From positions 2,480,001 to 2,544,000 of the forward strand of contig NZ_JAKIJS010000001.1 in NCBI RefSeq assembly GCF_021608225.1: 64,000 nt of DNA. The letters run 5' to 3'. Numbering within the stretch: position 1 is the stretch's first letter; the number at the start of each line of letters is the position of its first letter. Under the pieces are notes generated by a model. The model saw only the letters and a program-made list of their open reading frames with translations, did no database searches and was not told where the DNA came from. Source of the stretch: Pseudalkalibacillus berkeleyi (lineage in GTDB: Bacteria > Bacillota > Bacilli > Bacillales > Fictibacillaceae). This document shows positions 1 through 64,000 of this stretch, one piece after another. Both the position numbers and the translations under genes were made by a program.

Positions 1-272
1 ATTTCCTTCTTGTGTAACAACAGTTTTCTAGTACGAAGCGGATCATGGTTGTAACGGTTTCCTTGTTCATAATGGCTGATGTGCATATTATGAAGGAAAA
101 CCTCACCGTTTTGAACACGACAAAAGGAATCTTTCAATTGAACACGTCTTGCACGAATGGCTTTAATCTCTGTGCCTTGTAACACCATACCTGCTTCGAA
201 CGTTTCTTCAATTGCATAATCATGACGAGCTTTTTTGTTTTGTGCGATTGCATTCCCTTCATTACGTGCCAT
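1..272 (-). CDS. smpB: SsrA-binding protein SmpB (partial, N-terminal 90 residues)
   Basis: SmpB binds tmRNA and brings it to stalled ribosomes for trans-translation. The visible part reads [19 protein letters not shown] at its start, followed by the conserved stretches [29 protein letters not shown] and [11 protein letters not shown], all typical of the SmpB beta-barrel. The ATG at 272 is preceded by a purine-rich ribosome binding site (AAGGGGGAAA). The C-terminal third lies outside the window, so its tail cannot be assessed. It sits directly downstream of rnr, as in other Bacilli; SmpB and RNase R act together in non-stop mRNA decay. Confidence 0.96.
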
Positions 273-349
273 AGCTTCGTTTCCCCCTTCAACTGCATGA
301 TACATTTTATCAACAAAGGTCAAATAAAGTCAAGAAATCCGCGCTGTGA

Positions 350-530
350 AAGAAAAGCGCAAGCGCCCTGACTTGCACAGGATGTGTTGACTTCGACGTT
401 CACCACAGGACGTGGTGGATTTTAGTCGAAGTTCCTTACTAACGTAGGTCATTGGAAGTCCGATGAGGAGGCTGTCGCTGCCGCAAGAGGGCTGAAATGA
501 TCCAAGTGACTGGGCGCTGAAGCTAGACAT
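350..530. repeat. Intergenic repeat element with inverted ends
   Basis: This is a GC-rich non-coding block between smpB and rnr. Its ends are partly complementary (GCGCAAGCGCCC near 356 and GGGCGCTGAAGC near 513). It contains the palindromic module CACCACAGGACGTGGTG around 401-417, which recurs in the element at 21889-22133. Together with the rnr terminator it accounts for the smpB-rnr gap. The origin is inferred; no transposase is present. Confidence 0.6.
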
Positions 531-548
531 CTCACCGATGCACTCCGT

Positions 549-585
549 AAAAAGAGAGAACCTCATCCAGCATCTGAATGAGGTC
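549..585 (-). terminator. rnr terminator
   Basis: On the minus strand a stem ACCTCAT / ATGAGGT is followed by TCTCTCTTTTT, just after the rnr stop codon. Confidence 0.75.
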
Positions 586-591
586 ATTCCA

Positions 592-2904
592 TCATTTACG
601 CTTCTTCTTTTTCCCTTTTTTCTTCTGTATGTCTTTGTAGAATGGCTTATCGCCTTTGCCTTTCTTTTTTCGAGATGAATAATTCCCGTTCCGATTATTG
701 TCTCTCTTCTTTTCTTTCGTCGGGCTCTTACCACCACTAGAAATCACACGTGGTCGTTCCTTTCGTCTTCTCTGAGCTGGTGCTTTCATACCGACAATTT
801 CAAAGTCAATCGCACGTTCCTCAACATTAACAGCGAGCACACGAATCTTAATTTCATCACCGATTCGGAATACATTCCCAGTTCGTTCACCGATCATCGC
901 GTATTGCTGTTCGTTGAAATGATAGTAATCATCGGTTAAATAACTGACGTGGACAAGTCCTTCGATCGTATTCGGAAGTTCAATGAATAATCCGAAGTTG
1001 GTTACACCACTGATGACACCTTCATACTCCTCGCCGACTTTATCTTCCATGTATTCTGCTTTTTTCAGATCGTCTGTTTCACGTTCTGCATCAACAGCTC
1101 GTCGTTCACGCTCAGAAGCATGTTGTGCGATTTCAGGCAAACGTTCACCCCAATGATTCTTTGTCTTTTCGTCTGCTTTTCCTTCAATCAAATACGTTCG
1201 AATGAGGCGATGGACGATTAAGTCAGGGTAACGACGGATCGGTGAAGTAAAGTGTGTATAGAACTCCGTCGATAATCCATAATGTCCATGGTTTTCAGGT
1301 TCATATCGAGCTTGCTTCATTGATCGAAGCATGACCTTACTAATGACTGCTTCTTCAGGCTCACCTTGTACCTCTTCTAATACTTGTTGAAGAGCACGTG
1401 GATGGATGGAATTCGCAGATCCGCGAACTACGTAACCAAAGTTTGTGATGAACTCAAGGAAATTCGTGAGCTTTTCTTCGTCTGGATCTTCGTGAATTCG
1501 GTACATGAACGGTACTTTCATCCAGTGGAAGTGCTCGGCAACGGTTTCGTTCGCTGCAAGCATGAATTCTTCAATCAATTTTTCGGCAACAGATCGATCT
1601 CGTAAAACAACGTCCACTGGCTTAGATTCTTCGTCAACGAGCACACGCGCTTCACTGAAATCGAAGTCAATCGCACCACGTTCAAAACGCTTTTTACGGA
1701 GAATTTCTGCAAGCTCACCCATTTGATCGAAAAATGGTACGAGGTCCTTGTACTTCTCCAGTACTTCATCGTCTTCTCGCAATAAAATTTTACGAACATC
1801 TGTATACGTCATTCGCTCATTTGTACGGATTACACTTTGGAAAATATCGTGATTGACGACATCACCGTTCGCGTTGATTTCCATTTCACACGAAAGTGTC
1901 AGTCGATCGACCTTCGGATTTAAACTACAGATTCCATTTGATAAACGGTGTGGAATCATCGGAATCACCCGGTCTACTAAGTACACAGATGTTCCGCGCT
2001 CTAGCGCTTCCTCATCAATTGGTGAGCCTTCTGTGACGTAATGACTGACGTCAGCGATATGGACACCGAGCTTGTAATTGCCGTTGTCGAGCTTGACGAC
2101 ATTTACCGCATCATCCAAATCTTTTGCATCTGCCCCGTCAATTGTGACGATCGTTTCTTCTCGTAAGTCACGGCGGTCTCCAAGGTCTGCCGGATCAATT
2201 TCATCTGGAACTGAGTTTGCATGTTCTAAGGCCTCAGCTGGAAAGTCTCTCGGTAGTCCATGCTTATAAATAATCGACAGGATATCAACGCCTGGGTCGT
2301 TCTTGTGCCCAAGAATTTCAATGACTTCTCCAGTTGCACTTGATCGGTCCTCTGGATATCCTGTAATTTTTACAAGAACCTTATGGCCGTCAATTGCATT
2401 ATTGATCGATTCTTTCGGAATGAAAATATCATTTGGGATTCGCTTATCATCCGCTTCGACAAATCCAAATGTCTTACTATCTATAAACGTTCCAACAACC
2501 TGTGTCACACCACGCTCAATGATTCGGATGACAGTTCCTTCTGGCTTTGCATCTCCAGGTCTGCTTGAAATGCGGACGAGTACGGTATCGCTGCTCATTG
2601 CACCGTTCAATTCAGAAGGTGGAATGAAAACATCCTTCTGCCCTTTTTGTTCAGGAAGTAAGAAGGCAAAGCCCTTCGCATGTCCCTGTAGCTTTCCTTT
2701 TATCAGATTCATTCGTTCTGGTACGCCGTATCGATTGCTGCGGGTACGGACAACCTCGCCGTTTTCTTCCATCGTGTTCAATGTAATAACAAGTTCTTTA
2801 AAATCATCCGCACCTTCAAGACCCAGTTGTTCCTCTAGCTCTTGTACGGTTAATGGTTTATAAGCTTCTTCTCTCATAAATGCTAAAATTCTATCTTGAT
2901 CCAT
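592..2904 (-). CDS. rnr: Ribonuclease R
   Basis: RNase R is a processive 3'-5' exoribonuclease that degrades structured RNA and, with SmpB and tmRNA, faulty messages. The 770-residue product has the expected order: winged-helix N-terminus (about 1-65), two cold-shock domains (about 70-220), the RNB catalytic domain, whose metal-binding motif [14 protein letters not shown] lies at about 254-267, an S1 domain near 630-710, and a lysine-rich tail for RNA binding. The ATG at 2904 has a strong AAGGAGGG site at a good distance. Length and domain order are normal. It is followed by its own terminator and then smpB. Confidence 0.97.
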
Positions 2905-2951
2905 AGTTCAATCCCTCCTTCAACGTAATCATGTTGAATAATAAAATGTAG

Positions 2952-3698
2952 TTACTTTGTCCAATCGAGTGTATTGAGAAATGCTAAAACATCCTCATGT
3001 AATTGTTCTTTCTCTTTATCTAATGTGATGACGTGACCAGATTCTTCGTACCACTTTAAATCCTTCTGGTCAGATTCAATCGACTCATAAATAATATTTG
3101 CACTTTCCGTGTTAATCATTTCATCATTTCTCGCTTGAATAACAAACGTAGGCGTGTAAATCATATCTATGTTTGAACGAACATCCGAGATAAGATCCTG
3201 TAGCGCCTTCAATGTTTTCATCGGCGTCTTTTGGAAGGCTTCCATCTCTTCTTCAATCTGCTCTTCAGACTTTTGTTCGTATTTTTTGAATTCCCTAGCG
3301 TAATCAAGTACACCTTCATACATAACTTCTTCGCTTTTTATGTGCATAGGAGCACACATCGGTACGATCCCTTTTACCGGCTCTGTATAACCGAGTTTTA
3401 ATGAAAAGACCCCACCTAGTGATAACCCAGCAACTGCAATCTCTTCGTATCCTTTTTCCTTCAGTTCATTATAAGCGTCCATAACGTCTTTCCACCAATC
3501 ATCTGGTCCCGTATGAACGAGCTCTTCTGGAGGAACACCGTGCCCTTTATAATGAGGCGCGAGGCAAGAATACCCTTGCTTTTGTAAGAACCTTCCTAGC
3601 ATACGTACGTCAGCCGAATTTCCTGTAAAACCGTGTAGTAACAGAACTGCACGATCCCCACCTTCAAAGAAAAACGGTTTTGGTGTTACGATTTTCAT
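2952..3698 (-). CDS. est: Carboxylesterase (Est30/YvaK family)
   Basis: This is a monoacylglycerol-lipase-like alpha/beta hydrolase of 248 residues. The oxyanion region [12 protein letters not shown] (about 19-30), the nucleophile elbow GLSLGG with Ser93, an acidic residue in RNDEMI and the catalytic His in ESGHVI form a complete triad, closely resembling the Geobacillus Est30 and B. subtilis YvaK pattern. It acts on short-chain esters in the cytoplasm; the natural substrate is unknown. Its start overlaps the stop of the upstream hydrolase by four bases, so the two are probably translationally coupled. The position between secG and rnr matches B. subtilis. Confidence 0.9.
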
Positions 3699-4411
3699 GA
3701 TGTTTCCTCTCCTTCAATTGCTTCTGTATCTGTTAGAAAATGAAAGACGTGATGTATGACGTCTTCTTGTTCAATATCCTGGCAAATAATATGTTTTGAT
3801 TGAGGAAGAAAAACGAGTTGTTTCTTCTTACTCTGAATAGAATCATATATATATTGAGCACTTTTCTTAGGTACAACCCCATCGCACTCTCCTTGTAAGA
3901 TGAGCGTGGGCGTTTCGATTTTTTTGATATAGGGACGAAGATTGTGAATGAGTTTTCTAAATTGGAACGTCATCGACATCGGGGTCATTTTAAACTTCCG
4001 GAGATAGCGTTGAAATAACTCATTATCTTTAATTTTACCTTTTGATAAATCAATAACCATCGCTTTAATATCTTGTAAAAGCTGACATGGACTGACATAA
4101 TAGGCAGCTGCACTCATAAGAACGAGTTTATCTACTTTATGTGATGCCGACAAATAACCAGCAATCATCCCACCCATGGAAAAACCGATGATGTAGATTG
4201 TGTCACACTGCCTTTCTAAAGCCCTAAGTTCCATTTCTGCCGTCTGGATCCATTTATCGAAGGAAACATATTTCATCCGTCCACCTGTATCGTGTCCCGG
4301 AAAAGTGGGAGATTCGACGATCCAATCTGTATTTTCTCTTAAATATCGTACAATCGGCTCTACCTCATAAGGACCCCCGGTAAAACCGTGTAGACATAAA
4401 CAACCAATCAT
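3695..4411 (-). CDS. Alpha/beta hydrolase, second esterase-like paralogue
   Basis: This 238-residue alpha/beta hydrolase begins [19 protein letters not shown] and has the nucleophile motif GFSMGG and a late His in QSKHII, so the fold and triad look complete. I chose the ATG at 4411 because AAAGGAG lies seven bases upstream; a longer in-frame extension to 4576 runs through an intergenic repeat and is unlikely to be translated. It overlaps est by four bases and is clearly related to it, suggesting an old tandem duplication. The substrate is unknown. Confidence 0.85.
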
Positions 4412-4483
4412 GGGTCGAACTCCTTTATTCTTTCTTATAGTTTGCCCCTTGTCCGAATTGTTAAAACGTATGTACAGTAGAAA

Positions 4484-4677
4484 GCGAAATTTGCGACACT
4501 CCTCGAAAATGAAATTCGCATTTTCTTCGTGCGATGTAACGCTTCCGAAGCGTTCCTTATCCTGCGGGAAAAGCAAGCCAGGCGAGACCCCACAGTGAAC
4601 TTTGTGTCGTAAACATCATCTTGTGCAAGTGAGCGAGGAGGCTTGCGGATCGCCCGCGGAAAGGGAGTGAATTTCGC
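4484..4677. repeat. Family A intergenic element, copy 1
   Basis: This is a roughly 194-bp element with inverted ends (GCGAAATTTGCGACACTCC and, at the other end, GGGAGTGAATTTCGC). The internal stretch near 4505-4550, including TTCTTCGTGCGATGTAACG, recurs at 27833-28045 and, inverted, at 54462-54646. It contains no plausible gene. It fills most of the gap between secG and the hydrolase pair. Confidence 0.75.
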
Positions 4678-4704
4678 ATTTTTAAGCAATGTCTTATTTT
4701 TTTG

Positions 4705-4740
4705 AAAAACAAGAAAACAGCAAGCATGATACTTGCTGTT
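4705..4740 (-). terminator. secG terminator
   Basis: On the minus strand the hairpin AACAGCAAG / CTTGCTGTT is followed by TTCTTGTTTTTC. Confidence 0.85.
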
Positions 4741-4752
4741 CTTTCGTCGTTA

Positions 4753-4983
4753 TTAATAAATATAACCTAATACAATTGTTAGTATGAAAAATAAAATGGC
4801 AAGAATAATGGTAGCTTTTTGAAACACTGCATCAATTCCACGAGCTTTTTGTTTTCCGAATAATTGCTCTGCTCCACCTGTAATTGCACCAGATAACCCA
4901 GCACTTTTACCAGACTGAAGGACTACAATAGTAATTAATGCAATTGCATCAATGATCAATAAGACCAACAAGAATGTTTCCAC
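4753..4983 (-). CDS. secG: Preprotein translocase subunit SecG
   Basis: SecG is a small membrane subunit of the SecYEG channel that speeds SecA-driven export. The 76-residue product has two hydrophobic segments (about 4-22 and 54-74) separated by the family loop containing [21 protein letters not shown]. Its length is normal. It has its own terminator and lies upstream of est and rnr in transcription order, as in B. subtilis. Confidence 0.95.
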
Positions 4984-5167
4984 TTAATCCACCTCCAACG
5001 ACACAATCCAGTATTATAAATGTACCACAACAATGCGGAAATTTTCAACATAATTTGCAAGTGTCAGACACCTTTTTCCATCCCATGTGGCGCAAGGGGT
5101 TACGCTGGGTATCGTTTCGTTTCATCAATCCTACACCTTCAACTGATCTAGAAAGTGTTAGACTCAC

Positions 5168-6133
5168 TCATTTTATATAAAAGCTTGCACCATCAATGAT
5201 TTCAATGTTGTTGTATGTTTTCAAGTCTTGCATCAATTTAAATAATGCTTCGTCTTTTTTCTTCGCTTCAATCATACAATCAATTTGTTCAACACTGCCT
5301 TTGATTTTATTAAGAAAATCCATAAACATATCTGGATCTACAAAGTCAGAGTGCGCACGGAATTGTTTTTCACTTTTAGGGCTTGAGATATGCATTTTTA
5401 CTGCAAATGGTGAGTGGGACCATGTCTTTGTGACTCGTTCCCAGTGCTCTTCCCAATGCTTGTTTTCATGATGAGCTAGATGATGATGGTAATCGAACAC
5501 AAGCGGAATATCTAATTTCTCACATAAATACAAGGTGTCTTCCAAGTGAAAAGACTTATCATCATTTTCAAGTATAAGTAGTCTTTGAACACTTCGAGGA
5601 ACGATCATCCAGTTCTCAACAAACCGCTCTAGGGCTAGCTGACGATCCCCGTACATACCCCCAACATGTAAAACACAACGGTGCAGTGGATCGAGGTTCA
5701 TTCCATCGAGCAGTTGCTTATGTAGGAGAAGTGTTTTGATCGACATCTTCAGTACATCTTTTTTGGGAGAATTGATCAATACAAAGTGATCCGGGTGAAA
5801 ATCTACTCTCATATCTTTCTCTTTTACAAATTGGCCGATTTCTGCTAATTCTTCCTCAATTGCATTCAAGTAGTCCCAATCTGATAAAGCTTCATGGGTA
5901 GCAAGCGGTACTAACCTGGATGTCATCCGGTAAAATTTTATATCATGTGCTGCATTATGCCGTAAAATCCTAAGTGTATTGGAAAGATTGGATTTTGTAA
6001 TCCGCTCAAGCTTCAGCATCGCAGCTTCTTTATTTTCGGTATTTGAAAAAGTTTTGTATGTCATTGTTTGTGACGGGGAAGAATTTTGCAGACTTAATGC
6101 CATTGCAACAAAACCTAATCGGACAAGTGTCAT
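5168..6133 (-). CDS. uvsE: UV DNA damage endonuclease UvsE
   Basis: UvsE (UVDE family) nicks DNA directly 5' of cyclobutane dimers and 6-4 photoproducts, starting a repair route separate from UvrABC. The 321-residue TIM-barrel product begins VRLGFVAMAL and shows the family's metal-ligand and core stretches RILRHNAAHDIKFYRMTSRL, DFHPDHFVLI, LHVGGMYGDR, LENDD and VFDYHHHLAHH. The ATG at 6133 follows AAGGAGA at good spacing. It is monocistronic here, far from uvrA and uvrB (49-54 kb). Confidence 0.92.
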   Translation of the reverse strand: MTLVRLGFVAMALSLQNSSPSQTMTYKTFSNTENKEAAMLKLERITKSNLSNTLRILRHNAAHDIKFYRMTSRLVPLATHEALSDWDYLNAIEEELAEIGQFVKEKDMRVDFHPDHFVLINSPKKDVLKMSIKTLLLHKQLLDGMNLDPLHRCVLHVGGMYGDRQLALERFVENWMIVPRSVQRLLILENDDKSFHLEDTLYLCEKLDIPLVFDYHHHLAHHENKHWEEHWERVTKTWSHSPFAVKMHISSPKSEKQFRAHSDFVDPDMFMDFLNKIKGSVEQIDCMIEAKKKDEALFKLMQDLKTYNNIEIIDGASFYIK

Positions 6134-6251
6134 ATCATTTTCTCCTTCGGATGGCAGTTATCCCTTAGTATGACCTAAATTCGTTGGTAAATGATGAACA
6201 ACATAATTTTACCCATCAAAATCCATATTAGTGATATGGAGGTGAACTGCA

Positions 6252-6431
6252 ATGACAAAGAAAGATCCAAATATCGAAAAGAATCAGGAACTACAAACCG
6301 CGACGAATATGAATCCTGGATTTACCGTTCAAAGCGACGCCTTCCAGCCGCTCGATATTCTCATTGCACAAGCTGATAGTGGGATTGAACCACAGCGAAG
6401 CGACGTACATGCCGACAACGAAGACATGTAG
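6252..6431 (+). CDS. Small acidic hydrophilic protein, 59 residues, unrecognised
   Basis: This is a short gene with strong expression signals: GGAGGTGA eight bases before the ATG, and an intrinsic terminator 20 bases after the stop. The product begins MTKKDPNIEKNQELQTATN and ends HADNEDM. It is rich in Asp, Glu, Asn and Gln, has no Cys, no signal peptide and no membrane segment. I do not recognise the family. It is divergent from uvsE and convergent with eno. The near-ideal ribosome binding site plus the terminator make it more likely a real gene than chance. A sporulation role would be a guess. Confidence 0.7.
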   Translation: MTKKDPNIEKNQELQTATNMNPGFTVQSDAFQPLDILIAQADSGIEPQRSDVHADNEDM

Positions 6432-6450
6432 CTGACCCACTTCCTAATGG

Positions 6451-6479
6451 GGCTGACTTTTCTAAAGTCAGCCTCTTTT
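6451..6479 (+). terminator. Terminator of the 59-residue gene
   Basis: The stem GGCTGACTTT / AAAGTCAGCC with a three-base loop is followed by TCTTTT. Confidence 0.9.
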
Positions 6480-6485
6480 ATTGGA

Positions 6486-6604
6486 GATGATCGATAAATC
6501 ATGAGTTTTGCACGATAAATCTGCATGTTTGATCGATAAAATGCGAGTTTTGCACGATAAATTCCCGAGTTTGCACGATAAATTCCAACTTTTGCACGAT
6601 AAAG
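6486..6604 (+). repeat. CGATAAA array 1 (21-bp period, five units)
   Basis: Five consecutive 21-bp units each begin with CGATAAA and mostly end in TTTTGCA; the remaining bases vary. The triplets preceding successive CGATAA cores read GAT, GCA, GAT, GCA, GCA, GCA. Array 4 at 63876 has the same order. The array is intergenic between the small gene and eno. The open frame through it (heptads like LHDKF) is a by-product of the 21-bp period. Confidence 0.9.
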
Positions 6605-6633
6605 TGGTTTATGTACCTTTAGACAAAAGCATT

Positions 6634-6670
6634 AAAAACCCCGATTGGCGGCTGTCCAATCGGGGTTTTT
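6634..6670 (-). terminator. eno terminator (bidirectional)
   Basis: AAAAACCCCGATTGG and its complement CCAATCGGGGTTTTT flank a short loop just beyond the eno stop codon. The hairpin can stop transcription in both directions and ends the glycolytic operon. Confidence 0.95.
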
Positions 6671-6677
6671 CTATTGC

Positions 6678-7985
<1,308 letters not shown>

Positions 7986-8020
7986 TTAAAAGCTAATTTT
8001 ATATAGTCATTTATTTACTA

Positions 8021-8324
8021 CGAAATTCAACTCGCTTTCCGCGGGTATGGAAATGCGGAATCGCCTTGTTCAGGTGCGATAAAGAAAACTTGGCAATGCA
8101 TATCCTCTAGTGGAAGCTTCTGCCTTAGTTGCACTTATGCTGGTAGTAAGAGCGCTGGAGGTTCCTCAAACCAACACGGTTATGGTGTTGTAAGAGGAAT
8201 TGAAGCGACCTCGAGCACTTAGGCGATGTAGCTAGACAAAACCGCCGCGAGCCTTTTAGATCACTTCGTTCTTTAAGAAGTCTCGCTTGGTCCGCTTTTC
8301 CCGCAGGAGTCTCATGAATTTCGC
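8021..8324. repeat. Intergenic element between pgm and eno
   Basis: This is a roughly 300-bp non-coding block with inverted ends (CGAAATTCAA at the left, CATGAATTTCG at the right) and GC-rich pieces typical of the other elements in this window (CTTTCCGCGGG, TTTTCCCGCAGGAGTC). The internal segment near 8083-8140 (AAAACTTGGCAA and CCTTAGTTGCACTTAT) recurs at about 29212-29270 upstream of trxB. It accounts for the eno-pgm gap. Confidence 0.65.
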
Positions 8325-8346
8325 TTCTAATAAAATCTCAAAGCAA

Positions 8347-10835
<2,489 letters not shown>

Positions 10836-10839
10836 ATTA

Positions 10840-12024
10840 TTATTTGTCGTTTAGTGCTGCCACTCCAGGTAGTACTTTCCCTTCCATAAACTCAAGAGAA
10901 GCACCGCCACCTGTAGAGATGTGGCTCATCTGATCAGCTAGTCCGAATTTCTCAACTGCTGCTGCAGAATCTCCACCACCAATTACACTGTACGTATCTT
11001 TTGCGTCAGCAAGTGCATTTGCTACACCTTTCGTACCATTTGCAAATGCCGGAATTTCGAATACACCCATCGGTCCATTCCATATTACAAGCTTCGAACC
11101 TTCAATCACTGTTCTGTACTCATCTCGGGTTTCTGGACCTATATCAAGCGCTTCCCAATCAGATGGGATTTCATCAATAGAGACGACTTTCGTATTCGCA
11201 TCTCCGGAGAAGTCATCCGCAACAATTGCATCCTTAGGTAGGTAGAACTTCACGCCTTTTTGTTCTGCTTTTTCCATAAATGTTTTCGCGAGATCTATTT
11301 TGTCTTCTTCTAATAGTGACTTTCCGATATCATGCCCTAAAGCTTTCACAAATGTGTAAGCTAAACCGCCACCGATGATCAAGTTATCGACTTTATCTAA
11401 TAGATTGTCAATGACACCGATTTTGTCTTTTACTTTTGCGCCACCAATAATTGCAGTAAATGGGCGTTCTGGCTCAGCTAATGCTTTTCCAAGAACCTCA
11501 AGCTCTTTCTCCATTAAAAATCCAGCCACGCCAGGTAGATGATGCGCGATACCTTCTGTTGAAGCATGTGCACGGTGTGCTGCTCCAAACGCATCGTTCA
11601 CATAAAAGTCTGCGAGGTTAGCGAATGCTTTTGCAAGTTCCGCGTCATTCTTCTCTTCTCCCGCTTCGAAACGGACATTTTCGATTAATAGAACGCCGCC
11701 AAGATCAAGGGTAGAGATTGCTTTCTCAACTTCCTCACCATAAACTTCATCTGTTTTCGTAACAGTGCGGTTCAGTAGATCACTTAATCGTTTCGCAACT
11801 GGATCGAGTCGTAATTCCTCGACTACTTCACCCTTCGGACGTCCTAAGTGACTCGCAAGAATAACCTTTGCACCTTGTTCTACGAGGTGTTGAATCGTTG
11901 GTAGAGCAGCTCGAATCCTCGTGTCATCTGTCACTTCACCATTTTTCATCGGTACATTGAAGTCTACACGACAGAACACTTTTTTCCCATTCACATCAAT
12001 ATCTCGGATCGATTGTTTTTGCAT
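10840..12024 (-). CDS. pgk: Phosphoglycerate kinase
   Basis: Pgk makes ATP from 1,3-bisphosphoglycerate. The 394-residue product shows [52 protein letters not shown] and the C-terminal nucleotide site [13 protein letters not shown] followed by [14 protein letters not shown]. The start codon follows AAGGAGG. Both ends are complete. It lies between gapA and tpiA; the long upstream gap is filled by a CGATAAA array and a family C element. Confidence 0.97.
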
Positions 12025-12064
12025 TCGGAAAGCCTCCTTAAATAACTGAATTCATTCAAATGTT

Positions 12065-12156
12065 CGATAAAATTAAAGTTTTGTCCGATAAAAAGCCATC
12101 TTTGCACGATAAAATCGGGGTTTTGCACGATAAATGTGTAAGTTTGCACGATAAAT
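12065..12156 (+). repeat. CGATAAA array 2 (21-bp period, four units)
   Basis: Four full 21-bp units beginning CGATAAA are followed by a partial one. The first two units differ from the usual GCA ending: the first core is preceded by GTT and the second by GTC. It lies in the 416-bp gap between gapA and pgk. Confidence 0.88.
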
Positions 12157-12316
12157 CATCCAACGAACATTCATCGCCCTGTTTAATCAGAGCAATTACT
12201 TAAAATCGGCTAAGTACACGTGAAAAGAGGAGTAAAAATTACCCCTCCCCCACATTCTATATAAACTTATGATTCAGGTACAGTTTTTCGATAGAAAAAC
12301 AACCTTATCTTTTTAG

Positions 12317-12420
12317 TGACGAATTAGAAACGAGAAGTTCAAGGCACGATGGTTTTGAGGACCGGAGTGTATGCTTTTAATACATGAGGACCGGTAAAAC
12401 CGAGTAACGATGAAATTCGA
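12317..12420. repeat. Family C intergenic element, copy 2
   Basis: The segment starts GACGAATTAGAAACGAGAAG, then GGTTTTGAGGACCGG, a short inner region, GAGGACCGGTAAAACC and ATGAAATTCG. It shares both outer parts with copy 1 at 10676-10835 but has a much shorter centre. The remaining bases of the gapA-pgk gap, about 12160-12316, show nothing I can name. Confidence 0.75.
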
Positions 12421-12440
12421 CGTTAATAATTCTGTCACTT

Positions 12441-13448
12441 TTACAATCCTTTAGATGCGATGAAAGCAACCAAATCAACAACACGGTGAGAATATCCGCT
12501 TTCGTTGTCGTACCATGAAATTGCTTTGACCATGTTTCCTTCCATAACCATTGTAGATTGTGCATCTACTGTGGAAGAATCAGGGTTTCCGTTGTAGTCA
12601 GTTGATACAAGTGGCTCTTCACTATATCCAAGCACACCTTTCAAGTTTGTTTCAGAAGCTTCTTTAAATGCTGCGTTCACTTCTTCAACCGTTACATCTG
12701 TATCGAGCTCTGCTACAAGGTCAACTAGAGATACGTTCGGTGTTGGAACACGCATTGCCATTCCGTTCAACTTGCCTTCAAGCTCAGGAAGGACAAGGGA
12801 TACCGCTTTTGCAGCACCAGTTGTTGTCGGGATGATGTTCTCTCCAGCTGCACGTGCTCGACGGTAGTCTTTATGCGGAAGGTCAAGGATTTGTTGGTCA
12901 TTCGTGTATGAGTGAACTGTTGTCATCATTCCACGCTTCAATCCGAATTTGTCATGCAAAACTTTTGCAAGTGGTGCAAGACAGTTTGTCGTACAAGATG
13001 CATTTGAGATTACATTGTGGCTAGCTGCATCGTATTTTTCTTCGTTTACACCAAGAACAACTGTGATGTCTTCATCCTTCGCTGGAGCAGAAATGACAAC
13101 TTTCTTCGCACCTGCTTCAATGTGTTTTGCTGCATCGTCGCGTTGTGTGAAGCGACCAGTTGATTCAACTACGATTTCAACACCAAGATCTCCCCATCCT
13201 AGTTGGGCTGGGTCACGTTCAGAAAGTACTTTAATTTCTTTACCATCAACTACAAGGTTTTCACCGTTTACTTCTACTTTCGCATCAAGCTTACCGTGAA
13301 CTGTGTCATATTGAAGTAGGTGTGCAAGCATGTTTGCATCCGTCAAGTCGTTTACTGCAACCACTTCAACGTCCTTATTGTTTAAAGCTGAACGAAATAC
13401 ATTACGTCCGATACGTCCAAATCCGTTAATTCCGATTTTTGTAGCCAT
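12441..13448 (-). CDS. gapA: Glyceraldehyde-3-phosphate dehydrogenase (glycolytic type)
   Basis: GapA oxidises glyceraldehyde 3-phosphate with NAD to 1,3-bisphosphoglycerate. The 335-residue product has the Rossmann motif [13 protein letters not shown], the acidic residue in AVNDLTD that favours NAD, the catalytic [12 protein letters not shown] with the active Cys, TVHSYTNDQ, and [11 protein letters not shown]. It directly follows cggR, the normal arrangement in Bacillus, and should be induced on glucose when fructose-1,6-bisphosphate displaces CggR. Confidence 0.97.
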
Positions 13449-13532
13449 ATTAATAACTCCTCCTTGGAATATATACCTTAAGTATTTTTGAATCTATTTT
13501 AAGAGGTAACGATCACCGGATAGCAATCGTTC

Positions 13533-14546
13533 CTATAATAACTCGTTTGCTGCGCCCTCATCCGTAATTAAGATCTGGCGAGGTCCACGTTTCATATATG
13601 CTGCGATTGCATTTGCTTTACTGCTTCCGCCTGCTACGGCAAAAATCGTTTTGTCGTCTGTCAGGTCATCAAGCTGTAAGCCTACTGTTTTCAGCTTGTG
13701 TACAATGGTTCCATCTTGGTCGAAATAATAGCCAAATGCCTCAGCAACAGCATTTTGTTTCTCAATTTCTTGAAAAACGATCGATGATGAATTTCTTCGT
13801 TCTGCCATCGTTGTAGCTTCACCTATACCGTGAATGACGATTCCTGCTGAACGAATTTGTTCAAGAACATCTTTTACACCTGGCTCTTCAATTAGGGACT
13901 GATAAGATTCTTTGCTTAATTGATCGGGGACATGCAATAAGCGATACTCTCCATTCGCTTTCTGAGCCATTGTTGAACAAATTGTATTTGCTTGATTCTC
14001 GACATGCTCACCTAGTCCGCCTCGAGCTGGGACAATTAAAGGTCTTTTTCTATTCGGTAATGGCTTCATCATTTCAGCCACTGCCGCTAGTGTCGTTCCA
14101 CCTGTAACTGCGATCGTTCTCTCAGATTTCAACAATGGTAAAAGCCGATTGACCGCTGCTTTTCCCATTTCTGTTTTCACCCATTGATCTCGATCACTAT
14201 CACCAGGAACGATAATCACTTCTGCCAACTTTAATTTTTCCCGTAATCGCTCTTCTAAAACATGAAGACCCGAAACTTCTTTCATTACATTTTCAAGTTC
14301 TAAGAGAATATCATTACCTTCATCAGTTAAAGTCATACCTGATGTTGAAATATTCAATAGCCCTTGTTTGTTTAAGAATTCTACTTCGGCTCTAAGCACC
14401 CGTTCCGTTTGTTGAAGGTTCGTCGCTAGACTGCGCCTTCCAATCGGTTGTAGGAATCTCACATTTTGAAGGATTCGATAACGGTTTTGCATGACATCCA
14501 CTAAATCTGGCAATAATTTTCTTTGTAACTCAATGATCGGTTCCAT
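13533..14546 (-). CDS. cggR: Central glycolytic genes regulator CggR
   Basis: CggR is a SorC/DeoR-type repressor of the cggR-gapA-pgk-tpiA-pgm-eno operon whose effector is fructose-1,6-bisphosphate. The 337-residue product has an N-terminal winged helix (about 20-80, RILQNVRFLQPIGRRSLA) and a sugar-phosphate binding domain with TVTGG-like IAVTGGTTLAAVAEMM, VPARGGLGE, HGIGEA and AVAGGSSKANAI. I chose the ATG at 14546 because GGGGAG lies six bases upstream; an in-frame extension to 14654 would cross the operator. It is the first gene of the operon. Confidence 0.96.
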   Translation of the reverse strand: MEPIIELQRKLLPDLVDVMQNRYRILQNVRFLQPIGRRSLATNLQQTERVLRAEVEFLNKQGLLNISTSGMTLTDEGNDILLELENVMKEVSGLHVLEERLREKLKLAEVIIVPGDSDRDQWVKTEMGKAAVNRLLPLLKSERTIAVTGGTTLAAVAEMMKPLPNRKRPLIVPARGGLGEHVENQANTICSTMAQKANGEYRLLHVPDQLSKESYQSLIEEPGVKDVLEQIRSAGIVIHGIGEATTMAERRNSSSIVFQEIEKQNAVAEAFGYYFDQDGTIVHKLKTVGLQLDDLTDDKTIFAVAGGSSKANAIAAYMKRGPRQILITDEGAANELL

Positions 14547-14572
14547 CGCAACTCCCCTTTTTGAGAGTGTAG

Positions 14573-14608
14573 GACTAATTTTGTCCCGGTTAGTCATATT
14601 ATGTCCCA
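14573..14608 (-). promoter_or_regulatory. CggR operator
   Basis: On the minus strand two tandem half-sites read TGGGAC-N6-TGAC, then four bases, then CGGGAC-N6-AGTC. This is the architecture described for the B. subtilis CggR operator (CGGGACN6TGTC twice with a four-base spacer). It lies between the promoter and the cggR start, so bound CggR would act as a roadblock. Confidence 0.9.
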
Positions 14609-14644
14609 ATCTGTGTAAAAAAATATAACGACCTTTCAAGTAGT

Positions 14645-14673
14645 ATAATAGCAAGTCTTCTGTAGATGTTCAA
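14645..14673 (-). promoter_or_regulatory. Promoter of the glycolytic operon
   Basis: On the minus strand TTGAAC is separated by 17 bases from TATTAT. The predicted start near 14637 places the CggR operator at roughly +29 to +64. Confidence 0.7.
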
Positions 14674-14682
14674 CTCATAACA

Positions 14683-14925
14683 CTAAAAAAATGTAAGTAA
14701 GCGTTTTCTAAGTGAAATTCGATCTAATTTACCATATTGTATGTCTTTACCTTCCACTTGGACAACAGGAATCATTAGTCCATAAGCTTCGAGCCATTCA
14801 TCCTTTTCATAAATATCTCTTTCTTCAATATGAAAACCAAGCTCCTCTTGAAGATCCTCAAGGATAATGAGCGCATAATCACATAATGGACACTGTTTTT
14901 TCGTATAAAAATGGACAGTTAGCAT
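14683..14925 (-). CDS. Glutaredoxin-family protein
   Basis: This is an 80-residue thioredoxin-fold protein with the redox motif CPLC at about 12-15, IEERDIYEKDEWLEAYG and the cis-Pro context IPVVQVEGKDI. It is likely a small disulfide reductase or carrier; the partner is not known. The ATG at 14925 follows AAAGGAG. It sits between sigL and cggR, and the cggR promoter lies right at its 3' end. Length is normal for this family. Confidence 0.85.
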   Translation of the reverse strand: MLTVHFYTKKQCPLCDYALIILEDLQEELGFHIEERDIYEKDEWLEAYGLMIPVVQVEGKDIQYGKLDRISLRKRLLTFF

Positions 14926-14948
14926 CTAATCGAACTCCTTTTATGTAA

Positions 14949-14984
14949 ATGAAAAGATGGAACATGGTTATCTGTCCCATCTTT
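14949..14984 (-). terminator. sigL terminator
   Basis: On the minus strand the hairpin AAAGATGG / CCATCTTT overlaps the sigL stop codon and is followed by a short T-rich stretch. Confidence 0.65.
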
Positions 14985-14985
14985 A

Positions 14986-16311
14986 TTATACGACAAGTGA
15001 TTTTCTTTTCGAAGAGGAAGGAATTCGTAGTTCCTCTCGGTATTTTGCGACCGTTCTCCTCGATATTGCAATTCCATCACTCTTTAAATTGTCTGCAATT
15101 TTTTGGTCAGAGAGTGGTTTTTGCTTTCTCTCTTCTTCAATCATTCGCTTAATTTTTATCTTGACCTGAGCGGAGGATGTATCTTCTGAATGATGTCCAT
15201 TGTCGATCTTCGAGGTGAACAATGATTTTAGTGTAATCGTTCCTCTCGGTGTTTGAATTGTTTTATTTTTCACAGCTCGACTGATCGTCGATTCGTGCAC
15301 CTCAATCGCTTCTGCTACTTCTTTCAAGGTCATCGGCTTCAAAGCTTCATAACCTTGCTCGAAGAAATCATGTTGCTTATCAACTAAATAATCACCGAGA
15401 CGCTCAAGCGTTTGGCGTCTCTGTTCTAGGCTTCGTTTTAACCACTCATATTTTTGTAGTTGTCGCTCTAAATAAGCTTTAGCATCTGAATGACGTTCTA
15501 ACATTCGGAAGTAACGATCATTCAAAGTGACTTCAGGCACTAACTCTTCATTCATCCGTAATTTATATTCCCCAGCATTATTCTTTTCTATGAAAAATTC
15601 AGGCTGGACCCATTCACTCCGGCTATGGTTGTACTCCGAACACGGCCTAGGATTCAAAGAACGAATTGTATCTTCAGCCTGCTTCAATTCTTCTAAGGAT
15701 ATTTGTAGTTTTTTCGATAATTCATTATATTTTCGATCGGCTAGCTCTTGGAGATGATCTTCCAGGATTGCCTGAACGTGTATCGAGTTTTCATTAAGAG
15801 CGTTGTACTGTATTTTAAGACATTCAGCAAGAGATCTTGCACCTACTCCAATCGGCTCAAGCTGCTGCACATTTTCTAGTGCTTTTATGACGAGACTTTC
15901 AGAAACTCCAAGTTCAATTTGCAGTTGATCCAAACTACAATCTAAATAGCCGTTCTCATCTAAACAGTAAATCAAATATTCGGAAACGGCTTTTTCTTGA
16001 TCGCAAATGTCCAGCCAAGCTAATTGTTCAATAAGATGGTCTTGCAGTGATGGTTCTTCAGCTTTCACATAATTGATCGGATGAGTGTCATCTTCACCGT
16101 AGTACCATGTGTCTGAACCTTCAGCACGGTCACTCATTTTGGTAGTAGGTAATGGCTTCTCAATCAACTCTATGATCGGATTTTCCGTAGCTTGCTGTTG
16201 TAAAAAGTTAGATAGCTCAAGTGTTGGGTATTGTAAAATCGTGATCGCTTGTCGCAACTCATTTGTCATGACAAGTTTCAACGATTGTGTTTGAAATAAA
16301 CCAAGTTCCAT
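14986..16311 (-). CDS. sigL: RNA polymerase sigma-54 factor
   Basis: Sigma-54 directs polymerase to -24/-12 promoters and needs an AAA+ activator. The 441-residue product has the Gln/Leu-rich activator region (MELGLFQTQSLKLVMTNELR, about 1-50), an acidic linker, the core-binding domain, a helix-turn-helix region (KEVAEAIEVHESTISRAV) and the RpoN box ISRRTVAKYREEL near the C-terminus, where ARRTVAKYRE is the classic form. It is complete. No activator gene is present in this window. Its position upstream of cggR matches Bacillus genomes. Confidence 0.96.
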   Translation of the reverse strand: MELGLFQTQSLKLVMTNELRQAITILQYPTLELSNFLQQQATENPIIELIEKPLPTTKMSDRAEGSDTWYYGEDDTHPINYVKAEEPSLQDHLIEQLAWLDICDQEKAVSEYLIYCLDENGYLDCSLDQLQIELGVSESLVIKALENVQQLEPIGVGARSLAECLKIQYNALNENSIHVQAILEDHLQELADRKYNELSKKLQISLEELKQAEDTIRSLNPRPCSEYNHSRSEWVQPEFFIEKNNAGEYKLRMNEELVPEVTLNDRYFRMLERHSDAKAYLERQLQKYEWLKRSLEQRRQTLERLGDYLVDKQHDFFEQGYEALKPMTLKEVAEAIEVHESTISRAVKNKTIQTPRGTITLKSLFTSKIDNGHHSEDTSSAQVKIKIKRMIEEERKQKPLSDQKIADNLKSDGIAISRRTVAKYREELRIPSSSKRKSLVV

Positions 16312-16406
16312 AACAATACCTCCCTACTCCCATCATATCAAATATGAATGCGCTTTATCACTATGTAATATTTACATATGAAAAATAAAACGAATCAAAA
16401 TAGTAA

Positions 16407-16436
16407 GAAAAAGAGTGCCCAGTTCGGACACTCTTT
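16407..16436 (-). terminator. Terminator of the cupredoxin gene
   Basis: On the minus strand AAAGAGTGTCC pairs with GGGCACTCTTT and is followed by TTCTTAC; it lies right after the stop codon. Confidence 0.8.
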
Positions 16437-16447
16437 GTTCGCTCCAT

Positions 16448-17026
16448 TTATTCTTCTACCGTTATGGTACCTTTCATTCCAGCTTCTTTATGTCCGGCAA
16501 CGCTACAATAAAATTCAAAAGTTCCAGTTTCTTTAGGAATAAACTTAATGCTGACAGTCTGACCAGGTTCTGCATTCATATGAAGTGTCTTCATATCCAT
16601 TTGATCTCCGTGTGCGTAAGCTTTTTTCGTGCCTAGCAATCGATCCAGCATAGAAGTTTTATCCGGGTGGTCTGGCATGTCACTCATAAATGTCATCTCA
16701 ACATCTAGTTCTTTTTCCACAAAATCGTGAAACACTTGTCCCTCATTTTTCAATACAAACTCATATTCTTGACCTTTTTTCAAAGTAATTGTTGACGGTT
16801 CAAACTTCATTTCAGTCGCAACGATTTCGATCGTGTTTTTATCCATCGTTGCATCTTGATCGTTCGACTTGCTATCTGACTGATCATCTCCATCACTTTG
16901 CTGTTCTTCTGTCGATTCTGGTTCCTCGTTATTCTTCGTCTCTGGGCTGTCTTCTGATCCACAAGCTACAAGAATTGCTAATAAGAGAAGTGACAGGAAA
17001 TACAGTGGTGTCCTTTTATTAAACAT
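16448..17026 (-). CDS. Cupredoxin-domain lipoprotein
   Basis: This is a predicted exported lipoprotein of 192 residues. A signal peptide (MFNKRTPLYFLSLLLLAILV) ends in the lipobox LVAC with Cys22, followed by a long Glu/Asp/Ser-rich linker. The C-terminal domain is plastocyanin-like: His in QVFHDFV and the cluster FYCSVAGHKEAGM supply a His-Cys-His-Met type-1 copper site. Between the first His and the cluster is an unusual His/Met-rich insertion (about 125-160). The ATG at 17026 follows GGAGGGG; an ATG at 17044 overlaps that site. It probably handles copper or electrons outside the membrane; the partner is unknown. Confidence 0.88.
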   Translation of the reverse strand: MFNKRTPLYFLSLLLLAILVACGSEDSPETKNNEEPESTEEQQSDGDDQSDSKSNDQDATMDKNTIEIVATEMKFEPSTITLKKGQEYEFVLKNEGQVFHDFVEKELDVEMTFMSDMPDHPDKTSMLDRLLGTKKAYAHGDQMDMKTLHMNAEPGQTVSIKFIPKETGTFEFYCSVAGHKEAGMKGTITVEE

Positions 17027-17327
17027 AAAAATAGTCCCCTCCATTTTTGTCGATTAATGTTATATTAAAGGTATATTACATATCTTTAATTAGCAAACGA
17101 TTCCATATTGAAATCGGATCACAAAAATATTGTAATTTATTGAAGCAGTACCAATGATCAATTGCTTTCAAAAGTAAGCAATATCACTATCTGATCTGTA
17201 CTCAGGGGATACTACAAAGGTAAATTATTAATGAAAAATTTTCTCCCAAGTTCATACAAATCTTTACAAGATATGATATAATTTAGTGCTAGTATGTCAT
17301 TTTATCGTTTATGGTGGTGAAAGAGTA
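17027..17327. other. Divergent intergenic region
   Basis: This 300-bp AT-rich gap lies between the divergent cupredoxin and LCP genes. Apart from the extended -10 promoter near 17274, I see no gene, repeat or RNA structure. Confidence 0.6.
17274..17282 (+). promoter_or_regulatory. Extended -10 promoter of the LCP gene
   Basis: TGATATAAT is an extended -10 element 46 bases before the ATG. The -35 at 17-base spacing (ATACAA) is weak. Confidence 0.6.
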
Positions 17328-18320
17328 ATGCCTTCACGTATAGATCGGAAAAAGCAAAAGAAAAAAGGCGGTTTTCTAAAGAAAACTCTCTTATTTTTAG
17401 TGATTTTATTTATAGCTGTTGCTGGATACGCGGCCATTCAATATTACTTAGGATTACAACAAGCAGATCCTTCAAAGGAAATGGACAACAACTATGAATT
17501 CAACGCCCCTGAAGTTAAAGGAAAGTATAATGTATTGTTGTTAGGTGTCGATGCTCGAGAAGAAGATGAAAGCTCGAGAACAGATACAATTATGATTGCT
17601 CAATACGATACAGACGAGAATAAAGCTAAGCTTGTCTCTATTATGCGTGATTCATATGTCGAGATTCCAGGTTATAAAAACAATAAAATCAATGCTGCCT
17701 TCTTCCACGGAGGACCTGAATTATTGCGACAAACAATCAAAGAAAATTTTGATATCGATATTCATTATTATGCGCTGGTCGACTTTAAAGGATTTGAACA
17801 AATTGTTGATACCATTGCACCAGACGGGATCGAAATGGATGTTGAAAAAAGAATGTCAACAAACATCGGTGTCACTCTACAACCTGGAGTACAGAGGTTA
17901 AACGGAAAAGAATTATTGGGTTATGCACGTTTTCGACATGACGCAAGAGGTGACTATGCACGTGTTGAACGCCAGCAGAAAGTGGTTTCAAAAGTGAAGG
18001 ATGAATTCACTAGTCTTTATGGTATAAGCAAATTACCTAAAGTGATTGGCACCATCCAACCTTATATTGATACGAATATGAAATCATTTACTGCAATTGG
18101 ATTAGCAAAAGATGTGATTCTTAACAAAGGTGATATTGAAACGATGAAAATCCCTGTTGAAGGTGGATTCGAAGAGACTTCAAATTCTGCTGGCTCAATT
18201 TTGCAGCTTGATTTTGAGAAAAACTCACAAGCCCTTAAAGACTTTCTCGGTTTTGATGTAGACACAACTACAATCACAGAAAACAACAACACAGATGAAG
18301 AAGAAACAGAAGAATCCTAA
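17328..18320 (+). CDS. LytR-CpsA-Psr family cell-wall ligase
   Basis: LCP enzymes transfer undecaprenyl-linked anionic polymers such as teichoic acid to peptidoglycan outside the cell. The 330-residue product starts with a basic stretch and one membrane helix (about 16-37), then the LCP domain: NVLLLGVDAREEDESSRTDT, SIMRDSYVEIPG, NKINAAFFHGG, YALVDFKGF and the arginine-rich LGYARFRHDARGDYARVERQ, which contact the lipid pyrophosphate. The C-terminus is Asp/Asn/Glu-rich. I chose the ATG at 17328 after GGTGGTGA. It is a monocistron. TagT, TagU and TagV in B. subtilis are the nearest functional models; which one it matches is unclear. Confidence 0.92.
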   Translation: MPSRIDRKKQKKKGGFLKKTLLFLVILFIAVAGYAAIQYYLGLQQADPSKEMDNNYEFNAPEVKGKYNVLLLGVDAREEDESSRTDTIMIAQYDTDENKAKLVSIMRDSYVEIPGYKNNKINAAFFHGGPELLRQTIKENFDIDIHYYALVDFKGFEQIVDTIAPDGIEMDVEKRMSTNIGVTLQPGVQRLNGKELLGYARFRHDARGDYARVERQQKVVSKVKDEFTSLYGISKLPKVIGTIQPYIDTNMKSFTAIGLAKDVILNKGDIETMKIPVEGGFEETSNSAGSILQLDFEKNSQALKDFLGFDVDTTTITENNNTDEEETEES

Positions 18321-18388
18321 ATAAATGAAACAAAATCTTTCGGTCGTACCCTGAAAAAGAGGAAACGCTGATTTCGGTACTAGCAAGA

Positions 18389-18419
18389 GGCTCAGAGTGA
18401 ACAACTCTGGGCCATTTTT
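18389..18419 (+). terminator. Terminator of the LCP gene
   Basis: The stem GGCTCAGAGT / ACTCTGGGCC, with one G-U pair and loop GAACA, is followed by ATTTTT. Confidence 0.85.
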
Positions 18420-18668
18420 CTGTCCGCCATATCCAAATCGAGCTGCTACCGCGGATAGTAACACCCCTTTTCTGTCCGCCATTTCCAGATCGAGCTGCTA
18501 CCGCGGACAGTAACACCCCTTTTCTGTCCGCCATTTCCATATTGAGCTGCTACCGCGGACAGTAACACCCCTTTTCTGTCCGCCATTTCCAGATCGAGCT
18601 GCTACCACGGATAGTAACACCCCTTTTCTGTCCGCCATTTCCAGATTGAGCTGCTACCGCGGACAGAA
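18420..18668. repeat. 52-bp tandem array with an inverted repeat in each unit
   Basis: Four exact-length 52-bp units start at 18420, 18472, 18524 and 18576, with a truncated fifth at 18628-18668. Each carries CTGTCCGC and, 25 bases on, GCGGACAG or GCGGATAG, giving an 8-bp stem around a loop containing GAGCTGCTACC. Units differ at few positions. The array lies between the LCP terminator and the clpP promoter. Open frames through it are artefacts. Confidence 0.93.
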
Positions 18669-18825
18669 AGCCACATATTTCTAGAGATAGGACGTTTAAA
18701 TCGGCTCGGAACGGGAAAAATGGTATGATGTATACATAGCTATCTTACATAAAGCTTTAGGTCCTTGAACATTCGAGCATTAAAAAAAACGTCGAACGAT
18801 TTTCAGTGTTGTAGGAGCCGAAAGG

Positions 18826-18855
18826 TTTGACCTATATTGACCTTTTGAGTAAGAT
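18826..18855 (+). promoter_or_regulatory. clpP promoter with CtsR-type operator
   Basis: TTTGACC-TATA-TTGACC at 18826-18842 reads on the other strand as GGTCAA-N4-GGTCAAA, a two-mismatch fit to the CtsR heptad repeat RGTCAAANANRGTCAAA. TTGACC at 18827 also forms a -35, 17 bases from TAAGAT at 18850. CtsR bound here would block polymerase, as known for B. subtilis clpP. Confidence 0.82.
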
Positions 18856-18901
18856 GAAATTAAACCATAAACATACTTATGGAAAGAGGAGGATTTCTGA
18901 A

Positions 18902-19492
18902 ATGAACTTAATCCCAACAGTTATTGAACAAACGAACCGCGGAGAACGTGCTTATGACATCTATTCCCGCCTTCTAAAAGACCGTATCATCATGCTCGGA
19001 AGCGCGATTGATGATAACGTAGCAAATTCAATTGTTGCACAGTTATTATTCTTAGCTGCAGAGGATCCTGAAAAGGATATTTCTCTTTACATTAACAGCC
19101 CGGGTGGATCGATTACTGCAGGTATGGCGATTTTTGATACGATGCAATTCATCAAACCGAAAGTCAGCACAATCTGTATCGGTATGGCAGCATCAATGGG
19201 TGCCTTCTTACTTACAGCAGGTGAGCCTGGTAAACGTTACGCTCTTCCAAACAGTGAAGTCATGATTCACCAACCACTTGGTGGAACACAAGGGCAAGCT
19301 GCTGACATTGAAATTCACGCGCGTCGTATTATTGAAATGCGAGAAAAGATCAACCAAATCATCGCAGATCGATCTGGACAGCCAGTTGAAGTTGTTGAAC
19401 GCGACACAGACCGTGATAACTTCATGAGCGCAGAACGTGCAAAAGAATATGGCTTAATTGACGATGTTCTACAACAGCCAGTAACAAAATAA
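18902..19492 (+). CDS. clpP: ATP-dependent Clp protease proteolytic subunit
   Basis: ClpP forms the two-ring serine protease chamber used by ClpC, ClpX and ClpE. The 196-residue product is full length, beginning [20 protein letters not shown], with the catalytic Ser98 in GMAASMGAF, His123 in VMIHQPLGG and an Asp in the DRDNFMSA region. I chose the ATG at 18902 after GAGGAGG; an earlier in-frame ATG at 18827 lies in the promoter. Heat and stress induction through CtsR is expected. It has a strong terminator. Confidence 0.97.
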
Positions 19493-19501
19493 CGCAACTC
19501 C

Positions 19502-19537
19502 AAAAGGATCGACCGATTAAAGGTCGATCCTTTTTTT
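19502..19537 (+). terminator. clpP terminator
   Basis: GGATCGACC and GGTCGATCC flank a short loop and are followed by seven T residues. Confidence 0.95.
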
Positions 19538-19600
19538 ATCAAAACGAAGCGGCTTTAATCTCTGCTGAACAACATAAACTGTTGTAAGGAGGGGTTATGA

Positions 19601-20053
19601 GTGAAGCGAATCTTAGTGATGGTATTGGTCGTGATGCTTGGTTTGGGCGCGTATCAAATGTATTCTAATCAAGATATTGAGACACCCGTTACTGAAGATC
19701 AGCAAAATGGAGACGATCAAAAGAAAGATCCAACTCCAGAAGCACCAGCAGAAAACGATGCTTTTAAAATTGAAAGTCCTCGACCAAACGAAATGGTTAG
19801 TAGAGAATTTCTCTTCAAAGGGAAAGCACGCGTTTTTGAAGCAAGTTTTCAGTATGAATTGAAGGATGGAGAGAACGTTATTGAATCTGATTTCCTTATG
19901 GCATCTGAAGGTGCACCAGCTTGGGGAGATTTTGAAAAAACCATCTCGGTTCCTGAAAGTGTGTCTGACCAATTAGTGCTTAAAGTGTTCGTTGAAAGTG
20001 CAAAAGACGGATCGGAAATTAATATTATAGAGATACCCCTTAAAGTTGAGTAG
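19601..20053 (+). CDS. Exported protein with Gmad2-type immunoglobulin-like domain
   Basis: The 150-residue product has an N-terminal hydrophobic segment (about 3-20) that looks like a signal peptide or anchor with no lipobox Cys, an acidic Gln/Pro-rich linker (about 25-50), and a C-terminal beta domain with IESPRPNEMV, FLFKGKARVFEASFQYELKD, and GAPAWGDFEKTI. This pattern fits the Gmad2 (bacterial spore germination-associated Ig-like) family. The GTG at 19601 is preceded by AAGGAGGGG with six-base spacing; the nearby ATG at 19597 is in another frame. The role is unknown; a spore or wall-associated function is only suggested by the family. Confidence 0.75.
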   Translation: MKRILVMVLVVMLGLGAYQMYSNQDIETPVTEDQQNGDDQKKDPTPEAPAENDAFKIESPRPNEMVSREFLFKGKARVFEASFQYELKDGENVIESDFLMASEGAPAWGDFEKTISVPESVSDQLVLKVFVESAKDGSEINIIEIPLKVE

Positions 20054-20054
20054 A

Positions 20055-20100
20055 CGAGAAAGAACCAGAGTGACGACGTGCCCACTCTGGTTCTTTCTCG
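20055..20100. terminator. Bidirectional terminator
   Basis: An 18-bp perfect stem (CGAGAAAGAACCAGAGTG and its complement) lies between two convergent genes, serving the Gmad2 gene and phhA. Confidence 0.85.
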
Positions 20101-20110
20101 ATTTGTGGTG

Positions 20111-21847
20111 TTAAGCTGATTTACGGACTTTGATCAAATGTAGTCCGTTATCAATCCACTTTTTCAATTTCGGCTGGTGTTTCATTTGTTCCAAGTCACT
20201 CATCAATTTATGCTTCGTCGTTGGCAATAAAGGTTTTTGTGTTAGAATCTCAACGATTTCCAGGCGTAGTAGCCAATCCTCCGGAAAGCTTTCTAATTCT
20301 TGCACGACATGATTAATCGTTGCGATGATTTCCTGAGGTGTCTGCTCTTCCTCTCGTATTTTACGAATTTTTCCGTATAACTGCTCTAATGGTGTAAGTT
20401 CTCTTTCCTCAACATGAGCAACCTCTTCGTTCACATCTCCACCAAAGAAATGCTCACTATCAGCAGCGCCAGCAAATACTGACGTAATCTCTGTTCCAAC
20501 AGCCATATCGAACACGCCCTCCCCGCTTTCGAATAAAACGGATCCATTATGAGAGACTTGCGCGTTCTTAATGCCTATCAGTATGACTTTATCATTTTTT
20601 CGAACAACATGATCGAGGATGCCTTCCACCATCACACCTGATTGAAATTCTAACGTGAATGCTTCATCCACTTGGATGCCTTGCTCAGAAAACTCAGCTT
20701 CCGTCCAATCTTCAAGTGCTTTTTCAGAGGTAACTACGTCTCCAATTGGCGAGCTGAATCCTTCTGTGTGAACATTTTTACCATGCCCATCAATGACCTC
20801 ATCATCAACTGACAATGCTGTCGGACCTGAAGTTTTCATAAAGATTGCTTCCCCATCATCGTCCTTGATTAACTCTGATACTGTCCCTGTTACTTGGAGT
20901 CCTGAACTGAAAACAGATGTCGAAGTGTTTGCAGATCGAACTGCTTTCTCCAAGCTCTCCGTTCCACCGACCTTGAATGCCATCGTTTCTGAAAATTGTT
21001 CAACAGCATCTAATAGTTGATCAAAGTTTTTACAAACAAATAATTGAGGCTGTTGCGTCGTAATATCAAACCCAGTATTGATGACGGTGTCCAACTCAAA
21101 CGGAAGCTTTGTAACCTCTTCTGAAAGGCTCGACACACTTTCCCCAATTGAAGATAGTAGACCTGCTCCGTATAAAACAGGTTTCTCGACACTTCCGATC
21201 ATGCCGAATTCCACTGTCCACCAGTATAACCTAGAGATTTGTTCCGCCTCTGATATTTCAGTAACCGCTTCTTGTTTCTCTTTAAAATTTGCACGCGCCG
21301 CTTCGATATCTTGCTCTGGAACAGATCCATCTTCAAGAAGCGCAGATAGCGTACGGATTGCATCAAAAAGTTCGTGCTCTTCTTTAGTAGCAAGTGCCTT
21401 TGAGCCAATTTCTCCAAATTTCTTGACGAATTCTGCGTATGTCGAATCACATAAAATCGGCGCATGACCAGCAGCTTCATGAATGATATCAGGTGCAGGT
21501 GTGTAATCAATGTTCTCCAGCTTTCGGATATCTGTCGCAATCGGTAAGTAACCATGCGCTTGGAAATCGAAAAACATGACTGCAGGGATGAAACCATCTA
21601 TTGTAACGGCTCCCCATCCAAAAGGCTTGAGACTTTCATTCATGTCGTCCACTTTCGGTATGGAATCGATTTTGATTCCTGATGAAACGAGACCATCCGT
21701 ATAAGCTTCATGAGCTACATCTTTTAAGAAGTTATGGTTTTGTCTCATCACGTAACGCCAAACAGAATGGTCGATCGGTGAATACTGTTCATGATGCTGC
21801 TCTACAACATATTTCCTTAAATGTGCCGGTAATGGTCTTTGTTTCAT
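20111..21847 (-). CDS. phhA: Phenylalanine 4-monooxygenase with long C-terminal extension
   Basis: This enzyme hydroxylates phenylalanine to tyrosine using a pterin cofactor, O2 and non-haem iron. The catalytic domain fills about residues 20-290: IIHEAAGHAPIL holds iron ligands His123 and His128, and WWTVEFGMIG holds Glu213. The remaining 290 residues are not part of the compact bacterial PhhA; they look beta-rich (VTGTVSELIKDDDGEA, VMVEGILDHVVRKNDKV) with a helical tail. I recall similarly long hydroxylases in the Bacillus cereus group. The ATG at 21847 follows AAGGAGAA. It is preceded by a repeat element and a T-box whose specifier reads as tyrosine, so it is probably induced by tyrosine shortage. 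Confidence 0.9.
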   Translation of the reverse strand: MKQRPLPAHLRKYVVEQHHEQYSPIDHSVWRYVMRQNHNFLKDVAHEAYTDGLVSSGIKIDSIPKVDDMNESLKPFGWGAVTIDGFIPAVMFFDFQAHGYLPIATDIRKLENIDYTPAPDIIHEAAGHAPILCDSTYAEFVKKFGEIGSKALATKEEHELFDAIRTLSALLEDGSVPEQDIEAARANFKEKQEAVTEISEAEQISRLYWWTVEFGMIGSVEKPVLYGAGLLSSIGESVSSLSEEVTKLPFELDTVINTGFDITTQQPQLFVCKNFDQLLDAVEQFSETMAFKVGGTESLEKAVRSANTSTSVFSSGLQVTGTVSELIKDDDGEAIFMKTSGPTALSVDDEVIDGHGKNVHTEGFSSPIGDVVTSEKALEDWTEAEFSEQGIQVDEAFTLEFQSGVMVEGILDHVVRKNDKVILIGIKNAQVSHNGSVLFESGEGVFDMAVGTEITSVFAGAADSEHFFGGDVNEEVAHVEERELTPLEQLYGKIRKIREEEQTPQEIIATINHVVQELESFPEDWLLRLEIVEILTQKPLLPTTKHKLMSDLEQMKHQPKLKKWIDNGLHLIKVRKSA

Positions 21848-21888
21848 GATTCATTCTCCTTTTTATATAGTAAAATCTTAAAAGATAG

Positions 21889-22133
21889 GCTTTGTTAGCT
21901 TTCATTGTTGATGTTTAAAGAAATAGAAGCATAAGGCGGCGACTCCTGCGGGAAAAGCAACAGACTGAAGACCCCGCAGAGCGAGGGAACTAAGGAACTT
22001 CAACTAATTACCACCACGTCCTGTGGTGAACGTTGAAGTCACCACATCCTGTGGAAGTGAGGAGACTGAAGCGTTGCCCGCGGAAAGCGTCCACCTGAAG
22101 CTGTTCAAAATCAACAACAGTCTTTAACAGAGC
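21889..22133. repeat. MITE-like element between T-box and phhA
   Basis: This is a 245-bp non-coding element with imperfect inverted ends of about 29 bp. The left end reads GCTTTGTTAGC then TTGTTGATGTTTA. The right end, read on the minus strand, is GCTCTGTTAAAG then TTGTTGATTTTGA. The interior has further pairing, including CTTTCCGCGGG and the palindromic CACCACGTCCTGTGGTG shared with the element at 350-530. It lies in the phhA leader transcript. Confidence 0.75.
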
Positions 22134-22142
22134 TAATAAAAT

Positions 22143-22350
22143 AAAAAACCTTCCATCCAACTAGGGACGAAAAGTTTCCGCGGTACCACCCTGATTGATG
22201 AACAATATTTTGTTCATCCACTCAAATGAGAAAGTCTATAAAATACTGCAATGTAATTCGCAATGACGACTGCCTGAACTTTCACCTACCGTCCAGTCTC
22301 TATTTGCTGCTCATCGTAGTGCTACTGCTTTTGCAAAGACTTTTATATTT
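22143..22350 (-). ncRNA. T-box riboswitch, tyrosine specifier
   Basis: The minus strand carries the T-box signature AGGGTGGTACCGCGG (22178-22192). The terminator CTTTTCGTCC / GGATGGAAGG (22149-22174) followed by TTTTTT shares its left arm with the antiterminator. Stem I closes with AAAGTCT / AGACTTT (22337-22343 with 22231-22237) and TTGCAA / TTGCAG. The specifier loop has TAC followed by A, at 22253-22255. TGGT would pair with a tRNA ending ACCA. Uncharged tRNA-Tyr should allow read-through into phhA. Confidence 0.9.
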
Positions 22351-22364
22351 ATTTTTTTATTTAT

Positions 22365-22390
22365 ACTTAAACGCTTAGACGCTTTTAAGT
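22365..22390. promoter_or_regulatory. Inverted repeat at the T-box transcript start
   Basis: ACTTAAACGC and, after a short centre, GCTTTTAAGT form a near-palindrome just downstream of the predicted start near 22393. It could be an operator or the 5' end of the leader fold; no regulator is assigned. Confidence 0.4.
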
Positions 22391-22399
22391 GTTAAAGTT

Positions 22400-22428
22400 A
22401 ATATACACACTAATTTTCAAAACGTCAA
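22400..22428 (-). promoter_or_regulatory. Promoter of the T-box/phhA transcript
   Basis: On the minus strand TTGACG, 17 bases, then TATATT. The predicted start is near 22393, about 50 bases before Stem I. Confidence 0.75.
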
Positions 22429-22445
22429 CCCATTTATTAAAAAAT

Positions 22446-22497
22446 AATAAAAGGGCTATATCTCAAATACTGTTCAGAACACACTTGAGATATAGCC
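22446..22497 (-). terminator. catE terminator
   Basis: GGCTATATCTCAA pairs with TTGAGATATAGCC and on the minus strand is followed by CTTTTATTATTTT. Confidence 0.88.
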
Positions 22498-22509
22498 TTC
22501 TTTATTCTT

Positions 22510-23370
22510 TTAACTGCCATTATGAGTCGAAAGTTGAATGCTGTTTCCTGACGGATCCTTTGTCAACACTCGATCATTCGAAATAACCACATCATAACCT
22601 AATTCATTCAACTGACTAATTACGTGATCCCTTTCTTGTTCGGTGGCATATGTAATGGAATATGATTTCATTCTCATACTGCTTTCGTCTGGTGGGGCAA
22701 TACCTTTTCCATTCCATGTGTTCAAACCAATGTGGTGGTGATATCCTCCAGTAGAAACGAACAAAGCTTGTTGTCTTATCGGAATCGTAATGTCAAACCC
22801 TAGCCCATTAACGTAAAAGTCCTTGGCTGCTTCTAAGTCGTGTACATGTAAATGGATGTGTCCCAAAACTGTTTCTGAAGGCAGGCCATCCCATTGACCA
22901 TCTGCCTCTTCTAGTACCCCTTCTATGTCAATTGGATCACTTGCAAGTGGCAATTCTCCATTCTGCCAAGTCCATTGTTCAGATGGTAAATCTCGATACA
23001 CTTCTATGCCATGACCATCTGGGTCAGCCAAATAGAGCGCTTCACTAAACAAATGATCTGAACCACCTTGAATAGGATGGTTGACAGTTTTCACATGATT
23101 AATAAAGTTCCCTAGATCTTTTCGAGTTGGTAATAAGATAGCAAAATGGAACAATCCTGTGCGGTTACGTTGTTTAGGTTGAGCGGTATCCACTTCCTCC
23201 AAGGTTACAAGCGGATGTTTTCCATCTGCCGTTAATACGACGATATTTCCGTTCTTCTCCAATTCTTTAAAGCCTAAAATATTTTTATAAAATGAGAGTG
23301 AATGCTTTAAATTAGAAACAATTAGATGAATTCGATCTACATATGGATTCGACAATCGATGATAGGTCAT
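22510..23370 (-). CDS. catE: Catechol-2,3-dioxygenase-like VOC protein
   Basis: The 286-residue product has two tandem vicinal-oxygen-chelate modules (about 8-125 and 165-285). Ligand-type residues include His in HLIVSNL and HIHLHVHDL, the His cluster GGYHHHIGLNTW, and Glu in HGIEVYRDLP. The overall pattern matches B. subtilis CatE, which opens catechol rings by meta cleavage. I chose the ATG at 23370, six bases after GGGGAGG; an ATG at 23373 is also possible. It is monocistronic with its own terminator. In B. subtilis catDE is controlled by quinone/diamide-sensing YodB and CatR; an inverted repeat over the promoter here suggests a similar repressor. Confidence 0.87.
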   Translation of the reverse strand: MTYHRLSNPYVDRIHLIVSNLKHSLSFYKNILGFKELEKNGNIVVLTADGKHPLVTLEEVDTAQPKQRNRTGLFHFAILLPTRKDLGNFINHVKTVNHPIQGGSDHLFSEALYLADPDGHGIEVYRDLPSEQWTWQNGELPLASDPIDIEGVLEEADGQWDGLPSETVLGHIHLHVHDLEAAKDFYVNGLGFDITIPIRQQALFVSTGGYHHHIGLNTWNGKGIAPPDESSMRMKSYSITYATEQERDHVISQLNELGYDVVISNDRVLTKDPSGNSIQLSTHNGS

Positions 23371-23414
23371 CATGTACCTCCCCTGAGCACTTACTTTTTT
23401 ATAGTTATAACTTT

Positions 23415-23450
23415 ACTATATCATATTTCACTAAACTTACAATAAGTAAG
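23415..23450 (-). promoter_or_regulatory. catE promoter with overlapping inverted repeat
   Basis: On the minus strand TTGTAA, 16 bases, TATAGT forms the promoter. The perfect inverted repeat CTTAC-N5-GTAAG at 23436-23450 covers the -35. A YodB/CatR-like or other MarR/DUF24 repressor is plausible; this is inference. Confidence 0.6.
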
Positions 23451-23462
23451 TGTTTTAAAATA

Positions 23463-23491
23463 AAAAAATCACCAGCCTGACTGATGATTTG
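23463..23491 (-). terminator. PilZ gene terminator
   Basis: AAATCATCAG pairs imperfectly with CTGGTGATTT, followed by TTTTATT on the minus strand. Confidence 0.65.
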
Positions 23492-23492
23492 T

Positions 23493-23840
23493 TCATTCGT
23501 ATGTAATTCGAAACTTCTTCTGATCTTTAACGTCATAGTTGAACTTGAAGCCATATTCAAAGAATTCTTGAGGGAGCTTTTTCTTTCGAATTATTTTTCC
23601 ATAAAGAGTTACTTCTTTATCCGATATCACAACATCAATCTTATAGATGGCAAGGTAGTGGACTTTGAATTCTGCTTTACTCACAAAACGGAGTCCCCCT
23701 GCACTCATATCGAGTACAACAATTTCCTCAGGATCAGTCGATCGGACATCATCATAAGGCGTCAAGAGTTTAATCGATGTTTGAATGGGCTTTGCAAATG
23801 CGACTCGATCAAAATCTCTCCTGTTAGAAGCTTGGTACAC
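23493..23840 (-). CDS. PilZ domain protein
   Basis: This 115-residue protein consists almost entirely of a PilZ domain, which commonly binds cyclic di-GMP. It has the arginine motif RRDFDR at about 7-12 and the second motif LDMSAGGLRF at about 43-52, the two conserved binding elements. It starts with GTG at 23840 behind GAGGTGAT. It lies alone between catE and crh with its own terminator. It is likely a free-standing cyclic di-GMP receptor; the target process is unknown. The intact RxxxR and DxSxxG pattern suggests binding is retained. Confidence 0.85.
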   Translation of the reverse strand: MYQASNRRDFDRVAFAKPIQTSIKLLTPYDDVRSTDPEEIVVLDMSAGGLRFVSKAEFKVHYLAIYKIDVVISDKEVTLYGKIIRKKKLPQEFFEYGFKFNYDVKDQKKFRITYE

Positions 23841-23940
23841 TGTAAAATCACCTCAATCGTTTGCTTTTACATATTGTACCACCCGAAATTAAAAGGCGTA
23901 TCCTACTAAATCGTCATCTTTGGCCTTTGTAAAAAGAAGT

Positions 23941-23970
23941 AAAAAGTACCATCCATCATTCGGACAGTAC
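23941..23970 (-). terminator. crh terminator
   Basis: GTACTGTCC pairs imperfectly with GGATGGTAC and is followed by TTTTTACTTC on the minus strand. Confidence 0.65.
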
Positions 23971-23977
23971 TTATGTA

Positions 23978-24235
23978 TTATTCTGCTCTTGCAACGAAGC
24001 TTTCTAGTGCTTGAAGCGCTTCTTCTTCATCTTTACCATCTGTCATAATCGTAACGGTTGCCCCAGAGGCAATCGCAAGACTCATAATTCCCATTATACT
24101 TTTTGCGTTTACCTTCTTACCATCTTTCTCTAAGAAAACGTCCGAATTGAACCGATTCGCTTCTTGAACAAATAATGCTGCAGGTCTAGCTTGCAATCCG
24201 GATTTCAGTTCAACTTTCAATTCCTTTTCCAACAA
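23978..24235 (-). CDS. crh: Catabolite repression HPr-like protein Crh
   Basis: Crh is an HPr paralogue that cannot take part in sugar phosphotransfer because the active His15 is replaced. The 85-residue product has Gln15 in SGLQARPAALF and the regulatory Ser46 in NAKSIMGIMS. HprK phosphorylates that Ser (hprK is at 43562-44497), and Crh-Ser-P acts as a co-repressor with CcpA and, unphosphorylated, affects methylglyoxal synthase in B. subtilis. The ATG at 24235 follows AAGGAGG. A perfect cre-like sequence lies 84-98 bases upstream, and a hairpin separates it from whiA, so it may have its own promoter. Confidence 0.96.
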   Translation of the reverse strand: MLEKELKVELKSGLQARPAALFVQEANRFNSDVFLEKDGKKVNAKSIMGIMSLAIASGATVTIMTDGKDEEEALQALESFVARAE

Positions 24236-24318
24236 TGGATCATTCCTCCTTGTGCTTTTCTATATTCAATATATATTTCGTAGACTGCTTATTCATGTAA
24301 AGATATTATTGCTGGTAA

Positions 24319-24333
24319 ATGTAAGCGTTCTCT
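24319..24333. promoter_or_regulatory. cre-like site upstream of crh
   Basis: ATGTAAGCGTTCTCT fits every position of the cre consensus WTGNAANCGNWNNCW. It lies in the whiA-crh gap. CcpA binding is inferred from sequence alone. Confidence 0.5.
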
Positions 24334-24341
24334 TCTGCTAG

Positions 24342-24379
24342 GAAAGAAATACGCCTGTGGTTATGATTGACCCAGGCGT
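24342..24379 (-). terminator. Hairpin at the end of whiA
   Basis: ACGCCTG / CAGGCGT overlaps the whiA stop codon and is followed by ATTTCTTTCC on the minus strand. It may be a partial terminator between whiA and crh. Confidence 0.55.
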
Positions 24380-25296
24380 ATTTTATTCGCTAATTCATCA
24401 AGCTTCCGTAGTCGGTGATTGATTCCAGATTTACTGATCGGTCCCGTCGAAACAAGATCACCAAGTTCCTGCAAGGTAACATCTTGATACTTCACCCGCA
24501 GCTCAGCAATTTCCCTTAGTTTATCAGGTAACGTTTCTAGTCCCATCTCTCTATCAATCAGCTTAATGTTTTCAACTTGTCTCATAGATGCGCCAACCGT
24601 TTTATTTAAATTGGCGGTCTCACAGTTCACAAGTCGATTAACCGAATTTCTCATATCCTTCATAATACGCACATCTTCGAATTGTAAAAGGGCATTATGC
24701 GCACCAATTAAAGTTAAAAATTCTGAGATCTTTTCTCCTTCTTTCATGTAGATGACGAATCCTTTCTTTCGTTCTAACATTTTAGCATTTAGCCCGAAAG
24801 AATTAATTAATGAAAGAAGTGATTGTGAATGTTCTTCATACATCGAAAAGATTTCTAGATGATAGGCGGACTCAGGATGATTCAATGAACCACCAGCTAA
24901 GAATGCACCTCTCAGGTAGGATCGTTTACAACAGCTTTTCTTCGTAATCGCTTCGGAAACATCACGTTTAAAGGAAAAGAGATCATCTATGATATCTAAT
25001 TCTCTTAAGAGTGCTCTTGAATCATTTTTTATACGCACGATATAGACGTTGTTCTTCTTAAGCCTCATTTTCTTTCGCACGAGTAACTCAGCAGGATATC
25101 CATACAGCTGTTTAATCAAGGTATAAATTCTTCTTGCGATTGCCGCATTTTCAGTTGGTATATCGAGAATGATCTCTCGATTGGCTAGAGAAATGGACCC
25201 GTTCATTCGAATCAACGCCGAAAGCTCGGCCTTTGAGCAACAATTTTTCAATTCTAACTTAGTAAGTTCTTTCTTCGTATCGGATGCAAACGACAC
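24361..25296 (-). CDS. whiA: DNA-binding protein WhiA
   Basis: WhiA combines a LAGLIDADG-like homing-endonuclease fold without nuclease activity and a C-terminal helix-turn-helix. In B. subtilis it influences cell division and chromosome segregation. The 311-residue product begins [15 protein letters not shown] and has the N-terminal duplicated domain (about 20-220, with [20 protein letters not shown]) and the C-terminal region [18 protein letters not shown] forming the HTH. It starts with GTG behind GAGGGGGTG. It lies 34 bases after yvcK in the yvcI-rapZ-yvcK-whiA-crh cluster. Confidence 0.96.
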
Positions 25297-25330
25297 TATT
25301 ACACCCCCTCACCCAATCTTGCATCGGGGT

Positions 25331-26284
25331 TTATTGAGATACTAGTTCTAATATGATTTCTGAAACACGCTTTGCATCATGTCGTATGAGAGAATCATGA
25401 TATTGCACTATTTTATCACTGATGACTTCAAACCCAAAGGATTTCAACCTCGTTTCATCATATATGACAGGTTCTCCACCTTCAGTCGCGTATTTATTTA
25501 ACAATTCTTTCTCTACATTTTCATTATTGACAATTATTGTATCAATTATCTGTTGGCCTGTATGAGCAACGAGAATATTGACATGATCAGATGCTGTAAA
25601 ATGGTCCGTTTCACCAGGTTGGGTCATGACGTTACATAAATAAACTTTTCGTGCTGATGATTTTTTGATCTCTTCGGGCATACCTGGCACAAGTAAACTA
25701 GGTAGTATACTCGTATAAAGACTTCCTGGTCCGATGACAATCAGATCAGCGTCCCGAATCGCTCTTAAACTTTCATCTAGAGGCTTGACTGTATCTGGCG
25801 TTAAAAACACTCGGACAATCTTTTTTCCGGTATGAGGGATTTTCGATTCCCCAGAAATGATCGATCCATCATTAAACTGAGCATTAAGTATAACTCTGTG
25901 GTCTGATGCAGGTAATACTTTCCCCCGAACATTCAGAACCTTAGACAATTCTCGGATTCCTGTCACGAAGTTTCCAGTGATATCAGACATTGCAGCCAAC
26001 AGCAAATTACCTAAAGAATGTCCCGACAGTCCACTACCATTTGTAAATCGGTGTTGGAAAAGTTGTTCAACAAGAGGTTCGACCTCTGAAAGAGCAGCCA
26101 ATACGTTGCGAATATCGCCTGGCGGTATGATATCCAACTCTTCTCTTAATCTCCCTGAACTTCCTCCATCATCTGCTACCGTTACAATTGCTGTAATATC
26201 AACAGGGAACTTTTTAAGCCCCCTTAACAGTACAGATAAACCCGTTCCACCACCAAAGACGACAATCTTAGGATTTCGATTCAA
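25331..26284 (-). CDS. yvcK: YvcK/CofD-like morphogenesis factor (gluconeogenesis factor)
   Basis: YvcK belongs to the CofD fold family, binds UDP-sugars and is needed for growth and shape on gluconeogenic carbon sources in B. subtilis. The 317-residue product starts [20 protein letters not shown], then [23 protein letters not shown] and [17 protein letters not shown], which form the nucleotide-sugar pocket. The start is TTG at 26284, inside the 3' end of rapZ (17-base overlap), with a weak ribosome binding site, suggesting translational coupling to rapZ. Confidence 0.95.
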
Positions 26285-27176
26285 CTTCTATTTTCCGGTT
26301 TTTGTCTTTTTTGATATCGCGGTGGCTGCTATTAACGCGATAGTCTTTTCCAAGGTACCCCTTTAAATGCTCAGCCAAAGTAACAGAGCGATGCTTTCCG
26401 CCGGTACACCCAACTGCAATAACAAGTTGGCTTTTCCCTTCTCTTTTATAATGAGGGATAATGAAATCAAGTAAGCCTGTCAGCTTTTCAAGGAATTTCT
26501 GCGTTTCCGACCATTTAAGGACATATGATGAAACCTCTTCTTCAAGACCTGTCTTCGGGCGCATATGCTCAATGTAATGTGGATTCGGTAAAAATCGGAC
26601 ATCAAAAACTAAGTCAGCATCAATCGGCATCCCGTATTTGAAGCCGAACGAAAGGATGTTGACGGTAAAAGGATGTGACTCATTGATGGAGTATCGTTCA
26701 ATGATATTTTCCCGTAACTCTTTTGGTTTCATATTTGTCGTATCGAGGATTTTCTGCGCTCGACCTTTCAGCTCTTCTAGCAATTCACGCTCATTCTTAA
26801 TCCCCTCAAGTGGTAACCCGTTTGGTGCGAGTGGATGTGAGCGACGCGTCTCTTTGTACCGTTGGACAAGTTTAGAATCTTGGGCATCTAGAAATAGAAT
26901 TTGTGGTTTGATTTTTTCGTTATCTGCCATTGCATCAATGGTTGCAAATAACTGATCAAAAAATTCTCGCCCTCTCAAGTCCATAACGAGTGCGACCTTC
27001 GTCAGTTTCCCAGTCGAATCATCCATAAGTTCAACAAACTTCGGAAGCAGTGCAGGTGGTAAGTTATCGACACAGAAATAACCTAAGTCCTCAAAACTTT
27101 GCATCGCAACTGTTTTTCCTGCGCCAGACATTCCTGTAATTATAACCATTTGAAATTCATGCTGCCGTTGTTCCAT
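26268..27176 (-). CDS. rapZ: RNase adapter RapZ / nucleotide-binding protein YvcJ
   Basis: RapZ (YvcJ in B. subtilis) is a P-loop protein that hydrolyses GTP or ATP; in E. coli it controls GlmS through small RNAs, while in Bacillus it affects competence. The 302-residue product has the Walker A motif GMSGAGKT at about 15-22, [10 protein letters not shown], the C-terminal domain with SFGFKYGMP and the conserved [10 protein letters not shown]. It is full length. It lies between yvcI and yvcK; the 82-base gap to yvcI shows no clear terminator, so co-transcription is likely. Confidence 0.95.
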
Positions 27177-27258
27177 TAGGAATCCCGCCTTTCCTCTTGG
27201 GTCATCTTCTGTATCGTATGAATCGTGTCCATCAGTATGATCAAGACACTCTTTTGTT

Positions 27259-27726
27259 TTATGATGGATCTAATCGATAACTAAGTAGCTTGAAATCTGG
27301 GGTGTAAGTGAATGTTCCGATAATCATGCCACCACCGTTAATCATGTAATCTAGAATGTGATGGTCACCAGGCGCCATTGGCAAGGAAGTGACCTCATCC
27401 TTTGGTTTCCAGGATAACTTACCTTCCTCCGACTCATCTAGGACTTCACCTTCACAATCTGTCGCATAGAAGGTGAACATCATCCACTCTTGAACAATTT
27501 GTTCCTCTTCTTTAATGATAAAATTAAAAACACCTTTTAACTTCGGATTCAACAAATAGAGTCCTGTTTCTTCTCGGTACTCTCGAATAACCGCATCTTT
27601 AATCGTCTCTTCAGACTCCATTTTGCCACCAGGTGCTACCCACCAACCACGACGAGGTTTTTGTAGCACTAAGATTTGATTATCCTTCTCGAGCACACAA
27701 TTCGCTACACGTTGCAATTCACTCAC
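27259..27726 (-). CDS. yvcI: NUDIX hydrolase YvcI
   Basis: This is a 155-residue NUDIX hydrolase with the Nudix box [20 protein letters not shown] followed by ETG, which holds the Mg-binding glutamates. It probably cleaves an oxidised or otherwise unwanted nucleotide; the substrate is unproven. The sequence WWVAPGGK and EWMMFTFYA match the YvcI type. The GTG at 27726 lies almost on its ribosome binding site; a TTG at 27717, five bases after AGAGGTGAG, could be the real start. It is the first gene of the yvcI-rapZ-yvcK-whiA cluster. Confidence 0.9.
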
Positions 27727-27832
27727 CTCTTTCTCATATTATACTACATCCTATGTTTGAACGCTTACCTGTAATTTCACTTAGTCTATGTAAAAAAGGC
27801 ATGTTCTTATCAAATGTTTAGTTGTGGACTAA

Positions 27833-28045
27833 CCACTCCTCGAAGATGAAACTCACATTTTCTTCGTGCGATGTAACGCTGTCGATGCGTTCCTTGTCCT
27901 GTTGGAAAAGCGATCCAAGTAAGACCGAGGAAGTGATGTCTAGCTCAGCTCCCAGTCACTTGGATCACTTCAGACTTCCTGTGACCTTCGTGACTAATCA
28001 GGTCGCTTCCGCTTATTTAAGCCGCGGAAAGGGAGTTAATTTCCG
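27833..28045. repeat. Family A intergenic element, copy 2
   Basis: It opens with ACTCCTCGAAGATGAAACTC and TTCTTCGTGCGATGTAACG, as in copy 1 (4484-4677), and ends with CCGCGGAAAGGGAGTTAATTT. The middle differs and contains a CAGTCACTTGGATCACTT segment that also resembles part of the 350-530 element, where GATCCAAGTGACTGG occurs inverted. It explains most of the 508-base gap between trxB and yvcI. Confidence 0.75.
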
Positions 28046-28069
28046 AAGTAACAAACAATTTTAGAGCGC

Positions 28070-28101
28070 AAAAAAAGAGCACGGAACCAATGTCCCGTGC
28101 A
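28070..28101 (-). terminator. trxB terminator
   Basis: On the minus strand GCACGG / CCGTGC flanks a loop and is followed by TCTTTTTTTGCG. It lies about 135 bases after the trxB stop. Confidence 0.8.
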
Positions 28102-28234
28102 CAAAATAAGAAATTTATTAAAAGGGGGTCAATTTCTTAACTTTATAGTACCCCACAATTGTTTCACAGTTGTTACAGTTGGGTTAAAACAGAATTACGT
28201 TTTATCCAATTAACGCATTTAAGAGCATTTTCGA

Positions 28235-29206
<972 letters not shown>

Positions 29207-29211
29207 TTAAA

Positions 29212-29270
29212 GAAAACTTGGCAAAGCAAAGCCTTTGGCAAGGCTGAGCCTTAGTTGCACTTATACTTAA
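29212..29270. repeat. Short repeat shared with the pgm-eno element
   Basis: AGAAAACTTGGCAA followed later by CCTTAGTTGCACTTAT also occurs at 8083-8140. It lies in the trxB leader. The rest of the 29189-29466 gap shows only a weak hairpin (AATGCT / AGCATT near 29418-29434) that may end the TPR gene. Confidence 0.55.
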
Positions 29271-29466
29271 TACGTAAACTTTTTAACCACGCAGAATAAC
29301 TCCATGTTAAAAAGTTATCATTCATAATGTGCGACAAACAAAGTAGTCTTAGTTTTAACTATTATTGTTATCTTATTAGTATCGTATAAAATCGAGTGGG
29401 CATCCGTCTAACAAAATGCTCAGGGAAAGCATTCTTGTAAGATAAATTACAATCACTTAACTGACC

Positions 29467-31089
29467 TCACTCGCTGAAATACGTCTCACTTTGTTTTTCA
29501 TACAGGCTACGTAAAATTTTCACATACTTACCTAAAGTGGAAACGGAGATCCCATATTGAGACGCAACCTGCTTCTGTGAAGTGTTCTTGTCACCTAATT
29601 TGTCAACAAAATAATCAATTGCAGCTGACCATGCATAGTTGTTGTTCAGGGATATCGAAAGCTCGTTCTTCGATTCTTCCATAATCAAATACCAGAGAAA
29701 TGCAGTATCTGCGTTAAGTTCATTATCACTTCCGAGTAGTAGATCCAAAATCTTCAGCCCATTGATCATCTCTACTGGAGGTTCCTCTAAACGAACGATT
29801 CCCGAATCTTCCTGAATTTCAACTTGTTCATACCCATTTTCAAACAAAACGGTGGCAGCTAGCTCTTTCATCAATAAGGATTCATCTATCTCACCACAAA
29901 ATGCTTCTAATGTGGCAGAATCCTCTTCTTCCATCGACTTACGTATTAAAAGCAAATGCGAGAGTTTATTTTTGTGAATCGTTCCTCTAAGTTTTTGAAT
30001 CCCATCTGTAAGTTCGCCCGATTCAAGGTAACTTTTTACCGGTATAGTATATTGATATTCAGCATAGTCGGGTTGGAGTGCGTATTCTTCCAACTTTTCT
30101 AAATAATACTTAGCCACTGTGCTTTCTGGCTGTAAATCAAGAATTTTCTCCCAAGCCCATTCAGCTGCTTTCTTTCTTCCTGTTTTTAAAGAAGCGACAG
30201 CTAACCAATGAAAATACGTCTCATTCCAAGCATAGCCTTGTTTCCTAACGGAATGTAACCATAGGAAGGCAAGCTCATTTTCTTCAAGCAACGCAAAAGT
30301 ACTCCCTAGTTTGTAACGGTGCTCAGGGATAATCGGATGGATGACCCTAAGAATTCGTACAAATTGATCCGTTTCCTTTTGTTGTTGTAGCTGTTTATAA
30401 AAGAGCGCAGCATTACAAAGCGCATGAAGATTGCCTGGATTTTCATCCAAGATATCATCAAGCACTGAAAAGGCATCCTTATATTCTCCTAAGTAAAAGT
30501 GAGCAAGTGCCAAATTGTTATAAGCCGCCCAAAACTCAGGATGATTTTGTACCATTTGCTTCAAAAGGTCACGAGCTTCTTCAAACTGTCCTTTTTCCAA
30601 GCTTCTTCGTGCTTTTTCATGATGTACGATCAACCGTTCTTCTGTCGGTCGATTTTCAAGGTCCTCGCCAAATTCACTATGTATCAAATCAAGCAATTCC
30701 TCTGATTCCTCGTAAAATTCACCATCTGGTTCATTTTCCATATATCTAACCGCTTCACTCTCAGCTTCACGAAACATGCCGAGGTGAGCGTAATTATTCG
30801 CCATAAAGTAATAACACTCGGATATTTCTGCGTCAATTTCACTTACGACATACTCTAAGAGGTCGTTTGACTCCATAAAATCTCCAAGTTCTGCTAATGT
30901 GGCTGCAAGCTGGCAAAGATAAGTCGCCTCTTTCGGATCGACATCCACTGCCCTTTGGAACAAATGCTTCGCCTTCACTAAATCCTTTTTCTGATAGGCC
31001 TTAAGTCCTCGTTGAAAATAATACTCCCCGCTACGTGAAAAAGGGATCACTTTCCCTTTATTGCGAGAAGCGCTTTGATTCAATTTCAT
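29467..31089 (-). CDS. yvcD: Tetratricopeptide-repeat protein (YvcD-like)
   Basis: The 540-residue protein is built mostly of helical TPR units, seen at about 25-60 (GLKAYQKKDLVKAKHLFQRA), 95-130, 155-255 (EEARDLLKQMVQNHPEFWAA, NLALAHFYLGEYKDA) and 290-345. The C-terminus ends in a helix-turn-helix-like stretch (KQVASQYGISVSTLGKYVKI). The function is unknown; TPRs mediate protein contacts and the HTH-like end suggests regulation. I chose the ATG at 31089 after GGGTGATT; the longer form to 31137 lacks a good site. The location between trxB and the his operon matches YvcD of B. subtilis. Confidence 0.82.
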   Translation of the reverse strand: MKLNQSASRNKGKVIPFSRSGEYYFQRGLKAYQKKDLVKAKHLFQRAVDVDPKEATYLCQLAATLAELGDFMESNDLLEYVVSEIDAEISECYYFMANNYAHLGMFREAESEAVRYMENEPDGEFYEESEELLDLIHSEFGEDLENRPTEERLIVHHEKARRSLEKGQFEEARDLLKQMVQNHPEFWAAYNNLALAHFYLGEYKDAFSVLDDILDENPGNLHALCNAALFYKQLQQQKETDQFVRILRVIHPIIPEHRYKLGSTFALLEENELAFLWLHSVRKQGYAWNETYFHWLAVASLKTGRKKAAEWAWEKILDLQPESTVAKYYLEKLEEYALQPDYAEYQYTIPVKSYLESGELTDGIQKLRGTIHKNKLSHLLLIRKSMEEEDSATLEAFCGEIDESLLMKELAATVLFENGYEQVEIQEDSGIVRLEEPPVEMINGLKILDLLLGSDNELNADTAFLWYLIMEESKNELSISLNNNYAWSAAIDYFVDKLGDKNTSQKQVASQYGISVSTLGKYVKILRSLYEKQSETYFSE

Positions 31090-31199
31090 TGTAATGTAAT
31101 CACCCGTTCTCTGTACTCTCTTTCGAAAGTATAACACACGCGGTTACTCCTCGAACACACTGAATCTTGACAATTATTGGTTGGACCAAAAAAGTTCAG

Positions 31200-32150
31200 T
31201 TACCTATAAAAAGGAAGGGTATATTTACGTCCTTTATTATTTCCAGTATGAGGGAGGTTCATGGAAGTGAGGATATGAGTAGCAGTTGAACGAGAAGAAA
31301 GATTTATGAATTCACGTAAAGTTTGATTGGTAATGATAGAGCCAAAGAGTAATGAATAGTCTTTTATTGAATCTATGTGTGCATCTTTGGATTTGAAATT
31401 ACATAAACCGCATTCCTAGTGCCGTGCTATACGTAACATCGGAATGGAATTACATTCTGGGCAGTGGACACCAGTTAAAATATCCGCTTTATTAATTTGA
31501 TAAGTCTTAAGAATATCTAAAAACAAGGGTTCATTGGATCTTTTCAGCTTGTTTTTTAGCTTGAGATAATCCTTCTTTGTAAGAATCTTATTGTAATATT
31601 TTTGATATGTTGATTCTATTTCAAATGGAAGGTTAGAAGCATAAGTGAGGTTTTGTAACTTATGGTCTGTATTTTTTAAAATTGTAGAAGGATGACTAAT
31701 AACGACTAAAGTTTCAATGGGGATATCGGGGAATTTATGATGATGGAGCCAATTTTTAAGATGCTTTTTCTGTAGTTGGACTTGAGTATATGGATTTTGG
31801 AACCCTTCCTCCACTTCATCTAGTGTTCTGATCATTTGATCATTATTTAAATCAAAGTAAATCGTTCCAGCTATATTTTTTACTTCTAATACAAAAATCA
31901 ACTTGGAGGTAATGATGACTGAGTCCATCTGAAAATAGAAATCTCCATCTTTCAGCCTTAGTCCAGGAAGTAAATGGTAGATATTTTGCGGTAAGAGACT
32001 AACATAATAGTCAGAGGTTTGTTCACCTTTAAATCCTGCCTTCAATTTCGACAAATCCGCCTCAATTACTGGTCTTTTTGGATGGGTCATAACTAAACGT
32101 CTTAGTAGCACTTCATTTTGGAGCATTTTTATGGGCTTTGTTCGTTCCAC
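31200..32150 (-). pseudogene. NERD-domain/zinc-ribbon gene interrupted by an amber codon
   Basis: The open part (31416-32150, 244 residues) is a NERD (nuclease-related) domain protein with GFKGEQTSDYYVSLLP, FQMDSVIITSK and VLEVKNIAGTIYF. It stops at TAG (31416-31418) directly after CPEC-N11. Continuing in frame to 31202 gives ECGLC, DAHID, LLFGSIITNQTLREF and NNKGRKYTLPFYR, matching the end of the intact relative at 62919-63881, where Trp occupies the stop position (RWVCSEC). A single G-to-A change of TGG to TAG explains it. The start, GTG at 32150, is uncertain. The truncated protein keeps the NERD core but loses the second half of its zinc ribbon. Confidence 0.8.
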
Positions 32151-32247
32151 CTTTATAATCTATACAACTCCTTTCATATATTGAATATGTATTCCTCATT
32201 TAAACACATAATTCCTTCAGTGTTCTGTCGAATAACCGGTATATGCA

Positions 32248-32366
32248 CGAGAAAAATCAGATATGCACGATAATTTGGATATATGCACGATAAACCAGAT
32301 ATATGCACGATAAACTAGATATATGCACGATAATTTGGATATATGCGCGATAATCGGATTATATGC
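32248..32366 (+). repeat. CGATAA array 3 (20-bp period, six units)
   Basis: Six consecutive 20-bp units mostly read CGATAA-N6-ATATGCA. This is a variant of the other CGATAAA arrays with a period one base shorter and ATATGCA in place of TTTTGCA. It lies between the his operon and the interrupted NERD gene. Confidence 0.9.
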
Positions 32367-32391
32367 AGACTAGACCTCAATCCGATTTCTC

Positions 32392-32426
32392 AAAAAAAAA
32401 AAAACGAAAAGGATTACTCCTTTTCG
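32392..32426 (-). terminator. his operon terminator
   Basis: CGAAAAGGA and TCCTTTTCG overlap the hisI stop codon and are followed by a long T run on the minus strand. Confidence 0.92.
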
Positions 32427-33058
32427 CTCGGATCTGTATGTCGTTCTTTTAAGACTGAGAGGACTTCATCAAGTGGCAATGCTTGTTCTTGCAGCAATAC
32501 GAGCACATGATAGAGCAAGTCAGCCGTTTCCCATGAAAGCTCTTGGCGATCCCGGTTTTTCGCTGCAATAATCACCTCTGACGCTTCTTCTCCAACCTTT
32601 TTCAAAATCTTGTCTACGCCTTCTTTGAAAAGGTACGTCGTGTAGGAACCTTCTGGCCGTAGCTGCTCGCGTTCAGCGATCAACTTTTCAAGCTGAGAAA
32701 GAATGGCGAACCGATCATTAGACTCCACTTTCCTATTCTCATTCAACAAGGAATCATTAAAACAAGAAAAGGTACCTGTATGACATGCTGGACCTTTCGG
32801 TTGAACGAGTACGACGAGTGCATCTTGATCACAGTCATAACGAATATCAACAATCGACTGTGTATGACCCGAAGTCTCCCCCTTATGCCAAAGCTCTTGT
32901 CTAGATCGGCTATAGAACCATGTTTCCTTAGAAGAGAGCGAACGTTGTAACGACTCCTCATTCATATAAGCGAGCGTCAACACCTCTTTACTTTGTGCAT
33001 CCTGGACAACTGCAGGAATCAGCCCATTTTCATCGAAACGTAAATCACTTACCCTCAT
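32414..33058 (-). CDS. hisI: Bifunctional phosphoribosyl-AMP cyclohydrolase / phosphoribosyl-ATP pyrophosphohydrolase
   Basis: HisIE catalyses steps two and three of histidine synthesis. The N-terminal half (about 1-110) has [30 protein letters not shown] and the Zn/Mg motif [15 protein letters not shown] with CHTGTFSCF. The C-terminal half (about 120-214) is the pyrophosphohydrolase with [28 protein letters not shown] and [13 protein letters not shown]. At 214 residues it is full length. It overlaps hisF by four bases and is the last gene of the operon. Confidence 0.97.
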
Positions 33059-33813
33059 CGTACGTTCACCCCTTGCTTGTTTAATTCATCTTTCACAGCT
33101 TCAATTGATGTTTCTTTATAGTGAAAAATTGACGCGGCTAATGCTGCATCCGCATCCGCTTCTGTAAACACTTCGTAAAAATGGTCAGCGGAACCTGCTC
33201 CGCCTGATGCGATGACTGGCACCGAAACAGCATCGCGTACTTTTTTCGTCAATTGTATATGAAATCCGGATTTCTCACCGTCCCGATCCATGCTAGTGAG
33301 TAGAATTTCCCCTGCTCCACGACGTACAGCTTCCTTCGCCCAGTCAATGACTTCCCAACCCGTAGAGCGCTGTCCACCGTTCGTATACACTCTCCATGAA
33401 CCGAGCGATTCATCATAACGAGCGTCGATTGCAACTACGATACATTGTGACCCGAAATACTGCGCACCGAGTGTAATTAAATCTGGATTTTTAACTGCTG
33501 CTGTATTGAGAGACACTTTGTCCGCTCCTGCTCGCAACACTTTTTTGATGTCTTCAAGCGAGTTGATGCCGCCACCGACTGTAAAAGGAATTGCGAGTTC
33601 AGCTGCAACCTGATTGACAACATCGATGATGACATTCCTTTTTTCATTAGAGGCGGATATATCTAAGAATACGAGCTCATCTGCACCTTGTTCATCGTAA
33701 AGCTTGGCAAGTTCAACCGGGTCACCTGCGTCGATGATATTGACGAACTGAATGCCCTTGACGACTCGTCCATCTTTTACATCTAAACAAGGTATAATTC
33801 GTTTCGTTAACAT
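33055..33813 (-). CDS. hisF: Imidazole glycerol phosphate synthase, cyclase subunit
   Basis: HisF, with HisH, closes the imidazole ring to give IGP and AICAR. The 252-residue TIM barrel has [12 protein letters not shown] with the catalytic Asp11, [15 protein letters not shown] with the second Asp region, TSMDRDG and [10 protein letters not shown] for phosphate binding. It directly abuts hisA and overlaps hisI by four bases. Confidence 0.97.
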
Positions 33814-34548
33814 CTATTGACCTACTTTCCTAATTGCATCTGTAAGTGTGAATCGCTCAGTGTAGAGAGCTTTTCCGATGATTGCACCTTCAATTCCATC
33901 GCTTATTCTATTTGATAAAATCTCTAAATCCTGCAAAGAGCTGACGCCACCTGATGCAATGACTTCAGCACCCGATACTTTCGCAAGCTCTGCGATTGCT
34001 TCCGTATTTGGACCTTCAAGTGTCCCATCACGAGCGATATCGGTAAAAATAAAGTGTTTCGCTCCAGACGCTGCCATCTCCTTAGCTAGGTCTGTCGCCT
34101 TCACTTCAGATTTGTCGAGCCAGCCTTCCGTTGCCACGTAACCTTCGCGAGCATCAAGTCCAATCACAATCCGCTCTCCATATTTCTTTAACATATCCTT
34201 CGTAAACGCCGGGTTTTTAACGGCTACACTTCCAAGTATCACACGGTCCACACCGTTTTCTAAGTAAAACGAAATATCCTCCTCTGTGCGTATGCCACCG
34301 CCAACCTGTACATGGACATCTAGTTCGGTAGCCACTCGGAGGACATGTTCATGATTCACTTTTTCTGCAGACTTTGCGCCATCGAGATCAACCATATGAA
34401 TCCAGCGCGCGCCTTGTTCAGCAAACATTTTTGCCATATCGAATGGGGAGTCTCCATAGACGGTTTCTTGTTCATAATCTCCTTGAAAAAGTCTTACACA
34501 CTTACCGCCACGCATATCAATGGCAGGATAAAGTTCAAACGGTCGCAT
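33814..34548 (-). CDS. hisA: ProFAR isomerase
   Basis: HisA isomerises ProFAR to PRFAR. The 244-residue TIM barrel has [18 protein letters not shown] with the catalytic Asp, [23 protein letters not shown] with the second Asp, [13 protein letters not shown] and [10 protein letters not shown] chose the ATG at 34548, seven bases after GGAGG; an in-frame ATG at 34569 lies upstream of that site. It overlaps the 3' end of hisH by 14 bases. Confidence 0.96.
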
Positions 34549-35167
34549 CCGCCTTCCTCCTCTCGACATAATTTGCGAAGTTCTTCAAGATTTCCACTCC
34601 TGCTGTACTGCTTTTTTCGGGGTGAAATTGAGCGCCAAAGATATGATCTTTCCCAACGATTGCAGGAACTTCCTCATGATAATCTGACGTTGCGATCAAC
34701 ACGTTCTGATCATCCGTTTTTACAAAATAAGAATGCACGAAATAGACGTAATCTGAACTCAAATTTTGAAGGAGAGGAGAACCTGGCTGCTTGACGATCA
34801 ATTGGTTCCAGCCCATATGTGGTACTTTATATTCAATTCCGGGGAATCGTACAACTCTACCAGGCAAGAGATTCAAACCATCTGTCAGTCCATTTTCTTC
34901 ACTTTCTTCAAAGAGGAGCTGCATACCGAGGCAAATGCCGAGTAAGGGCTTACCAGCTTGTACAGATTCTCGGATAAACGTGTCCATCCCGTTTTCTTTT
35001 AGGGCGTGCATGGCATCTTTAAATGCGCCAACTCCTGGCAAAAGGAGTGCATCTGCTGCAGCTAATTCTTCTTTTTTCTCCGATAAAAAGTAGTCCACTC
35101 CTAGACGTCGAAGCGCATTTTGTACGGAGTGCAAATTGCCCATTCCGTAATCGATAATTCCAATCAT
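34535..35167 (-). CDS. hisH: Imidazole glycerol phosphate synthase, glutamine amidotransferase subunit
   Basis: HisH releases ammonia from glutamine for HisF. The 210-residue class I amidotransferase has [16 protein letters not shown], the nucleophile in [10 protein letters not shown] and the His-Glu pair in [10 protein letters not shown]. It abuts hisB and overlaps hisA. Confidence 0.97.
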
Positions 35168-35758
35168 TTAGAGCATTCCTTTCGTTGATGGCACGCCAGT
35201 CACTCGTGGGTCCAGTTGCGTGGCATCATCCAATGCACGTCCGAGTGCTTTGAAAATCGCTTCTATGATGTGATGGGTATTCGAACCATGATGAACAATG
35301 ACGTGCAGGTTCATTCTCGCTTCTAACGCAAACTTCCATAAAAACTCATGCACAAGCTCTGTATCGAATCTCCCGACTCTTTCAGAAGGCAGCTCAACTT
35401 TCCACTCCAGATGTGGCCGGTTACTCAAATCGACAACGACCTGAGCGAGGGCTTCATCCATCGGAACGAGCGCACTGCCATAACGCTTGATGCCACGTTT
35501 ATCTCCAAGCGCATCAAGGAACGTTTGCCCTAAACAAATACCGATGTCCTCAGTCGTATGGTGATCGTCAATTTCTGTGTCACCTGTTGCATTCACAGTT
35601 AAATCGAACAGGCCATGGCGCGTCCATAGGTCGAGCATATGATTCAAAAAAGGAACAGGCGTATGGATTTCAGACTGACCTTGTCCATCTATTTGTAGAT
35701 TCAATTCTATTTGTGTTTCATTCGTTTTGCGAGTGATCGATGATGTGCGTTCAGACAT
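35168..35758 (-). CDS. hisB: Imidazoleglycerol-phosphate dehydratase
   Basis: This is the monofunctional, Mn-dependent dehydratase that makes imidazole acetol phosphate. The 196-residue product shows [30 protein letters not shown] and, in the second half, [17 protein letters not shown] and [15 protein letters not shown], the paired metal-binding His clusters. There is no fused histidinol phosphatase domain. It lies three bases after hisD. Confidence 0.97.
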
Positions 35759-35761
35759 GAT

Positions 35762-37030
35762 CTATTCTTCCTCCAGTCGGATATCAATTGCTCTAGCGTG
35801 GGCTTCTAGGCCTTCTAAACGTGCTAGTTTACTAATTTTGCGTCCATCATTATATAGCGCATCTGTTCCATATGAAATGATGCTTGATTTTTTAATAAAA
35901 TCATCAACACCAAGTGGGCTCGAGAAGCGTGCTGTTCCGCTTGTCGGCAGAACATGGTTCGGTCCAGCAAAGTAATCGCCGACAGGTTCTGAACTATTTT
36001 TACCTAGAAAAATAGCACCTGCATGCTTGATTTGGCCAAGCAATTCAAACGGTTCGTGCGCAACGATTTCTAAATGCTCTGGTGCAACCTCATTGATGGC
36101 GTTGATTGCTTCCTCTTCTGTATTTGCAATATAAATAACCCCGTTACTAATAATAGAAGCTTCAGCAATTTCCTTCCGAGGAAGGCTTTCCAGCTGACGA
36201 ATCACTTCTTTAGACGTCTCTTCTGCAACTTCAATGGACGTCGTAACAAGTATCGAAGTAGCCATTTGATCATGCTCCGCTTGTGATAATAGGTCAGCTG
36301 CCAAGTATGCAGGTTTTGCGGTCTCATCTGCATAAATCATAATCTCACTCGGTCCTGCGATCATATCAATGCCAACAATCCCAAACACTTCTCGTTTAGC
36401 GAGTGCGACATATATGTTCCCCGGTCCTACGATTTTATCGACAGGTGCTACAGATTCAGTTCCGAATGTAAAAGCACCGACCGCTTGAGCGCCGCCGATT
36501 TTATAAATTTCACTCACACCACTTTCGTTTGCTGCAACGAGTACACTCGCTGAGATTGAACCATCCGCTCGCGGTGGCGTGGCAATGGCGATTCGTTCAA
36601 CACCTGCAACACTAGCTGGAATCGTCCCCATCAAAACAGAGGACGGATAAGCCGCCGTTCCACCTGGCACATAAACGCCAACCGAATCTAATGGCGTCAC
36701 CTTTTGTCCAAGTACCGTTCCGTCTTTTTTCGTCGTAATCCAAGATTCTTGGATCTGCTTTTTATGATAAGCTTTAATATTCGCTGCGGCTTCTCTTATG
36801 ACGTCTATGACTTCAACATCAAGGGATGCGTAAGCTTTTTCGATTTCAACATCCGTTACTTTCAAGTCGTCCAATTGAGCACCATCAAATTTTCCGGTCA
36901 ACTCAAACAGTGCTGTGTCTCCTTGTTCTTTTACTTGATTAAGAATGCTGATGACAGCCTCTCTCTGCTCGTTAGTCCCTTGACTCAATTGCTTACGAAT
37001 GCGAGCGCCCTTCAGCTGTTGAATTTTCAT
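35762..37030 (-). CDS. hisD: Histidinol dehydrogenase
   Basis: HisD oxidises histidinol to histidine in two NAD-dependent steps using Zn. The 422-residue product has [68 protein letters not shown] with zinc ligands, and [14 protein letters not shown] near the end. It overlaps hisG by four bases. Confidence 0.97.
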
Positions 37031-37674
37031 CGGACGACCTCCTTCCCTTCAATCACTTTTTCCAATCGTCCTACCATGTCATCAATGACTTTAGCTTTCA
37101 CTCTGTAACTGACTGGATTGACAATAAACCTTGATGTGATATCCATAATTTTTTCCGTTTCAACGAGACCATTTTCTTTAAGTGTTCTTCCTGTCGAGAC
37201 AATATCTACGATTCGATCAGCCAAACCAATCATAGGTGCTAATTCAATTGAGCCATTCAACTTTATGATTTCAACTTGCTTCCCTTGACTTCTGAAATAA
37301 CTGGAAGCAACGTTTGGATATTTCGATGCTATTTTTGGTGCAACTGAATCAAGTTCTATTCCCGGTAGCCCTGCAACAGCTAAATGACACCGAGATATAC
37401 CGAGATCAAGTACTTCATATACGTCTCGCTTTTCTTCTAGCATGACGTCTTTTCCAGCGATGCCAACATCAGCAACTCCATGCTCCACATACGTTGGGAC
37501 ATCCATAGGCTTTGCTAAGATGAAACGCATATTCGCTTGTTCAATATCAATAATCAATTTACGTGAATCCTCAAATTCAGGTGGGAGGTCATAACCTGCA
37601 TTCCTAAGCATTTGAACGGCCTCTTCAAAGATTCGACCCTTAGGCATAGCAATTGTCAGTATCGTTGATGTCAT
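37027..37674 (-). CDS. hisG: ATP phosphoribosyltransferase, short form
   Basis: HisG starts histidine synthesis by joining ATP and PRPP. At 215 residues it is the short form that lacks the C-terminal histidine-binding domain and needs HisZ. Visible motifs are [23 protein letters not shown] and [14 protein letters not shown], the PRPP-binding loop. It overlaps hisZ and hisD by four bases each. Confidence 0.97.
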
Positions 37675-38861
37675 TCGTCTCGCCCCTCCTCTTTCCCTAG
37701 AAAGTAAGTCACTTTTGCAAATTGTTCTGTGTACCCATCTAAATAATCGATTCCTTTAATATCCTGCAACACGACTCGTTCACCTTTTTCACGGAGTTGT
37801 TGAGCATTCTCCACAGCATGTTTCCGCTGTTTTTCTGAGTAAACAATACACTGTGTTGGTGAGGTCTCTTGTTGAGGCTGAAGTGCTTCCATTAAATAAT
37901 CGAGATGGATACCAAATCCGGTCGCTTTTGCATCCATTTCAAATTTCTTAAGAAGATCATCGTATCTACCACCATTACTGATCGGAGAACCGAGATTTGG
38001 TGAATAACCTTCGAAAACGACACCCGTATAGTACGTCATGTGACTGACAAGCGTGAGATCGAGTGAAACCAAATCGTTAACACCATACACTTCAAGCGCT
38101 TCACTTAACGCTTTCAACTCTTCTAATGCTTCATATGCTCGCGTCGATGAAATCAGTTCTTCAGCCTGCTGTAGTCCCGTTTCACTACCTCTTAACAATA
38201 AAAAGTCAAGCAACCTCTTCTGATCAATGGATGACAGCGGCAGTTGTTTCACATGCTGTCTGTATCCAACATAATTCTTTTCATATAAAAAACGTTTGAG
38301 CGTTTCTGTACGCTCATTCGTTCCTAGTATCTCTTTAAAAAGCGCATCCACATAACCTAAGTGTCCGACTGCCACTTGGAACTGGTGCAAACCTACCGAT
38401 TGTAACGTTTCAATCATTAATGCGATCACTTCTGCATCTGCACTCGTCGTCCCGTCTCCAATCAATTCAATGCCGAACTGTTCAAATTCAGCTGGACGGC
38501 CACCCTCTTGTTGTTGTGCTCGGAATACATTCGCGCCGTAAGCAAGTCGCATTGGAAGTGCGCCGTTTTTGAGGCTCGAAGCCGCAACACGTGCGATTGG
38601 AGCCGTCATGTCCGGTCGCAAAACGAGTGTTTTCCCATCTTGATCAAGAAGCTTAAAGAGCTGTTGATCTAATGTAGCAGAAGCCTCTCCAACGGTATCG
38701 TAGTACTCTACCGTCGGTGTTTGCATAAATCTATATCCCCATTGGCTCACGGTCGTTTCCATCACAGATTTCGTTTTCAATTTGCATTCATATAATTGAG
38801 GTAGCGTGTCCCGCATCCCCATTGGTTTTTCAAATACTAGCGGTTTTGACACATCATTCAC
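37671..38861 (-). CDS. hisZ: ATP phosphoribosyltransferase regulatory subunit
   Basis: HisZ is a histidyl-tRNA-synthetase-like protein that activates short HisG and senses histidine. The 396-residue product keeps the class II core ([24 protein letters not shown] with motif-2 Arg, and [10 protein letters not shown] with [11 protein letters not shown]) but has no recognisable anticodon-binding domain. It is the first gene of the his operon; a promoter lies about 72 bases upstream. Confidence 0.96.
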
Positions 38862-38891
38862 TCTCCGGTCCCTCTTAATATTCCGAATCCT

Positions 38892-38911
38892 TTAGTTCGC
38901 TAATTAACTAA
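38892..38911. promoter_or_regulatory. Inverted repeat in the his operon leader
   Basis: TTAGTT and AACTAA flank eight bases at about +15 to +34 of the predicted transcript. It resembles the TAGTTAACTA-type sites of TrpR-fold regulators, the family of B. subtilis YerC/HisR. The regulator assignment is inference. Confidence 0.45.
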
Positions 38912-38932
38912 CAAGATAAAGACTTAATTTGT

Positions 38933-38961
38933 AGTCTAACGCGCTTCTGAAATCCCGTCAA
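38933..38961 (-). promoter_or_regulatory. his operon promoter
   Basis: On the minus strand TTGACG, 17 bases, then TAGACT. Confidence 0.75.
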
Positions 38962-39051
38962 CTGTTAATTAATCTACACTGTTGCTTATCTTTACCCTAA
39001 TTAAAAAATCTTAATAACGTTAATCTTCAAATGTTTGTCATACATTAAAGT

Positions 39052-39760
39052 AAACTGGTACTTCTAAACAATAATTTAGAAACACGTCACAATTCTGCAT
39101 TATTGATGTTCGGAGTGGTCGTCGCCTTCGTCTTTCCAGAAATTTTTGCAATGTCCCTTAGTGAAGGAGATGCGCTAACATTAAGCATCTGGGTATCTTG
39201 TATTTTGATCGCCTTATATCTCAGTGCGCTATTCTTTAAGCTCGTTACGCACCGCGGGGTTTACGCATGAAAATGGTGAAGAAGCTCATGAGGAAGAAGC
39301 CGAATGGAGTTTGAAACGTGCGATTACGATTTTGGCACTGGCTACAGCTGCAGTCGCCTATGTCAGTGAAGCCCTCGTCCACACATTTGAAACAGTCGGT
39401 GAACAATTTGGATGGAGCGAAGTGTTCATCGGCGTCATTATCGTCGCGATTGTCGGTAATGCAGCAGAGCACGCATCGGCTATTATCATGGCCTTTAAAA
39501 ACAAAATGGACATCGCAGTGGAAATTGCCGTTGGATCGACCTTGCAGATCGCGATGTTTGTAGCACCACTCCCTGTACTTTTGTCTCTACTGTTTCCGAC
39601 ACCGATGCCACTCGTTTTCACACTACCGGAGCTTGTCAGCATGGTCCTTACGGTTCTACTCATCAACACAATTGCAAACGACGGTGAGACGAACTGGTTC
39701 GAAGGTGCGACCTTACTCGCAGCCTACTTCATTATGTGCGTTGGATTCTACTTGCTGTAG
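39052..39760 (+). pseudogene. Remnant of a CAX-type Ca2+/H+ antiporter
   Basis: Only about the second half of the antiporter remains. Frame one (39052-39270) reads ETRHNSALLMFGVVVAFVFP and ends after LVTHRGVYA. A frameshift between about 39250 and 39268 moves to the frame that continues HENGEEAHEEEAEWSLKRA and runs to 39760 with the family signature IVGNAAEHASAI, GSTLQIAMF and membrane helices to the end. The N-terminal half and a start codon are missing. The typical family is about 350 residues. It is therefore non-functional unless the open 178-residue piece is used. It is followed by a strong terminator. Confidence 0.85.
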
Positions 39761-39777
39761 TTAAAGTTGAAATCGGA

Positions 39778-39806
39778 AACCACTGGGAACCCAGTGGTTT
39801 TTTTTC
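39778..39806 (+). terminator. Terminator after the antiporter remnant
   Basis: AACCACTGG / CCAGTGGTT is followed by a run of T. Confidence 0.9.
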
Positions 39807-39845
39807 GTTATATGAGAAGGGATGTAACGTAGTAAGAAGGAATTA

Positions 39846-39934
39846 AAATGGTCGGATTAATACCGGAAATGGGCGGATTACCGGTTGAAATGGGCGGATT
39901 TTTCCAAGAAATGAGCGAATAACTCAATGAAATG
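39846..39934 (+). repeat. AAATGGGCGGATT array (21-bp period, four units)
   Basis: Four units of exactly 21 bp begin at 39846, 39867, 39888 and 39909 with AAATGG-CGGATT or a variant, followed by a fifth AAATG. The sequence is unrelated to the CGATAAA arrays, but period and layout are the same. Confidence 0.85.
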
Positions 39935-39967
39935 TCGAGATCACATCAATAAAGTACTCACCAAGCA

Positions 39968-40022
39968 CAAAAAAGCCCCATTCTGAAGGAATCAACTTAC
40001 TGACTCGCTCAGAATGAGGCTC
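39968..40022 (-). terminator. Terminator of the yvoF-side gene
   Basis: GAGCCTCATTCTGA and TCAGAATGGGGCT form a stem and are followed by TTTTTTG on the minus strand. Confidence 0.85.
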
Positions 40023-40040
40023 AAATTATATACATCGGAT

Positions 40041-40568
40041 CTATTTATAGACTAAGTTCACGTATTTCTGAATAAATCGGCGTACATCACGTTCTTGGAC
40101 GATGAAATGGTACTGACAACGATGTGCATTTTTAAAGTAGCTGAAATCTGTTTGCAAATACTTCTCCAATTGCTTTCGGTGGATATGAACGACTAACTCG
40201 TTCTGTTGGTAAGGTACCATGATCTTCAAACGAGTGATATACGGTAGCTCCTTGAACAAATAGACAAGGTTATCAAGCAGTATTCTGCCAATTTTATATT
40301 TAGAAGAAAAGTACTCATCATAATCATCAAGAAATTCTGGACTAACATGGTCACTATTTTCAAAACGGATGACAGCTTCGTCACCATTCCAATATGCATC
40401 CCTTATGTAGTCGCTACCTCTTAAACGAGATACTGCAGATAAAAAGAAGAAACGATCTTGTTGCTCATTGTCTTTCTTCGGCTTAGAAGCAGCCGGACGC
40501 ATCCAAGTATCGCTGATACGGAACTTACCATCCATATAGATCATTGACATTCTCTTCTTTTGTTCCAT
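40041..40568 (-). CDS. Conserved-looking protein of unknown function
   Basis: The 175-residue product is soluble, rich in aromatic and charged residues, with no signal peptide or membrane segment. It contains FFFLSAVSRLRGSDYIRDAY, VSPEFLDDYDEYFSSKYKIG and a positively charged C-terminus (ERDVRRFIQKYVNLVYK). I do not recognise a domain. The ATG at 40568 follows GGTGGGG; a GTG at 40580 is too close to that site. It lies 21 bases after yvoF and before a strong terminator, so it is probably the last gene of the hprK-lgt-yvoD-ppaX-yvoF operon. Confidence 0.75.
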   Translation of the reverse strand: MEQKKRMSMIYMDGKFRISDTWMRPAASKPKKDNEQQDRFFFLSAVSRLRGSDYIRDAYWNGDEAVIRFENSDHVSPEFLDDYDEYFSSKYKIGRILLDNLVYLFKELPYITRLKIMVPYQQNELVVHIHRKQLEKYLQTDFSYFKNAHRCQYHFIVQERDVRRFIQKYVNLVYK

Positions 40569-40589
40569 TTGACACCCCACCTTATTAAC

Positions 40590-41117
40590 CTATATATCGT
40601 CATGATTCGTCATTTGTTTACGCTTGTCCATTTCTTCTTTCGTGTAGATGATGCGCATCGGATTTCCACCTACGAACGCCCCGGGTTCTACATCTCGATG
40701 AACGAGTGTTCCTGCAGATACGATCGCACCGTCACCAATAGTGACACCTGGTAGAATCGTACTGTTAGCGCCTATCATCACTTCATCACCAATCTCTACA
40801 TTACCAAGCCGGTACTCTTTTATCAAATATTCATGTGTTAAAATCGTCGTGTTGTAGCCAATAATCGAGTTACGTCCTACAGAAATTTTCTCAGGAAACA
40901 TAATATCGACCATCACCATCAACGCAAAAGCGGTCTGTTCACCTACATCCATTTTAAGAAACTTCCGATATAACCAGTTTTTCACCGGAATGATTGGTGT
41001 ATACCTAGCAAGCTGAATGACAATGAAATTTTTAAACACTTTGAAAAAAGGAACCGTCTTGTAAATCTGCCAAAGCGCATTGCTTCCCTCGACTGGATAG
41101 CGCTTGGTCTTCCGCAT
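40590..41117 (-). CDS. yvoF: Hexapeptide-repeat acyltransferase (YvoF-like)
   Basis: The 175-residue product has a left-handed beta-helix with hexapeptide repeats (GRNSIIGYNTTIL, IGDEVMIGANSTILPGVTIG, GAIVSAGTLV) and the family ending PGAFVGGNPMRII. It probably transfers an acetyl or similar group to a sugar or polymer; the acceptor is unknown. It overlaps the ppaX stop by one base, fitting the B. subtilis order hprK-lgt-yvoD-ppaX-yvoF. Confidence 0.88.
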   Translation of the reverse strand: MRKTKRYPVEGSNALWQIYKTVPFFKVFKNFIVIQLARYTPIIPVKNWLYRKFLKMDVGEQTAFALMVMVDIMFPEKISVGRNSIIGYNTTILTHEYLIKEYRLGNVEIGDEVMIGANSTILPGVTIGDGAIVSAGTLVHRDVEPGAFVGGNPMRIIYTKEEMDKRKQMTNHDDI

Positions 41118-41767
41118 TATACGACCACCTCAACCTCTAATACACGGAGCAAGTCCGACATTTCTTCTAGCATGAAATCAGGATTTCGTAGCTCTAAAGA
41201 TTCGCGTCCTTTAATTGTCCATGCGACTGCTGCTGTCATTGTCCCAGCATTTTTCCCAGCTTCAATATCATACCGGCTGTCTCCAACCATGATTGCTGAA
41301 TTTACATCTGCTTGCAGCTTGTCTAATGCCTTGAAAATGGGTTCAGGATGTGGCTTTGCTTGTTCGACATCATCTAGCGTGACGATCGTCGTGAAGTAAT
41401 CACTTAATCCGGTAATCTCTAAGCCAAGTTCAACTGCATCACGCATTTTCGTCGTCACAATGCCAAGCTTGAAACCTTTTTCGTGCAAGACTTTTACCGT
41501 GTCGACGACGCCTTCAAATGCATGGACGTATTGTTCATGATGTGCCAGATTATGCGCTTTATACATTTTGACCATTTCTGCTACAGAACTTTCATCCACT
41601 TCTTTAAAACTATCGATCAAGGGTAGTCCAATGAACGAAATGATGTCTTCTCTCGAATAGGTTTGTGGACAGTAATGCTCAAGTGTATGTGTAAAGGACG
41701 CGATGATCAATTCATTCGTGTTAATTAACGTCCCGTCTAAATCAAATAAGATTGTATCAACTTTCAT
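41117..41767 (-). CDS. ppaX: Pyrophosphatase PpaX
   Basis: PpaX is a HAD-family phosphatase that hydrolyses the pyrophosphate released when HprK dephosphorylates HPr-Ser-P. The 216-residue product has the nucleophile motif FDLDGTLINTNE, the cap domain, TTKMRDAVELGLE with motif II Thr, KPHPEPIF with motif III Lys, and MVGDSRYDIEAGKNAG with motif IV acids. I chose the ATG at 41767 after AAAGGAAG. It overlaps yvoD and abuts yvoF. Co-location with hprK supports the role. Confidence 0.95.
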   Translation of the reverse strand: MKVDTILFDLDGTLINTNELIIASFTHTLEHYCPQTYSREDIISFIGLPLIDSFKEVDESSVAEMVKMYKAHNLAHHEQYVHAFEGVVDTVKVLHEKGFKLGIVTTKMRDAVELGLEITGLSDYFTTIVTLDDVEQAKPHPEPIFKALDKLQADVNSAIMVGDSRYDIEAGKNAGTMTAAVAWTIKGRESLELRNPDFMLEEMSDLLRVLEVEVVV

Positions 41768-42710
41768 AATTTGCTTCCTTTCGGTGACGATGTGCTTTTT
41801 TTGCATCTATACGGTTCCAGACGACCGCTACGACCATCGTCAATATGATAGCAACGACTAAACGAATGAGCAACAAGGGCCATACCGGAATTCCGAGTGG
41901 GATAAAGATGAGCGTATCTTCAATGACAGCATGACAGGATACGAGAAAGATGAATGCGAGATATAAATCCTTTTTCTCCACACCATCCTCTTTAACAGCC
42001 TGCATCATCACTCCGGCACCGTATGCGAGACCGAAAACAAGGCCAGCCGCTAATGTAGTCGATGTGTTTGACTTCATACCTAACGAACGGGTAACTGGCG
42101 ACATCCAACGGGAGAATGTAGCTAGCCAGTTCAAGTCCTTCATGTATTGAATAAAAATCATCAGCGGGATCACAATAGCTGCTAATTGGACGATTCCGAT
42201 GAAACCTTTCTCAACACCGAGCCAGAGGATATTCCAAAATCCTGATACTTGTTCTTCAGATTGAGAGATTAAACCATAAACTGCTTTCTCAGCCCCGCCT
42301 TTCCAGAAGAAAGAAATTAAAAAAGCGGAAACCAATGCAAGACCTAATCGAACAACTAGCACGATCCACATTTTTATACCGGCTTTCGTTGCAACCGTAG
42401 ATTCTATAAATAGGTTGTGAGAGAAAGAGAGCATAACCGCAAGGATAAACACCTCTTTTACCGTCAAATCAAGACTTAATATCGCACCAATTCCGGCATA
42501 AAGATTCAAAAAGTTCCCAATGACAAGAGGTAATGCGGCTTCGCCAGATAAACCGATCCACTTCATAAGTGGTTCCGCTAATTGGACAAGCCAACCCATG
42601 ACAGGGGTTTGCCCTAGAATCGTAACGAGCAGGGTAATCGGGAAAATAATCTTTCCAAGCTCCCAAGTTGTATTCAAGCCAACGCTTAAGCCTTTTCGCA
42701 TGGTATTCAT
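41757..42710 (-). CDS. yvoD: Nucleoside-recognition (Gate) domain membrane protein YvoD
   Basis: The 317-residue integral membrane protein has about eight hydrophobic segments and two Gate-like repeats (about 40-140 and 190-290, with ETVATKAG-like STVATKAGIKMW and LVFGLAYGAGVMMQ). The function is not established; Gate proteins include transporters and spore maturation proteins. Two ATGs (42710 and 42701) are possible because AGGGG lies close to the first. It lies between lgt and ppaX as in B. subtilis. Confidence 0.87.
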   Translation of the reverse strand: MNTMRKGLSVGLNTTWELGKIIFPITLLVTILGQTPVMGWLVQLAEPLMKWIGLSGEAALPLVIGNFLNLYAGIGAILSLDLTVKEVFILAVMLSFSHNLFIESTVATKAGIKMWIVLVVRLGLALVSAFLISFFWKGGAEKAVYGLISQSEEQVSGFWNILWLGVEKGFIGIVQLAAIVIPLMIFIQYMKDLNWLATFSRWMSPVTRSLGMKSNTSTTLAAGLVFGLAYGAGVMMQAVKEDGVEKKDLYLAFIFLVSCHAVIEDTLIFIPLGIPVWPLLLIRLVVAIILTMVVAVVWNRIDAKKAHRHRKEANYES

Positions 42711-42740
42711 ATTCCCCTACCCCTTTCTTAAACTTTCTTA

Positions 42741-43550
42741 CTAATCTTGATATCTTTTATCTGCATAACCCATTTTACGACGATACAGCATGATAGCAAG
42801 GCTGATCAGGATTAAGACAATCGAAATGACCTGTGCAATTCGTAGGTTTTCCGTTAACATTAAGCTGTCTGTACGTAATCCTTCGATAAAGAAGCGCCCA
42901 ATTGAATAGTAAATGACGTACGTAAGGAACATTTCTCCGCGTCTTAAATTCACTCTTCTTAGACCAATTAAGATCGCAAAACCAAGAATGTTCCAAAGAG
43001 ATTCATACAAGAACGTCGGGTGATAATAAGCACCGTTAATAAACATTTGGTCGACGATCCAGTCTGGTAAAAACAACCCTTCCAAAAAGGAACGACTTAC
43101 CTCGCCTCCGTGAGCTTCCTGGTTCATGAAGTTTCCCCATCGTCCAATTGCTTGGCCGAGAATAATACTAGGTGCTGCAATATCAGCTAATTTCCAGAAC
43201 GATAAATCTTTTACTTTTGAAAACACGTAAGCTGTTAAAAAAGATCCAATCAGTGCACCATGGATGGCGATACCGCCTTCCCAAATCTTAATAATTTCAC
43301 CGAGGTGATCTTTATAGTAAGACCATTCAAACGTGACATAGTAAATACGTGCAGAGATGATTGCAACAGGCACAGCAATCATGACAAGATCGACAAAAGT
43401 TTCAGAATTGACCCCTAACCGTTTCGATTCTCTGACTGCAATATACAAACCAAGTAATGCTCCAAACCCTATAATAATGCCATACCAATAGATGGTCAAA
43501 GGACCTAAATCAAGTGCGACCCGATCCAAAGGTTGTATTTGTGAAAGCAT
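42741..43550 (-). CDS. lgt: Prolipoprotein diacylglyceryl transferase
   Basis: Lgt attaches diacylglycerol to the lipobox Cys of prelipoproteins in the membrane. The 269-residue product has seven hydrophobic segments, [25 protein letters not shown] with the essential His region, the signature [14 protein letters not shown] and the C-terminal EGLRTDSL. The ATG at 43550 follows AGGAGGAG. It is 11 bases after hprK. Lipoproteins in this window (16.4 and 54.7 kb) are its expected substrates. Confidence 0.97.
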
Positions 43551-43561
43551 TTGTACTCCTC

Positions 43562-44497
43562 CTAAAAGTCATCATAATCTGGGGTATCAATAACATGGTT
43601 CAATTTATCGGAAAATTGCTGTGCAGCGTTGACGCCCATTTTCTTCAGACGGAAATTCATCGCTGCTACTTCTATAATAATCGCAAGGTTTCTACCAGGT
43701 CTGACAGGTACAGTCAGCCGAGGCACTTCACAATCGATGATCGTCATCTTCTCTTCGTCCAACCCTAATCGGTCATACGTTTTAGTCGAATCCCAAACTT
43801 CAAGGTTGATCACAAGTGCGATTTTCTTGAAATTGCGAATTGCCCCTGCTCCAAACAGAGTCATTACATTAATAATACCGAGCCCTCTAATTTCAAGTAA
43901 ATGCTTAATGAGATCAGGCGCACTGCCAACTAGCGTTTTTTCATCCTCTTGACGAATTTCTACTGAATCATCTGCAACGAGACGATGTCCCCTTTTCACT
44001 AGTTCAAGCGCGGATTCACTTTTACCAACACCACTTGCTCCTGTAATGAGAACACCAATCCCATAAATATCGACAAGTACACCGTGCACAGCCGTAGTCG
44101 GCGCTAGCTTACTCTCTAGAAAGTTCGTCAAGCGACTGCTTAAGCGTGTCGTTGTCATTTGAGAGCGGAGAATCGGAATACCCATCTCTTCTGCGGCCTC
44201 ACTCAACTCTTCTGGCACATCCCAACCTCTTGAAATGATGATGCCAGGTGTTTCTTCGTTAAAAAGCTTGCGAAGTCGCTCTCTTCGAATACGAGGGTCA
44301 AGTCCCGCTACGAAAGAAAGCTCAGTTTTACCTAAAAGTTGTAATCGTTCTACAGGATAATATGCAAAATAACCTGCCATTTCTAGTCCAGGTCTTGAAA
44401 TATCACTCGTAGTAATTGAGCGGTGAACACCTTCCTCACCATATACGAGCTCTAAATCAAACTCCTCTATTAAATCCTTGATATGTATAGTCGCCAT
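43562..44497 (-). CDS. hprK: HPr kinase/phosphorylase
   Basis: HprK phosphorylates HPr and Crh on Ser46 when fructose-1,6-bisphosphate is high and reverses the reaction with phosphate, releasing pyrophosphate. The 311-residue product has the P-loop GASGVGKS at 153-160, HGV before it (catalytic His region), VADDSVEI and the family signature [15 protein letters not shown]. It is the first gene of the hprK-lgt-yvoD-ppaX-yvoF unit. Its substrate Crh is at 23978-24235. Confidence 0.97.
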
Positions 44498-44680
44498 AAA
44501 AAACGGTCACTCCCAAAATGTAGCGTACGTACCAAAATATATTTTATCATGCTTTGTCGTATCATGCTCTTACAACACATATTTTTTCCATAAACTGTCG
44601 AATTATCAAAGCAAACCTTGAAGGCAAACGAACGACCGTAGCGAAGTTTTTATAGAATGATTGAATGGGAGGTGTGAGCA

Positions 44681-45079
44681 TTGATTTACGTAGAAAAATT
44701 GCCAGCAATGAATGCGTTTGCTGAACTTTTTTTAACAACGGGTTGGGAATTAGGCTTATCTCAAGAGGAATTATATGAGGCCATTTCGAATAGCTGGTAT
44801 GTCATTTCTGTATATGATGATGACGCCCTCGTCGGCTTTGGAAGAGTTGTATCCGATGGGGTTTACCAAGCAATGATTTGAGACGTTATTGTACTTCCAG
44901 ATTATCAAGGAAAAGGGATTGGAACTAAAATAATGAAGTTCATCCTAAAAAAATGTAGAAACCACAAGATCAGGATGGTCGTTCTAATGAGCGCAAAAGG
45001 GAAGGCCGAATTCTATCGAAGATTAGGGTTTAAAGAACGAGACCTGAATGCACCAGGCATGATACTAGTTGAAAAATAA
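44681..45079 (+). pseudogene. GNAT acetyltransferase gene with an in-frame stop
   Basis: The reading frame of 132 codons from TTG at 44681, which follows GGGAGGTG, is interrupted by TGA at 44879-44881, after VSDGVYQAMI. Downstream in the same frame comes DVIVLPDYQGKGIGTKIM, the acetyl-CoA binding motif Q-x-x-G-x-G/A, then EFYRRLGFKERD. The two parts together make a normal-length small GNAT. All other genes here use TGA as stop or avoid it, so this is most likely a broken gene or a sequencing error. Confidence 0.85.
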
Positions 45080-45083
45080 GAGA

Positions 45084-45112
45084 GACCTATTCGCACGAAC
45101 TACGAATAGGTC
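45084..45112. terminator. Bidirectional hairpin between GNAT remnant and ATPase
   Basis: GACCTATTCG / CGAATAGGTC with a nine-base loop lies between convergent genes. T tracts are poor on both sides. Confidence 0.55.
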
Positions 45113-45119
45113 CATTCAT

Positions 45120-47045
45120 TCATGTTTTCAATAGCCGTAAGCTATTTAGTATAACAAGAATCGTACTACCTTCATGTCCAATGACCCCAAGTGGCAGGTC
45201 AATCATTTGTACAAAATTCGAAGCAATTAATGACAAGATGACGATGACCGAAAAGATGAGATTCTGCTTGATGATCTTCGTCATTTTTTTCGATATTCGA
45301 ACGACCTCCGGAAGATTCGATAATTGGTCATTCATGAGCACGACATCTGCAGTTTCAAGCGCAACATCAGTGCCTCGCCCCATCGCAATACCGATATCAG
45401 CTATAGCAAGCGCAGGCGCATCATTAATCCCATCACCGACCATTCCAACAAGCCCGAACTTATCCTTTAATCGCTTAATTTGCTCGACTTTATCCTCCGG
45501 CAAGCACTCTGTAATCACGTTGTCGATCCCTGCTTCCTTCGCCAAAGCTTGACCTGTCGCCTCACTATCACCCGTCAGCATGATCGTTGTAATGCCAAGG
45601 TCCTTCAGTTTTGAAATGACGTGCTTACTATCCTCTCTAATCCTGTCTTTGATCGCAAACACAGCCGCTATTCCTTGTTCATCCCGCGCGTATACTAACG
45701 TTTTACCTTCTTCCATGAATTGTGCCGTTTCATCTGGATAAAACGATTCATAACCTGAACCAACGAATGAAGCCTTGCCGACGATCCAATGCTTACTTTT
45801 GTATATCCCTCGAACGCCATTACCTGTTATGCTTTCCATCGAATCAGGTGCAGAAATTGAAACTGATCGCTCTTTTGCGGCATGGACAAACGCTTCCGCC
45901 AAAGGATGACTCGAATACGACTCGATTGAGGCAACAGCTTGTAGAATTTCATTATCCTCTAAATCTTCTCGGACTCTTAAATCCGTAACTTCTGCTCTGC
46001 CGAACGTCAAAGTTCCTGTTTTGTCAAAAGCAATCGCATCCACTTTAGCAAGCTGGGAAAGATGGTTTCCACCCTTTAGAAGGACACCTTTTCGCGCACC
46101 ATTGGAAAGTGTTGATAAAACTGCCGGTGCAATAGATGCCATAACGGCACAAGGTGAGGCAACAACGAGTAGGATCATCGCTCTGTAAAACGTTTCCGTC
46201 CAGCTCCAGCCGATTAAATAATGAGGTAAAAATAACATCACACCTACGAACATCAACACGATGTTGACATAAATGCCTTCAAACCGTTCAATAAATTGTT
46301 GTGATTCCGACCTTTCATTTTGAGCCGTTTGTACAAGATCTACAATTCGCTGATACATTGTTTCATTAGACGCATGTGTAACCCTGACCGTAACGGTACC
46401 ACTTTCGTTAACAGTACCTGTATATATGGTATCCCCTTCACCCTTTTGAACAGGCATAGACTCACCCGTAATCGTTGATTGATCAACGGTTGTGTTCCCC
46501 TTTTCAATGAGCCCATCAGCAGGAATTTGTTCACCAGGTCTGACTAAAATCCGGTCATCAACAGACAATAGATCTGCTTTCACTTCCACTAACTGTTCAC
46601 CATCGATCCTCAGTGCAGTTGAAGGTTTTAGGTTAAGTAGTGAAGTAATCGTTTTTTTACTCTTATTCAGTGTGTATGTCTCCAACGCTCCACTCATCGA
46701 AAAAATGAAAATCAAAAGCGCTCCCTCAAGCCAGTATCCTATAATAGCAGAACCAATAGCTGCGAGGACCATGAGAAGTTCAACGTTAAGCTTCCTCTCT
46801 TCTATAGTTTCGGTTATACCTTCCTTCGCTTTAGCAAATCCGCCAATGAGGTATGCTGATGCAAATAAAACAACCGATGCCGAAGTTAAGCTTTGTGCTG
46901 AAAGTAACCATCCGATTAGAATTAAGACACCACTTGTGAGTGCCGCAATCAATTCCCAATGATCGTATAAAAGACTTTCAGAAGATGCTATGCTGAAATT
47001 CTGATCTTCTTGAACTTCCTCGGAGTAAACTAATTTTCCATCCAT
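45120..47045 (-). CDS. P1B-4-type metal-exporting ATPase (PfeT/ZosA-like)
   Basis: This is a heavy-metal P-type ATPase of 641 residues with no N-terminal metal-binding domain, though the start is acidic. Motifs are TGESMPV in the actuator, VVASPCAVMAS (the SPC membrane site of subgroup 4), the phosphorylation loop DKTGTLT, HPLAEAF with HP, MVGDGINDAPAL, and IGHEGSTILVIL near the end, the HEGxT motif of P1B-4. Relatives export Fe(II), Co or Zn. The ATG at 47045 lies 11 bases after AAAGGGG. A PerR-like box at the promoter supports an iron-efflux role like that of B. subtilis PfeT. Confidence 0.9.
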   Translation of the reverse strand: MDGKLVYSEEVQEDQNFSIASSESLLYDHWELIAALTSGVLILIGWLLSAQSLTSASVVLFASAYLIGGFAKAKEGITETIEERKLNVELLMVLAAIGSAIIGYWLEGALLIFIFSMSGALETYTLNKSKKTITSLLNLKPSTALRIDGEQLVEVKADLLSVDDRILVRPGEQIPADGLIEKGNTTVDQSTITGESMPVQKGEGDTIYTGTVNESGTVTVRVTHASNETMYQRIVDLVQTAQNERSESQQFIERFEGIYVNIVLMFVGVMLFLPHYLIGWSWTETFYRAMILLVVASPCAVMASIAPAVLSTLSNGARKGVLLKGGNHLSQLAKVDAIAFDKTGTLTFGRAEVTDLRVREDLEDNEILQAVASIESYSSHPLAEAFVHAAKERSVSISAPDSMESITGNGVRGIYKSKHWIVGKASFVGSGYESFYPDETAQFMEEGKTLVYARDEQGIAAVFAIKDRIREDSKHVISKLKDLGITTIMLTGDSEATGQALAKEAGIDNVITECLPEDKVEQIKRLKDKFGLVGMVGDGINDAPALAIADIGIAMGRGTDVALETADVVLMNDQLSNLPEVVRISKKMTKIIKQNLIFSVIVILSLIASNFVQMIDLPLGVIGHEGSTILVILNSLRLLKT

Positions 47046-47100
47046 TGAACTCAGCACCCCTTTGGTAATTGAGAATGAATACTATCTTCAATAACCGCTT

Positions 47101-47135
47101 AAAAATACAAGAGCTGCCAACATTACGTTGACAGC
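47101..47135 (-). promoter_or_regulatory. Terminator-like hairpin in the ATPase leader
   Basis: GCTGTCAAC / GTTGGCAGC (one G-U pair, five-base loop) is followed on the minus strand by TCTTGTATTTTT, about 60-85 bases after the predicted transcription start. It may attenuate the ATPase message. Confidence 0.5.
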
Positions 47136-47187
47136 AGTCTTTAAACTTCATCTAATTTATTCGATTCTATTTAAAATGGTTCCTACA

Positions 47188-47213
47188 AAATAATGATTAT
47201 AAATATTATACCA
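47188..47213 (-). promoter_or_regulatory. Extended -10 promoter with PerR/Fur-like box
   Basis: On the minus strand TGGTATAAT (47205-47213) is an extended -10. Immediately downstream, TTATAATCATTATTT (47188-47202) matches the PerR consensus TTATAATNATTATAA at 12 of 14 fixed positions. Confidence 0.7.
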
Positions 47214-47276
47214 CCGATACAGCTTGCAGGCTAGAGAATTGTCAGATAATTTAGTGGATTTAATATAATCAACAAA

Positions 47277-47320
47277 AACAAGACCAGCTATCGGGTAAGT
47301 TCCCTCAGCGTGGTCTTGTT
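47277..47320 (-). terminator. yvlD terminator
   Basis: AACAAGACCA / TGGTCTTGTT with an inner GCT-GGG / CCC-AGC stem is followed by TTTGTTG on the minus strand. Confidence 0.85.
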
Positions 47321-47352
47321 GATTTTAGACAGCTCTTCCTGTCTATTTTACT

Positions 47353-47715
47353 TTATTTACTTTTCAAAGGTTTGACGATTAAGTTGTTGATTAACAGGTT
47401 CAGAATTGAAATGATAATTGCAGCTAATACCGCCATTCCAAACCCAGATATGATAAATGCATCTCCCATTAGCCATTGAGTTAGCATAAGTGTGATTGCA
47501 TTTATGACGAAAAGGAACAAGCCTAAACTTAAGACTGTCACTGGTAGTGTCATGATGATTAAGATCGGTTTAACAATTACATTGATAATCGATAGCAGGA
47601 GGCTTGCCATAATTGCTGCGCCTACTCCAGATAAATAGAACGATTCAGAGAAGAATCCTGAAACAACCATTAGTACAATCGTATTGACGATTAGTGAAAT
47701 AATCCAGCCTCTCAA
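47353..47715 (-). CDS. yvlD: Phage-holin-family membrane protein YvlD
   Basis: The 120-residue product has four hydrophobic segments (about 5-22, 30-50, 58-80 and 90-112) with the family pattern IINVIVKPILIIMTLPVTVL. The function is unknown; in B. subtilis the yvl genes respond to envelope stress (sigma-W). It lies 12 bases after yvlB and is probably cotranscribed. Confidence 0.85.
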   Translation of the reverse strand: MRGWIISLIVNTIVLMVVSGFFSESFYLSGVGAAIMASLLLSIINVIVKPILIIMTLPVTVLSLGLFLFVINAITLMLTQWLMGDAFIISGFGMAVLAAIIISILNLLINNLIVKPLKSK

Positions 47716-47727
47716 AATGGTACCCCC

Positions 47728-48876
47728 TTATCTTTTGGCGATTGAAATTGACCCGGTTTTTGTTTCCGCATCAAGCTCATAAGTATTCTGTGCTTCTTCG
47801 TTTGCAATGAATTCCATCTTTTTTTGGACGACATCTTTACTTTCGTTGATCATTTTGACTTTATCTAAGTAGCAATTCAAGCTTCCAATCGTCGCTTTTA
47901 AATTAGCCTTCACGAGGAGTGAATCTGGAATTAGCAGCTCTACTTTTCCTGCAACTGTCTTAAATGAAGCTTTCCCTGGAAGTGATTCATCTAATACAAA
48001 TGTGATTGAACCATTTAACGTTTCAGCTTCAACTCGTTCATATTTACCATTCATACGAATTGCGCCATTTAACGTTTCTAAGTCCACCTTATTCCAAGCA
48101 CTGTTTTCAAGCTTTATTTTACCATTGGATGTCGAAGCCTCTAGTGACTCCCCAGTAATCTGATCTAAAGCAATATCACCAAACGATGTCCGAGCTGTCA
48201 TCGTATTTGTATGCATCTTTTCAAGAGATATCGAACCATTGGACGTTCGAAGTTGAATTTCTTTGTATTGATGAGCCGGAACATACATAACCGCTTTTAC
48301 TTTCATTCGATTTTCATCGGCCATTAATTGTAACTCCCCATCCTCAAGGGTGAAATGAACGTTCTTCAAGAAGTACGCTTTGGCCTCGTCAACCGATTGT
48401 GTTCTAAAAACGGAAGCGCTACACTCGACTCTAACACTTTGCTCCTCCCAAGGTCGTAATTGGATGCCTCCGTTCGTCACGTGCGCTTTGACTTTGTTAA
48501 CGAACACATCATTTTCTTGGAAGACATGATCAACCTCAATTGCTTGACCGAAGTTAAAATCAAAATCTGAGTCCTTCAACTTATTAACAACACGGTCAAT
48601 GAGGCCTGAAAACTTACTGATTGTTGATTCAACTCTATTTGAACCCGTATCTTGATTGGATGTTTTTTGACTACTCTTTTGCTCACTTTCTGTCTTTTGT
48701 TCACCTGTACTAGTCGTAGTTGATACGTGATTCGGCGTAATCGTTTGAGCAGATGACTTTTCTGCTTCCATAACTTGATCTGGGTTTTCTCCAATCGCTT
48801 TTAATAGATCAATTGCCTCGCTTGATGAAATTCGCCCTTCATCAAGCATTCTTAAAATCATTTTTCTTTCTTCCAT
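47728..48876 (-). CDS. yvlB: DUF4097-family protein YvlB
   Basis: The 382-residue product has an N-terminal short helical domain (EERKMILRMLDEGRISSSEA), a Ser/Thr/Gln-rich linker (about 35-80) and a long C-terminal beta-solenoid-like region of repeats with SNG or LNG turns (LRTSNGSISLEK, ASTSNGKIKLEN, ETLNGAIRMNG, ETLNGSITFVLD). This is the DUF4097 adhesin-like pattern. I chose the ATG at 48876 after AAGGGG. The function is unknown; B. subtilis YvlB belongs to a sigma-W envelope-stress unit. Confidence 0.87.
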   Translation of the reverse strand: MEERKMILRMLDEGRISSSEAIDLLKAIGENPDQVMEAEKSSAQTITPNHVSTTTSTGEQKTESEQKSSQKTSNQDTGSNRVESTISKFSGLIDRVVNKLKDSDFDFNFGQAIEVDHVFQENDVFVNKVKAHVTNGGIQLRPWEEQSVRVECSASVFRTQSVDEAKAYFLKNVHFTLEDGELQLMADENRMKVKAVMYVPAHQYKEIQLRTSNGSISLEKMHTNTMTARTSFGDIALDQITGESLEASTSNGKIKLENSAWNKVDLETLNGAIRMNGKYERVEAETLNGSITFVLDESLPGKASFKTVAGKVELLIPDSLLVKANLKATIGSLNCYLDKVKMINESKDVVQKKMEFIANEEAQNTYELDAETKTGSISIAKR

Positions 48877-48892
48877 GGTTACAACCCCTTCT

Positions 48893-49201
48893 TTATTTCT
48901 GTAGCAACACATGTATCCCTCTCACTAAATTCCAGATTACCACTGAAATAGCGGTCCCCCCAAATATGATCATACAAAATACAGAAAACGTTGTGAAAAG
49001 CATACCCGACTCAAAATATAGGATCGATAAGATTGCTAATGCAACGATCGGGATTAAATGAAAGGTAATCGCTTTTCTTGCATGTTCCCTTACCTCATGA
49101 TCATCATTCATGAAACAATATACGAGCACCGGAACTAGGAAAGGTGCAAAGATAATACTCATATAGCTAAGTGATGAGATTACTCTACACGTTGAAGACA
49201 C
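48893..49201 (-). CDS. DUF4870-family small membrane protein
   Basis: The product from the GTG at 49201 has 102 residues and three hydrophobic segments, with NDDHEVREHARKAITFHL between the first two, the usual layout of DUF4870. I prefer this GTG because GGAGGAG is six bases upstream; the frame stays open further to 49312 without a good site. It lies 16 bases before yvlB and likely starts the yvl unit. B. subtilis also has a PspC-type yvlC between yvlB and yvlD, which is missing here. Confidence 0.8.
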   Translation of the reverse strand: MSSTCRVISSLSYMSIIFAPFLVPVLVYCFMNDDHEVREHARKAITFHLIPIVALAILSILYFESGMLFTTFSVFCMIIFGGTAISVVIWNLVRGIHVLLQK

Positions 49202-49380
49202 CTTCTTCTCCTCCAATTGATGTACCCTCTTTATAAAAGACTGTTCTAAATGATTGTTGCATGATACAAGAGCAACAATGTATTTGAAACCAACCTTATA
49301 AAGATGGAACAATAATAAATGTTTATGTATAGATTAAACATGTCATGCAGCGGACAATCCTTATCTATATTTCGACAAAC

Positions 49381-49422
49381 AAAATAAAAAGCCTTCTAAG
49401 AGTATGATTCTTAGAAGACTTT
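49381..49422 (-). terminator. uvrA terminator
   Basis: AAGTCTTCTAAGA / TCTTAGAAGGCTT is followed by TTTATTTTG on the minus strand. Confidence 0.9.
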
Positions 49423-49428
49423 CAACAT

Positions 49429-52296
49429 TTACTTGCTAACTGCTTCTTTTAACTTTGTATCCATCCGCTTCCGATCGCGTTTTAATATTGGAGCTAAATA
49501 CTTACCCGTATATGATTCACTGTTTTCAGCAATTTGTTCTGGCGTTCCGGTTCCAACAATCATTCCACCCTTATCCCCACCTTCAGGACCAAGGTCAATG
49601 ATATGGTCGACCGCTTTAATGACGTCAAGGTTATGCTCGATCACAAGCACTGAATCGCCATTATCAACTAGACGCTGGAGTACTTTCAAGAGCCTTGAAA
49701 TATCGTGAACATGTAGTCCGGTTGTCGGCTCGTCCAGTATATACAACGTTTTTCCTGTAGCCCGTTTATGAAGCTGTGAAGCAAGCTTGACACGCTGTGC
49801 TTCCCCTCCAGAAATCGTCGTTGAGGACTGCCCGAGCTTAATATAACCAAGTCCAACATCCATCATCGTCTGCACTTTTCGTTTGATTTTCGGTATATTC
49901 GCGAAAAATTCAACCGCTTCTTCTACTGTCATATCAAGAATGTCAGCGATGTTTTTCCCTTTATACTTCACTTCTAACGTTTCGCGGTTGTAACGTTTAC
50001 CGTGGCAAATCTCACAAGGAACATACACATCAGGAAGGAAGTGCATTTCGATTTTAATAATGCCATCTCCACGGCACGCTTCACATCGTCCTCCTTTTAC
50101 GTTAAAGGAGAATCGACCTTTCTTATATCCTCTTACCTTCGCTTCATTCGTTGAGGCGAAAACGTCACGGATATCATCAAAGACACCGATATAAGTTGCT
50201 GGGTTTGACCGTGGTGTACGGCCAATTGGAGACTGATCAATATCAATGACTTTATCGATATGATCGAGCCCTTCAATCTTTTTGTGTTCACCTGGTTTAT
50301 CCTTCGCTCGGTGAAGCTTTAACGCCAGTGACTTGTACAGGATCTCGTTAATCAACGTACTTTTTCCTGAACCTGATACACCTGTCACACCTGTAAACAC
50401 GCCAAGAGGGATATCCACTTTAACATTTTTCAAGTTGTTCTCAGTCGCACCTTTAATCGTCAGCTTACGCCCATCAGATTTTCTGCGTTCATTTGGAAGA
50501 GCAATAAATTGCTTACCGGATAAATACTGTCCTGTCAACGAGTTCTCATCATCCATAATTTCCTGCGGGGATCCTTGGGAAGTGATTTGCCCCCCATGAG
50601 CCCCTGCACCAGGACCAATATCAATAACGTAATCCGCTGCAAGCATCGTATCCTCATCATGCTCGACGACAATTAACGTGTTACCTAGACTTCGCATTTC
50701 TTCAAGCGTATTGATCAACCGGTCATTATCCCGCTGGTGAAGACCAATTGACGGCTCATCTAAAATGTAGAGAACACCTGTTAGTCGAGAACCGACTTGA
50801 GTGGCAAGACGTATACGCTGTGCCTCCCCACCTGATAACGTTCCAGCAGATCTGCTTAACGTAAGATAATCGAGTCCTACATTGACTAAGAAGCCAAGTC
50901 GATCGTTAATTTCTCGTAAAATGAGTCGCCCAATTTGAAGTTCTTTTTCCGTCAATTCCAAATCGTTAAAGAAAGTCTGCGCTTCTTTTACTGACATTTG
51001 AGTAATATGACCGACATGGTGTTCACGGATCTGAACAGCACGAGCTTCTGGCTTCAAACGGTGTCCATCACAAGTTGGACAAGCCTTTTGCGCCATGTAA
51101 CCTTCCATTTGTTCACGAATATAATCTGAGCTTGTTTCATGATAACGACGCTTAATATTGTTAACGACACCTTCAAACAAGATTTTATTTTCTCTTACTT
51201 GACCAAAGTCATTTTCGTAGCGGAAGTAAACTTTATCTTTTCCACTACCATATAAAACTTTATCGATTTCTGATTTCCGCAAGTCTTTTACCGGAACATC
51301 CATATCAATTCCATAATGATCACAAACACTTTTTAAAAGCTGTGGGTAATATTGTGAACTTTGTGGTTCCCACGGTGCAATCGCATGTTCACGTAATGAA
51401 CGATCCCAATCTGGAATAATCAAATCGAGATCGACTTCGAGCTTCGTTCCAAGTCCATCACATGAAGAACATGCCCCAAACGGACTGTTAAATGAAAACA
51501 GACGCGGCTCAAGCTCTCCAATCGAAAATCCACAATAAGGACATGCATGATGTTGATTGAACAGTAGTTCTTCATCACCCATGACGTCTACGATCACTTT
51601 GCCATCAGCGATGTTCAGAGCCGTTTCTAGTGAATCTGCTAGTCTCGTTTCGACGCCGTCTTTCACGACGATTCGGTCGACGACGATTTCAATAGAGTGC
51701 TTTTTATTTTTCTCAAGGTTTATGTCGTCACTTACGTCGACAATCTCACCATCAACGCGAACACGAACGTATCCTTCTTTCTTAATATCTTCTAAAACTT
51801 TGACGTGTTCACCTTTACGTCCCGATACAACAGGAGCAAGAATTTGGAGCTTCGTCCGTTCCTCATATTCCATAATTCGATCAACCATTTGTTGAACCGT
51901 TTGTGACGTAATCGGTACGTCATGATTCGGACATATCGGCGTTCCGATACGTGCAAACAGCAATCTTAAATAATCATAAATCTCTGTAACGGTACCTACT
52001 GTTGAACGAGGGTTCTTACTCGTCGTCTTCTGATCAATTGAAATCGCTGGTGAAAGCCCTTCAATGGAATCGACATCAGGCTTATCCATCTGACCTAGAA
52101 ATTGCCGTGCATACGCAGAGAGTGACTCTACGTAACGGCGCTGTCCTTCTGCATAAATCGTATCGAAAGCGAGTGAAGATTTTCCTGATCCAGACAAACC
52201 TGTCATGACGACAAGCTTGTTCCGGGGAATCGTCACATCGATCCCCTTCAGGTTATGTTCACGCGCTCCTTTTATCGTTATGTTTTCATTTGCCAT
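49429..52296 (-). CDS. uvrA: Excinuclease ABC subunit A
   Basis: UvrA is the damage-scanning ATPase of nucleotide excision repair. The 955-residue product has two ABC modules with Walker [10 protein letters not shown] and GVSGSGKST, signature [12 protein letters not shown] and [12 protein letters not shown], and zinc sites CPYC with CSSC and CEAC with CEIC. I chose the ATG at 52296, nine bases after GGAAGG; an ATG at 52305 sits on that site. It starts five bases after the uvrB stop, so the two are coupled. Confidence 0.97.
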
Positions 52297-52301
52297 GAGA
52301 G

Positions 52302-54281
52302 TCATCCTTCCGCCTTTAACTCTAATACTAAGTCACGAAGCTCAGCTGCTCTTTCGAAGTCGAGTTCTTTTGCAGCCTCCTTCATTTCCTTTTCCATCTT
52401 TTCGATGACCTTTTCACGCTCTTTCTTCGTCATCTTCTCAACAGGTTTAGACTTGGTCTTACCTGATCCATCCTCCGTATCTACTGTCGCCCGAATCAGC
52501 TCTGGAATTGCCTTCTGAATCGTTTGTGGCGTGACACCATGCTCTTTGTTGTAAGCAATCTGTCTATTTCGGCGGCGTTCCGTTTCATCGAGTGCAATTT
52601 GCATGGATTTTGTTATTTTATCCGCATACATGATGACATGTCCGTTTGAATTACGTGCCGCCCGTCCAATCGTCTGAATGAGAGAGCGTTCTGCACGGAG
52701 GAACCCTTCTTTATCCGCATCAAGAATGGCTACGAGAGAGACCTCAGGGATATCGATTCCTTCACGGAGTAGGTTAATACCAACAAGGACATCGAATACG
52801 CCTCTACGTAAGTCACGTATAATTTCAATCCGCTCAAGTGTTTTGATTTCCGAGTGGAGGTAACGGACTTTTACACCATTTTCATGTAAGTAGTCTGTCA
52901 GGTCCTCAGACATTTTCTTCGTGAGTGTTGTCACTAGTACGCGTTCTTTCTTTTTCACTCGTTCAGCAATTTCATCCATCAAGTCATCGATTTGTCCTTC
53001 AATCGGACGCACATCAATGGTTGGATCAAGTAGACCCGTTGGACGAATGATCTGTTCAATCATTTCAGGGGTATGCTCAAGCTCATATGGACCAGGTGTA
53101 GCAGATACATAGACCGCTTGATTAACTTTCTCTTCAAATTCTTCAAACCTTAGCGGACGGTTGTCCTTGGCTGAAGGTAATCGGAATCCGTGATCGACTA
53201 GGACCTGCTTTCGTGCTTGGTCGCCGTTAAACATCCCACGAACCTGTGGCAGGGACACATGTGATTCATCCACCATGAGTAAGAAATCCTTAGGGAAGTA
53301 ATCAATCAACGTATATGGAGTCGAACCTTCAGGTCGAAGAGTCAAGTGCCGCGAGTAGTTCTCAATTCCTGAACAGAACCCCATCTCTTCCATCATCTCG
53401 ATATCATACCGCGTACGCTGTTCTATTCTTTGTGCTTCCAATAGTTTATCTTGGTCTTTTAATTCCTTTAGACGTTCCTCTAGCTCAGCTTGAATCCTTT
53501 TAATCGCTAGCTTCATCTTCTCTTCACGGGTTACGAAGTGGGATGCCGGGAAAATTGCTACGTGTTTACGTTCACCAAGAATCTCACCCGTCAATGCATC
53601 TACCTCTGTGATCCGATCAATTTCATCACCGAAAAATTCAACCCTTAAGCAGTGTTCGTCTCGTGATGCTGGGAAAATCTCCACGACGTCACCACGGACA
53701 CGGAACGTACCACGTGTAAAATTAAGATCATTCCGCGCGTACTGAATGTCAACAAGATCACGTAGCAATTGGTCGCGATCCTTTTCGATCCCTGCACGTA
53801 AAGAAACAACTAATTCTTTATATTCTTCTGGATTACCTAAACCGTAAATACAAGAAACACTGGCAACAATAATAACGTCACTTCGTTCAAAAAGGGCTGA
53901 CGTTGCCGAGTGCCGTAGTTTATCAATCTCATCATTTATGCTCGCATCTTTTTCTATAAAAGTATCTGATTGAGGGATATACGCCTCAGGCTGATAGTAA
54001 TCGTAGTAACTGACAAAGTACTCTACCGCATTGTTCGGGAAGAGCTCTTTAAATTCACTATATAACTGTCCAGCAAGGGTTTTGTTATGCGCCATCACGA
54101 GCGTAGGCTTGTTCACTTGCTGGATGACATTCGACATCGTGAACGTTTTACCTGTACCCGTCGCACCGAGCAACGTTTGATGCCTTTTACCTTCATTAAT
54201 GCCCTTTACTAGCTCTTTAATGGCAGTCGGTTGGTCACCTTCAGGCTGGTACTTCGACACCAGTTCGAACTTTTCATTCAT
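52302..54281 (-). CDS. uvrB: Excinuclease ABC subunit B
   Basis: UvrB verifies damage and recruits UvrC. The 659-residue product has Walker [11 protein letters not shown], the beta-hairpin region [14 protein letters not shown], the DESH box [12 protein letters not shown], helicase motifs V and VI ([22 protein letters not shown]) and the C-terminal UvrC-binding motif [14 protein letters not shown] chose the ATG at 54281 after GGAGGG; a longer frame to 54398 has no site. It is first in the uvrBA operon. Confidence 0.97.
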
Positions 54282-54461
54282 AGGCAGAATCCCTCCATTT
54301 CCATAAATCTCGCTATCAAACATTATAGCACAGGAGTAGTAAAAAATAACAAGAAAAACGAACTTACATTCGCATATTAAAATTTGGAAATTCATCATGT
54401 AACCTTAGGCCGGTTCTTTACGTCTAAACAGTAGGTGTTTAATGAAAATAATTGAATTCTT

Positions 54462-54646
54462 CGAAATTCACTCCCTATCCGCGGGCGAACCGCGAGCCTC
54501 CTCGCTCATAGCAAATAAAATGGAGGTTTCGTTTGCTGTGGGGTCTCGCCTGGCTCGCTGTTCCCGCTGGACAAGGAACGCTTCGGCAGCTTTACATCGC
54601 ACGAAGAAAATACGAATTTCATTTTCGAGGAGTGTCGTGAATTTCG
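54462..54646. repeat. Family A intergenic element, copy 3 (inverted)
   Basis: This is the reverse-oriented relative of the element at 4484-4677: CGAAATTCACTCCC at the left and CGAGGAGTGTCGTGAATTTCG at the right, with CGATGTAA reading on the minus strand and GGGGTCTCGCCTGGCT shared. It fills the uvrB-lipoprotein gap and contains no gene. Confidence 0.8.
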
Positions 54647-54740
54647 TTGAAAATCCACTTTAAAAACGAATAAACGATTTATCATCGGAGTTTCCCTTTA
54701 TAGTATTGAAAGAAACGTTGCGAAGAGAGGTTGTGTTTAG

Positions 54741-55112
54741 ATGAGAGGTTGGTACTATAAGGCATGGCTTTTGTTGATTATTCTTCTTGCTGGGTGTGGT
54801 GGACAGACAAACGAACACATAAGCAATGACATGGATGATGAGATTTGGGAGCAATCAATCAGTGGTTATATTGCGGATCAAGAAGCTTCTCGCATACTCG
54901 TATTAGGTAAAATTACTAAAGAGCAGCTTACAGAGTTAAGTGTCCGAGAGTTATTAGAATCGGCTCGACCAGATGCCTTCTGGTTTACCGTGTCTGATGT
55001 GCAAAAATATAAAATCGGACAGAAAGTACAAGTCTGGCCTAAGGGTAGCATAGCTGAGTCTTACCCCGCACAAGGCACAGCAGGAAAAATCGAAGTGATT
55101 GAAGAAGAGTAG
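54741..55112 (+). CDS. Lipoprotein with DUF3221-like domain
   Basis: The 123-residue product has a signal peptide and the lipobox LLAGC with Cys19, then ISGYIADQEASRILVLG, a helix, and a C-terminal small barrel (AFWFTVSD, YKIGQKVQVWPKG, TAGKIEV). This fits DUF3221 lipoproteins of Bacilli, whose function is unknown. The ATG follows GAGAGG. It lies alone, divergent from uvrB. Confidence 0.8.
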   Translation: MRGWYYKAWLLLIILLAGCGGQTNEHISNDMDDEIWEQSISGYIADQEASRILVLGKITKEQLTELSVRELLESARPDAFWFTVSDVQKYKIGQKVQVWPKGSIAESYPAQGTAGKIEVIEEE

Positions 55113-55247
55113 GAAAACGATTGCACCATGTTCAGATATGACATAACACCACACCTTAAACCTTGATCTTTTTTAACCAAAAACAAAAAGAAACTTTATC
55201 TCAAGGAAACACGTATATGAACAAACGTAGAAATGAAGGTGATATAT

Positions 55248-55943
55248 ATGTCAAAATATTCTATTGAAGAGTTTGTGAGACAAACGTCTCAAGAGGATAA
55301 AGGTGAAGGGTTCTTCGAGCTGGAAACCCCACGAATTCTTGAGGTCAATTTAAATGGAAACGTATGGGCGAAGGCAGGTTCAATGGTCACCTATCACGGA
55401 CAGATCAAATTTGTGCGAGAAGGCATCCTTGAGCATGGGATTGGGAAAATGTTCAAGAAAGCTTTGACTGGTGAAGGCGCCTCCCTTATGAAAGCAGATG
55501 GATCGGGTAAACTTTATCTCGCAGACCAAGGTAAGAAAATTACAATCCTACAGCTTCAAAATGATTCGATTTATGTGAATGGAAATGACCTTTTAGCATT
55601 TGAACCGACAATTGATTGGGATATTAAATTGATGAGACGAATTACCGGGATGATGGCTGGGGGACTATTTAACGTCCATTGCCAAGGTACAGGGATGATT
55701 GCGATTACGTCCCATTACGAACCACTCACGATTCAAGTCAAACCAGGTCGACCTGTTTTGACAGACCCTAACGCGACCGTTGCTTGGTCTGGCTCACTTA
55801 CTCCTGACTTCCAAACAGATGTGTCATTAAAAACGTTCTTCGGACGTGGAAGTGGTGAATCGATTCAAATGCGCTTCGAAGGAGACGGTTTCGTCGTCGT
55901 TCAACCGTATGAAGAAGTTTATTATCAGAACGAAAGTAATTGA
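55248..55943 (+). CDS. AIM24-family protein
   Basis: The 231-residue product contains the beta-rich AIM24/TIGR00266 fold: FFELETPRILEVNLN, WAKAGSMVTYHGQIKF, FKKALTGEGASLMKADG, and the C-terminal FFGRGSGESIQMRFEGDGFV and VVQPYEEV. The function is unknown in bacteria; relatives are widespread. The ATG at 55248 follows AAGGTGAT. It is monocistronic with a bidirectional terminator shared with cheW. Confidence 0.87.
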   Translation: MSKYSIEEFVRQTSQEDKGEGFFELETPRILEVNLNGNVWAKAGSMVTYHGQIKFVREGILEHGIGKMFKKALTGEGASLMKADGSGKLYLADQGKKITILQLQNDSIYVNGNDLLAFEPTIDWDIKLMRRITGMMAGGLFNVHCQGTGMIAITSHYEPLTIQVKPGRPVLTDPNATVAWSGSLTPDFQTDVSLKTFFGRGSGESIQMRFEGDGFVVVQPYEEVYYQNESN

Positions 55944-55982
55944 TAATAGGATGAGTAATTAAATAGTTCACCGTACGAAATC

Positions 55983-56018
55983 AAAAAAGGACCGATCACT
56001 GAGGATCAGTCCTTTTTA
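55983..56018. terminator. Bidirectional terminator between AIM24 gene and cheW
   Basis: AAAAAGGACCGATC and GATCAGTCCTTTTT form the stem with A/T tracts on both sides. Confidence 0.9.
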
Positions 56019-56024
56019 AATCTA

Positions 56025-56450
56025 TTAAGCCACTAGTACTTTTTCAATATCGAGTAGAACGAGTATTCTTTCATCGAGGTTCACTACACCCTCAATGAAT
56101 TCTTTCTGAATTGAATTAATCCTACCATCATAAGGCTGAATTTGATCAATATCTACATCCAATACATCGGTTGCTTGATCGACGATCACACCAACCTCTG
56201 TTCCATCATCTAACGGCACAATTATGATTCTCGTTTCGCTATCTGTTTCATCAACTACTTGAAAAAACTTTTCCTTCAAGCTGATAATCGGAATGACATT
56301 CCCTCGTAAATTAATAACGCCTTTCATATATGCTTCAGACAATGGCAGCTCAGTCACGCTTTGCATACGCTCAATAGACGTTACCTTTTCGATATCAAGA
56401 CAATACTCTTGGGTACCAATATTAAAAACAATTACCTTCTTCTTACTCAT
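56025..56450 (-). CDS. cheW: Chemotaxis coupling protein CheW
   Basis: CheW links receptors to the kinase CheA. The 141-residue product is a single CheW domain: VIVFNIGTQEYCLDIEKV, MKGVINLRGNVIPIISL with the conserved NLRG region, and GVIVDQATDVLDVD. The ATG at 56450 follows GGGAG at ten bases; a GTG at 56456 is possible. It lies 29 bases after the receptor gene, so the two are cotranscribed and CheW may be dedicated to that receptor. No cheA is in the window. Confidence 0.93.
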   Translation of the reverse strand: MSKKKVIVFNIGTQEYCLDIEKVTSIERMQSVTELPLSEAYMKGVINLRGNVIPIISLKEKFFQVVDETDSETRIIIVPLDDGTEVGVIVDQATDVLDVDIDQIQPYDGRINSIQKEFIEGVVNLDERILVLLDIEKVLVA

Positions 56451-56479
56451 CAGCACTTTACTCCCTACCGCTTTCGTTC

Positions 56480-58495
56480 CTATTTTTCAACTGTAAACTT
56501 ACTTAATTCTGTACGCATTTCTTCAGCAAATTGATCAAGTTCTTCAGCAAGCTTGTTCAAGTGTTCCATTGAGGCTGTTTGTTCTTCAATTGAAGCTGTT
56601 ACTTCTTCCGTACCAGCTGCTGTTTCCTGACTGATTGCGGTGATGTTTTCAATGTTGTGTGAGATGACATCTTTCTGCTCGACCATTTGTTTCATCGCTT
56701 CAACAACATGAGTGATCGCATCACTATTTGACTTGATTGTATTTCTTATTTCAGCAAATGACATTTCAGTATCATCTACTGACTTCCCTTGGGAGTTGAT
56801 GACCTCACTCGTTTCATTGATTAATGAGACTGTATGCTGTGTTTCACCTTGCATTTCAGTAATTAATCCTGAGATTTGATCTAATGCTTTCTCAGATTGT
56901 TCTGCTAGCTTCCGAACCTCATCAGCAACTACCGCAAAGCCTCGACCTTGATCACCAGCCCGGGCTGCTTCAATTGCTGCATTCAGCGCCAAGAGATTTG
57001 TTTGACTAGCAATCTCAGAGATCGTATTGACGATTTCACTAATGTTATTGGAACGGTCATTTAAAGAATTAATCGCAAGGACCATTTCTTTTGTCATCGT
57101 TCCTGTTCTCTCAGATTGACTTCGTAACACATTCATCATGTCCATCCCTTTTTGGGACGCTTCCTGCATACGGTTTGATTCCTCTAACATTTGTGCGCTT
57201 CTTTGTTCAACATTAATAATTTTGTCTGATAAAAGATTCGCAGCAATGACATTTTGCTCCATTAACTCTGACTGATTGTTTGCACCAGACGCAATTTGCT
57301 CCATCGTTGTTGCGACTTCGTTGGCTGAAGCTGTATTCTCTTCAGCACTTGCTACAAGAGTTTGAGAAGCATCTGTCACATGTATCGATGTTGAAGATAT
57401 TTTCTTCATCATATTTCTCATTTCACTTAACATGTTTTGGAAGCTTGCTGATAGTTGACCAATTTCGTCCTTACGATCCGTATCGACTTCTACTACGAAG
57501 TTTCCTTGCTCAACTTCCTTCATAGATTGTTGTAATTTACGAATCGGCTTAGAAATCTTTCTAGAAATGATGATTGACACACCGACTGCTAATACGATGA
57601 CAATTAAAAGTGTAATCAAAATTGGTAGTAAAATAACTGAAGCCTTTGACTCAAATTCATCCATACCAATGGCACCGATGATTTTCCACCCAGTTGTTCC
57701 GTTCGTTGTGAAACCCATCACCTTATCAGCGTCTTGGAAGGTGTAAAAAATGACGCCTTGATCGCCTTCTTTGGTCATCTTTTTATAATAGTCTGCTTTC
57801 GTTTGGTCTTTACCAATGATTGATTCATTAGGGTGTGCTAGGAACTTACCATTTTTATCTAATAGGGCGGCATAACCGCTTTCGCCAACCTTCACCTCAT
57901 TGACCATATCTACTAATGTATTAGCAGAAATATCAATGGAAAAGACTCCGACCAACTCATTCCCATTGAAAACAGATTTAGCTGCGCTTATTGTAAGCGT
58001 ATTTGACGCTGCATCAATATAAGGTTCTGTCCAAACGACTTCGCCTTTGTTTTGAACCGCCATATCATACCATGGTCGCGTTCTTGGATCGAAATCATCA
58101 GGAAGGTCTGTCTTAGGATAGAGGACCATTTCTCCTGTTTCCTCAACACCCATGTATACGTTTGTAATTGATTTGTTCGCATCCGAAGTTTCTCCGAACT
58201 CTTTCATCAAATCATCTGTATTTCCATCATAGTTCATGAGTAACTCTTTACTTGATAAACGATTAACCGTGCTTTCGTTGTTTTGGAAGAACAGTTCAAA
58301 TGTATGATCCATGCTGACCATTTGCCCTTCAATACTGTTTGCTAATTCCTTCGAGGTTAAATCAACACTAAATTTGTAGCTTACGATTGCAATGATCGAT
58401 CCTGATAACATAATCAGAATTAAAAAGGGTATTAAAATTTGACGTTGTAATGTTTTTTGTATGAATCCTAAACCGAATCTATTACCTATTTTCAT
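56480..58495 (-). CDS. Methyl-accepting chemotaxis protein with dCache domain
   Basis: The 671-residue receptor has a first membrane helix (about 21-41), an extracellular double-Cache domain to about 285, a second helix, a HAMP domain and a long cytoplasmic signalling helix bundle with the hairpin [20 protein letters not shown]. In the Cache domain, residues R140, W142, Y143, Y159, D161 and D188 match the amino-acid-binding motif of dCache receptors; Phe replaces the first Tyr. I chose the ATG at 58495 after GGGGGAT. A weak sigma-D-like sequence (CCCGAAAT) lies upstream. It is cotranscribed with cheW. Confidence 0.92.
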
Positions 58496-58608
58496 GCTGC
58501 ATATCCCCCTATATTTTTTCTGCCACTTCTTATTTCGGGGGTTTTCAGAAAAGATTAATAGGAGTGACAAAAGACAATTAAGTTGAAATTTTCTATCAAT
58601 TCATTTTT

Positions 58609-59244
58609 CTACGATATTGATATCCATTTATTTCTAATCGCCTTCATGACAGCAGTTGTCCGATCATTTACTTGAAGTTTTTTGAAGATTGATGTGACAT
58701 GCGTTTTAATGGTTTTTTCTGTAATGAATAACTCTTCTGCAATCTTTTTATTACTTAATCCTTGTTTGATCAGTTCAAGCACTTCCCATTCCCGTTTACT
58801 TAATAGACCATCGGGTTTCACCGCTTTATTAAACAAAAAATCATTTAATCTCTTATACTCTTCTAAGAGTGTAGGGACTAATTGATTATGTACGTATGCT
58901 TCATGTTTAAAGGCTTTCGCGATCGCTTCACGTATATCTTCTGGATCTGTGTCATAGAGCACATACCCATCTGCACCGTAGCTGAACATCAACTCTAATC
59001 TGTCGCATTCATGCGTAGATAAAATGAGCACAATTTTGAAATGATGATCTATTAGCCATTGAAGGGTTTGTGACTTGATATTACAGTCGACAATAGCCAC
59101 TCCATCTTTTAGCTTTAATTCTTGTAATTGAATGAAATCGTTTATTACATGCGTATTGTGATTTGGAAACTTTTCAGCAACCAACGATAAGATGCCTTCC
59201 CGATAAATCGGCTTTTCTATTAAAATAACTAAATTGTTTTCCAT
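58609..59244 (-). CDS. LuxR/NarL-type regulator with atypical receiver
   Basis: The 211-residue product has an N-terminal receiver-like domain (about 4-115) and a C-terminal LuxR HTH (about 145-208): LLSKREWEVLELIKQGLSNK and TEKTIKTHVTSIFKKLQV. The receiver retains Asp53 (VAIVDCN) and Ser76, but the conserved Lys is Tyr97 (GYVLYD) and only one residue of the acidic pair, Glu10, remains. I chose the ATG at 59244, eight bases after GGAG. No sensor kinase is nearby. The target is unknown. Confidence 0.88.
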   Translation of the reverse strand: MENNLVILIEKPIYREGILSLVAEKFPNHNTHVINDFIQLQELKLKDGVAIVDCNIKSQTLQWLIDHHFKIVLILSTHECDRLELMFSYGADGYVLYDTDPEDIREAIAKAFKHEAYVHNQLVPTLLEEYKRLNDFLFNKAVKPDGLLSKREWEVLELIKQGLSNKKIAEELFITEKTIKTHVTSIFKKLQVNDRTTAVMKAIRNKWISIS

Positions 59245-59393
59245 TATCACTGCTCCATCTAAATGTTGTCCGACAACAATTTTACTACAAAAGCATTCCT
59301 TTATGTTGCTAATATTGTAAAGTCTGTGGATTTAAGTGAATAGTTCCTGTAACATAGTCTACGGAAATATAGCTGAATTAGAGGAGCTTTTTG

Positions 59394-60266
59394 ATGGAAT
59401 TACTTTTTATATTATTAGGTTTTGCAGTCGGTATTCTATCCGGCTATTTTGGAATCGGAGGCGGTTTCATTCTGACACCAGTCCTTATGCTAATGGGATT
59501 TGCGCCAGTTGTGGCAATTACAACAAGCTTGATGTATGCAATTGGATCTTCGCTATCTGGCGTTTGGGCTCACTATAAAATGAATAATGTTATCTGGAAA
59601 ACCGCACTTATTCTTGGAGTAAGTGGTGTAGCAGCAACACAGCTTGCAAAGCCATTCGTGCTTTGGCTGGATCGGAACGGATTTGATGAAACAATTATTC
59701 CGATTATCTATGCTGTTATCATCGGTTATTTTGCATATTCTTTACTGAAGAAAACAAACAAGAAAAAGGTTAGCCAAAAAGGAAATCCAGGCATCATAAA
59801 AATAGTAATCATCGGTTTTATTGGTGGGTTAATGTCCGCAACACTTGGCGTCGGTGGTGGTTTTGTAATGGTCCCGCTAATGATTTCGTTAATGGGGTTT
59901 GAACCTCGCAAGGCTGTCGGGACAAGTCTTGTCAGTGTCATGATGATTGTAACAGCTGGATTCATCTCCTATTCTGTTTCGATAGATATCGATTACGTTT
60001 TAGGTCTTTTATTAATAGCAGGGGCGTTATTCGGTAGCCAGCTAGGAGCCAAGTTGACATCACTTTATACAGACACACAGATCAAGAAATACTTTGGTCT
60101 CCTTTATATCACTACGCTAGTCGGAATCTTGTTTGAACTTTTTAACTTTGACATAGCAGGTATGATTGTACTGGCGTTGTACGTAGTATTGTTGCTCGGA
60201 AAGTTTATCGTTGATTTCATTCAACGGAAGCAAAATCCTTCTATTTTGAAGCACCAGGATCAATAA
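59394..60266 (+). CDS. TauE/SafE-family permease
   Basis: The 290-residue membrane protein has about eight hydrophobic segments in two halves, each opening with the family glycine motif (GILSGYFGIGGGFILTPVL and GLMSATLGVGGGFVMVPLM). Relatives export sulfite, sulfoacetate or similar anions; the substrate is unknown here. The ATG at 59394 follows GAGGAG. It is monocistronic, divergent from the LuxR gene and convergent with csbA. Confidence 0.9.
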   Translation: MELLFILLGFAVGILSGYFGIGGGFILTPVLMLMGFAPVVAITTSLMYAIGSSLSGVWAHYKMNNVIWKTALILGVSGVAATQLAKPFVLWLDRNGFDETIIPIIYAVIIGYFAYSLLKKTNKKKVSQKGNPGIIKIVIIGFIGGLMSATLGVGGGFVMVPLMISLMGFEPRKAVGTSLVSVMMIVTAGFISYSVSIDIDYVLGLLLIAGALFGSQLGAKLTSLYTDTQIKKYFGLLYITTLVGILFELFNFDIAGMIVLALYVVLLLGKFIVDFIQRKQNPSILKHQDQ

Positions 60267-60280
60267 TTTGTTGATGATAC

Positions 60281-60308
60281 AAAAAAGCGTCTATCCTCGA
60301 TAGACGCT
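60281..60308. terminator. Terminator between the TauE gene and csbA
   Basis: AGCGTCTATC / GATAGACGCT with loop CTC; on the minus strand it is followed by TTTTT, so it best serves csbA. Confidence 0.85.
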
Positions 60309-60543
60309 AACTCCATTTTTTATCTACTTTTTTTCCTATTCGCATAGATAAATAACTTCCAATTGAAAGCCCAAGTATGCCAGTTACAATGGTCCAAATA
60401 CTTTCCAATTTGCTAAAAATCGCGACCATGATGATGACAGCTAATCCGATCGAAACCCACCTATTGTATGTCACCCTTACGAGAAAAGGGATCAAAATGA
60501 TTGGCAATATGAATGCCCCGAAAATTTCTATCATGATGTTCAT
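60307..60543 (-). CDS. csbA: CsbA-like small membrane protein
   Basis: The 78-residue product has two or three hydrophobic segments with PFLVRVTYNRWVSIGLAVII, which matches the CsbA/DUF2198 pattern (RVTYN followed by a small-residue helix). In B. subtilis csbA is a sigma-B stress gene next to uvrBA. The ATG at 60543 follows GGAGG. I could not find a convincing sigma-B promoter upstream. The function is unknown. Confidence 0.8.
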   Translation of the reverse strand: MNIMIEIFGAFILPIILIPFLVRVTYNRWVSIGLAVIIMVAIFSKLESIWTIVTGILGLSIGSYLSMRIGKKVDKKWS

Positions 60544-60657
60544 GTACGCCTCCCAACATCATTAACTTCTATCCCAAGAGCAAACTATGTAAGTACAAGG
60601 AATATATCGCCATTATACGCCTATATACGATACCAATTCAATTATGTTCTATAAAAT

Positions 60658-60697
60658 TAGCTCAAAAGGTTGCTATAAGCTAACCTTAATTGAGCTA
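60658..60697. repeat. Long hairpin in the csbA-glycosyltransferase gap
   Basis: TAGCTCAA-AAGGTT and AACCTT-AATTGAGCTA form two stacked stems, followed on the plus strand by CTTTTT. It looks like a terminator or a leader hairpin; no gene on the plus strand ends nearby. The rest of the 60544-60822 gap shows nothing. Confidence 0.5.
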
Positions 60698-60822
60698 CTT
60701 TTTGGTTTCAATACCGTTTCCTTAAGCTGTCCCTGAGAAAGTAATCTTTTTTGTAAATTTATGGTTTTCATTTATTAGTTTTAACTTACATATATTGATG
60801 GAGCTGAGGAGGTGTTTCACGC

Positions 60823-61848
60823 ATGCTTGTATCTGTAGTGATGGCGGTTTTTAACGGTGAAAATTATTTAAAAGAATCAATCGATAGTGTCCTCCAGCAG
60901 ACCTATCGTAACTTCGAATTGATTATTGTTAATGACGGCTCAACAGATCAAACAAGATACATATTAAGTCAAATTAATGATAATAGAGTCCAAGTCATTC
61001 ATTTAGAATCAAATGTTGGTTCAGCAAATGCTTTAAATAAAGGCATTAGTACAGCGAAGGGCGATTGGATTGCGATCCAAGATGCTGATGATAGAAGTCT
61101 TCCTACGAGATTAGAAGAACAAGTGAAATATGTTTTTGACCACCCAAATATTGTTGCTGTTGGGGCGTTGAAAGCATGCATAAGTGGACGTTTAGAAATT
61201 CCAAAGGAAAAGCTAAAAAGAGAAGAACATGGTAATTTTTTAGTTGATCCAGAACATATGAGATTGAACCGTTTTTACATTAATCCACTATGCCATGGGT
61301 CAGTCATGTTTTCAAAAGCAGTTTTCCAAAGAATCGGCGGTTATGATCCTACTTATCAAATATGCTATGATTATGACCTTTGGATGAGGATGTTTGAAGA
61401 AGGGCCTCTTCATAAATTGCCAAAAGTTTTATATGAGTATCGCATCCATGATGATTCTATAAGCAAGGGAAATGACGGAGTAATAAATGAAGATTGGATT
61501 GTCGTAGGAAAACACATTAAATCTATTGTATCGGAAAACAACAAAGGCCTCGTTCCAAAGTTTGCTGTTCTTGGAAATGATCATGCATGCAGAGAATTCA
61601 AGCGCACAGCTGAAGTCTGCCATATTAATGTTGCACAATACATCGTTCAAGTAAGTGAAAATACGAAACAGAAAATTTTTCAGGATTATTTGGCTGGTAA
61701 CATTGATGCGGTCATTTTACTTGAAGGCGTACAGTTCTTAACCTTATTTCAGACATTATTTCAGACATTATTTCAGACATTACAAAGGAAAGGGATGGAA
61801 TGGAATAAGGATTTATTTAAAATTTGGGCGGGGTACTTGTATAGTTAA
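60823..61848 (+). CDS. Family 2 glycosyltransferase with C-terminal extension
   Basis: The 341-residue product has a GT-A domain (about 1-220): VSVVMAVFNGENYLKESIDS, IIVNDGSTD, NKGISTAKGDWIAIQDADD with the Asp-x-Asp-like metal motif, and YDYDLWMRM. Residues about 245-341 form a separate alpha/beta region (KFAVLGNDHACREF, GNIDAVILLEG) shared with the neighbour at 61850-62827. Close to the end a 12-bp tandem repeat encodes LFQTLFQTLFQT. No signal or membrane segment is present. The ATG follows GAGGAGG. It probably builds a surface or spore glycan; the acceptor is unknown. Confidence 0.87.
   Translation: MLVSVVMAVFNGENYLKESIDSVLQQTYRNFELIIVNDGSTDQTRYILSQINDNRVQVIHLESNVGSANALNKGISTAKGDWIAIQDADDRSLPTRLEEQVKYVFDHPNIVAVGALKACISGRLEIPKEKLKREEHGNFLVDPEHMRLNRFYINPLCHGSVMFSKAVFQRIGGYDPTYQICYDYDLWMRMFEEGPLHKLPKVLYEYRIHDDSISKGNDGVINEDWIVVGKHIKSIVSENNKGLVPKFAVLGNDHACREFKRTAEVCHINVAQYIVQVSENTKQKIFQDYLAGNIDAVILLEGVQFLTLFQTLFQTLFQTLQRKGMEWNKDLFKIWAGYLYS
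61744..61782 (+). repeat. 12-bp tandem repeat inside the glycosyltransferase
   Basis: TTATTTCAGACA occurs three times in a row plus three bases of a fourth. It is in frame and encodes LFQT units. The paralogue has no such repeat. Confidence 0.95.
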
Positions 61849-61849
61849 A

Positions 61850-62827
61850 TTATAAATCCGTCCAAACTTTAAAGAGGTTTTGATTCTTAGTCCATCCATT
61901 TTGGATTAGTTGATTAAACATCCTGTTATAACGGTTAGTGTCTAAAAAAATGATGGCATCGACCTGATTGGAATTTAGTTCTACCGGTTTTGGATCGTAT
62001 AAGTAATCAACAATTTGAAATTGGCTATCCATCACCACATGTTCCTCATATTTTTTACAATTTTCCTTTGAACCAATAATGATAAATGTAGGATGATTGA
62101 TACCTTTCTTAACAAATTGCCTAATAATATCACTCGTAATGAGCTTCCAAATCTGAATATACATGGTCAGGTTATTTCTCTGACTAATTGAACCATGGTG
62201 AACACGATACTGATACAAACATTTTGGCAGTTTATAAGCCCTATCCTTATTTAGCATCCTTAACCACAAATCATAGTCCTGACAAATACGATAGTCTGGA
62301 TCATAACCACCAACTTCGTAAAAAAGGGCTTTCGAATACATCACGGAACCATGACAAAATGGACACCCTAAGTATCTGTTGTCCATAATCTCCTGATGGG
62401 ACTGACTATAATTAAAACCAGACGCCATATTGATTAGTTGTCTTAAGGGAATTTTTTGTTTACCAGGGATACATTCGACAAGGGAACTAACAATCCGAAC
62501 ATCTGTATTCTGCTTTATGAAGTTCACTTGATGTTCAATTCTCGTAGGCATACTGATGTCATCAGCATCCTGTATCGCAATCCAATTTCCTTTCGACATA
62601 CTAATTGCCAAGTTCAACCCTATTGGTGTCCCCCTGTTTTCTTTTTGATGAATAATCTGGACTCGGTTATCTTTTATGGAGTCAAGTAAGTCTTGGGTAC
62701 CGTCGGTTGAACCATCATTGACGATAATGAACTCTATATTTTTGTATGATTGCGTTAAGATGCTTTCCACAGCTTCGATCAAGTAATCTTCCCCATTAAA
62801 TACGCTCATTACAACACTGATTAGCAT
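61850..62827 (-). CDS. Family 2 glycosyltransferase, tail-to-tail paralogue
   Basis: The 325-residue product matches its neighbour along its whole length: ISVVMSVFNGEDYLIEAVES, FIIVNDGSTDGTQDL, LAISMSKGNWIAIQDADD, CHGSVMYSKA, ICQDYDLWLRM, and the C-terminal region TFIIIGSKENCKKYEE and VDAIIFLDTNRYNRMFNQL. I chose the ATG at 62827 after GGGGAGGGG; the longer frame to 62887 lacks a site. The two genes converge with one base between their stop codons. Both are probably cytosolic enzymes of the same glycan pathway. Confidence 0.87.
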   Translation of the reverse strand: MLISVVMSVFNGEDYLIEAVESILTQSYKNIEFIIVNDGSTDGTQDLLDSIKDNRVQIIHQKENRGTPIGLNLAISMSKGNWIAIQDADDISMPTRIEHQVNFIKQNTDVRIVSSLVECIPGKQKIPLRQLINMASGFNYSQSHQEIMDNRYLGCPFCHGSVMYSKALFYEVGGYDPDYRICQDYDLWLRMLNKDRAYKLPKCLYQYRVHHGSISQRNNLTMYIQIWKLITSDIIRQFVKKGINHPTFIIIGSKENCKKYEEHVVMDSQFQIVDYLYDPKPVELNSNQVDAIIFLDTNRYNRMFNQLIQNGWTKNQNLFKVWTDL

Positions 62828-62918
62828 ATTACCCCTCCCCATATCCTTACACACTATGTATAATATGGTTATTCGACAAATGCTCAATTTGAACCATTAA
62901 GGAATAGGAGTTGATTTA

Positions 62919-63881
62919 TTGATAAAGTTACCGCGTAAAGAACCTCTATGGATTCCAGCTTTAACCGCCCTGACCTACAGATGCCCTCCCTCACATCCGA
63001 ATTTTTCATTGATTGAAATAGATTTAGCAAAACACAAAACAGGATATCGTGGTGAACTCACTCTTGGCTATTACTTAGCATACCTTCCCCCAAAAGAAAC
63101 CTCGATTTTTAATGGCCTCAGATTATTTGATACCCTTCACTTTTTTCAAATGGATACAGTAATTTTGACGCCAACATTCATCCTCATTGTGGAAGTGAAA
63201 AACATTTCCGGAAGAGTCAAATTTGATGATGTAAAACAAATGATTCGAACGCTTGATGGTAAGGAAGAAGGCTTTCTGAATCCATTTTTACAGGTTGAGT
63301 GGCAGAAGGAAAAATTGAAAAGGTGGCTCGACCAACACAAGTTCCCAGAGATACCAATTAAACACCATATCGTTATCAGTAATCCTTCAACGATTATCGA
63401 ACCTTCAGCACATATCCCCACAAACTTAACACCCGCTGCCAACATTTATTTCGCAATAGAAGATCTCAAAAATGCACATCCAATAGAAGTGATGAAAAAA
63501 GAACAGATTCGCAAACTCTCCCGCTTATTTATAAAAAAGCACACCCCATACGTACCTGATGTAATGGAAAAATACAAATTAATTAAGGAAGATTTACGCA
63601 CAGGAATCTACTGCCCAGCTTGTAAACAATTGGCGATCAAGCGAAAACAAGGTCGCTGGGTATGCTCAGAATGTGAGATAGACCGTGAGAATGCTCACAT
63701 TGAAGTGTTAAAGGAATACAAACTTTTACTGGGTCCCACGATTAGTGCTGCTGAGTTCCAGTGGTTTGCCGGACTACCTTCACAGCTCATGGCTCGACGG
63801 ATTTTACAATCGATGGACCTCCAAGTCATTGGGAAGAATAAAGGTACAAGATATGTGCTCCCAAACTGGGATGATCGATAA
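62919..63881 (+). CDS. NERD-domain protein with C-terminal zinc ribbon
   Basis: The 320-residue product has an N-terminal NERD (nuclease-related) domain (about 40-165): TGYRGELTLGYYLAYLP, FQMDTVILTP with Asp, and LIVEVKNISGRVKF with the Glu-x-Lys pair typical of PD-(D/E)XK-like nucleases. A four-Cys zinc ribbon follows (CPAC and CSEC, about 230-250), then a short helical end. The start is TTG at 62919 behind TAGGAG. The biochemical function of NERD proteins is mostly unproven. The stop codon lies inside the first unit of a CGATAAA array. A broken paralogue is at 31200-32150. Confidence 0.87.
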   Translation: MIKLPRKEPLWIPALTALTYRCPPSHPNFSLIEIDLAKHKTGYRGELTLGYYLAYLPPKETSIFNGLRLFDTLHFFQMDTVILTPTFILIVEVKNISGRVKFDDVKQMIRTLDGKEEGFLNPFLQVEWQKEKLKRWLDQHKFPEIPIKHHIVISNPSTIIEPSAHIPTNLTPAANIYFAIEDLKNAHPIEVMKKEQIRKLSRLFIKKHTPYVPDVMEKYKLIKEDLRTGIYCPACKQLAIKRKQGRWVCSECEIDRENAHIEVLKEYKLLLGPTISAAEFQWFAGLPSQLMARRILQSMDLQVIGKNKGTRYVLPNWDDR

Positions 63882-63990
63882 AATTGGAGATTTGCACGAT
63901 AAATTCCGAGTTTTGATCGATAAAATTCAAGTTTTGCACGATAAATTCCCAACTTTGCACGATAAAATCCAAGTTTTGCACGATAACCGC
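63876..63990 (+). repeat. CGATAAA array 4 (21-bp period, five units)
   Basis: Five 21-bp units begin CGATAAA, followed by a partial one. The triplets before the CGATAA cores are GAT, GCA, GAT, GCA, GCA, GCA, the same order as array 1 at 6486. The first core provides the TAA stop of the NERD gene. Confidence 0.92.
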
Positions 63991-64000
63991 AACTAACCAC

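Follow-up and report, generated by a model that had tools for sequence, protein, structure and literature searches.

Probable double control of the phenylalanine hydroxylase gene phhA of Pseudalkalibacillus berkeleyi by a tyrosine T-box and a predicted four-octad operator

Short T-boxes are known as glyQS-like, and Stem II and the IIA/B element are absent from some true T-boxes. A T-box before the phenylalanine-4-hydroxylase gene has been reported for all studied members of the Bacillus cereus group (Wels 2008, PMC2494555) and, with a tyrosine (UAC) specifier, for Exiguobacterium chiriqhucha (2017, PMC5399880). At the DNA level, the closest described system is that of HisR (YerC), a TrpR-family repressor with the predicted consensus cacTTTAnnnnnnTAAAgtg, which was tested in vitro for Ruminococcus gnavus and responds to histidine in vitro (PMC9413887). 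That study describes TrpR half-sites as 8 bp apart, reports the B. cereus group to be without HisR, and proposes a further TrpR-family protein, HisR2, for tyrosine genes at tdcP-tdcA-tyrT, with the HisR2 gene linked to its targets.

We analyzed a T-box predicted in front of phhA within a window of 64,000 nucleotides (the whole stretch of P. berkeleyi DNA under study; Table 1). Because of the 2008 and 2017 reports (PMC2494555 and, with UAC, PMC5399880), the link between T-box and phhA, whose novelty the original prediction had implied, is not new; the present case confirms a known and sensible connection in another genus. Leader type and target enzyme are the same as in the B. cereus group and Exiguobacterium, and UAC is stated for the latter. 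The accessible text of these reports mentions no DNA operator, unlike the situation that we describe below for the window phhA.

Table 1. Features at the phhA locus and the his-operon operator used for comparison (window positions)
Feature	Position	Strand	Evidence or remarks
phhA, aromatic amino acid hydroxylase, 578 aa	20111..21847	-	NF010657 749.9 bits, cutoff 346; PF00351
Inserted repeat with imperfect terminal inverted repeats	21905..22117	.	Arms 21905-21918 and 22104-22117; ~213 bp
Bacillaceae-1 (RF01690) match inside the inserted repeat	21988-22055	+	Rfam scan
Intrinsic terminator	22144..22179	-	Overlaps antiterminator; 15 pairs, then T run
T-box leader, short form	22160..22345	-	RF00230 81.6 bits, E 5e-18
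Conserved T-box sequence AGGGTGGTACCGCGG	22178..22192	-	Bulge TGGT at 22188-22185
Stem III hairpin	22197..22218	-	Two 9-nt arms, 100% complementary; compensatory changes
Specifier UAC (Tyr) in loop GAAUUACA	22253..22255	-	Loop 22259-22252; L024 fold and alignment
32-bp four-octad operator (predicted) CTTTAACA CTTAAAAG CGTCTAAG CGTTTAAG	22366..22397	-	2 bases after the -10 hexamer
phhA promoter TTGACG-17-TATATT	22400..22428	-	10/12 consensus bases; chance matches common
Four-octad his-operon operator (comparison) CTTTATCT TGTTAGTT AATTAGCG AACTAAAG	38890..38921	-	Upstream of hisZ

Scanning the window with Rfam at default settings reported no T-box, because the score of the phhA leader (81.6 bits) is under the RF00230 gathering score of 93 bits. 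A sensitive scan of positions 21800 to 22550 did recover the predicted T-box, with an alignment that spans the full 219-position model, though at this score the curated cutoff is not reached. The Rfam alignment lacks approximately 40 model positions in the region that separates Stem I from Stem III, and Stem II and IIA/B are not present; the leader is therefore a short form, and its shortfall in score fits the absence of the middle part. The P. berkeleyi genome has 20 RF00230 matches, 18 of them over the cutoff. At 186 nt, the phhA T-box falls between those of glyQ (180 nt) and an NhaC-type transporter gene (192 nt), and the remaining 17 measure 210 to 278 nt. It thus resembles the glyQS-like T-boxes in that its Stem III follows Stem I with little intervening sequence, and differs from the glyQ T-box of this genome in its specifier (TAC versus GGC).

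The phhA T-box is real. The leader has a Stem I with a specifier loop, a UGGN bulge within the antiterminator, and a competing intrinsic terminator that is more stable than its shuffles (z = -3.39; 0 of 200 equally stable). Stem I of the window, folded alone, was as stable as shuffled sequences (z = -0.06), and its support comes from the Rfam match and from covariation, not from its own fold energy. When 13 phhA T-boxes from 12 loci (L030 contributes two) were aligned, RNAalifold recovered three elements: Stem III, the antiterminator, and, from Stem I, the apical helix. Both sides had changed with pairing kept in at least one sequence at 13 of the 23 consensus pairs, and the apical helix of Stem I covaries. 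Most antiterminator pairs are invariant and hence provide little covariation evidence. RNAalifold missed the base of Stem I, a poorly aligned region; a complete Stem I including its base was seen in the single fold of the relative L024. The original observation was confirmed, the minus strand of 22428-22143 carrying the features that it had named, but "complete" needs qualifying for a 186-nt short form.

The sequence GAATTACA at 22259-22252 places TAC at 22255-22253, followed by A. In the fold of L024, the eight-nucleotide loop faces AAGCAGUA, and the loop reads GAA-U-UAC-A. A T-box was found upstream of phhA in 37 of the 63 Bacillota loci scored, and in 36 of these 37, every T-box carries GAA(T/A)TAC or GAATAC; in the exception, L043, the first T-box copy is cut by the locus end. 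Three T-boxes of the P. berkeleyi genome have TAC, namely, those before tyrS (L002), the NhaC-type transporter gene (L017), and phhA (the genes following all 20 T-boxes were named from their translations, and the NhaC type was confirmed as PF03553). tRNA-Tyr has the discriminator A and the anticodon GUA, and the TGGT bulge fits a tRNA with discriminator A. According to the TBDB rule, the specifier occupies bases 2 to 4 from the loop end, which gives UAC for the phhA loop. NhaC-type transporters were likewise placed under tyrosine by Wels 2008 (PMC2494555). The predicted TAC specifier followed by A is thus borne out by its position in the loop, by the alignment, and by the conservation of TAC in relatives.

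Between the terminator and phhA lies an inserted repeat that the original prediction did not mention. By eye, a repeat of this kind occupies the same place in L023 but in the opposite orientation, which suggests that this gap is a hot spot for insertions. Another repeat is present in L022, and L024 and L025 have no insert, their T-box core ending ~100 bases before phhA (also by eye). Further RF01690 matches occur in the window at 374-441 and 10731-10795.

Two readings would change how the leader is understood. Alternative specifier frames are documented (TBDB), and another frame of GAATTACA would give AAT (Asn), TTA (Leu), or ACA (Thr). We find this barely credible, since the T-box of tyrS in the same genome shares the identical GAATTAC, GAAATAC in L029, L042, and L046 keeps TAC and loses AAT and TTA, and TACC in L029 and L060 breaks ACA. 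Alternatively, the inserted repeat may have uncoupled the T-box from phhA, the gene now being expressed from another start; the repeat does separate terminator and gene by ~213 bp, and L024 and L025 have no such insert. This is very improbable, given that no further minus-strand terminator and no further promoter-like site was found in positions 21800 to 22550, that nothing in the promoter, operator, T-box, or terminator is disrupted, and that L023 and L022 also carry inserts beside intact T-boxes (by eye). Because no further minus-strand terminator was found, read-through into phhA is the simplest reading. Tyrosine T-box control of phhA, the core of the original prediction, is well supported by the sequence, through the place of the specifier, covariation, the TAC of relatives, and the lack of a second terminator in this interval.

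That account is nonetheless incomplete, because another conserved control element lies in the promoter region and there is a route to tyrosine besides phhA. The genome also has a cluster read as aroC-hisC-tyrA (names from translations) behind a T-box with a TTC (Phe) specifier, which makes phhA a second tyrosine route. A pterin dehydratase gene is located elsewhere in the genome (C1:656572).

The second element, absent from the original prediction, is a 32-bp site of four octads, located downstream of the -10 hexamer and ahead of Stem I. It was first noticed in that phhA relatives without a T-box retain it. The promoter match is weak on its own (one promoter-like site found versus a shuffle mean of 1.8). 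We built a 32-bp matrix from 12 nhaC and 12 aroA sites only and ran it on the 700 bp upstream of phhA. The window site scored 40.7 bits, and the highest score among five shuffles per phhA locus was 13.1 bits. The training sites had been found by their core, so conservation of the core is built in; this does not apply to the outer octads or to the result at phhA. Searches with the 16-base core at up to three mismatches gave 2 matches in the window (1.2 expected) and no enrichment in the P. berkeleyi genome (58 matches versus 82 for the reversed control), in which the phhA site alone has as few as one core mismatch. In seven loci (L054, L055, L058, L059, L062, L064, and L067), the site fills, by eye, the gap from TTGACT to TAAGAT, and a second copy follows the T-box terminator. 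Since it sits between -35 and -10 there, ahead of the transcript start, it acts as DNA in these loci; an operator that works as an RNA hairpin only is ruled out by the same placement. No description of the four-octad operator was found in the open-licence text consulted, whereas the T-box–phhA link is known.

The operator was detected at 25 of the 63 Bacillota phhA loci (19.2 to 43.1 bits), and the remaining 38 scored ≤10.2 bits; L029 and L042 represent a single place that enters these counts twice. All 48 non-Bacillota phhA loci scored ≤4.1 bits, some of them with little upstream DNA (38 bases in L100). Operator, T-box, and both were present at 11, 9, and 8 of the 13 loci sampled from the order; at 14, 15, and 11 of the 32 loci from named Bacillota; and at 0, 13, and 0 of the 18 loci from family f23.

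Beyond phhA, a search of 100 relatives for the 16-base core with at most one mismatch returned 30 loci (L145-L174). Over the full site, 18 of them scored ≥33 bits, 3 scored 19 to 27, and 9 had no site over 14; some of the weaker ones sit inside other genes. The 18 strong sites precede aroA (11 sites), PF03553-type transporter genes (4 sites), a nitroreductase-family gene (L161), an amino acid permease gene (L170), and a frame without a Pfam match (L150). Further loci comprise transporters (L175, L178, L182-L186, and L189), aroA (L176), and a nitroreductase (L177). Pfam was run on 10 target proteins, including L177 and L017 of P. berkeleyi, and the other aroA and transporter labels come from matching translations. 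The targets seen are thus aroA, NhaC-type transporters, phhA, nitroreductases, and one permease; histidine genes, which would mark a HisR regulon, were not among them. Outside family f23, 6 of 22 aroA loci reached ≥19 bits, in a set of which 11 had been chosen for lacking core hits, and the one of the two P. berkeleyi aroA copies that was scored gave 0.2 bits. Pterin dehydratase was rejected as an operator target (best upstream score of 1.7 bits at 12 loci; gene present in 12 of 15 genomes).

The phhA operator shares its frame with a site upstream of window ORFs read as hisZ-hisG-hisD. Among the his upstream regions of 30 genomes, 16 contain the frame CTTTA-N22-TAAAG (≤1 mismatch; shuffle mean, 0.9; maximum, 4), and every other spacing between 10 and 35 was seen in at most 5. 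In the aroA set, spacing 22 was found in 9 of 30 regions (shuffle mean, 1.1; maximum, 5), 4 of the 9 not being octad sites. The frame alone is uninformative in the phhA set, since spacing 22 occurs in 19 of 63 loci and spacings 14 and 29 occur in 19 and 21. Like HisR/TrpR-type sites, the phhA site has octad spacing and CTTTA/TAAAG arms, with TTAAG replacing TAAAG at its end. The 32-bp frame, the octad repeats, and the position just after the promoter are common to the his and phhA operators; the target genes differ, as do the inner octads, CTTAAAAG and CGTTTAAG for phhA versus TATTAGCA and TATTAGCG for the his operators. For HisR, the published consensus takes the form of a 20-bp palindrome, and the main text of the study does not mention aroA (PMC9413887). 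Single HisR palindromes are at background level in the window (6 found versus 5.0 expected).

This resemblance makes a TrpR-family repressor, perhaps YerC/HisR, the leading candidate for the binder. The P. berkeleyi genome has one PF01371 match, the yerC gene at 18941-19195 of contig C2; phhA is on C1, unlike the linkage of the HisR2 gene to its targets. PF01371 matches over the cutoff are present in 96 of 100 relatives (second matches are weak, the best being 34.1 bits in G039), which leaves co-occurrence with little power except in family f23. In that family, 18 of 19 genomes lack a PF01371 match over the cutoff, none of the 18 phhA loci has the operator, and 13 of them carry two or three T-boxes. 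Tandem T-boxes before phhA were seen in L237 (three), L226-L236, L030, L043, and L045, none with an octad operator. A T-box precedes aroA in 4 of the 8 f23 loci scored (L269, L271, L272, and L273) versus 0 of 22 others, and the CTTTA-N22-TAAAG frame was not seen in either of two f23 his regions. As f23 is one clade, its co-absence counts as one event. One f23 genome, G106, does have a PF01371 match, yet none of its scored loci carries an operator. Outside f23, G007 has no PF01371 hit and yet has an aroA site of 13.0 bits, the same as in G005 with PF01371, which either speaks against a strict link or reflects an assembly gap.

The phhA gene is likely controlled twice, by repression at the operator and then by tRNA-Tyr-dependent antitermination. 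As the comparisons suggest, a repressor on the four octads at the transcription start would lower initiation at high levels of an aromatic amino acid, tyrosine being the probable one; it would most likely belong to the TrpR family, of which YerC/HisR, the only member found in this genome, is the candidate. Transcripts that start would enter the short T-box, where the UAC specifier is predicted, with strong support, to pair with the tRNA-Tyr anticodon. The 3' end of uncharged tRNA-Tyr would pair with the UGGU bulge and stabilize the antiterminator, so that polymerase would continue across 296 nt, the inserted repeat among them, and reach phhA. If the tRNA is charged, transcription would stop at ~22144. 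DNA-level and tRNA-level sensing would thus be stacked on one promoter.

Another reading is that the T-box acts alone and the octads are merely conserved leader RNA or promoter with no regulator bound. The window site does lie at and after the expected start, and hence also in the transcript, and T-box leaders without octads exist (L030, L043, L045, and 13 f23 loci). We regard this as unlikely, because the octads are kept before phhA genes that have no T-box (L026, L032, L033, L044, L048, and L056), precede aroA and transporter genes as well, and lie between -35 and -10 in seven loci. Much closer to even is the reading that the operator is real and another aromatic regulator reads it, which we place slightly short of an even chance. 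It would account for the differing inner octads, the response of HisR to histidine in vitro (PMC9413887), and the two genomes, G106 and G007, that break the co-occurrence with PF01371. A TrpR-family binder is favored in turn by the shared 32-bp frame and outer arms, by half-sites 8 bp apart as for TrpR (PMC9413887), and by the joint absence in f23, a single clade, of operator (18 of 18 phhA loci) and PF01371 matches over the cutoff (18 of 19 genomes); we put the chance that the binder is a TrpR-family protein at about one half. More tentatively, the double control of phhA may belong to a Bacillales aromatic (tyrosine) regulon, in which YerC/HisR would read two 32-bp dialects, the TTAGC type at histidine genes and the TTAAAAGCGTTTAA type at aroA, tyrosine transporter, phhA, and nitroreductase genes, with T-boxes stacked behind and with T-boxes, even tandem ones, substituted in the lineage without the repressor. 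Such a regulon is possible rather than probable. YerC would thereby gain a further role, and in the family without it one level of sensing would seem to have been exchanged for the other. The operator would also explain how aroA, whose product is the entry enzyme of aromatic synthesis, is controlled in those Bacillales in which a T-box was not found before that gene.

Several operator-bearing leaders merit separate mention. The nitroreductase-family genes L177:185-1345 and L161:96-1271 (both on the minus strand) have an octad operator and, by eye, a TAC T-box; a role of their products in recycling tyrosine derivatives, in the manner of iodotyrosine deiodinase, is a guess. In L170, the AA_permease gene is preceded by an octad operator and then, by eye, by a T-box whose specifier is TTC (Phe), so the operator may serve phenylalanine genes too. 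A weak octad run (16.6 bits) in the NhaC leader of P. berkeleyi (L017) overlaps the start of the other short tyrosine T-box. As for phhA itself, the C-terminal half of the hydroxylase (~290 residues; window 20111-21000, minus strand) is outside the Pfam Biopterin_H match, and full-length relatives are present in Bacteroidota and others.
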